This document shows positions 1-38,058 of a stretch of DNA of 38,058 nucleotides, piece after piece. Numbering within the stretch: position 1 is the first letter of the stretch; the number at the start of each line of letters is the position of its first letter. The notes under the pieces are model-generated. The model was not told the origin of the DNA and did no database searches. It saw only the letters and a list, made by a program, of their open reading frames with translations. Position numbers and translations under genes: made by a program. This DNA comes from Thermoplasmata archaeon (GTDB lineage Archaea > Thermoplasmatota > E2 > DHVEG-1). Where the stretch lies: the NCBI GenBank assembly GCA_030640585.1, contig DAOWIZ010000026.1, positions 1-38,058 on the forward strand. Direction: 5' to 3'.

Positions 1-249
1 CTCAACGATATCAAGACTTAAAAGCGATTCTTCTTCCCTATATCTTAAATTCATACCTCGAATAGCACCAATAACATTAGTAGGCGTAGTTTTAACATTA
101 TAAGCAATTTCAGAAGTATAACTACAGCTAGGGCTAATTTCAAACAAGTATTCAGCAATTTTTTTACGAATACTACTTCTTCGCAGAGCCCTTATCACAA
201 GCGGTCTTTTCATTTCGATAGAAGACTCTAATCTATTATCTTCCTGCAT
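1..249 (-). CDS. EarA-like (archaellum operon activator family) winged-helix regulator, C-terminus cut by window edge
   Basis: Open minus frame from ATG at 249 to the edge (83 codons, no stop): MQEDNRLESSIEMKRPLVIRALRRSSIRKKIAEYLFEISPSCSYTSEIAYNVKTTPTNVIGAIRGMNLRYREEESLLSLDIVE. The SY.SEIA...TPTNV.GAIRGM..RY pattern resembles EarA-family wHTH proteins. Not in the ORF track. Confidence 0.6.
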   Translation of the reverse strand, partial: MQEDNRLESSIEMKRPLVIRALRRSSIRKKIAEYLFEISPSCSYTSEIAYNVKTTPTNVIGAIRGMNLRYREEESLLSLDIVE

Positions 250-449
250 CCCGTCCAAAAGTTAATACTTATTACCATTTATAAAAGTATCCTCAACCGA
301 ATAACTACTTGCACATATACCTGCATATGCACCTGCATAATCTTATGTTATTTGCCCATCTTTTTTATAACTCCTTTTGCGAGAATACCCACTATCTTCA
401 GATATGGGATGAATTGCAATACTTTCAATATTCTCCAATATATGTTTAA

Positions 450-566
450 ATACCTTCATATACATACATCTTATCAATAGGGTTGGACAAACCCGAATTA
501 ACGCCTTTGGATCATCATGTAAGACCTATGGCTGACGGAACTATCAATCTTAGGCAGGATGGATGA
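450..566 (+). pseudogene. Remnant of a TnpB (IS605/IS1341-type) C-terminus
   Basis: Open frame after TAA at 447-449, no start codon: ...GLDKPELTPLDHHVRPMADGTINLRQDG*. It resembles archaeal TnpB C-terminal tails and lies 46 bp before a typical IS605-family right-end hairpin. Confidence 0.5.
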
Positions 567-605
567 ATTAGGAACTATATGCAAGATCATCTATTGGTCC
601 TCTGC

Positions 606-641
606 TGGAAGCCCATAGATTTATCTGTGGGAGGATGTCAC
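606..641 (+). mobile_element. IS605/IS200-family right-end-like hairpin (possible TnpB omega-RNA 3' end)
   Basis: GGAAGCCCATAGATTTATCTGTGGGAGGATGTCAC: stem CCCATAGA/TCTGTGGG (one G-T wobble) flanked by GAAG and GGATGTCAC, the typical layout at TnpB-element right ends. Confidence 0.55.
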
Positions 642-1124
642 TAAACTAAAAAGAGATAAATATCATTAACTTGTAAAAATTAATGGAAATGTGAAAGAGA
701 AGAGGTAGATATCAAATATCCCCAGATCTCTCATATCAGCAAGAAGGGATAGATACCAAATATCTTCCAATCCGCTGCTCACACACCATGTTATTGTTTG
801 ACACTGATAGTATTTAAACTTGTTGTGTTAATATATCAAATTGACAGAATTGAATTTTTAAATTTATTATAGATGGTGAAACTAATCAGACCGCCTATGT
901 TGGCATAGGCAATTATAATAAAACAAGTACTGAATTTGCTTGGAGACTCATGACATTTAGAGGTGAAACTTTTTACATGTGGGGCAATTCCACTAAATTC
1001 TACTAAAAAAATATTTCTTTTTCCATTTTTTCTTTTTTTCAAATTAAAATCCTACTAAAAATATTAGTTTTTATAGTTAGATTTTTAAACTACCAGTATT
1101 TTATCGCTTACAACGTGTGAACGT

Positions 1125-1268
1125 ATGAAGAGGGAAAACTGCCCGTTTTGTGGACACAGATGGATAAGAAAATCAAACGAATCACCTATAATATGTCCAA
1201 AGTGTAAGAGTAAATATTATAGCCAAGAAGACCTAGCAAAAATGAAAAAAAACAATAAAAAAGAGTAA
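1125..1268 (+). CDS. Small zinc-ribbon protein (47 aa)
   Basis: ATG to TAA: MKRENCPFCGHRWIRKSNESPIICPKCKSKYYSQEDLAKMKKNNKKE. Two CPxC knuckles. Below the ORF track length cutoff. Confidence 0.7.
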   Translation: MKRENCPFCGHRWIRKSNESPIICPKCKSKYYSQEDLAKMKKNNKKE

Positions 1269-1338
1269 CAATAATCATCATTGTTTGTGACAAAGGGGAG
1301 TCACAAGCAGAAATTTTACCAATGTTGGAAGTACGGAT

Positions 1339-2766
1339 ATGGAGATAAAGTGTCTTGGTGGTGTTAAAGAAATAGGTGGAAATAAAATCCTTGTTGAACA
1401 TAAAGGTACACGTATTTTTTTGGATTTTGGGATGAGTTTTAATCAGTATTTGAAATATTTTTCAGAGTACTTGAACCCTCGTAAATCCAGGGGTTTAAAA
1501 GATTTCTTTGAACTAAACCTTCTGCCAGATATTGAAGGAATATACCGTGAAGATTACTTGTATCATATGGGATTACCAGATGAAAAAAGAAGTATTAATG
1601 GAGTATTTCTTTCCCATGCACATGCAGACCATGCACAGTACATTCATTTTCTAAGAAAAGATATACCTATTTATTGTAATAAGGCTACATATCTTATTTT
1701 AAAAGTTATCGAAGAAACCGGTGTTGGTTCTTTTTCAGATCTTATAACAATGTGTGATTCTTTTACTTTTTACCGTAATACAAAAGATACATTGAGTAAG
1801 GTAAACCGTAAAACAAAGGGCTCTGTGAAAAACAGACGATTTGTAATCATGGAACCAGAAAAACCTGTTGAGATAGGATCACTCAAACTTGAAATGCTAC
1901 CAGTGGATCACTCCCTACCTGGTGCAAGTGGCTGCATTGTATATTCTGATGAAGGAAATCTAGTATACACTGGTGACATACGCTTCCATGGTTATAACGA
2001 AGATAAAAGTAAGAGGTTTGTTGAAAAAGCAAGTAGTGTAAACACTCGTTGGATGATTTGTGAAGGGACACGCATTGATAAAACCGATAAAGACAGTGAG
2101 GAAAATGTTAAAAAGAAAATTAGTAGTTTGATATCTGAATCAAAAGGTATGGTTTTTGTCGAGCATCCAATAAGAGATCTTGACAGAGTTACAACAATTT
2201 TTAAAGCAACAAAAGAAAACAATAGAACATTTGTTGTAACATTAAAACAAGCATATCTCATTGAATCCCTTGGCAAGTTATCACCCTTCAACCTAGATGA
2301 TGTTAAAATTTTACTTCTACCACGGGAATGGGGTTTAATTTATAGCCGTAGGGAAGATCTAAACCTTATCACAAAAGAATTTCACCCTAAAAAAGAATAT
2401 AAAAAATGGGAACGAGATCTTATCTGGGGTGAAAACAATAATCAAATAGAAAACGCGATAACATATGAAGAACTACGAGAAAATCCAACAAAATATGTTA
2501 TCTCAATGAACATGTGGGAGATAAACCAACTCATTGACATTAAACCAAAGAACGCGATATGGATAAAGTCTTCTTGCGAGCCGTTCAGTGATGAAATGAT
2601 GATTGATGAAGAAAGAAAAGATCATTGGCTAAAACATTTCAACATCCGTAAGTTCTCTGCTCATGCATCGGGTCATGCTTCTGGTGATGAAATTAAACAA
2701 ATGATTAAGAAAATAAATCCTGAAGAATTAATTCCGATTCATACTGAACATCCTGAGATGTTTTGA
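1339..2766 (+). CDS. MBL-fold / beta-CASP RNase J-like metallo-hydrolase
   Basis: 475 aa, HAHADH metal-binding motif, C-terminal SGHASGDEIKQMIKKINPEELIPIHTEHPEMF as in RMMBL/RNase J-type proteins. Confidence 0.85.
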   Translation: MEIKCLGGVKEIGGNKILVEHKGTRIFLDFGMSFNQYLKYFSEYLNPRKSRGLKDFFELNLLPDIEGIYREDYLYHMGLPDEKRSINGVFLSHAHADHAQYIHFLRKDIPIYCNKATYLILKVIEETGVGSFSDLITMCDSFTFYRNTKDTLSKVNRKTKGSVKNRRFVIMEPEKPVEIGSLKLEMLPVDHSLPGASGCIVYSDEGNLVYTGDIRFHGYNEDKSKRFVEKASSVNTRWMICEGTRIDKTDKDSEENVKKKISSLISESKGMVFVEHPIRDLDRVTTIFKATKENNRTFVVTLKQAYLIESLGKLSPFNLDDVKILLLPREWGLIYSRREDLNLITKEFHPKKEYKKWERDLIWGENNNQIENAITYEELRENPTKYVISMNMWEINQLIDIKPKNAIWIKSSCEPFSDEMMIDEERKDHWLKHFNIRKFSAHASGHASGDEIKQMIKKINPEELIPIHTEHPEMF

Positions 2767-2861
2767 TACATCTTAGTTTTAGAGATTTTTTCGGCCATCA
2801 ACGTATTTTTTTACCTAAAGGTTTTTAGAGGATTAGTTTATCACGGCCATGGTGATACCAG

Positions 2862-4001
2862 TTGGATTTCAGCCTTACAAGTGAACAAAAACTGTTTCAA
2901 AAAACAATACGTGAATTTTGTGAGAAAGAAATAAAACCTCTTGCATCTAAAATTGATAAAGAGGAGTATTTCCCATGGGAACTTTATAAAAAAATGGGTA
3001 GAATGGGTCTTATGGGTATGACAGTTCCACAAAAGTATGGTGGTGCTGGTATTAATCGTGTTAGTTACATGATTGCATTGGAAGAAATTTCTCGTGTATG
3101 TGGTTCTACAGGTATAACTGTTGAGGCTCATAACAGTCTTGGTGTCGGTCATATTTATGAGAAAGGTTCTGAGGGACAAAGAAAAAAATATCTTCCAACT
3201 CTTCTAAACGGTGAGGGTATTGCTGCTTGGGCGCTTACCGAACCTAATGCTGGTTCTGATGCTGCAGGTGGGCAAACAACTGCAGTTCTCAAGGGTGGTA
3301 AATGGGTTTTGAATGGTACAAAACAATTCATTACAAGTGGCGATATCGCCGAGGTTACTATTGTTATGGCTATGACTGATAAAAGCAAGGGTGCTAAGGG
3401 CATTAGTGCTTTTATCGTTGAGAAAGATACATCTGGTTTCAAAGTTGGACAACTTGAGAATAAACTAGGGCTTCGTGGTAGCCATACCGCTGAGTTAATA
3501 CTTGAGGATTGTAAGATTCCGAAGGAGAACCTCCTTGATGAAGAAGGCCAAGGTTTTGTTGGTGCTATGAACATATTGGATCGTGGTCGTACAGCAATTG
3601 GTGCTATGAGTGTTGGTATTGCTCGTGGTGCTCTAGAAGATAGCATCGAGTATGCTAAACAGCGTGAACAGTTTGGAAGACCTATTGGTAAGTTTCAGGC
3701 TATTCAGTGGAAAATCGCTGATATGGCAACAGAAATTGATGCAGCTCGTCTACTTGTTTATCGGGCTGCATATTTGGAAGATCAAAATACTCGTTTTACT
3801 AAAGAGGCAGCTATGGCTAAACTTTTTGCATCTGAGATGGCTATGCGTGCAACTGTTAATGCTATACAGGTTCTTGGCGGATATGGTTATACACGAGAGT
3901 ATAATGTTGAGCGTTATTTCAGAGATGTCAAACTCTGTGAAATAGGTGAGGGAACCTCTGAGGTTCAACGTATGGTTATAGCAAAACAGTTAGGATTATA
4001 A
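2862..4001 (+). CDS. Acyl-CoA dehydrogenase (short/branched-chain type)
   Basis: 379 aa, TTG start; AWALTEPNAGSDAAG, QFGRPIGKFQAIQWKIADM, QVLGGYGYTREYNVERYFRDVK signatures. Confidence 0.93.
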   Translation: MDFSLTSEQKLFQKTIREFCEKEIKPLASKIDKEEYFPWELYKKMGRMGLMGMTVPQKYGGAGINRVSYMIALEEISRVCGSTGITVEAHNSLGVGHIYEKGSEGQRKKYLPTLLNGEGIAAWALTEPNAGSDAAGGQTTAVLKGGKWVLNGTKQFITSGDIAEVTIVMAMTDKSKGAKGISAFIVEKDTSGFKVGQLENKLGLRGSHTAELILEDCKIPKENLLDEEGQGFVGAMNILDRGRTAIGAMSVGIARGALEDSIEYAKQREQFGRPIGKFQAIQWKIADMATEIDAARLLVYRAAYLEDQNTRFTKEAAMAKLFASEMAMRATVNAIQVLGGYGYTREYNVERYFRDVKLCEIGEGTSEVQRMVIAKQLGL

Positions 4002-4027
4002 AAAAAATGTTTTAGGGGAAAAACAAA

Positions 4028-5647
4028 ATGGTTAAGAAAGATAAATATGATGAACTGTATAATAGTTTCAAATGGGAAATACCAAAACATTATAATTTTG
4101 GTTTTGACGTTGTTGATAAATGGGCCGAGGATCGTACTAAATTAGCATTGATTTCAATTGATCGGTCTGGTAAAAGAGATAGATATCATACTTTTCGTGA
4201 TTTATCTGTTGAGTCAAATAGATATGCTAATGCTCTTAGAAGAATCGGCGTTAAAAAAGGTGATCGAGTTCTCATAGTTCTTCAGAGCATTCCTGAATGG
4301 TACATTGCACTTATTGGAATGTTTAAACTTGGCGTTGTTCCTATGCCAGGTACTGTTCTTCTTACTTCTAAAGATGTTGAATACAGGGTAAACAGAGCAG
4401 AGGCTTGTATGATTCTTACTGACATGGATCATGCAGATATCGTTGAAGGGATAAAAAAGAAATGTCCAACACTTAAACACCTTATGCTTATAGATGGAAA
4501 AAGAAAGGGATGGCTTAATTATCTTGAAGAAATGGATAAATCATTATATGATCTTTCACCTGAAGACGTTGGAAAAACTCTTTCTGATGATCCTATGCTT
4601 ATCTATTTTACATCTGGAACTACAGGTAATCCTAAAATGGTACTTCATACACATAAATATCCACTTGGTCATGAGGTAACTGCTAAGTTTGCACAGGCAC
4701 TAACAGATAAGGACCTGCATTGGACTGTATCAGAGACTGGTTGGGCTAAAGCAGCATGGGGTAAACTATTTGGTCAAATGATTGTTGGTGCAGCAGTTAT
4801 ACAATGGGAGACACCAGGTCGTTTTGATGCAGATGGGCTACTTTGCGCTATGAAAAGATATGGCGTTACAAGTTTTTGTGCACCTCCAACTGTGTATCGT
4901 TTGCTTATTCAGATGGATCTATCTAAATATAATCTTAAACTACGTCATTCCATGAGTGCTGGTGAACCACTAAACCCAGAGGTTATTCGTGTTTGGAAAG
5001 ATACTTTTGGACTTGAAATCTATGATTTCTTTGGACAAACAGAAACAGTATGTGTCCTATCAAATTATCCATTCATGCCAATACGGTATGGATCTGTTGG
5101 CAAGCCTACACCAGGACATGATGTTCGAATCGTTGATGATGATGGAAACGAAATGGACCCAGATGAAGAAGGTAACATTGCAATATATCTAGGTGATGAA
5201 CGTCCACCAGGATTGTTCAAAGAATACTGGAAGGACAAAGAAATCATGAAGAAAGCATTCAGAAACAACTACTACTATACCGGGGATCAGGGATACAAAG
5301 ATAAGGATGGTTATTTCTGGTTTGTCGGACGAGATGATGATGTAATTAAATCCTCGGGATACCGCATAGGGCCATTTGAAGTAGAATCAGCACTTATGGA
5401 ACATGATGCTGTTGCAGAATGTGCAGTTGTTGGAACTGAAGACCCCGAGGGTATCAGAGGAATAGTTGTCAAAGCAGTAGTTGTCCTAGCAAAGGGATAC
5501 AAACCATCAAAGGCTCTTACAAAGGAACTGCAGGAACATGTTAAAAAGACAACGGCACCATATAAGTATCCACGTATAGTAGAATACATGGATGAACTAC
5601 CTAAGACTATTTCTGGTAAAATAATTAGACGTGAATTAAGAAAATAA
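4028..5647 (+). CDS. AMP-dependent acyl-CoA synthetase (medium-chain acyl-CoA ligase-like)
   Basis: 539 aa; YFTSGTTGNPKMV, DFFGQTE, YYTGDQGYKDKDGYFWFVGR, C-terminal LPKTISGKIIRRELR. Confidence 0.92.
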   Translation: MVKKDKYDELYNSFKWEIPKHYNFGFDVVDKWAEDRTKLALISIDRSGKRDRYHTFRDLSVESNRYANALRRIGVKKGDRVLIVLQSIPEWYIALIGMFKLGVVPMPGTVLLTSKDVEYRVNRAEACMILTDMDHADIVEGIKKKCPTLKHLMLIDGKRKGWLNYLEEMDKSLYDLSPEDVGKTLSDDPMLIYFTSGTTGNPKMVLHTHKYPLGHEVTAKFAQALTDKDLHWTVSETGWAKAAWGKLFGQMIVGAAVIQWETPGRFDADGLLCAMKRYGVTSFCAPPTVYRLLIQMDLSKYNLKLRHSMSAGEPLNPEVIRVWKDTFGLEIYDFFGQTETVCVLSNYPFMPIRYGSVGKPTPGHDVRIVDDDGNEMDPDEEGNIAIYLGDERPPGLFKEYWKDKEIMKKAFRNNYYYTGDQGYKDKDGYFWFVGRDDDVIKSSGYRIGPFEVESALMEHDAVAECAVVGTEDPEGIRGIVVKAVVVLAKGYKPSKALTKELQEHVKKTTAPYKYPRIVEYMDELPKTISGKIIRRELRK

Positions 5648-5672
5648 TGGTTTAACTTAACCATTTTTTCTT
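5646..5672 (+). terminator. Hairpin plus T-tract after acyl-CoA synthetase
   Basis: AATGGTT-TAACTT-AACCATT followed by TTTTC TTCTTTTTC; stem begins at the CDS stop. Confidence 0.55.
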
Positions 5673-5691
5673 CTTTTTCTTGGATGTTAGT

Positions 5692-6315
5692 TTATGCTTG
5701 ATCTGGTGTCTCTGGTTTTTTTGGAAAAATTGCATAACGAACTGAAAGACCAATACGTAGTACCCATTCAACTATTATTATGAAAAGAACAAATTGTATA
5801 CACAACACAAGGAACTCAGGCATCAAATAAATCTTATCTATTACATCTTCAAATCTAAAATAAGAAGGATCCACCAAGAATATACCTAGCAATGCAAATG
5901 GTAGCATTTTTGCTACATCCTTTGAAAGGTCATTGCTATAATAAGATGTTATTCTAATAGCTAGGGTTATTGCAAATGATGTAGAAAGAACCGCAGGGAT
6001 TTCATAATTCCTAGTTAAAAAAAGCATCATCATAGAAAAACCAATGAAAAATAAACTTGCTACAAACGGGAATAAAAAGAAATATTTAGCAAATCCAACA
6101 AGTTTTGAATGTTTGGTTTCACTTATTTTAAAACAATCTCTTCGTGCGATAAAACGATAGAAATGCCATATAAGAACAGAGTAAACTGCAATTGAAATCA
6201 CTAGATAAAAAATTGGTACAAATGCTGATAGATCTCCACTGAAAATATTTTGAAGATCAAGTTCTGACATATATTCTGAAAAATTTTCAAAAGCCATATT
6301 TCTCCCTCCTACCAA
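5692..6315 (-). CDS. Multi-pass membrane protein, unknown function
   Basis: 207 aa with several hydrophobic segments; downstream of the carboxyltransferase gene on the same strand. Confidence 0.75.
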   Translation of the reverse strand: MVGGRNMAFENFSEYMSELDLQNIFSGDLSAFVPIFYLVISIAVYSVLIWHFYRFIARRDCFKISETKHSKLVGFAKYFFLFPFVASLFFIGFSMMMLFLTRNYEIPAVLSTSFAITLAIRITSYYSNDLSKDVAKMLPFALLGIFLVDPSYFRFEDVIDKIYLMPEFLVLCIQFVLFIIIVEWVLRIGLSVRYAIFPKKPETPDQA

Positions 6316-6365
6316 ATACTAGTAAACATTTTTTTGTTTATAAAACCAATTATATTGTTTTATTT

Positions 6366-7973
6366 TTACATTCTGAATATGCCGGGTTTCCAGCCAGGTA
6401 TCGGTGCATTAAGTGATGCAGAGATACCAAGACCTAATACCATACGGGTATCTACAGGGTCAATTATTCCATCATCCCAGATTCGTGCTGTACTGTAATA
6501 TGGACTTCCCTCTGTTTCATATTTTTTTAAGATGGGATCAGTGAGTTCTTTTTCTTGTTCTTTTGTCATCTCTATGCCTTTTCGCCAGAGTTGATCTTTT
6601 TTAACAGTGAGCAGGACACCTGCTGCTTGTTGACCACCCATTACACTTATTCTCGCATTAGGCCACATCCATAGTTGACGGGGACCATATGCTCGTCCGC
6701 ACATTCCATAGTTACCCGCTCCAAAGGATCCGGCGATTATCACTGTGAACTTTGGTACTTGTGCTGTTGCAACAGCAGAAACCATTTTTGCGCCGTCTTT
6801 TGCAATACCTCCTGCTTCGTATTTCTTTCCAACCATGAAACCAGTTATGTTCTGTAGGAATACTAATGGTATTTTACGTTGGCAGCACATCTCAATGAAA
6901 TGTGTTCCTTTGAGTGCTGACTCTGAAAAAAGCACTCCATTATTCGCAAGGATTCCAATAGGATATCCCATTATACGTGCAAAACCACATACTATTGTTG
7001 ATCCATAAAGTGCTTTGAACTCATGAAATTTTGAACCATCAACAATACGGGCTATGATTTCTTTTATGTCAAATGGTCTACGCGGGTCTTTTGATATTAC
7101 ACCATATATCTCTTTAATATCATACTGTGGTTCTTCAGGTTCTCTAATCTCAAGTTGTGTTTTTTCAGATCTGTTAAGATTTTCTACTATGTTTCTTGTC
7201 ATATGTATAGCTTCAGCATCATCATGTGCATAATGATCACTTACACCACTTTTACGACAGTGAACATCAGCACCACCTAGGTCTTCAGCGGTTACTTCTT
7301 CACCTGTTGCTGCTTTGACCAGTGGTGGCCCGCCCAGAAAAATAGTACCTGTACCTTTTACAATGATTGATTCATCGCTCATTGCTGGAACATATGCTCC
7401 ACCAGCTGTACAACTACCCATAACCGCTGAAATTTGAGGTATACCCATCGATGACATCACAGCCTGATTATAAAATATTCTTCCAAAATGTTCACGGTCA
7501 GGAAATACTTCATCTTGCATAGGCAAGAATGCTCCACCACTATCAACAAGGTAGATACATGGAAGATTATTTTCCATAGCAACTTCCTGAGCTCGCAGGT
7601 GTTTTTTCACAGTCATAGGGTAATATGTTCCACCGGTAACTGTTGCATCATTTGCAACTATTACTACCTCACGACCATGAACAATACCTATACCTGTTAC
7701 CATACCTGCACATGGTGATTTATCATTATACATTCCATAAGCAGCAAGAGAGTTGAATTCCACAAAGGGTGTATCGGGGTCTAAAAGCGCATCTATTCTT
7801 TCACGAGCAAGCATCTTATTTCGACTTTTGTGAAGTTTTATTTTTTCCTCACCGCCACCTTTTGATGCAACTGCGATTTTTTCTTTTAAATCCTTGGCGA
7901 GTTCTGCATAATGCTTAAAATTTTCTTTAAAATCTTTATCAGCAGGGTCAATATTACTCTCTATAACATCCAT
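6366..7973 (-). CDS. mccB: Biotin-dependent acyl-CoA carboxylase, carboxyltransferase (beta) subunit, methylcrotonyl-CoA carboxylase-like
   Basis: [87 protein letters not shown] at 7973 chosen because the GGAGG SD overlaps the longer start at 7991. Confidence 0.88.
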
Positions 7974-7991
7974 AAAATTTTTTCCTCCCAT

Positions 7992-8480
7992 TTATGTTTT
8001 TGTAACCTCTACAGTGTTCTGACCTATTTCAATTTGATCTTTTTCTTTAAAATTAACCTTATCTATTTTTCCATCATATGGGGCTCTTATTAGGTATTCC
8101 ATTTTCATAGCCTCAATAACCATTAGAATGTCTCCTTTTTTAACAGTGTCACCTTTTTTGATTTTTACACTTACCACTTTACCTGATATTGGTGAACTCA
8201 AATCTCCTTCTTCTTTTTTCTTAGTACGTTTTTTACCGGTGAGTTCCACAGGTTTTACTTTGAAAACAGCACCATCAACAAACACATATTTTTCTTTGTC
8301 TCCCTCGGTTATTATAGATTTTATTATTCTATCCCCAATTTTTATCTTTAGTTGACCTGGTTTGATTTCTTCTGCTTCAACTCTATATTCTGTGTTGTCA
8401 TATGTAACGAAATATTTGTTTTCTCTACGCTCTATTGTAACATTGTACACGTTGTTTTCATGTTCATAGTTGATAAACAT
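7992..8480 (-). CDS. Biotin carboxyl carrier protein
   Basis: C-terminal biotinyl domain with EAMKME motif; ATG at 8480 preceded by a G-rich SD (track start 8531 is an extension). Confidence 0.9.
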   Translation of the reverse strand: MFINYEHENNVYNVTIERRENKYFVTYDNTEYRVEAEEIKPGQLKIKIGDRIIKSIITEGDKEKYVFVDGAVFKVKPVELTGKKRTKKKEEGDLSSPISGKVVSVKIKKGDTVKKGDILMVIEAMKMEYLIRAPYDGKIDKVNFKEKDQIEIGQNTVEVTKT

Positions 8481-8485
8481 ATTTT

Positions 8486-9991
8486 TTAGACCCCCTTTCC
8501 CCCAACTCTCCAACGACCAACATGTTTCCAAGGGCTGTGCGGATCTGCTTCTTTGTACCTCACTATTTCTTGTTTCTTGGTATGCATTGAGTCATATACT
8601 GCTAGGCTTATTATTGCATCAACAGATAAACTTTTTTCAGATGTAGCCCAATCTTTGAAATAGTCATCAATGAAATGAGTAGTTATATTTCCTTTTTTAA
8701 ACTCACCGTGACCTAGTACCTTTTTTAAGAATGATACATTTGTTGCCACGCCCAGTACTACATATCGTGATAGTGCCCAGATCATTTTATTAATGCTTTC
8801 TTCTCTGTTTTCACTACTTACCACTAGTTTACTTAGCATTGGATCATAATATGGTGTTATCTCCATACCCGTATAGATACCTGTGTCATCACGGATGTTT
8901 GGCCCTGTAGGCGTTTCTACTTTTGAAAGTTTTCCGACACTTGGTAAAAAACCATTTGATGGATCCTCTGCATATATACGACACTCTATTGCATGACCAC
9001 GTTGAATCAAGTCTTTTTGTTTTAACGTTAGTTTTTGTCCACTGGCTATTTTAAGTTGCCATTTAGCAAGATCAATACCTGTAGTCATCTCAGTAATAGG
9101 ATGCTCTACCTGAAGCCTGGTGTTCATCTCCATGAAATAAAAATTAAGATCTCCATCAACCATGAACTCAACAGTACCAGCATTAGTATAGCCTACTGCT
9201 TCTGCGGTTTTCACAGCTGCAATTCCCATTTTTTTACGTAGTTCTTTTGTCATCACAGGAGATGGTGTTTCTTCAACAATTTTTTGATGACGACGTTGAA
9301 TACTGCATTCCCTTTCAAACAAATGAATGATGTTTCCGTGTTCATCAGCTAATATTTGAAACTCGATATGACGAGGTTTATCAATGTACTTTTCAAGAAA
9401 TACAGTGTCATTTCCAAAAGATGATTTTGACTCTCGTTTAGCACTTTCAATGGATTCTTCAAGGGTTTCCTTAGAATGTACTATTCTCATACCTTTGCCA
9501 CCGCCACCCGCAGCAGCTTTAACAAGAAGTGGGAAACCTATTTTTTTACCCTCTTTGACAAGTGACTTATTATCTTGTTTGTCTCCATGGTAACCTGGTA
9601 TTACTGGTACTCCTGCCTTTTCCATGGTTTTTTTAGCTGCTATTTTGTCACCCATAAGACTTATGACTTTTGGACTTGGACCTATGAATTTTATACCAAC
9701 ATCGTTACAGGTTTTTGCAAAATCAGGGTTTTCCGCTAGAAAACCATACCCAGGGTGAATAGCATCAGCACCTGTTTCTTGTGCAAACTTAATGATTTTA
9801 GGAATGTTAAGGTAGCTTTCGATTGGTGTAGGATCACCAAGGCTACATGTTTCATCAGCGAGTTGAACATGAGGCGCATTTTTATCAACATCTGAATATA
9901 TAGCTACAGTTTTAATGTTCATTTCCTGGCAGGCTTTTATGATACGTACTGCTATTTCTCCACGGTTTGCAACTAGTACTTTTTTAATCAA
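8486..9991 (-). CDS. accC: Acyl-CoA carboxylase biotin carboxylase (alpha) subunit
   Basis: MIKKVLVANRGEIAVRIIKACQEM, KAAAGGGGKGMRIV, FMEMNTRLQVEHPITEMTTGIDL. Confidence 0.93.
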   Translation of the reverse strand: MIKKVLVANRGEIAVRIIKACQEMNIKTVAIYSDVDKNAPHVQLADETCSLGDPTPIESYLNIPKIIKFAQETGADAIHPGYGFLAENPDFAKTCNDVGIKFIGPSPKVISLMGDKIAAKKTMEKAGVPVIPGYHGDKQDNKSLVKEGKKIGFPLLVKAAAGGGGKGMRIVHSKETLEESIESAKRESKSSFGNDTVFLEKYIDKPRHIEFQILADEHGNIIHLFERECSIQRRHQKIVEETPSPVMTKELRKKMGIAAVKTAEAVGYTNAGTVEFMVDGDLNFYFMEMNTRLQVEHPITEMTTGIDLAKWQLKIASGQKLTLKQKDLIQRGHAIECRIYAEDPSNGFLPSVGKLSKVETPTGPNIRDDTGIYTGMEITPYYDPMLSKLVVSSENREESINKMIWALSRYVVLGVATNVSFLKKVLGHGEFKKGNITTHFIDDYFKDWATSEKSLSVDAIISLAVYDSMHTKKQEIVRYKEADPHSPWKHVGRWRVGGKGV

Positions 9992-9994
9992 AAA

Positions 9995-10777
9995 TTATCC
10001 ACTCCATTTAGGTTTTCTTTTTTCAAGAAACGCATTTATTCCTTCTTGACCTTCATCTGAAACTCGGAGTTCAGATATTTTTTTAACTGTATGTTTTTTG
10101 TATTTTTCGATATCCAGTTTTTCATAATTGTTTACTAGTTTTTTTATTTCTTCTATTGCTTTTGGACCTGAGGAACGTAGTTGTTCAATGGTCTTTTGTA
10201 TTTTAGAGTCAAACTCTTCTTCAGATACAACATAGTCAAGTAACCCTATTTCTTTTGCGTATTCGGAGGTGAATCGTTCACCTGTTATGAATAGACGCCG
10301 CATGTTTGATAGTCCTATTCGTCTTACAATATAAGTTGATATAACAGAGGGTATTATTCCAAGGTTTACCTCGCTGAAGGCATATTTTTTTCCAGGTATG
10401 CCTATTGTGATGTCACATACTGCAATTAGTCCTATTCCACCGCCAAAGGCATGACCGTTAATTTTTCCCATTACTGGTTTTGGACATGAGTAGATTGCTT
10501 CGTATAAATCAAGTAAAAGTTTGCTATCTCGGATGTTTTCTTCCATAGTATATTTAGCCATGCTTTTCATCCAGTTAAGATCTGCACCAGCGCAAAAGGA
10601 TTTACCATTACCTGTAAGTATGATTATTCGGACATTGTCATCTTTTGATATTTCTTTGAAACAGTTGATGAGTTCTTTCATGAGTTGTTCACTCATAGCG
10701 TTGTGTACATCTGGCCTGTTGAGATTTACTGTAACAATATCATCTTCTCTGTTGATTTCTATGGTTTCATATTTCAT
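9995..10777 (-). CDS. Enoyl-CoA hydratase/isomerase family protein (candidate methylglutaconyl-CoA hydratase)
   Basis: 260 aa; LTGNGKSFCAGADLNWM, INGHAFGGGIGLIAVCDITIG. Confidence 0.88.
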   Translation of the reverse strand: MKYETIEINREDDIVTVNLNRPDVHNAMSEQLMKELINCFKEISKDDNVRIIILTGNGKSFCAGADLNWMKSMAKYTMEENIRDSKLLLDLYEAIYSCPKPVMGKINGHAFGGGIGLIAVCDITIGIPGKKYAFSEVNLGIIPSVISTYIVRRIGLSNMRRLFITGERFTSEYAKEIGLLDYVVSEEEFDSKIQKTIEQLRSSGPKAIEEIKKLVNNYEKLDIEKYKKHTVKKISELRVSDEGQEGINAFLEKRKPKWSG

Positions 10778-10888
10778 TATTTGGCTCCCCCTAAAGGAGT
10801 ATACTTATTACAGTACCTGATCTATGCTGCCGATATTAGGTGAAATACATAAATGTTTCTATAGTTTTTACATCAATCGTCGAAAAAA

Positions 10889-11671
10889 TTACTTACCTTT
10901 GAAAACCGGTTTTCTCTTTTCAACAAAAGCAGCAACGCCTTCTTTGAAATCATAGGTACCAGCTGATTTTGATGCTGTTAGGCTTTCAAGTTCCAGATGT
11001 GTAATCATGTCGTTATCCTGGCTTTTGTTGATTAGCATTTTTGCTTTACCTACTGCAATGGGTGGCAGTTTTCTAAATTTTGATACAAACTCTTCAACAG
11101 CATCATCAAGTTCATCAGAGTCTACTACTCTGTTTACTATCCCAATTTCAGCGGCTTTTTGTGCTGTGAAAACCTTTGATGTAAGGATGTATTCACATGC
11201 TTTTTGATAGCCTACTATTTTTGTGAAAAACTGTGTACCACAACCTGGAGCTAGTCCGATACCTATGAATGCTGTTCCAAATTTTGCTTCTTTTACAGAA
11301 ATTATTATATCACAAGCAAGTGTCAATGAGAGACCAGCGCCAAATGCTGCACCGTTTACTGCTGCTATTACTGGTTTTTCCATGGTTCTCATTTCTATTA
11401 CACATTTATGTATTGCTTTAGTGAGATCACGTAGGAACCGTGGTTTGTCTTTTGTACTGTGCATTTCTTTTACGTCACCACCCCCGCAGAATCCTTTACC
11501 TGTTCCTTTGATTACTACTGCTTTTATCTCTGGTTTAGAACTTATTTCATGTAGAACTTTGTAGAGTTCTTGCCCTAGTTTCATATCAAATGAGTTAAGC
11601 CGTTCAGGGCGATTAAGTGTTATATATGCAATGTTTTTGCTTGTATCAATTGTTAATGTTTCATAGTTCAT
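10889..11671 (-). CDS. Enoyl-CoA hydratase/isomerase family protein
   Basis: ITLNRPERLNSFD, IKGTGKGFCGGGDVKEM, VNGAAFGAGLSLTLACDIII. Confidence 0.88.
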   Translation of the reverse strand: MNYETLTIDTSKNIAYITLNRPERLNSFDMKLGQELYKVLHEISSKPEIKAVVIKGTGKGFCGGGDVKEMHSTKDKPRFLRDLTKAIHKCVIEMRTMEKPVIAAVNGAAFGAGLSLTLACDIIISVKEAKFGTAFIGIGLAPGCGTQFFTKIVGYQKACEYILTSKVFTAQKAAEIGIVNRVVDSDELDDAVEEFVSKFRKLPPIAVGKAKMLINKSQDNDMITHLELESLTASKSAGTYDFKEGVAAFVEKRKPVFKGK

Positions 11672-11726
11672 AGATACCAACTCTCATGAATATGGTTCTA
11701 AATATAAATGTTAGGAAAAGAAAAAG

Positions 11727-11734
11727 TATAAATA
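11727..11734 (+). promoter_or_regulatory. Putative archaeal TATA box for bioY
   Basis: AAAAAGTATAAATAAAC about 50 bp upstream of the bioY ATG in a divergent intergenic region. Confidence 0.4.
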
Positions 11735-11784
11735 AACAATTAACAATCCCAGCAGTCGTATTGCACAACGGAGGCAAATAAAAA

Positions 11785-12441
11785 ATGGAAATAGCCATAT
11801 ATATGTATAAATACAAAAACATAAGATACGATTTTTTCAAATGGAGGTATGAGTTAGAACTTGTACAAAAAATCTGTTTGTCTTTTGCTTTTGCATGTTT
11901 AATAGGATTGGTATCACAGGTTAGATTCCATCTACCTGGAACTGTTGTACCAATAACAGGGCAAACATTTGCTGTACTACTCGCAGGTGTTATTCTTGGA
12001 AGATGGGGCATTATTAGTCTTGGTATGTATATTGGAATTGGAGCATCAGGTGTACCATGGTTTGCACCACAAATAGGAATGTCCATATTTTCAAGTGGCG
12101 GAATAGGCATACTTACAGGTGCTACAGGTGGATACCTAATTGGTTTTATGATCGCAGCTCTTTTCCTTGGATATTTCACAGACAGATACATTAGATCAAG
12201 GAGTTTTATCAGAATGGCTTCATTAATGCTCTTTGCTAACTTTGCCTTGATATATATCCCGGGATTAATAGCACTATATCTATGGTGGACCACATTTGTT
12301 GGACCTATTGGCTTTGTTGAATTGCTAACAGTTGGTATGATACCTTTTATTGCTGGTGATGTTGTAAAAATCGTTGCAGCTTCCGCAGTTGCAAAAGGAA
12401 TTACGCCAAAAAGAGCATATGGTCGTGAAGTAGATATTTAA
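11785..12441 (+). CDS. bioY: BioY-family biotin transporter substrate-binding component
   Basis: 218 aa; LPGTVVPITGQTFAVLLAGVILGRWGIISLGMYIGIGASGVPWFA, multiple TM segments; SD GGAGG upstream. Confidence 0.88.
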   Translation: MEIAIYMYKYKNIRYDFFKWRYELELVQKICLSFAFACLIGLVSQVRFHLPGTVVPITGQTFAVLLAGVILGRWGIISLGMYIGIGASGVPWFAPQIGMSIFSSGGIGILTGATGGYLIGFMIAALFLGYFTDRYIRSRSFIRMASLMLFANFALIYIPGLIALYLWWTTFVGPIGFVELLTVGMIPFIAGDVVKIVAASAVAKGITPKRAYGREVDI

Positions 12442-12448
12442 AACACTT

Positions 12449-12507
12449 AAAAAGAAGAAATTGGTGTATAACATAAGTATTTTTCAATACACCTCTTCTT
12501 TTTTTCA
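12449..12507 (+). terminator. Long hairpin plus T-tract downstream of bioY
   Basis: AAAAAGAAGA(AATT bulge)GGTGTAT - 17 nt loop - ATACACCTCTTCTTTTT, ending in a T-run. Confidence 0.55.
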
Positions 12508-12675
12508 TACTTCCCCCTACATTAAAAATATGTGTCTAAAAGTATATAAAACTATGTTTCAGGTTAGCATGCCTCAATCATGTTTTATTTTAAAACAAGG
12601 AAAAATCAATAGAAAGATATAAAATAAATTATTTCTTTGTAAGGTAAAATAATTAATGATATTTAGGGGCAGGCT

Positions 12676-13674
12676 ATGAATTATAGTTTATACAACAAAG
12701 ACTGCATATCAGGATGTAAGAAACACATTGAAGATAACTCAGTTGATCTTATCATTACTGATCCGCCATATGGTATAAATGGTGATACTCTTCATAAACA
12801 TTATAACCGCGATGAAAAAAACGTTCTTGATGGATATGTTGAAATACCGCTTGAAGAGTACGAAGAGTTTAGTAAAAGATGGATAAAACAAGCAGAGAGA
12901 ATACTTAGACCTGGTGGCAGTATTTACATTGTATCAGGCTATACAAATCTGCATCATATCCTTGATGCTTTAAAGGAAACATCGCTCAAAGAGGTTAACC
13001 ATATTATATGGAAATACAATTTTGGAGTTCATACTAAAAACAAGTTTGTATCCTCACATTATCATATATTATACTGGGTTAAACCTGGAGGCAAACCTAT
13101 TTTTAATACATATGTTCGTTTCAGCCCAGATGAAAAAGACAACAAAGATGGCTCACTTAACTATCAGGATCGTGAGGACGTCTGGGTTATTAACCGCGAG
13201 TATAAACCTGGGAAAATCAAGAACAAAAATGAACTGCCAAAAAAATTACTTATTAAGATGATACAGTACAGCAGCAATGAAAGCGACCTGGTTTGTGATA
13301 TGTTTCTAGGTGGTTTTTCTACAGCTCATGTCGCTGTTGGTCTGAACCGGCGATGTGTTGGTTTTGAAATCAGTGAAAGCATCTATGAACATGGTATAAA
13401 ACAAATGAAACAGGTAAAACCTGGTGAACTAACAAGTACTCTTAGAAAACCCAATGGCTCCATTCCCCTTAACCAGGGTAAATCCTGGTCCACTGAAGAA
13501 CTATTACACTTGCAGGATAGATATAAAAATATTTATCAAAGAGTTGGTTCAAAAGGTGAGACAATAAAGATACTATGTGAGGAGTTTGGCCGAGGTAGAT
13601 TTTCTATAACAAACGCACTAAACAAAATAAACATAGATGAAACTCATATATCAAATCTAGATGAATATATCTAA
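12676..13674 (+). CDS. Type II DNA methyltransferase (N6-adenine/N4-cytosine, beta-class motif order) with C-terminal Myb/HTH-like tail
   Basis: DLIITDPPYGI (catalytic DPPY) precedes DMFLGGFSTAHVAVGLNRRCVGFEIS (SAM motif). C-terminal WSTEELLHLQDRYKNIYQRVG...ISNAL-type helical extension. Confidence 0.87.
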   Translation: MNYSLYNKDCISGCKKHIEDNSVDLIITDPPYGINGDTLHKHYNRDEKNVLDGYVEIPLEEYEEFSKRWIKQAERILRPGGSIYIVSGYTNLHHILDALKETSLKEVNHIIWKYNFGVHTKNKFVSSHYHILYWVKPGGKPIFNTYVRFSPDEKDNKDGSLNYQDREDVWVINREYKPGKIKNKNELPKKLLIKMIQYSSNESDLVCDMFLGGFSTAHVAVGLNRRCVGFEISESIYEHGIKQMKQVKPGELTSTLRKPNGSIPLNQGKSWSTEELLHLQDRYKNIYQRVGSKGETIKILCEEFGRGRFSITNALNKINIDETHISNLDEYI

Positions 13675-13681
13675 AAAAGAT

Positions 13682-14620
13682 TTAGAATACTGTATAATTC
13701 AGTCTATTATAATTTGGTATAACATAAGAAAAAACATTTTCTTTTTTTATGAAATGCGATAAACCAAGACTAGTATATTCATCGGGGATGGATATTGATT
13801 TTCTATTACCCTCAACAACCATGTATTCCATTGGTAGTTCAGGAATATTCCATTCAAAAATATTACATATCAAATGGATTAAATTATTGATTTTATTCTC
13901 ATCAATTTTCGGATCACTAAATTGACATTGGAAACCATGTAAACCAAGATGTCTGGATGACACCTGACCAGTTCCTTTATCAAAACCCATTTTTTTAATC
14001 TCAGAATATACAATCTCGTCTATCTTTCTTTCAAAATTTTTCGTATCGATTTCTTCAAAACCATCCATTAAACTTGTGAGGTTAAAATATTTGATCCAGT
14101 CATATACGTTATCTCTGAATCTATGAGATTGCCCATTTATCCAAGTTGAATCTGCAATCCACAGTATTTTCTGTAAATCACTCTTAAATTTGAATCTGAA
14201 ATTATGTAACCACATTAGAAAATGAATTGTTCCAAGAGGATATTTTCCTTGGAAGTTTTTCATTGCAACACCTCTAAGAAGATTTGGATTTAGAGAATTT
14301 TTATGACCAATATCAAAAGGAATATCTTTGTTGTTTAACTGTAATATATGATGGCCTATACTTCGTATATTGTTTTGAGAGATATCCAAATCAACAAATA
14401 TTGCATCCTTCCAATTATCATAGTTTTTTTCAATGAAAAGTTTTGAATATCCTACATAAAAACCCTTTATCTTCCAACCCAAATAATGATGCAGGAAACA
14501 AGATGAAATAATAGCATCTATGTCATCACCTATGACCATATCATGTTGTTTTTCAAAAACCCATGGAAAATCTTTTGATATCAACTTATCTAGACTCATA
14601 AAAGACATCTCTTTTATCAT
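13682..14620 (-). CDS. Uncharacterised protein, possible DHH-like phosphoesterase superfamily
   Basis: 312 aa; HDMVIGDDIDAIISSCFLHHYLGW and IFVDLDI...IGHHIL loosely resemble DHH-type motifs. Family call tentative; CDS call solid. Confidence 0.6.
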   Translation of the reverse strand: MIKEMSFMSLDKLISKDFPWVFEKQHDMVIGDDIDAIISSCFLHHYLGWKIKGFYVGYSKLFIEKNYDNWKDAIFVDLDISQNNIRSIGHHILQLNNKDIPFDIGHKNSLNPNLLRGVAMKNFQGKYPLGTIHFLMWLHNFRFKFKSDLQKILWIADSTWINGQSHRFRDNVYDWIKYFNLTSLMDGFEEIDTKNFERKIDEIVYSEIKKMGFDKGTGQVSSRHLGLHGFQCQFSDPKIDENKINNLIHLICNIFEWNIPELPMEYMVVEGNRKSISIPDEYTSLGLSHFIKKENVFSYVIPNYNRLNYTVF

Positions 14621-14905
14621 TTAATTTTAACTCAATTATTATTTTTCCTAATATTCTTTCAAATCTACATTATATAAGTCAGTTATATTAATAATGTTAT
14701 ATACATAATATTTAATAATAAGGTGAGAAGAAGACATGGCAGTAAAAATACCAATCTGCATAAGAGTTTTAAAAACGGTGGAGAAGTAACTAGAGTCCTA
14801 TATGATTTTAATTTAACTGCAGAAGAGGGAGAACTGAATTAAACCAGATATTGAAACAACTATTATGGAAAGAACAGCAGGATAAATATATCGAATATTA
14901 TCCCA

Positions 14906-15943
14906 TTATTTTTTAGATATAATTTGTTTTATTGTTTCTACAAAATCCATGATATCTTCTTTGCTTGTATCAAATGAGCACATCCATCTAACCTCAGATT
15001 TTTCTTCATTAAAAACATGGAAGAAATATTTTTTCTGCAAACTAGTAATGTATTTTTTTGGAAGTATTGCAAAAACCGCGTTTCCCTGTACTTTCTGAGT
15101 TATTTTTATCTGAGAAATGTTTTTGATTTCTTTTTTTAATAGTTGCGCCATCTTGTTTGCATGTCTTGCATTTTTTAACCATAGATCATTTGAAAGAAAT
15201 GTTTCAAATTGTATTGAGATAAAACGCATCTTAGACGCTAGTTGCATACCTTGTTTTCTGATAAATTCAAAGTTTTTTGACTGCTTTTTATTGAAAAAAA
15301 CTACTGCTTCCCCGAGCATCATACCATTTTTTGTACCGCCAAAACTAAGTATATCAACACCAGCATCATATGTGATTTCTTTCATTTTAACATTCAAACT
15401 TGCTGCAGCATTGCAGAGACGAGCACCATCCACATGAAGCAACATGTTGTTTTTATGAGCAAAATCAGAGAGTTCTTTGATTTCCTTTGGTGTATAAACT
15501 GTTCCAAGTTCAGTTGGCTGAGTAATAGAAATAACTTTTGGTTGAGCCATATGACAATCACCAAAACCAACAAGATATGGCTTTATCATATCAGCAGTTA
15601 ATTTCCCATCACTTGTTGGAATAGTTACTAATTTACATCCTATGAATTTCTCAGGGCCGCAACATTCATGTACATTAAGATGAGCTGTTTCAGCACAAAT
15701 AATAGAGTTAAATGAATTAGTAACTGTTTTCAAACCAAGTATGTTTGCAGCTGTACCATTATAAACAAAGAAAACATCGACACCATTACCAAAATGTTCT
15801 TTGAATTTTTTAACCGCATGATCAGTATATTTGTCATCACCATATGCAACAGCATAACCCTTATTTACAGATTCAATTGCTTTGAGAATCTCCGGATGAA
15901 TACCTGAGTGATTATCACTTCCAAATTCTTCGTTAACAATCAT
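14906..15943 (-). CDS. Low-specificity L-threonine aldolase / beta-eliminating lyase family
   Basis: 345 aa; SDNHSGIHPEILKAI, FNGTAANILG-like, HVDGARLCNAAASL, DILSFGGTKNGMMLGEAVVFF (PLP lysine region). Confidence 0.9.
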   Translation of the reverse strand: MIVNEEFGSDNHSGIHPEILKAIESVNKGYAVAYGDDKYTDHAVKKFKEHFGNGVDVFFVYNGTAANILGLKTVTNSFNSIICAETAHLNVHECCGPEKFIGCKLVTIPTSDGKLTADMIKPYLVGFGDCHMAQPKVISITQPTELGTVYTPKEIKELSDFAHKNNMLLHVDGARLCNAAASLNVKMKEITYDAGVDILSFGGTKNGMMLGEAVVFFNKKQSKNFEFIRKQGMQLASKMRFISIQFETFLSNDLWLKNARHANKMAQLLKKEIKNISQIKITQKVQGNAVFAILPKKYITSLQKKYFFHVFNEEKSEVRWMCSFDTSKEDIMDFVETIKQIISKK

Positions 15944-16083
15944 AGGTTTATCAAATCAAAAATCTTTTAATAAATTCTTCTAAAGGATATACGGATAGAG
16001 AGTTGCAAGTGAATCTGAAACTCATTTGGAAAAAAACATCTTTGATAAAGTATTTAATTATATTTGCTTATATATGGAAACCT

Positions 16084-16545
16084 ATGACAGTTAAATTTTT
16101 GATTACAGGCGGTACATTTGATAAGGAATATATGGAAACAACAGGAGATCTCGTTTTTAAAAACACACACATTCTGGACATACTGAAATTAGGAAGATGT
16201 AAAGTTGATATAAAAATAAGGACTTTATTTATGATTGATAGTTTAGAAATGACCAAGTATCATAGAAATATTATTTTAGAAAAATGTTTAAACTCCAAGG
16301 AAGAAAAAATAATAATTACACATGGGACTGACTCAATTACAGAAACAGCAAATATCTTAGGTCAAAATGTTAAAGATAAGACAATAATACTCACAGGTGC
16401 CATGATACCTTTTGCATTTGGCAGTTCCGACGGTCTATTTAACATAGGAAGTTCTTTAGCCTTTGTTCAGACTCTGCCACATGGTGTTTACATTTCAATG
16501 AATGGTAAATATTTTCGCTGGGATAATGTCAAAAAAATAAGATGA
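16084..16545 (+). CDS. Asparaginase-like N-terminal domain protein (short form), apparently frameshifted at its C-terminus
   Basis: FLITGGTFDKEYMETTGDL, IIITHGTDSITETANIL, LTGAMIPFAFGSSDGLFNIGSSLAFVQTLPHGVYISMNGKYFRWDNVKK. ATG at 16084 fits homology better than the track start at 16003. Confidence 0.82.
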   Translation: MTVKFLITGGTFDKEYMETTGDLVFKNTHILDILKLGRCKVDIKIRTLFMIDSLEMTKYHRNIILEKCLNSKEEKIIITHGTDSITETANILGQNVKDKTIILTGAMIPFAFGSSDGLFNIGSSLAFVQTLPHGVYISMNGKYFRWDNVKKIR

Positions 16546-16614
16546 CCGGTGAGTTCGAAGAAAAAAATTTAGATGCGCTGTAATCTTCTTACTTAACCAT
16601 TTATAAAGTTATTG

Positions 16615-16633
16615 TGTTAAAATGTCAAAATGA
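16615..16633. promoter_or_regulatory. Recurrent motif copy 1: TGTTAAAATGTCAAAATGA
   Basis: Exact 19-mer shared with 31329-31347 and 31872-31890; intergenic. Confidence 0.55.
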
Positions 16634-16643
16634 TAAAAGACAG

Positions 16644-16679
16644 ATCTAAAAAAAATAAAGAATAGATGTTTTTTTAGAT
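16644..16679 (+). terminator. 11-bp perfect inverted repeat with A/T tracts between asparaginase-like gene and GNAT gene
   Basis: ATCTAAAAAAA - 14 nt - TTTTTTTAGAT. Confidence 0.4.
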
Positions 16680-16733
16680 TTCAAAATATCTTAACAATAT
16701 TTTTGAACATCAATATACATACAAAATCTTAAA

Positions 16734-17222
16734 ATGAGCGAAGAATTAAAAATTGAAAAAGTAAAATCTGAAAACTTTGAAAGTTTTTTATCATTAATAG
16801 ATAAACTTGCAGAATATGAGAAATCAAACCCACCTGATAATGCCGCAAGAAAAAGGTTGAGACAGGATGCATTATCTAATAAACCAATATTTGAGGCATA
16901 TTTAGGTAAAACCAAAGATGAATATGTAGGATATACGATTATTTTTATGACATATTCAAGTTATCTAGCACTACCAATACTATACCTAGAGGATCTTTAT
17001 GTATTAGAGAAATATAGAAAAAAAGGAATTGGGCAGGAAATGTTTGATTTTTGCGTTAAGATAGCAAAAGAAAAAGGCTGTGGACGTATGGAATGGTGTG
17101 CATATAACTGGAACAAAACAGCGATTAGTTTCTATGAAAAAAACAATGCAAATAGGTTAGATAAAACATATTATAGGCTGAATAAAGAGCAAATCGATAG
17201 ATTTTTTAACTCTAAGAGTTAA
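16734..17222 (+). CDS. GNAT-family N-acetyltransferase
   Basis: 162 aa; ILYLEDLYVLEKYRKKGIGQEMFDFCVKIAKEKGCGRMEWCAYNWNKTAISFYEKNNA. Confidence 0.88.
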   Translation: MSEELKIEKVKSENFESFLSLIDKLAEYEKSNPPDNAARKRLRQDALSNKPIFEAYLGKTKDEYVGYTIIFMTYSSYLALPILYLEDLYVLEKYRKKGIGQEMFDFCVKIAKEKGCGRMEWCAYNWNKTAISFYEKNNANRLDKTYYRLNKEQIDRFFNSKS

Positions 17223-17284
17223 TAATAAGTAGTGATTCTGTATTTCAGGATGTCGATTTATACCTTATTTATGAGGACTTAGTA

Positions 17285-17836
17285 ATGACAAATGAGAAAA
17301 CAAAGAACAATACAAGGACTTGCATTGACTGCAGCAAGGATATCTCTAATTTGTACCATAACGCTATTAGGTGTAAAGAATGCAGCCAGCGTATGAAAAA
17401 AATAAAGGACAGTATCCGCCATAAAAAGAAAAGACTTGGACAACTTAAATGGAATTTTTTTATAGAAGACCCAAAGACGGGAGATGTCATACATCAGAAC
17501 GCTAAAGGTAGTAAACTACGATATTGGCTTGATAAGGTTTGCAGAGAACTTACAACACAAGAACTTGATCTGATTTTAAAATTCTGGGATCGCAGAATAA
17601 AAGATCCAAGTACATCCTCTAAACAAAAAGAGGAATACAGAACCTGTGCAGGGATGGTTAGGAACTGGAGAGACTACTTTAAACTAAAAGAAAAACTTGA
17701 GGGAACTTCTTTTGATGCCACAAGTGGTCTGATATACCAACCTGATGGAACTTATTACACAGTTGACTTTGATGAAGAAAATGGTACATATATAGTTCGT
17801 GACAGTGAAGGAACTGTTCTCTATGAACTATTGTAA
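17285..17836 (+). CDS. Zinc-knuckle protein of unknown function
   Basis: 183 aa; CIDC-x16-CKEC pair near the N-terminus, then a basic region; no family recognised. Confidence 0.75.
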   Translation: MTNEKTKNNTRTCIDCSKDISNLYHNAIRCKECSQRMKKIKDSIRHKKKRLGQLKWNFFIEDPKTGDVIHQNAKGSKLRYWLDKVCRELTTQELDLILKFWDRRIKDPSTSSKQKEEYRTCAGMVRNWRDYFKLKEKLEGTSFDATSGLIYQPDGTYYTVDFDEENGTYIVRDSEGTVLYELL

Positions 17837-17849
17837 GTAGAGAAACGCG

Positions 17850-17927
17850 TGTTTTTTACTTTTCGTACCACGCAGTTAAGTTAGTGAAGTTTTTTGTCAG
17901 AGTTTTGTTAGAACGAGCATATGCTAT
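17850..17927 (+). repeat. 78-bp direct repeat, copy A
   Basis: TGTTTTTTACTTTTCGTACCACGCAGTTAAGTTAGTGAAGTTTTTTGTCAGAGTTTTGTTAGAACGAGCATATGCTAT; 74/78 identical by eye to 19338-19415. Confidence 0.9.
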
Positions 17928-17995
17928 ATCTCATTTTTTAACCCCAAAGTTGACATCATAAGTTTTTTAATATCACTCGTCATTGGGGTAAGGCT

Positions 17996-19327
17996 ATGGA
18001 AGACGATCTAAGCACACTTGGAGTAATACCATCAGATAGAAAAAAACTAGAAAGCATGGGAATAACAACACTTGAACAAATTGCTCTTTCTTCAATTTCA
18101 GCTCTTGGACTTGGGAACAGCAAAAGCAGTGTACTTATACAAAGAGCGCGAAATATTCTTGCTAATAAAAACATAGTTGATGTACAAGTAGTTGATGAGG
18201 ATTTAATAGAAGTTACTGTGAGAAGAACAGATCGTGCTGTTATAAATTCAGTTCTTAACGCCCTTGAAGTTCAATCCTCAGGATATGGTAACACTGCGTT
18301 GGAAACCAAAGGAAACATTTTGAAACTATCACGAAGATCAAATGCGTTTAACAAAGTCATCCGAAATGCTGAAACCCTTCAAGAAATAGTAGAAGCGAAA
18401 AAACTTGAAGAACACGAAAAAAGTGGTATATCTCTCCCTGAAGAAGAACTTAGAAAATTTGCAAAAAAACGAGGTTTTCAAGGTTTCATTGATAATGTTT
18501 TCCAAGAGATACATGGCAATGACACAATGAAAAAAGTAATTGCTACAAGTATGTTTTCCACATATGAAGAACCAGTACACTCATTAATTATTGGTGAACC
18601 GGGTAGCAGTAAAACAATGGCTAAAGAAATCATCAGTGATGAATTCTCAGGGATTACAAACATAGGTGCAAATACTACTCGTTCAGGGCTTGTATGCAAC
18701 CTAGGAACAGGAGATCTTGGGGCATTACCGCATTCAAATAAAAAAATAGTTCTTGTTGACGAGTTTGACAAAATACCAGGTGAAGATATAGAATATTGTT
18801 ACGAACTTCTTTCAAATGGTAAATGCAGTGTTCACTCAGCAAAACTACATCAAAACATTGAAAGCCGGTTTATTATGATTGCTTTTGCAAACCCACGTTC
18901 AAAAGTATTTGGAAAAAACTCACTAAATGATATTGGTCTTTCCCCATTACTACTGAGTAGATGCGCACTAGTTGTAAGAGTAAAAAACATTAGTAAACAA
19001 GAAAGAGTTGATCTGTTCAAGAAAAAATTTTATGGTACTGGCGAACTAAAAGAAAAACATGACTATTATGATCAATGGGTGAAACTAGCAAGAACCTATC
19101 AACCAAAAATAACAGCATCAGATAAAATTGTTGAAAAATATCTAAATGATATGAATGAAATAGTTGAACAACATCATAACACAAATCTACGTAGAGATCT
19201 ACGTATGGGAGACTACATTAGACGTATACCAATGGCAATAGCAAGAGCATCATTTTCCAATGTTGATAACAAAATAATCTCTGAAGCATTAGACATCTTC
19301 AAAGAGTCAATAGAAACATGGTCCTAG
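17996..19327 (+). CDS. AAA+ ATPase with MCM-like core and N-terminal helix-hairpin-helix domain
   Basis: 443 aa; HhH-like LGVIPSDRKKLESMGITTLEQIALSSISALGLGNSKSSVLIQRAR; Walker A GEPGSSKT; Walker B KIVLVDEFDKI (MCM IDEFDK-like); sensor FANP; LSPLLLSRCALVVRV near the MCM SRFDL position. No MCM N-terminal OB/Zn domain seen. Confidence 0.78.
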   Translation: MEDDLSTLGVIPSDRKKLESMGITTLEQIALSSISALGLGNSKSSVLIQRARNILANKNIVDVQVVDEDLIEVTVRRTDRAVINSVLNALEVQSSGYGNTALETKGNILKLSRRSNAFNKVIRNAETLQEIVEAKKLEEHEKSGISLPEEELRKFAKKRGFQGFIDNVFQEIHGNDTMKKVIATSMFSTYEEPVHSLIIGEPGSSKTMAKEIISDEFSGITNIGANTTRSGLVCNLGTGDLGALPHSNKKIVLVDEFDKIPGEDIEYCYELLSNGKCSVHSAKLHQNIESRFIMIAFANPRSKVFGKNSLNDIGLSPLLLSRCALVVRVKNISKQERVDLFKKKFYGTGELKEKHDYYDQWVKLARTYQPKITASDKIVEKYLNDMNEIVEQHHNTNLRRDLRMGDYIRRIPMAIARASFSNVDNKIISEALDIFKESIETWS

Positions 19328-19337
19328 AGAGATACCA

Positions 19338-19415
19338 TGTTTTTTACTTTTCGTACCACACAATTAAGTTAGTGAAGTTTTTTGTCAGAGTTTTGTTAGA
19401 ACGAGCGTAAGCTAT
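19338..19415 (+). repeat. 78-bp direct repeat, copy B
   Basis: TGTTTTTTACTTTTCGTACCACACAATTAAGTTAGTGAAGTTTTTTGTCAGAGTTTTGTTAGAACGAGCGTAAGCTAT followed by a T-run. Confidence 0.9.
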
Positions 19416-19461
19416 TTTTTTAATAAACACTTGATCACATACGTCTTTTAAAACATTATTT

Positions 19462-19989
19462 TCATTTCAACTTAAAATCCCAGACGGATTCTTTGAGTTT
19501 ATGATCATTGGTAGTCGGCCTATGGGTATTGTAATATATACCTGATTCAAATGTTAAATGAATAAGATTTTCAAGATCAGATCTCCCCGAGCCAAGATTC
19601 TCAAGCCCTATTTTAAATGGCACACGCTTGCGAACAATTATTGTCTTGTTTCTCCTCTGTTTTCTTTTCTCAACAAGGCGATAACATTTCACATAGTTTT
19701 TTTGTTGTCTAGGAAAATTAACTCTTATTTTCTTTAACTTTTGTATTTTAAAATAAACATTTTCACCATATTTTACCAGACGAATTTTTGTAAAAATTAT
19801 ACGTTTTGATATTTTCTTAAAAAAATATTTGGTTTTTTGTGTATCAAAACTTACTTTTTTTTCTTGTGATTTTCTAAAAACATTCTGTAAATCTTTTTTA
19901 ATATTTTGTTCTACTTCAACTTTATCGTTTTGTTTATCCTCTATTGTTTTCCCAAAGTTTTGTAAATCTTTAAACTCATCACCTGACAA
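19462..19989 (-). CDS. Basic hypothetical protein (175 aa)
   Basis: TTG start with GAGGGTG SD; Lys/Arg-rich; no family recognised. Confidence 0.6.
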   Translation of the reverse strand: MSGDEFKDLQNFGKTIEDKQNDKVEVEQNIKKDLQNVFRKSQEKKVSFDTQKTKYFFKKISKRIIFTKIRLVKYGENVYFKIQKLKKIRVNFPRQQKNYVKCYRLVEKRKQRRNKTIIVRKRVPFKIGLENLGSGRSDLENLIHLTFESGIYYNTHRPTTNDHKLKESVWDFKLK

Positions 19990-20028
19990 AAAACACCCTC
20001 AAAAATTTTCTTATCTTTTTTTAGAAAG

Positions 20029-20130
20029 TTATTCTTCTTCAGAGTATTGTCTTAGACTTCCGTCATCCTGCTCTTCGAACAATGGGATTTGTCGTGGTTT
20101 AGTGAATGTAAATTTATTACTAGTCGCCAT
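20029..20130 (-). CDS. Small acidic-tailed ORF (33 aa)
   Basis: AGGAGGGTAAAAG-ATG, MATSNKFTFTKPRQIPLFEEQDDGSLRQYSEEE*. Strong SD; below ORF track cutoff; same strand and just upstream of 19989. Confidence 0.55.
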   Translation of the reverse strand: MATSNKFTFTKPRQIPLFEEQDDGSLRQYSEEE

Positions 20131-20288
20131 CTTTTACCCTCCTCAAAACCAATAACAAAAATCACTTTAAAAACCATGCGGAAAAAAACAAGTTTTTGCT
20201 TAACAAATATAAAATATTAACAACGTTAATTATTAAAACTACTCATTTTACTCAGTATCAATTTTGTTTTTTAGTACCAACAGGTAAA

Positions 20289-20498
20289 CTAACAAGAACT
20301 ATGTTCAATTGCATCATTTGGACAAGCGCTTACACATGCACAGCATTCTATGCATTCGCCAACGTTTTTACAAACAGCTTTTCCATCAACTACTTCAAAA
20401 ATGTCTACAGCGCAGGCAGTGACACAGTCACCAGCACCAGTACATTTGTCATAATCTACTGTAATTTTAATATCTCCTTCTTCAAACTCTTTTTTCAT
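20289..20498 (-). CDS. 4Fe-4S ferredoxin
   Basis: CTGAGDCVTACAVDIFE...CIECCACVSACPNDAIE; ATG at 20498 with GGAGG SD (track start 20525). Confidence 0.88.
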   Translation of the reverse strand: MKKEFEEGDIKITVDYDKCTGAGDCVTACAVDIFEVVDGKAVCKNVGECIECCACVSACPNDAIEHSSC

Positions 20499-20547
20499 AT
20501 AATTCAACCTCCACGGATAGTACAAAGATGTAATCTAGATGTAAATC

Positions 20548-22188
20548 TTAAGATTTTCGATATTTAATATTTAGTTTTTCTTGAGCGATATCTCTAAGTT
20601 CGATTTTTCTTATTTTACCACTAGCCGTCATTGGAAAACTATCCGTGAAAATAATATATTTAGGTGTTTTAAATCGCGATATTCCATCTTTGCAGAAATC
20701 TTTAATTTCTTCTTCGTTGGAACTCTCACCATCTTTAAGTTGAATAAAAGCACATACTTCTTCACCATATTTAGCACTGGGGACACCAACAACAGCTACA
20801 TCTCTAATTTTATCATTTGTATATAAGAATTCTTCTATTTCACGTGGGTAAACATTTTCACCACCACGTATAATCATATCATCTATACGACCCATTATGC
20901 TAAGATAGCCATCTTCATCCATCGCTGCAAGATCTTTAGTATAAAGCCATCCATCTCTTATCGTTTTATTGGTTTGCTCTTGCATTTTATAATAACCTTT
21001 CATAACACCATAACCACGTGCAATAAGTTCACCAGGTGTACCTGGTGGCAACTCTTTATTTGTCCCAGGATCCACTATTTTAACATCAACATTTGGTAAT
21101 GCTTTACCAACTGTTTCAACACGTTTTGCAATAGGGTCATCACGTCTGGTTTGTGTTAGAACTGGCGAGGCCTCAGTAAGACCATAACAAATAGTGATTT
21201 CTTTAAGATGCATTTTACTCATTGCACTAACCATTACCTCAATCGGACAGCTTGCACCAGCCATTATACCTGTTCTAAGAGATGAAAGATCGTACTTATC
21301 AAAATCAGGATGTTGTAATTCAGCGATAAACATAGTGGGCACCCCTTGAAGTGCTGTGCACCTTTCTTTTTCTATTGCTTGTAATATTTTTTCTGCATCA
21401 AAAATTTCAATAGGAACCATGGTTGACCCATGAACAACACAGTTAAGAGTAGAGAGAACACATCCAAAACAATGAAAAAAAGGCACAGGAATACAAAGCC
21501 GATCTATCTCAGTCATACCCATGACATTACCAACATAATAAGCGTTGTTGACAATGTTATAATGAGTGAGCATTACTCCTTTAGGAAAACCAGTAGTACC
21601 AGATGTATACTGCATGTTGATAACGTCCTGTGGATCAAGAGAGTCCTGCCGTTTTTTAAATTCTTCATCAGGTACTTTTTCACCAAGTTTGATGATATCT
21701 TCAAAATTGTACATCCCAGATTGTTTTTCATCACCAATGAAAACAATATTTTTGAGATAAGGAAGTTTTTTATAACTAAGTTTTCCAGGTCTGGATTTAG
21801 ATAAATTTGGTACAATGGTGTTTAAAATTTTAACATAATCAACGTCTTTAAAACCACCCACGAGAAACAGAGTTGTAGAATCAGATTGTTTCAACAAGTA
21901 TTCCAGTTCATGGGATTTATAATATGTATTCACTGTTACCAGTATTGCCCCTATCTTTGCAGATGCAAATTGTAATAAAACCCATTCAGGCACATTATAT
22001 GCCCATACTGCAATATGATCCCCATGTTTTATACCAAGTGCCATTAGTCCTTTTGCAATTTGTTCACATTTTTCTTTGAACTCTTTATATGTATATCTAA
22101 GGTCTCTATCAACATAAACCAATGCATCATTATCAGGGTAATCCTCTGCTGTTTCATCAAGTATTTCACCAATTGTCCTTGAAATCAT
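20548..22188 (-). CDS. AMP-dependent acyl-CoA synthetase (FadD-like)
   Basis: 546 aa; MQYTSGTTGFPKGVMLTHYNIVNNAY, YGLTEASPVLTQT, GWLYTKDLAAMDEDGYLSIMGRIDDMIIRGGENVYPREIEEFL, MTASGKIRKIELR. Confidence 0.92.
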   Translation of the reverse strand: MISRTIGEILDETAEDYPDNDALVYVDRDLRYTYKEFKEKCEQIAKGLMALGIKHGDHIAVWAYNVPEWVLLQFASAKIGAILVTVNTYYKSHELEYLLKQSDSTTLFLVGGFKDVDYVKILNTIVPNLSKSRPGKLSYKKLPYLKNIVFIGDEKQSGMYNFEDIIKLGEKVPDEEFKKRQDSLDPQDVINMQYTSGTTGFPKGVMLTHYNIVNNAYYVGNVMGMTEIDRLCIPVPFFHCFGCVLSTLNCVVHGSTMVPIEIFDAEKILQAIEKERCTALQGVPTMFIAELQHPDFDKYDLSSLRTGIMAGASCPIEVMVSAMSKMHLKEITICYGLTEASPVLTQTRRDDPIAKRVETVGKALPNVDVKIVDPGTNKELPPGTPGELIARGYGVMKGYYKMQEQTNKTIRDGWLYTKDLAAMDEDGYLSIMGRIDDMIIRGGENVYPREIEEFLYTNDKIRDVAVVGVPSAKYGEEVCAFIQLKDGESSNEEEIKDFCKDGISRFKTPKYIIFTDSFPMTASGKIRKIELRDIAQEKLNIKYRKS

Positions 22189-22323
22189 TTTATTTCACTC
22201 TTTGTTACCTGGGGTATATTTTATTAGTTCAAAAACCTTCTACAGAAGTATATTCGACAATTGTCTAACAAATATTATCACTCTGGGAACCTTTAAACAT
22301 CTAACTTTACTATACCCTTTTAA

Positions 22324-23340
22324 ATGTATTATGTCAGCGGGGAAATTTTAACACCAAATGGCTTTAAAACAGGTTATATTGGTTTTGAAAAACAAACAAT
22401 AGTTGAAACAGGCAATACTATGCCCCCTAAAAAACCAATCTGCAAAGGCCTAGTTGTTCCAACATTTATCAATGCCCATACCCATATCGGTGACTCATTT
22501 ATTAGAGATAAAAATATTGATCTCCCAAAAAACGTTGAAGAACTTGTTGCACCACCCAATGGTTTGAAACATAAAATGTTGAACAAAGTATCAGAATATG
22601 AAATAATTGATGGGATGGAAAAATCAATAGATGAAATGATAAACTCAGGCATATCTTGTTTTTGTGACTTCAGAGAAAATGGAATACATGGAATAAATCA
22701 TCTTAGATGTGCATTAAAAAACCATAATATTGATACAGTTGTTCTTTCAAGACCTACAGAATTGAAATACAAAAAAATGGAAATAGAAAATCTTTTAAAA
22801 AACTCAGAAGGAATTGGAATTAGCAGTATCTCTGATTGGGATTACTCTGAGTTAGAAAAAATCTCCAAACATGTAAAAAAGAACAACAAGATTTTTGCCA
22901 TTCATGCAAGTGAAAGGATAAGAGAAGACATTGATCTGGTTCTTGATCTTAAACCTAATTTTCTGGTTCATATGGTTAAAGCATCTGAATCTGACCTAAC
23001 CTATGTCAAAGAAAGCAATATACCTATTGTTTTATGCCCACGTTCTAATATCTACTTTGGTTTAAAACCAAATTTGAATCTGATGAAAAAAGTTGATGTT
23101 GAAATATTACTTGGTACAGATAATGCTATGTTAAACCCACCAAATGTTCTTGATGAGTTAAAATTTTTGAAAGGTACAACTGATATTTATAACCTGGAGC
23201 AACTATTAAATATGATAACATTTACATCAAGGAAAGTTTTAAATCTAAGTCCCTGTATTCTTGGTTCCAACTCTCCAGCAGATTTTATCGTGTTGGATAA
23301 AAATACTCTAAAAACGTTATATATTTCACGTGTTAAATAA
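22324..23340 (+). CDS. Amidohydrolase-family (cytosine/SAH deaminase-like) metal-dependent hydrolase
   Basis: 338 aa; VVPTFINAHTHIGDSF, FAIHASE, LGTDNAMLNPPNVLDELKFL. Confidence 0.82.
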   Translation: MYYVSGEILTPNGFKTGYIGFEKQTIVETGNTMPPKKPICKGLVVPTFINAHTHIGDSFIRDKNIDLPKNVEELVAPPNGLKHKMLNKVSEYEIIDGMEKSIDEMINSGISCFCDFRENGIHGINHLRCALKNHNIDTVVLSRPTELKYKKMEIENLLKNSEGIGISSISDWDYSELEKISKHVKKNNKIFAIHASERIREDIDLVLDLKPNFLVHMVKASESDLTYVKESNIPIVLCPRSNIYFGLKPNLNLMKKVDVEILLGTDNAMLNPPNVLDELKFLKGTTDIYNLEQLLNMITFTSRKVLNLSPCILGSNSPADFIVLDKNTLKTLYISRVK

Positions 23341-23352
23341 GAGGGATGAATT

Positions 23353-24192
23353 GTGAAAGTCGAAGAAGTAATGTCACAGGAATTAATTGTAGGATATGTC
23401 CCAGGAACAGTAAAAGACGCTCTTGGGATTCTTGCAAAACATAATGTTTCAGGTATGCCAATTCTAAAAAAAGATACTAGACAGTTAGCTGGCGTTCTAA
23501 CAAGAACTGACATATTTAAAAACCATGATGAAGAACAACTTGCTCTTATAATGAGTAAAGAGTATCACTGTGTTGACAAAGATCAGGATATAAAAGATGC
23601 TGCTGAGTTACTTTACAAACATCGCATACATGGCCTACCAGTTATCAACAATCGTAAAAACCTAGTTGGAATTATAAGCCCTACAGACATAATTAAGACT
23701 TATACCAAGGAGCAAAACGATCATGTTGAAAAATATTATACAAATCTTGCCGTACCGGTTTACCAGGATACTCCCCTAAATATTGTAATGGAAATAATTA
23801 ATATAACACATGAAAACGCACTGCCTGTTTTAGATGATGAAGGAAAATTAACAGGTATTGTCACAGATGGCGACCTTTTCAAACTAAGCCATATCCGTGA
23901 AAGTGTATCTCATTCAGATATGGGAATGGGTGGTGATGGGGATGAATGGACATGGGAAGGAATACGTGATACCGTACGATTACATTACTCCACTTCCGAG
24001 GTAACATTGCCTACAGTGCCCGTTAAAGAAGTCATGATAAAAGATGTAGTAAAAGCATTCCGTAATACTTCTGTTATTGAGACTTCAAAAAGAATGGTTA
24101 AAAACAATATCAGCCATATCCCTATTGTAAATTCAGATGAAAAACTCATAGGAATGGTCACAGATATTGACCTGTTAGCCTGTATACTTTAA
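23353..24192 (+). CDS. Multi-CBS-domain protein
   Basis: 279 aa, GTG start; repeated CBS units (MSQELIVGYVPGTVKDALGILAKHNVSGMPIL ... VKEVMIKDVVKAFRNTSVIETSKRMVKNNISHIPIV). Confidence 0.88.
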   Translation: MKVEEVMSQELIVGYVPGTVKDALGILAKHNVSGMPILKKDTRQLAGVLTRTDIFKNHDEEQLALIMSKEYHCVDKDQDIKDAAELLYKHRIHGLPVINNRKNLVGIISPTDIIKTYTKEQNDHVEKYYTNLAVPVYQDTPLNIVMEIINITHENALPVLDDEGKLTGIVTDGDLFKLSHIRESVSHSDMGMGGDGDEWTWEGIRDTVRLHYSTSEVTLPTVPVKEVMIKDVVKAFRNTSVIETSKRMVKNNISHIPIVNSDEKLIGMVTDIDLLACIL

Positions 24193-24252
24193 ATCCCATA
24201 ACTTTATTACTTTTTTAAAACAAAATAATAAATAATTTGGAGATTTTAGTTT

Positions 24253-25905
24253 ATGCCTCAAGATATCTATGATAAAGTAATGATGCTAGCCAAAAGAAGA
24301 GGATTCATCTATCCATCTTTTGAAATATATGGAGGATGCGCTGGTTTCTATGACTATGGGCCACTTGGTTCAAGACTTAAACAAAACCTGGAAAACCTCT
24401 GGAGAAGTTTTTATCTATTGAAAGATAACTGTGTTGAAATAAGTACACCAACTATTACACTTTTTGAGGTTTTAAAAGCATCAGGACATGTAGATGAGTT
24501 TACCGACCTCACTGTTGATTGTAAAAAATGTAAACAATCTTACAAGGTTGAAGGAATTATAGGCGAAGGTATCAGTGTTGAAAAAGCCATAAAAAATAAT
24601 AAAGTAAAATGCCCAACATGCAAAACTATTCTGAAAAACCCATATAATGTTAACCTTATGTTTTCTACAAAAATTGGTATAGGTCAAAGCCGGGATGCAT
24701 TCCTACGCCCTGAAACTGCTCAAGGAATATTTACAGATTTCCATCTCCTGTATCGCCATGCAAGAGAGAAATTACCATTTGGAGTAGTACAAATTGGTAA
24801 AGGATATCGTAATGAGGTTTCACCACGTCAAGGAATAATTAGACTTCGTGAGTTTTCAATGGCTGAGGCTGAAATTTTTTTTGACCCAAATGATAAAACT
24901 CATCCAAATTTTAAAGATGTAAAAGACGAAGTGTTATTTCTTTTTGATAACGAAAAAGAAATGGAAATAACTCTTGAAAAAGCAGTACAAACTGGTGTGA
25001 TTAACAACCAGGCACTTGCATATTATATGTATCTCACTCAAGAGTTTCTAATGACAGCGGGGATAAATCCTGAGAAGTTTCGTTTCAGAAAACATAGCGA
25101 TGATGAACTAGCCCATTATGCTGTTGAATGCTGGGATGCAGAACTCTTCAGTGAGCGTTTTGGTTGGATAGAATGCGTTGGTATTGCGGATCGTTCAGCA
25201 TATGATTTAATCTCACATATGGAGTCAACTGGTACAGATATGTATGCGTTGAGAAAATATGATGAACCAAAAATTGTAGATGTTAAAAAAATTGTTCCAG
25301 ATATGGGAAAACTTGGTCCTCTTTTCAAAGATAAAGCAGGAAAAATTAAAACACTTCTTGAAAACATGGATGTAAAAGACAACGAGAAAATATTTGTTGA
25401 TATTGATGGTAAAACAGTTGAGGTGCCAAGCAATTGTTATAAAATAGTTGAAACAAAAGAAAAACAAATTGGTGAAAAATTTGTCCCACATGTCATAGAA
25501 CCATCATATGGTATTGACCGGATATTATATTGCATACTTGAGCAGAACTATGCTGAGGTTAAGAAAAAAGATGAAGAATATCGTCTTCTGAAACTTAAAC
25601 CAGAAATTGCCCCTATTAAAGTTGGTGTATTCCCGCTTGTTAGCGATGAACGTCTTGTTAAAATAGCAAAAATAGTTGATAAGAATTTGAGAAACGCAGG
25701 CATTGCTACCTATTATGATGAAGGAGGAACAATTGGTAGGCGTTATGCACGTATGGATGAAATAGGAACACCTTTCTGCGTAACCATTGATCATGACACG
25801 CTTAAAGATAAATCTGTCACAATCCGTGATCGTGATACAACAAAACAGGATAGGGAAAAAATAGAAGATATAATTCGGCACATAAAAAATAAAATCTCTT
25901 GTTAA
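24253..25905 (+). CDS. glyS: Glycyl-tRNA synthetase (archaeal/eukaryotic alpha2 type)
   Basis: 550 aa; RRGFIYPSFEIYGGCAGFYDYGPLG, FLRPETAQGIFTDF, QIGKGYRNEVSPRQGIIRLREFSMAEAEIFF, EPSYGIDRILY. Confidence 0.95.
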   Translation: MPQDIYDKVMMLAKRRGFIYPSFEIYGGCAGFYDYGPLGSRLKQNLENLWRSFYLLKDNCVEISTPTITLFEVLKASGHVDEFTDLTVDCKKCKQSYKVEGIIGEGISVEKAIKNNKVKCPTCKTILKNPYNVNLMFSTKIGIGQSRDAFLRPETAQGIFTDFHLLYRHAREKLPFGVVQIGKGYRNEVSPRQGIIRLREFSMAEAEIFFDPNDKTHPNFKDVKDEVLFLFDNEKEMEITLEKAVQTGVINNQALAYYMYLTQEFLMTAGINPEKFRFRKHSDDELAHYAVECWDAELFSERFGWIECVGIADRSAYDLISHMESTGTDMYALRKYDEPKIVDVKKIVPDMGKLGPLFKDKAGKIKTLLENMDVKDNEKIFVDIDGKTVEVPSNCYKIVETKEKQIGEKFVPHVIEPSYGIDRILYCILEQNYAEVKKKDEEYRLLKLKPEIAPIKVGVFPLVSDERLVKIAKIVDKNLRNAGIATYYDEGGTIGRRYARMDEIGTPFCVTIDHDTLKDKSVTIRDRDTTKQDREKIEDIIRHIKNKISC

Positions 25906-25917
25906 AAAAGAAGGAAA

Positions 25918-27246
25918 TTAAGATGTTTTTAGTGCTTCATCTATTGTTTCAAGTGCTTTATTGATTTCTTTTTCAGATATTATTAATGGCGGACGGAAAC
26001 GTATAGTTTTTTCACCACATCCAACAATTATTACATCTTTTGCATATATCTTGTTTTTTAGTTCATCTCTCTTCTCAGGGCTTTCACAGTCAAATGCACA
26101 CATAAGACCTAGTCCGCGGGCATTTGAAATTTTATCTGAGTGTTTCTCAGCAAGTTCAACAAGTCCTTCAAGTAGATATTTTCCTTGTATTTCTGCGTTT
26201 TTAACAAGTTTTTCCTCTTCAATTACCTCTAGATATTTTTGACAACGTACCATGTCAACAAGGTTTCCACCCCAAGTTGAGTTAAGACGGCTTGAAACAT
26301 TGAAAACGTTATCTTTTATTTCATCAACACGTTTTCCAACCATCATGCCACAAACCTGGGTTTTCTTACCAAAAGCAAGCATATCAGGTTTAATATCATA
26401 GTGTTCATGAGCCCACATTTTACCTGTGAGGCCCACGCCGGTTTGTATCTCATCAAGTATAAACATCATTTCATGTTCGTTGCAAAGTCGTCTAAGTTCC
26501 AAAAAGAACTCTTTTCTAAAATGATTATCTCCACCTTCTCCTTGTATGGGTTCAATAATTAATGCTGCTATATCATCAGGGTTATTGTTTACAGCTTTTT
26601 CAATTTCAGATATTGCCTGTTTCTCAACTGCTCTAACTTCAGATAAATTTTTGGAATTAAGTGGGAATGTAACTTTTGGATTTATTATACGTGGCCAATC
26701 AAACTTTGGGAAATATTTTATTTTATCAAGGTTAAAAGTGTTTGTCATAGAAAGAGTATAACCGGTTCGCCCATGAAATGCTTCTTTAAAATGTATAACC
26801 TGTGTACCAAGTTTTTCACTTTTACCTTTTGCAATGTTTTTACGTACTTTCCAGTCAAAAGCTGTCTTAAGAGCATTTTCTATACCAAGTGCTCCACCGC
26901 TTACAAAAAACAAATGCGGCAAATAGTTTGGTACCACGTGTTTTGCAAAACTATCTACAAACTCAGCCATCTCTGCTGTATAAATATCACTATTTGTAGG
27001 TTTGTTAACTGCTATTTCACCAAGTTTTTTAATGTATTCTGGGTTGTTTAGTGCTGGGTGGTTACATCCAATTGGAGCTGAAGCAAAAAACGAGAAACAA
27101 TCAAGCATGTATCTTCCTGTTCTAGAATTATATATTTGACATCCATGGCTTTTCTGTAGGTCTAATACAAGAGCAAAACCATCGGTTAAAATATGCTTAC
27201 TTAATGTTTCATGGACTTTTTTTGGATCAACGGACATGATACGCAT
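25918..27246 (-). CDS. lat: L-lysine 6-transaminase
   Basis: 442 aa class III aminotransferase; FFASAPIGCNHPAL, VSGGALGIENALKTAFDWKVRKN, HGRTGYTLSMTNT, MMFILDEIQTGVGLTGKMWAHEHY, AFGKKTQVCG. Confidence 0.85.
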   Translation of the reverse strand: MRIMSVDPKKVHETLSKHILTDGFALVLDLQKSHGCQIYNSRTGRYMLDCFSFFASAPIGCNHPALNNPEYIKKLGEIAVNKPTNSDIYTAEMAEFVDSFAKHVVPNYLPHLFFVSGGALGIENALKTAFDWKVRKNIAKGKSEKLGTQVIHFKEAFHGRTGYTLSMTNTFNLDKIKYFPKFDWPRIINPKVTFPLNSKNLSEVRAVEKQAISEIEKAVNNNPDDIAALIIEPIQGEGGDNHFRKEFFLELRRLCNEHEMMFILDEIQTGVGLTGKMWAHEHYDIKPDMLAFGKKTQVCGMMVGKRVDEIKDNVFNVSSRLNSTWGGNLVDMVRCQKYLEVIEEEKLVKNAEIQGKYLLEGLVELAEKHSDKISNARGLGLMCAFDCESPEKRDELKNKIYAKDVIIVGCGEKTIRFRPPLIISEKEINKALETIDEALKTS

Positions 27247-27334
27247 TCCCCTATAAAATCTGGCGTTTACTTGTTAGAGCGGTATTGTTATTGGTTATAA
27301 AATGGTATCGATGGATCTTCAATAATAAAAAATA

Positions 27335-27388
27335 GAGAGAGGGGCCCAAGAAGAGGGAGAATGGATGAGATGCCGAAACCCCTCCCTC
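27335..27388. other. GC-rich inverted repeat / candidate structured RNA element
   Basis: GAGAGAGGGG (27335-27344) pairs with CCCCTCCCTC (27379-27388) at 9 of 10 positions in an otherwise AT-rich intergenic region. Confidence 0.4.
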
Positions 27389-27409
27389 ATATCTTACATG
27401 CTAGTTTGT

Positions 27410-29584
27410 TCAACTTAATTTTACGCTATTAATTTCACTGAGATCACTGAGACTGTTCATTTTTATCATGTTATTTGAAATGGTATATAGAACGCTATCA
27501 ATGTAGAGTGAACGTGTGATATCATATGAAGAACAATAGTGGTAACGTCTATAGTTGTTTGTCTCCGTGGTTTCTTCCATGTCTCTGTGCGTTATTCTTC
27601 CTTGAAAGTCAAAGCCATCTTCAAGTGAGAGTTTGTATACATATGCTCCTTGGAATGTAAAATCAGCATATCTTTTGCCACCATCCTTGAATTCATATAG
27701 ACTGATTGGTAAGACTAGTAGTTCTTTTTCCCTGTCAAACAACAGTGCTTTATGGTTGTTTAACACAGGTGTACTGGTTCCACGATCCCCTATTATGACT
27801 TTTGCGACTTCTTTTGGGTTCTCTGGATCACTAACGTCAAATAAAGCAATTTTTACTCCTAGTATAGCTGTGTAATATACTGCATCTTCTGAATGGATTT
27901 TATCAGCATCTATTGTCTCATCAGCATCTTTTCCTATGCCTATGATATGGGTTTCATCATATGGATGAAGATAATCAGAGTATCCTGGTATTTTTAGTTC
28001 ACCTAGTATCTCAGGATCATATAGATTAGAGAGATCAAGGACAAAGAATGGATCAACGTTTTTGAATGTTACAAGATATGCACGGTCGCCCATGAATCTT
28101 GCTGATTTCATGTTTTCACCAGGTGCTATGTTTTCTACTTCACCAACGATGTCTAGTTTTTCATCAAGAATATAGACATTGGTACATTTTTTGATGTTAC
28201 TCTGCCAGTATCCATCTGTCTGTGCGGCTACTCTTAAAAATCCATTATGTTCATCTAGTGAAAACTGGTTGAGTACCCGGCCAGGGGTGCTGCCATTGCA
28301 CATATATTCTATATTTCCAGCGTTTACTGCTATTTTATGAATTACAGTTCTATGTATTCTTTTTTGAATTTCTATTTGTATATCATTTCTTTGTTGTTCA
28401 TCAAGGGTTTCATAGAAACTATTTAGAATCCATTGTACAACTTGTTGTTTGTTGTAATCTTGTATGTCAAAACCACGAGCGTTTAAAATATCTTCTTTAA
28501 CGTCATCTGGGAGTATTGGGAAAACAACTTCATCTATGATTTGCTGCATAACATGATAATCATTGTAGTTTGTCTGATAAGTAATATATATATTATTTTT
28601 TGAAACATACATGTTTTGACTGTTTCCAAGAGTGAATATTTTGTCAACAACTTCTTCATCGGTATCTTTTACATTTATTGATACAACATGTGTAAGTGTG
28701 TAGCTACTTGATGGTACATCAATGCAGCAGAGATTAGAAAGAGGAATTTCTTTTACAACGCCATCGATGGATATCAAAGGAACAATGGTATCATCAGTTT
28801 CATAACAATCACGTATGGAATAAGAGTATTGATTTGTTATAATATATACATAGTCCCCTATCATACGTGCGTTGAAATAATTACCAGCAACAACAATGTC
28901 TTTTTCAAGAACAGGTTCATTTCTATCACTTAGATCATAGATTTTGATATAGGTATTTGAAGAATCAAACCAAGGATTTGGTAAACCAATATCTTCTTTT
29001 TCGTTACATACAAAATAACTATATGAGCCGAAAACAACTAGTTTATCACCATTGATGAAAATGTTACTAATTGAATGACCTATGGTTATTGTTGATAGAA
29101 CCTCTGCATCCTCTGCAGGGTATGCTTTAATAATATAGACTTTCTGATTATCTACAATGTATAGATATTTTCCATCTGTTTTAACCATATCTGGCTCGTC
29201 AACACCTTCAACTTGTATATTTGTCTCAGAGAACTCAACTTTTTTACCACCAAATCCAACATTTAATACTTCACCTTCAGCAAAGCCATCATCCATATCA
29301 ATTGCTATCATTGGTTCCATGGCCCATGGGTGGCTATTTTCCCTATAGCGCAGATTTGTAGATGAACAATTATGTAAAAAACTTGTAAAATCCTCATAAG
29401 AAGAAAAATCTACTAATCCATATGTATAAGAATTAGGATCACGTGATGAGGATGACCACGTAAAGGGATTGTTATTTGTGTTACCAGTTACAACAGGCTG
29501 AATTTGTACTGCACATCCAAAGCTTACAATTATTATAATTCCAACTAGCATTATTCCGCTGAGTTTCATTTTTTTACTTACCAT
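27410..29584 (-). CDS. Secreted/lipid-anchored beta-propeller domain protein
   Basis: About 724 aa; signal peptide with lipobox-like VSFGC; GVDEPDMVKTDGKYLYIVDNQKVYIIKAYPA and ARFMGDRAYLVTFKNVDPFFVLDLSNLYDPEILGELKIPGYSDYLHPYDETHIIGIGKD typical of the Beta_propel secreted family. Confidence 0.87.
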   Translation of the reverse strand: MVSKKMKLSGIMLVGIIIIVSFGCAVQIQPVVTGNTNNNPFTWSSSSRDPNSYTYGLVDFSSYEDFTSFLHNCSSTNLRYRENSHPWAMEPMIAIDMDDGFAEGEVLNVGFGGKKVEFSETNIQVEGVDEPDMVKTDGKYLYIVDNQKVYIIKAYPAEDAEVLSTITIGHSISNIFINGDKLVVFGSYSYFVCNEKEDIGLPNPWFDSSNTYIKIYDLSDRNEPVLEKDIVVAGNYFNARMIGDYVYIITNQYSYSIRDCYETDDTIVPLISIDGVVKEIPLSNLCCIDVPSSSYTLTHVVSINVKDTDEEVVDKIFTLGNSQNMYVSKNNIYITYQTNYNDYHVMQQIIDEVVFPILPDDVKEDILNARGFDIQDYNKQQVVQWILNSFYETLDEQQRNDIQIEIQKRIHRTVIHKIAVNAGNIEYMCNGSTPGRVLNQFSLDEHNGFLRVAAQTDGYWQSNIKKCTNVYILDEKLDIVGEVENIAPGENMKSARFMGDRAYLVTFKNVDPFFVLDLSNLYDPEILGELKIPGYSDYLHPYDETHIIGIGKDADETIDADKIHSEDAVYYTAILGVKIALFDVSDPENPKEVAKVIIGDRGTSTPVLNNHKALLFDREKELLVLPISLYEFKDGGKRYADFTFQGAYVYKLSLEDGFDFQGRITHRDMEETTETNNYRRYHYCSSYDITRSLYIDSVLYTISNNMIKMNSLSDLSEINSVKLS

Positions 29585-29741
29585 ATTTATCACACTTTAA
29601 TTTTGTTTGTACCATGAATTATATCTATCATGGTTTATATATGGTCGGAAAACGTTTGGGAAAAACCAAACAACCACTCCTTATACAAATACAAAAAATT
29701 CAGAAGAAAATAATATTAAATAAAGAAAAATAAGGATGAGA

Positions 29742-31067
29742 TTACAAAGTTTCTGTTTTCTCATCAAACTTGATATTCATTTCTTCAAGTTCATCAAGAA
29801 TAGGGTTATATATCTCTGGAACAACTGGTATGTATACACCTTTCAGATTTATTTTTTCCTCAAGAATCATCTTTACAGCTATTGCTGCAGGTATCGATAC
29901 TGTTCGTGCAACTGATGAGTCATCATTCGGTATTCCATAGTCAACAAGTGTTGATGTTATGTATTCTTTTTTATTAGGGTATTCTGCAACAAATTCATGA
30001 TGCATTACTATCATATCTCGTTCATCACTACCAAGTGCCATCTTTTTTAATGTAATTACGTTTAGATAATCAAGTGGGTTATCCTGATCTTCCGGTAGTG
30101 GTATATCACTGAAAAGTCCTAGCCATCCAAGACGTTTAATGACAGTTGAATAAGTTTCTAAGTCAAGGTATTTTGCTGTTGCTTTTTCAAGGTCATCATC
30201 GGGTTTTGCATCGATTAAACATCGAGTCATATCGGCATAAGTTTTACCAGAAAAACCATCAACGGGTTTATCATTTAACCAGCCTAGTGCTACAATTTTT
30301 CTCATTGTTTCACACCAACCAGTCATCCTAAAAGTACCTCGATATACAGTTTGTGCATCTTTCAAACCATAGATATCTTTGTATGGTACACTATTACGAT
30401 TTGGATAGTTTTCAAAACTTCCAACACCAGGTACATCCTGAATATAGTAGTTTTCAAATAGTTGTTCACCAGGATAATTTTTTTCTTTTCCATCTTCAAG
30501 CCAACGTGACGGGTTTTTTGATGCAAGTAATACGCCTCGTGGAGCCCATGAAAACTTGTAGCCAAAAGGATTATTATTTGCCTCATGAGATGGTAGTGCA
30601 CCTGTTGATGATTTAAAACTAACGATTTTTCCACCTTTTTCAGCAACATCATGAATGACTCTCATTGCACTCATATGATCAATTCCAGGGTCCAATCCAG
30701 ATTCATTAAGAATTAGTATACCTGCATTTTTTGCTTCATCATCTAGTGCTTTCATCTCATCGCTAACATAAGAAGTGGTTACCATCTGTTTTTTATGTTT
30801 AATACATAGTTTTGCAACCTTTACATGAAAAGTATAAGGTAGTAAACTAACTGTTAAATCTGACTCAGAGACAAGTTTTTCTAAAAGATTTTCATCTGAG
30901 ACATCCAATGCTATCGCTGTTCCATTTGGATGTCCATCTATTATTTTTTCTGCTTTGCTAACAGTTCTACTCGCCATTGTTACATGGTAATCTGTTTTAT
31001 CAAAAAGGTATCTAACCATTGGTCTTGATATCATGCCAGCTCCAAGAATAAGTACTTTTTTTGTCAT
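29742..31067 (-). CDS. Saccharopine dehydrogenase (L-glutamate-forming, Lys9-like)
   Basis: 441 aa; GAGMISRPMVRYLFDKTDYHVTMASRTVSKAEKI, TVSLLPYTFHVKVAKLCI, GLDPGIDHMSAMRVI, NNPFGYKFSWAPRGVLLASKNPSRW, YRGTFRMTGWCETM. Confidence 0.88.
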   Translation of the reverse strand: MTKKVLILGAGMISRPMVRYLFDKTDYHVTMASRTVSKAEKIIDGHPNGTAIALDVSDENLLEKLVSESDLTVSLLPYTFHVKVAKLCIKHKKQMVTTSYVSDEMKALDDEAKNAGILILNESGLDPGIDHMSAMRVIHDVAEKGGKIVSFKSSTGALPSHEANNNPFGYKFSWAPRGVLLASKNPSRWLEDGKEKNYPGEQLFENYYIQDVPGVGSFENYPNRNSVPYKDIYGLKDAQTVYRGTFRMTGWCETMRKIVALGWLNDKPVDGFSGKTYADMTRCLIDAKPDDDLEKATAKYLDLETYSTVIKRLGWLGLFSDIPLPEDQDNPLDYLNVITLKKMALGSDERDMIVMHHEFVAEYPNKKEYITSTLVDYGIPNDDSSVARTVSIPAAIAVKMILEEKINLKGVYIPVVPEIYNPILDELEEMNIKFDEKTETL

Positions 31068-31328
31068 ATTTTAGTTTCACCCCAGATACGTTAGTTGTTA
31101 TGTGGGCGAAACAAAAATGTCTATAAAAATTTGTTGATACAAATACATCATTCATAATATAGTTTTATTGGGATTGGTGATGGGTCTGGATTTTGAAAAA
31201 CAGGAGAATTGGTGAATTATCCTAAAATTTTTTTGTTATATTGTATGTTATATTTACCCAGACCCAGATTTTTTATTTTTAGGATGGATCGGAAAAAGTG
31301 ACATGTTTTATGATATTTAAGGGTGTCC

Positions 31329-31358
31329 TGTTAAAATGTCAAAATGACAAAATGTCAA
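31329..31358. promoter_or_regulatory. Recurrent motif copy 2, extended: TGTTAAAATGTCAAAATGACAAAATGTCAA
   Basis: Exact TGTTAAAATGTCAAAATGA 19-mer extended into an 8-bp-period array TGTTAAAA/TGTCAAAA/TGACAAAA/TGTCAA. Confidence 0.55.
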
Positions 31359-31402
31359 TTTTATAGAAATATTTGAAAAAAATTAGAGAGGCAGGTAATT
31401 TT

Positions 31403-31792
31403 TTAATTGTTTCTTGCTATGAGAAAATTATAACTTTTTTCTACACTCTGAATTAACTCTTTTATGTCAAGAGGTTTTGCCAGGTAATCATATACATATG
31501 AACCAATCGTGCCCATGACATTGTGATTTTTTGTTCCTTTACCAGTGATGATGCTTATTGCAACGTTTTTAATGTATCCTCTGTCTACTATTTCTTTTAT
31601 TGTCGTCCATCCATCCATTTCTGGCATCATAAGATCCATTAATATTACTCCCTCAAAGCCTTTTTCCATTTCTTTTAGACATTCAAATCCATTGCTAACT
31701 GTTACTACATCATATCTTTGATATTCAAGCACTGTTTTTAAAGAGGATAAAATATCAGGTTCATCATCAACAATCATTACTCTTTTATCCAT
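31403..31792 (-). CDS. Stand-alone response regulator (CheY-like receiver domain)
   Basis: MDKRVMIVDDEPDILSSLKTVLEYQRYDVV..., GVILMDLMMPEMDGW, ISIITGKG, DYLAKPLDIKEL. ATG at 31792 with GGAAGGT SD. Confidence 0.9.
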   Translation of the reverse strand: MDKRVMIVDDEPDILSSLKTVLEYQRYDVVTVSNGFECLKEMEKGFEGVILMDLMMPEMDGWTTIKEIVDRGYIKNVAISIITGKGTKNHNVMGTIGSYVYDYLAKPLDIKELIQSVEKSYNFLIARNN

Positions 31793-31871
31793 TTTACCTT
31801 CCACCTTGCCAAAACATATTGCTACATTATGACATGATAGTATTTGTCGATTATGGTATATAAAACTAATC

Positions 31872-31890
31872 TGTTAAAATGTCAAAATGA
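31872..31890. promoter_or_regulatory. Recurrent motif copy 3, upstream of the response regulator
   Basis: Exact TGTTAAAATGTCAAAATGA; adjacent TTTTATATACC on the minus strand is a plausible TATA box between motif and gene. Confidence 0.5.
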
Positions 31891-31924
31891 AAAAATAAAA
31901 AATGAGAGTTATAACACATTTTTA

Positions 31925-33010
31925 TTATTGATTGTTCTGCTGAAATCCTTTTAAGAAATCAATAAGAGCCTGAACACCATCAGCAGGCATCGCATTATAA
32001 ATAGATGCTCTCATACCACCAACACTTCGATGACCTTTCAAACCAACAAGATCTTTTGCTAGTGCTTCTTTTACACATTTTTCTTCAAGTTCAGGAGTTT
32101 GTAAGTTAAAAGTTACATTCATAAGGGATCTGGAATCGGTTTTAGCATGTCCTTCATAGAAGCCATCAGAATTATCTATTACATCATAGAGAATTTTTGC
32201 TTTTTTCCTGTTGATTTTTTCCATAGCAGGTATCCCACCAATACTTTTCAGATACTCTAAGCAAAGTTTACACATATAAATCGGAAAGACAGGTCCTGTG
32301 TTGAAAAGCGAGTCTTTATCCACATGTGTTTTCCACTTCTGCATAATAGGCGAATCTTTAGGGACACGATCAAGTAAATCCTCTCTAACAATGACTATGG
32401 TAACACCTGCCGGTCCAATATTTTTTTGTGCACCAGCATAAATTACACCAAACTTTTTTGGATCGATGACTTTATTCATCATATGTGAGGACATATCACA
32501 AACTAGCGGTACATCACTTGATACTTTTGGCCATTCATGATACTCCGTCCCATAAATTGTATTATTACCTGTAATATGGGCAAAAGCAGATTTATCACTA
32601 AAAACTATATCTTTTGGTATATAGGAGAACTTTTCATCCTCTGAACTTGCAACTACTTTGACATCACCATAAAATTTTGCTTCTTTGATTGCCTTTGTAG
32701 ACCAAGTACCAGTATTGACATACTCCATAGGTTTACCATTGTCTTGTAGGTTCAATGGAACCATATAAAATTGTGAAGAAGCACCACCTTGAAGCCACAT
32801 GACTTTATAGTCATCAGGAAGATGCATTAACTCCTTAACCAGGTTTGACGCCTCAGCATGTGTCTTGGCATATTCCTTTGACCTATGGGAAATCTCCAAA
32901 ATAGACATCCCAGTATTGCTAAAATTCAAAAACTCTTCTTGTGCTTTTTTCAAAGCTGCAAGCGGTAGCGTTGCAGGTCCTGCATAAAAATTGTAAACAC
33001 GTTTTGTCAT
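31925..33010 (-). CDS. serC: Phosphoserine aminotransferase
   Basis: 361 aa; YNFYAGPATLPLAALKKAQEE, WLQGGASSQFYMVPLNL, VIYAGAQKNIGPAGVTIVIVR, GHRSVGGMRASIYNAMP. Confidence 0.95.
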   Translation of the reverse strand: MTKRVYNFYAGPATLPLAALKKAQEEFLNFSNTGMSILEISHRSKEYAKTHAEASNLVKELMHLPDDYKVMWLQGGASSQFYMVPLNLQDNGKPMEYVNTGTWSTKAIKEAKFYGDVKVVASSEDEKFSYIPKDIVFSDKSAFAHITGNNTIYGTEYHEWPKVSSDVPLVCDMSSHMMNKVIDPKKFGVIYAGAQKNIGPAGVTIVIVREDLLDRVPKDSPIMQKWKTHVDKDSLFNTGPVFPIYMCKLCLEYLKSIGGIPAMEKINRKKAKILYDVIDNSDGFYEGHAKTDSRSLMNVTFNLQTPELEEKCVKEALAKDLVGLKGHRSVGGMRASIYNAMPADGVQALIDFLKGFQQNNQ

Positions 33011-33160
33011 AATTCAAATCACTCCATATCTTGTGGACCTGTATATATAGAAGACGGATTTAAAGAATTCGGAAGAAGAACCACTTTTTTAGGTAACACT
33101 TGTACAACAAACCCTTTATAATAATAAAAACAAAATAAAAATGTAGTGAGGGAATATACA

Positions 33161-33514
33161 ATGAAGAGATTACTTGTAAAAGCATTGAAAAACCGATTCA
33201 ACATGGAAAAAGATGACGCAATTGCACTTGCAAAAACAGTAGAAAAAATCTTTAATGGACAAGAAGAAGTCGAAGATATGAGCATTGACAAACATGCAAG
33301 ATCATTGTTTTATGAACTACAAAGAGAAAAACTTCTTAAATTAAGAAGGGAAGAACTCAAAGAACAGGGTAAATTTATTCGTAAGTATTACTGGTCATTT
33401 GACAACAAAATCATCAAAGAAGCAGCATATGAAAAATATGTACAAGATGAAAAATATGCAATATACAAAAAAATACCAAAAGATGCATGGCTTATTCATG
33501 CACAGTACAACTAA
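33161..33514 (+). CDS. Conserved archaeal hypothetical protein
   Basis: ATG at 33161 with GAGGG SD; 117 aa charged helical protein. Confidence 0.75.
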   Translation: MKRLLVKALKNRFNMEKDDAIALAKTVEKIFNGQEEVEDMSIDKHARSLFYELQREKLLKLRREELKEQGKFIRKYYWSFDNKIIKEAAYEKYVQDEKYAIYKKIPKDAWLIHAQYN

Positions 33515-33527
33515 AAAAACGTATTTT

Positions 33528-33812
33528 TTAATTATCAATATCTGGTGGATCTAAAATCTGGCTATACTGATAAATATCTCTAATGTTTTTTTCTTTTAGT
33601 TTTTTCTCAGATATATCAGATTTCATGTCTATTAAAAGTTTACGAAAAGAAAGTAAAACCACAAGAAAACTAATAAATATTGTACTTAAAAAGACATAAT
33701 TTATCAATTCTGTATAAATAGAACTAAAAATAAAAACTAGGCATAAAGTTGACAGCGTCAGAATTGAGAGAAATGAAATAAAAACCATGTCTGACATTTT
33801 TCGCGTTGTCAT
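33528..33812 (-). CDS. Small membrane protein (two TM segments)
   Basis: 94 aa with two adjacent hydrophobic stretches. Confidence 0.6.
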   Translation of the reverse strand: MTTRKMSDMVFISFLSILTLSTLCLVFIFSSIYTELINYVFLSTIFISFLVVLLSFRKLLIDMKSDISEKKLKEKNIRDIYQYSQILDPPDIDN

Positions 33813-33845
33813 TCTACCCTATAAACTTGGTTGTTTTATGGGTAC

Positions 33846-34430
33846 TTAAAAGTTTTCTTTTATTTTATTTTTAAAACGATATAATTTTTTAGTTGATTTA
33901 TTAATTACATCATTAGCAATATCAACTAATAATTGCAGATATTCATCATCACAAAACAACATACCATTCCTACCAATAGGGGAATCAAGACGTTCGGTGC
34001 TACAAATTTCAACAACAATTTTACCTACAATAGATTTCAAACTACTATGTTTAAAACCAGATGCAACAGCAGTTTTCACCATTTTGTCCGCAGCAGCATT
34101 ATTCTTTGCAGTGATATGAATGATAGGTGACTGAGCAAGTAACCATAACTGACCAGTTTTTGCGTTTTTCATAGATGATAAAATTTCTTCTGGTTGTATT
34201 GTCCTATGCCATTTACCAAGAAACTTTGCATTTTTTTTATCACCAATACCAGGTATTTCAAGTAAAACAATTCGTCCGGCACAACTACTACTGGTATAGT
34301 AATCATCAGATCTGTTGATTATATCAAGTATTGGCAGTATTTTTTCATCGGCTCTCTTTTCATCTTTTGCTTTTGAAAGTTTTTCAAGTGCAATTTTTTC
34401 CCCATCTAAAAAATCTTTTTCTAAATTCAT
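33846..34430 (-). CDS. taw3: Wyosine-modification methyltransferase Taw3/TYW3-like
   Basis: YYTSSSCAGRIVLLEIPG, KFLGKWHRTI, WLLAQSPIIHITAKNNAAADKMVKTAVASGFKHSSL, RLDSPIG. Confidence 0.85.
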   Translation of the reverse strand: MNLEKDFLDGEKIALEKLSKAKDEKRADEKILPILDIINRSDDYYTSSSCAGRIVLLEIPGIGDKKNAKFLGKWHRTIQPEEILSSMKNAKTGQLWLLAQSPIIHITAKNNAAADKMVKTAVASGFKHSSLKSIVGKIVVEICSTERLDSPIGRNGMLFCDDEYLQLLVDIANDVINKSTKKLYRFKNKIKENF

Positions 34431-34441
34431 GATAGATTCTC

Positions 34442-35593
34442 TCACAACTCTTTAACTGTTTTTTCAACGACTATATCACGTTTTTTAAGTTCATCAAAAA
34501 ACAAATCACATGGAACAATTTCTTCGTTACAAAAAACACCATGTTCCTGAATTACTCCTCTTTCTATCATCTGAGCAATAATTGAAACAGGGTAACTGGT
34601 GGTACGCATCATAGAAGTAATGTTATTTTCTTCATCATAATAATCAATCATAGTATATTCCATAAATGTTTTTTTATCATCTTTAAAACCCTCACTTAAA
34701 ACTTTCATAAGGACTAAATCTTTACCTGTTGTTGGAATTTTTTTCAAAAGAAGAGAAATAAATAAATCACGTGGAACAATTTTTTCACCTATAATCTTAG
34801 TTGTTTTTTCTTCAGCAAGTCCGAGATCTAAAAATGGTTTGAATTTTTCACAATGACCAGGGTAACGAATTGTTTTATAGTCAAGATATCCTATTTTATT
34901 TTTGTAACTATGTGGTAGTGTTGAACATCCTCCAGAGGTAAGAAATGCTTCCATGTTTCCAAATGGTTCTGGAAAGGCTATTGTTTCAACATCTGTCATA
35001 GATTCTCTTTTGATGATTTTTTTATTATCTAAAATCATTGCGTCTTCTACATACTCGTTGATTAATCCATTTGGTGAGAAAACTATTTGATAGTTAAATG
35101 GTGGTTTTGGATCCTGTGGAAGGCCGCCTGCTCTTAGTTTTACAGATTCAACTTTGTCCATTTGTTCAACAATATCTTTTGTAATAATTGAAACAAGACC
35201 TGGCGCAAGACCACAATCAGGAATAATTGTCACACTATTCTTTTTGGCTTTTCTATGAAGATTTTTTTCTTTTTCTACAATATCGTTGTTACCGCCAAGA
35301 TCAAGGAAATGTGTTTTTGTATCAATTGCTATATTTGCCAGATCATAGTTGAAAGTATATGGTATTGCAGAAATTGCTATGTCAAAATCTTTGAAGTATC
35401 TCTTTACTTTCTTTAATTTTTTAACGTTTAAAATATCAAAATTTATACTTTTTCTATCTAAAAATTTTTCAGCGGAACGTAGTGTCTTTCTATCTTTATC
35501 AACCATTGTTATATTGTCAAAGTTTGAAAAATGACATAGATCATATGCTATTGCTCGCCCCATCATACCTGATCCAAGTACAAGAATTTTCAT
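34442..35593 (-). CDS. Saccharopine dehydrogenase family, lysine 6-dehydrogenase-like
   Basis: 383 aa; MKILVLGSGMMGRAIAYDL, IPDCGLAPGLVSII, GGLPQDPKPPFNYQIVFSPNGLINEYVE, TSGGCSTLPHSYKNKIGYLDYKTIRYPGHCEKF. Confidence 0.85.
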   Translation of the reverse strand: MKILVLGSGMMGRAIAYDLCHFSNFDNITMVDKDRKTLRSAEKFLDRKSINFDILNVKKLKKVKRYFKDFDIAISAIPYTFNYDLANIAIDTKTHFLDLGGNNDIVEKEKNLHRKAKKNSVTIIPDCGLAPGLVSIITKDIVEQMDKVESVKLRAGGLPQDPKPPFNYQIVFSPNGLINEYVEDAMILDNKKIIKRESMTDVETIAFPEPFGNMEAFLTSGGCSTLPHSYKNKIGYLDYKTIRYPGHCEKFKPFLDLGLAEEKTTKIIGEKIVPRDLFISLLLKKIPTTGKDLVLMKVLSEGFKDDKKTFMEYTMIDYYDEENNITSMMRTTSYPVSIIAQMIERGVIQEHGVFCNEEIVPCDLFFDELKKRDIVVEKTVKEL

Positions 35594-35646
35594 GATTTTT
35601 CTCCGAATAGTTGCATATGATGAATATTAGTTTAAAGAGTTTTTCT

Positions 35647-37215
35647 CTATATGTTTTCGAATGCTTTTGCCATAAGTTTTTGTTCTTCTTTATCTTGTTT
35701 TATTAGTAAACTAAACACAATAGTTAGAACTATAGATAATGGTAGTGCTATAAAAAGTGGATCTAACATATTTATCACGTAGTTATCTGTCAAAGATGAG
35801 CCTATTATTTGTGGTGCCGTTTTGAAATAAATAAGAGCATACCAAAACATTGTAAATATGAATCCACCTAGCATTCCCGCCCATGCACCTGCTCGGCTTG
35901 TTTTCTTCCAATAAAGCATAAATGTGTATGGTGCAAGAAACGTACATGCCATTAGTCCAAAGAAAAAGGCACACATTATTGCAACTACATCTGGTGGGTT
36001 TAATGAAATTATCAAGGTGACACCAACAATTACTAATGTTGCTATTCTTGTGATTTGTAAAGATTTCTTTTCAGATCCTCCTTTTTTCATGCCCTTTTCA
36101 TATACATCTCTACCAAGTGATGCTCCTGCTGTATGAAATAATGCACTTGCTGTTGACATTGCTGCTGCAAGTACTGCAAATAAAAATAGAAATACAAACC
36201 ATTGTGGGAACAGCTCACTTACTATAAGTGGTACTACCTTATCAGGTGTACCTGGATATGTTAATCCATTATTCACCATCAAAACATTACAGAGTGGACC
36301 TATGCTAAAAGCAGTGAACGTCATTAAAAGAATAAATATGCCGCCATAAGGTATTGCTCGACGAAGTGCTTTTTCACTTTTTGCAGATAGATATCGTACA
36401 ATAAGTTGAGGTTGAGCAAGCACACCAATTCCTACTCCAAAAATAAGTGTAAGAAGCATCATAAAAGGTGCGGATAAAACCGGCGGCATTGATGTTAAAC
36501 CATTTGGCGCTTGAGTTGCTGCAGGACTACCAATACCTTCCAAGATTTCAGGTGTTAAAGCAGCAGCGGCTTCATGAGCAGGGCCAACACCACCAAGCAT
36601 ACTATATATTCCAATAGTTAAAATAAGCATACCCGCAAGCATTAGTACTCCTTGAACTGCATGTGTCCACATTACAGCATAAAGTCCACCAACAACCAAA
36701 TAGATTCCAACAATTATTGTAAAAACTATAACACAAATCTCATATGGAATTCCAAATGAAACTTGAAATAATGAAGATACTGCAAGAAAAACAGCAGAAG
36801 TATATGCTATCATAAAAACTGCAATTATAATACCTGAAACTGCTTGTAATTTAGTGGAATTAAATCTGTTTCCTAGCATCTCAGGTAATGTTAGTGCTTT
36901 AAGTGAAAGCCCCATTTTTCTTGTTCTAAAACCATAAAATATGAATGCTATTAGAATACCAATAAAAACATTGAGAAATGCTAACCATAGAAGTGCATGA
37001 CCATAAATAGATGCAATACCTGAAAAACCAATTAATGCAACAGCACTAATGAATGTTGCACCATATGAAAATGCTATAACAAGTGCACCCATTTTACGAC
37101 CTGCAACATAATAATCCTCTGCAGTTTTTGTTTTTTTATAACCCAGATATCCTAAAAAAGAAAATACACCTGCAAAAAGAGCCATGAAAATAACAAAAAA
37201 TATTACGTCTTCCAT
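35647..37215 (-). CDS. Sodium:solute symporter (SSS family)
   Basis: Many TM segments; AEDYYVAGRKMGALVIAFSYGATFISAVALIGFSG; ATG at 37215 directly after the small subunit stop. Confidence 0.9.
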   Translation of the reverse strand: MEDVIFFVIFMALFAGVFSFLGYLGYKKTKTAEDYYVAGRKMGALVIAFSYGATFISAVALIGFSGIASIYGHALLWLAFLNVFIGILIAFIFYGFRTRKMGLSLKALTLPEMLGNRFNSTKLQAVSGIIIAVFMIAYTSAVFLAVSSLFQVSFGIPYEICVIVFTIIVGIYLVVGGLYAVMWTHAVQGVLMLAGMLILTIGIYSMLGGVGPAHEAAAALTPEILEGIGSPAATQAPNGLTSMPPVLSAPFMMLLTLIFGVGIGVLAQPQLIVRYLSAKSEKALRRAIPYGGIFILLMTFTAFSIGPLCNVLMVNNGLTYPGTPDKVVPLIVSELFPQWFVFLFLFAVLAAAMSTASALFHTAGASLGRDVYEKGMKKGGSEKKSLQITRIATLVIVGVTLIISLNPPDVVAIMCAFFFGLMACTFLAPYTFMLYWKKTSRAGAWAGMLGGFIFTMFWYALIYFKTAPQIIGSSLTDNYVINMLDPLFIALPLSIVLTIVFSLLIKQDKEEQKLMAKAFENI

Positions 37216-37216
37216 T

Positions 37217-37372
37217 TTATTTTGCCCCTTTTTCTTTGGTGATTGTTTTTTCATTACCAGATTTCCTTAGAAATTGATCATAAATACCATAAAGTACACA
37301 TGCTGCGGCTGCTAATATTGTTCCAATCCAAGCTGTAAACACCCAAGGATCCATTCCAAGTATCATACTCAT
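37217..37372 (-). CDS. Symporter small accessory protein (single TM)
   Basis: MSMILGMDPWVFTAWIGTILAAAACVLYGIYDQF...; coupled to the symporter gene. Confidence 0.75.
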   Translation of the reverse strand: MSMILGMDPWVFTAWIGTILAAAACVLYGIYDQFLRKSGNEKTITKEKGAK

Positions 37373-37519
37373 ATCTTTTCCTCCCCAAATAATCAACAAT
37401 ATTGTTTATTGATGTTTGGATGGGAAACTCCTCATGTAATTTATATCTTTCTTAATTTTTTTCAGAAATCATTATATCTAGATAGTTTATTCAGGCCGCA
37501 ACAATGGAGGTTATTCTTT

Positions 37520-38058
37520 ATGACGAAAGAATTCTTTAACCCTGAAATTGAAACAAAACCTTTGGATGAATTAAAAGAATTGCAATTGAAAAGGTTAAAA
37601 CACTTAATTAAATATGTTTATGATAGCAATAAATTTTATAATAAAAAACTCAAAGATGCAAATATTAAACCTGGCGGTATTAAAGATCTTAAAGATATAG
37701 AAAAATTACCTTTTTTAACAAAACAGGATCTGAGAGAGTTTTATCCTTTTGGTCTTGTCTGTACTGAAATTGATGAAATAGTAGAAGTTCATGCATCATC
37801 GGGTACAACAGGTAAACCAGTTGTTGGACCATATACCCAAAATGATGTAGATCTTTGGGGCGAGGTTATGGCTAGATCACTATGGGCAAATGGTCTTCGT
37901 AAAAATGATGTCATGCAGAACTCTTATGGATATGGTCTTTTCACTGGTGCTCATGGTTTTGAAAAAGGAGCTCAAAAAATTGGTGCTATGGTTGTAACAA
38001 TTAGTTCTGGAAATACTAAGAGACAAATTAATGTAATGAAAGATTTTGGATCTACAGC
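37520..38058 (+). CDS. paaK: Phenylacetate-CoA ligase-like AMP-forming ligase, N-terminal part (runs off window)
   Basis: ATG at 37520 after GGAGG; LIKYVYDSNKFYNKKL, LPFLTKQDLREFYPFGL, VHASSGTTGKPVVGPYTQNDVDLW, YGYGLFTGAHGFEKGAQKIGA. Confidence 0.88.
   Translation, partial: MTKEFFNPEIETKPLDELKELQLKRLKHLIKYVYDSNKFYNKKLKDANIKPGGIKDLKDIEKLPFLTKQDLREFYPFGLVCTEIDEIVEVHASSGTTGKPVVGPYTQNDVDLWGEVMARSLWANGLRKNDVMQNSYGYGLFTGAHGFEKGAQKIGAMVVTISSGNTKRQINVMKDFGST

What the first reader, a model, noticed from the sequence alone, without database searches (positions are those of the whole stretch)
17850..19415. 78-bp near-identical direct repeat bracketing an HhH plus MCM-like AAA+ ATPase gene
Seen: 17850-17927 and 19338-19415 match at 74/78 positions. 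Each copy starts 11-14 bp after a different stop codon (zinc-knuckle gene and ATPase gene). Substitutions fall in CGCAG/CACAA and in the terminal AGC-ATAT-GCT / AGC-GTAA-GCT, where the AGC...GCT arms are kept, suggesting a short hairpin followed by T-rich DNA. The flanking genes are unrelated, so coding homology does not explain it. Inference: a mobile or att-like duplication, a shared 3'UTR/sRNA, or a cis-site used by the encoded DNA-binding ATPase.
Basis: partly seen in the sequence, partly recalled or inferred. Interest (0 to 1): 0.75.

Follow-up and report, generated by a model that had tools for sequence, protein, structure and literature searches.

The report
Duplicated insertion-site element flanking ATPase gene
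A 78-base sequence that normally sits just behind one small archaeal gene occurs a second time behind a relocated DNA-handling ATPase gene, and relatives show that the counterpart of this sequence acts as a landing site for inserted DNA.

Summary
The repeat is real: 74/78, extending to 92% over 89 columns at 17839-17927 and 19328-19415. There are only two copies in the genome and none in 98 relatives. It does not fold and is not in Rfam. Its core (TTTACTTTTCGnACCACRCA) also lies directly behind the orthologues of the zinc-ribbon gene (17285-17836) in two other genera, so it is native to that gene, and the copy behind the ATPase is the duplicate. In many relatives the ATPase lies in a RIO-KH-ATPase-nadE cluster; here that cluster is dispersed and the ATPase has moved. 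A parent gene family (F0) carries at the same place a conserved 26-nt element, TYCGCCAACATATADTATARYGAGG, absent from 345 other genomes of the phylum. In genus g12, comparing an empty with a filled genome shows DNA inserted exactly in that element, with a 20-bp duplication. I conclude that the window shows the same architecture (gene-element-cargo-element), with the ATPase as cargo. This rests on analogy: the window has no empty-site relative, its repeat is longer than 20 bp, and no recombinase was identified. A cis-site for the ATPase is not supported.

The parts
17839..17927 (+). Repeat copy 1, behind the zinc-ribbon gene; native place of the element
   Evidence: the same core sits behind orthologues in G013 and G002
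17855..17874 (+). Conserved core in copy 1: TTTACTTTTCGTACCACGCA
   Evidence: Conserved in three genera
19328..19415 (+). Repeat copy 2, directly behind the ATPase stop codon; the duplicate
   Evidence: no repeat or element behind the ATPase in relatives
19343..19362 (+). Conserved core in copy 2: TTTACTTTTCGTACCACACA; keeps the ancestral CACACA
17285..17836 (+). Zinc-ribbon gene (183 aa), variant of the F0 family
   Evidence: no Pfam family above its cut-off
17996..19327 (+). ATPase gene (443 aa) with MCM P-loop domain; apparent cargo between the repeat copies
   Evidence: PF00493 E 9.9e-16; conserved single-copy family protein usually found with RIO, KH and nadE genes
17963..17972 (+). TATA-like TTTTTTAATA 24 nt before the ATPase start codon; probable own promoter
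   Evidence: Read from sequence; inference

Best explanation
The repeat is the native 3'-end element of the zinc-ribbon F0-type gene. It is present twice because a segment carrying the ATPase gene was inserted at it, leaving gene-element-ATPase-element. The element works like an attachment site: a conserved sequence just behind a gene that is used as target and duplicated on insertion, much as tRNA 3' ends are. Shown: the repeat, its restriction to two copies, its native place behind the zinc-ribbon gene in three genera, the ATPase's absence from its ancestral cluster, and insertion with a 20-bp duplication at the paralogous F0 element in genus g12. Inferred: that the window element and the F0 element are homologous, and that the same kind of insertion brought the ATPase here. 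Also inferred: the T-tracts end transcription of both genes in the usual archaeal way.
For: Core conserved directly behind orthologues in two other genera and otherwise nearly absent from 45 family genomes. ATPase normally in a RIO-KH-ATPase-nadE cluster, dispersed in this genome. F0 genes carry a 26-nt element at the same place, confined to the family. Empty site G042 versus filled site G035: left and right matches overlap by 20 bp within the element. Same gene-element-insert-element layout in G041.
Against: No empty-site relative exists for the window locus itself. The window repeat (78-89 bp) is longer than the 20-bp duplication seen in G035. Similarity of the window element to the F0 element is only suggestive (p 0.009 for copy 2 and 0.04 for copy 1; not found by a profile scan). 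No recombinase gene was found in the insert or elsewhere in the window. The conserved insert ends seen in g12 were not recognised here.
Confidence: 0.5

Rival explanations
1. Ordinary segmental duplication: the T-rich 3'UTR/terminator of the zinc-ribbon gene was copied behind the ATPase by illegitimate or homologous recombination when the ATPase moved, with no special insertion site. It now simply ends both transcripts.
For: Both copies start just behind a stop codon and hold 4-5 T-tracts, more than 84-94% of other 3' regions in the genome sample. U-tracts without a hairpin are the usual archaeal terminator (PMC8716108). The repeat is longer than the F0 insertion core.
Against: The core carries conserved GC-containing sequence not seen at other 3' ends, and its paralogous counterpart is a proven insertion site.
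Confidence: 0.33
2. Shared regulatory element: the core is a binding site in the 3'UTR or DNA, perhaps for the zinc-ribbon protein itself, and its second copy puts the ATPase under the same control.
For: Core conserved in three genera next to a gene for a basic, zinc-ribbon protein; the F0 element co-occurs with the F0 gene (Fisher p 0.001) and extra copies often lie behind unrelated genes.
Against: No functional data; the long identical stretch outside the core is not explained; ATPase genes of relatives lack the element.
Confidence: 0.11
3. The repeat is a cis-site on which the encoded ATPase acts.
For: Only proximity and the presumed DNA-binding fold of the ATPase.
Against: G013 has the element without the ATPase; 24 other family genomes have the ATPase without repeats around it.
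Confidence: 0.03

Closest known systems
Archaeal integrated mobile elements at 3' ends of protein-coding genes (thaumarchaeal iMGE, PMC6563490)
   Same: Target at the 3' end of a gene (one of the reported targets is a Zn-finger gene), short direct repeats at both ends, empty versus filled sites in relatives.
   Different: Here the target lies mostly in non-coding sequence conserved across a whole archaeal family; the window cargo is a resident ATPase gene and no integrase was found with it.
Integron gene-cassette arrays, including archaeal ones (PMC9668308)
   Same: Layout of gene next to a site, then cargo and site; G035 has six element copies.
   Different: The site does not fold and lacks the paired attC boxes; no IntI was identified.
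Casposon-type transposition with target-site duplication (PMC6563490, PMC6614799)
   Same: Sequence-specific target at gene 3' ends, duplicated on insertion.
   Different: No Cas1 search was made and no long terminal inverted repeats were seen in the window; duplication length differs.
Archaeal U-tract terminators recognised by aCPSF1 (PMC8716108)
   Same: Place behind stop codons, several U4 tracts, no hairpin.
   Different: Extra conserved sequence specific to one gene family and only two copies in the genome.

Membership tests
Site-specifically integrated element (attL/attR) | Direct repeats bracket the insert | tested here: met
Site-specifically integrated element (attL/attR) | Empty site with one repeat copy in a close relative | tested here: inconclusive
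   Met for the paralogous F0 element (G042 vs G035). For the window locus G013 and G002 have a single copy but share no synteny beyond the gene
Site-specifically integrated element (attL/attR) | Integrase or recombinase in the insert | tested here: not met
   The only sizeable gene in the insert is the ATPase; two tyrosine recombinase matches lie on other contigs C69 and C13
Same element as the F0 3'-end element | Place directly behind an F0-family gene | tested here: met
Same element as the F0 3'-end element | Sequence homology to TYCGCCAACATATADTATARYGAGG | tested here: inconclusive
   Gapped alignment p 0.009 (copy 2) and 0.04 (copy 1), weaker for G013 and G002; not found by profile
Integron cassette (attC) | Foldable single-strand site with RYYYAAC and GTTRRRY boxes | tested here: not met
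   Folds worse than shuffles; boxes not paired in either copy
Generic terminator family | Many copies at unrelated 3' ends | tested here: not met
   Two copies only; core 8-mers essentially absent from other 3' ends
Archaeal U-tract terminator | T-tracts just behind stop codons | tested here: met
   4 and 5 T-tracts against a mean of 1.9
Archaeal U-tract terminator | Transcript 3' ends map to the tracts | not testable with these tools
   Needs Term-seq
Casposon | Cas1-family integrase and terminal inverted repeats | not tested
   No Cas1 search was made

The most novel reading that the evidence does not exclude
The F0 gene and its 3' element form a resident gene-capture system of this archaeal family: chromosomal genes such as the ATPase are inserted as element-bounded cassettes behind the F0 gene, integron-like in layout but with unrelated sites and machinery, perhaps involving the F0 protein.
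Probability: 0.12. Interest if true: 0.85.

Novelty: new variant of a known kind. Interest (0 to 1): 0.55.

Why it matters
A family-specific, unstructured 26-nt element that is conserved behind one uncharacterised gene and used as an insertion site explains an otherwise odd repeat. It gives a concrete, testable integration hotspot in uncultured archaea and shows how a conserved ATPase gene may leave its ancestral cluster.

Tried and rejected
Hairpin: folds worse than shuffles. Known RNA family: none for the repeat or for seven F0 loci. Integron attC: not met. Coding explanation: open frames exist in the repeat, but they differ between copies and relatives and are broken by indels. Generic terminator family: only two copies, and core 8-mers absent from other 3' ends. 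Viral origin: no relative of the zinc-ribbon protein and no element in viral contigs. Horizontal transfer of the ATPase: the tree does not resolve its place. Fold of F0: low-confidence model (pLDDT 61) and no significant Foldseek match. G044, where 1.9 kb lies between the F0 gene and the element: clean right junction but no left element copy, so it was not used as proof. tRNA as target: none in the window.

Full report
Observation. The two copies are present as described: 74/78 identity, extending to 92% over 89 columns from 17839 and 19328, far beyond chance. The genome holding the window (G000, 1.29 Mb, 102 contigs, 81% complete; the window is contig C36) has only these two copies, and none of 98 other genomes from family to phylum level has one at E<=0.01. 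In 0.70 Mb of this genome, most other local repeats of 60 bp or more that I examined lie in long ORFs or look coding. Many contig ends overlap by exactly 141 bp, which suggests an assembly k-mer longer than the repeat, so a repeat-collapse artefact is unlikely (inference).

What the repeat belongs to. Directly behind the stop codon of the zinc-ribbon gene's orthologues in G013 (58% protein identity) and G002 (53%) lies the same core, TTTTACTTTTCGAACCACACA and TTTATTTTTCGACCACACA. G002 is apparently the Alinen lake sediment MAG, since the contig lengths agree. The pattern TTTTCGN{0,2}ACCACRCA has five hits in 45 family genomes: these two, the two window copies and one inside serS. Upstream flanks of the same genes show no similarity, while the 3' flanks are mostly well above shuffles. 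So copy 1 marks the native place and copy 2, behind the ATPase, is the duplicate, although copy 2 keeps the ancestral-looking core better.

The ATPase. The protein has an MCM P-loop domain. It occurs once per genome in 24 of 44 other family genomes at 69-77% identity. Loci read in full show the cluster RIO kinase, KH protein, ATPase, nadE; gene names here are from sequence recognition. In G000, RIO-KH lies on C50 and nadE, near purC, on C3. The ATPase has thus left the ancestral cluster. No relative has repeats around it, and G013, 95% complete, has the element but no ATPase. This speaks strongly against a cis-site for the ATPase.

A parent element. The zinc-ribbon protein is a variant of a wider family, here called F0, without a Pfam family above cut-off. 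Behind F0 genes lies a conserved sequence, TYCGCCAACATATADTATARYGAGG, from 18 nt before to 37 nt after the end of the stop codon, overlapping the reading frame in a few genomes. Conservation drops sharply at both sides and a T-rich stretch follows. In a phylum-wide scan it gives 37 hits in 24 of 45 family genomes and none in 345 others. It co-occurs with F0 (Fisher p 0.001; my tally, computed) and matches no Rfam family. Some genomes have two to six copies, the extra ones often 29-142 nt behind unrelated genes.

The parent element is an insertion site. In genus g12, G042, G029 and G011 read F0-element-RNase III gene. In G035 one contig matches G042 up to the end of the element, and another matches G042 from the start of the element onward, overlapping by 20 bp, ATCCGCCAACATATAATATA. 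The sequence on the inner sides is foreign to G042; its ends recur at other element copies of G035 and G038 and, in part, in genus g18. The two junctions are on different contigs, so the insert itself was not read through. G041 shows F0-element-2.7 kb-element. CTTAGGAATATAT and ATATATTCCTAAG on either side of the core look like recombinase arm sites (inference). G035, G017 and G038 hold 11, 12 and 5 tyrosine recombinase matches against 1 and 3 in G042 and G029, but G041 has none and no match lies in the inserts read, so the enzyme is unknown.

Synthesis. The window has the same layout with the zinc-ribbon variant: gene-element-ATPase-element. The simplest account is insertion of an ATPase-bearing segment at the 3'-end element. 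The weak points are the lack of an empty site at this very locus, the longer repeat, and only suggestive homology between the two element types (TTCG--CCA-ACATATAATATAGTGA against TTCGTACCACACAATTAAGTTAGTGA, p 0.009 and 0.04). A plain copy of a T-rich 3'UTR remains a serious rival: both copies are rich in T-tracts, the usual archaeal terminator signal (PMC8716108).

Relation to known systems. Integration at 3' ends of protein-coding genes, including a Zn-finger gene, is known in Thaumarchaeota, with att sites of median 17 bp there and 29-69 bp in Crenarchaeota (PMC6563490). Integron attC sites are excluded by lack of fold and boxes (PMC9668308). What appears new is a family-wide conserved, largely non-coding target and a resident ATPase gene as apparent cargo.

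Noticed in passing
L044, L047, L051, L131 and others, behind the F0 gene: A 26-nt unstructured element TYCGCCAACATATADTATARYGAGG is conserved at the 3' end of an uncharacterised gene family and confined to one archaeal family; extra copies lie behind unrelated genes.
   Followed up: partly
G035: L185, L206, L208, L209: Six element copies in one genome with recurrent flanking ends, possibly an array of inserts between the F0 gene and the RNase III gene.
   Followed up: partly
window 810-868, 16599-16657, 31313-31371, 31856-31914: Four related intergenic stretches sharing TGTTAAAATGTCAAAATGA, containing a palindrome-like TGTCA-AAA-TGACA in one; possibly a promoter or operator family.
   Followed up: no
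window 37918-38058: Identical over 141 bp to the start of contig C3, so the window probably continues into C3, which carries nadE about 13 kb in.
   Followed up: partly
window 2-208 and 728-851: Similar to other contigs of the same genome: C1 (82%) and C7 (90%), in regions without a long ORF.
   Followed up: no
window 16003-16545: ORF matching only the N-terminal asparaginase domain (180 aa), possibly truncated.
   Followed up: no
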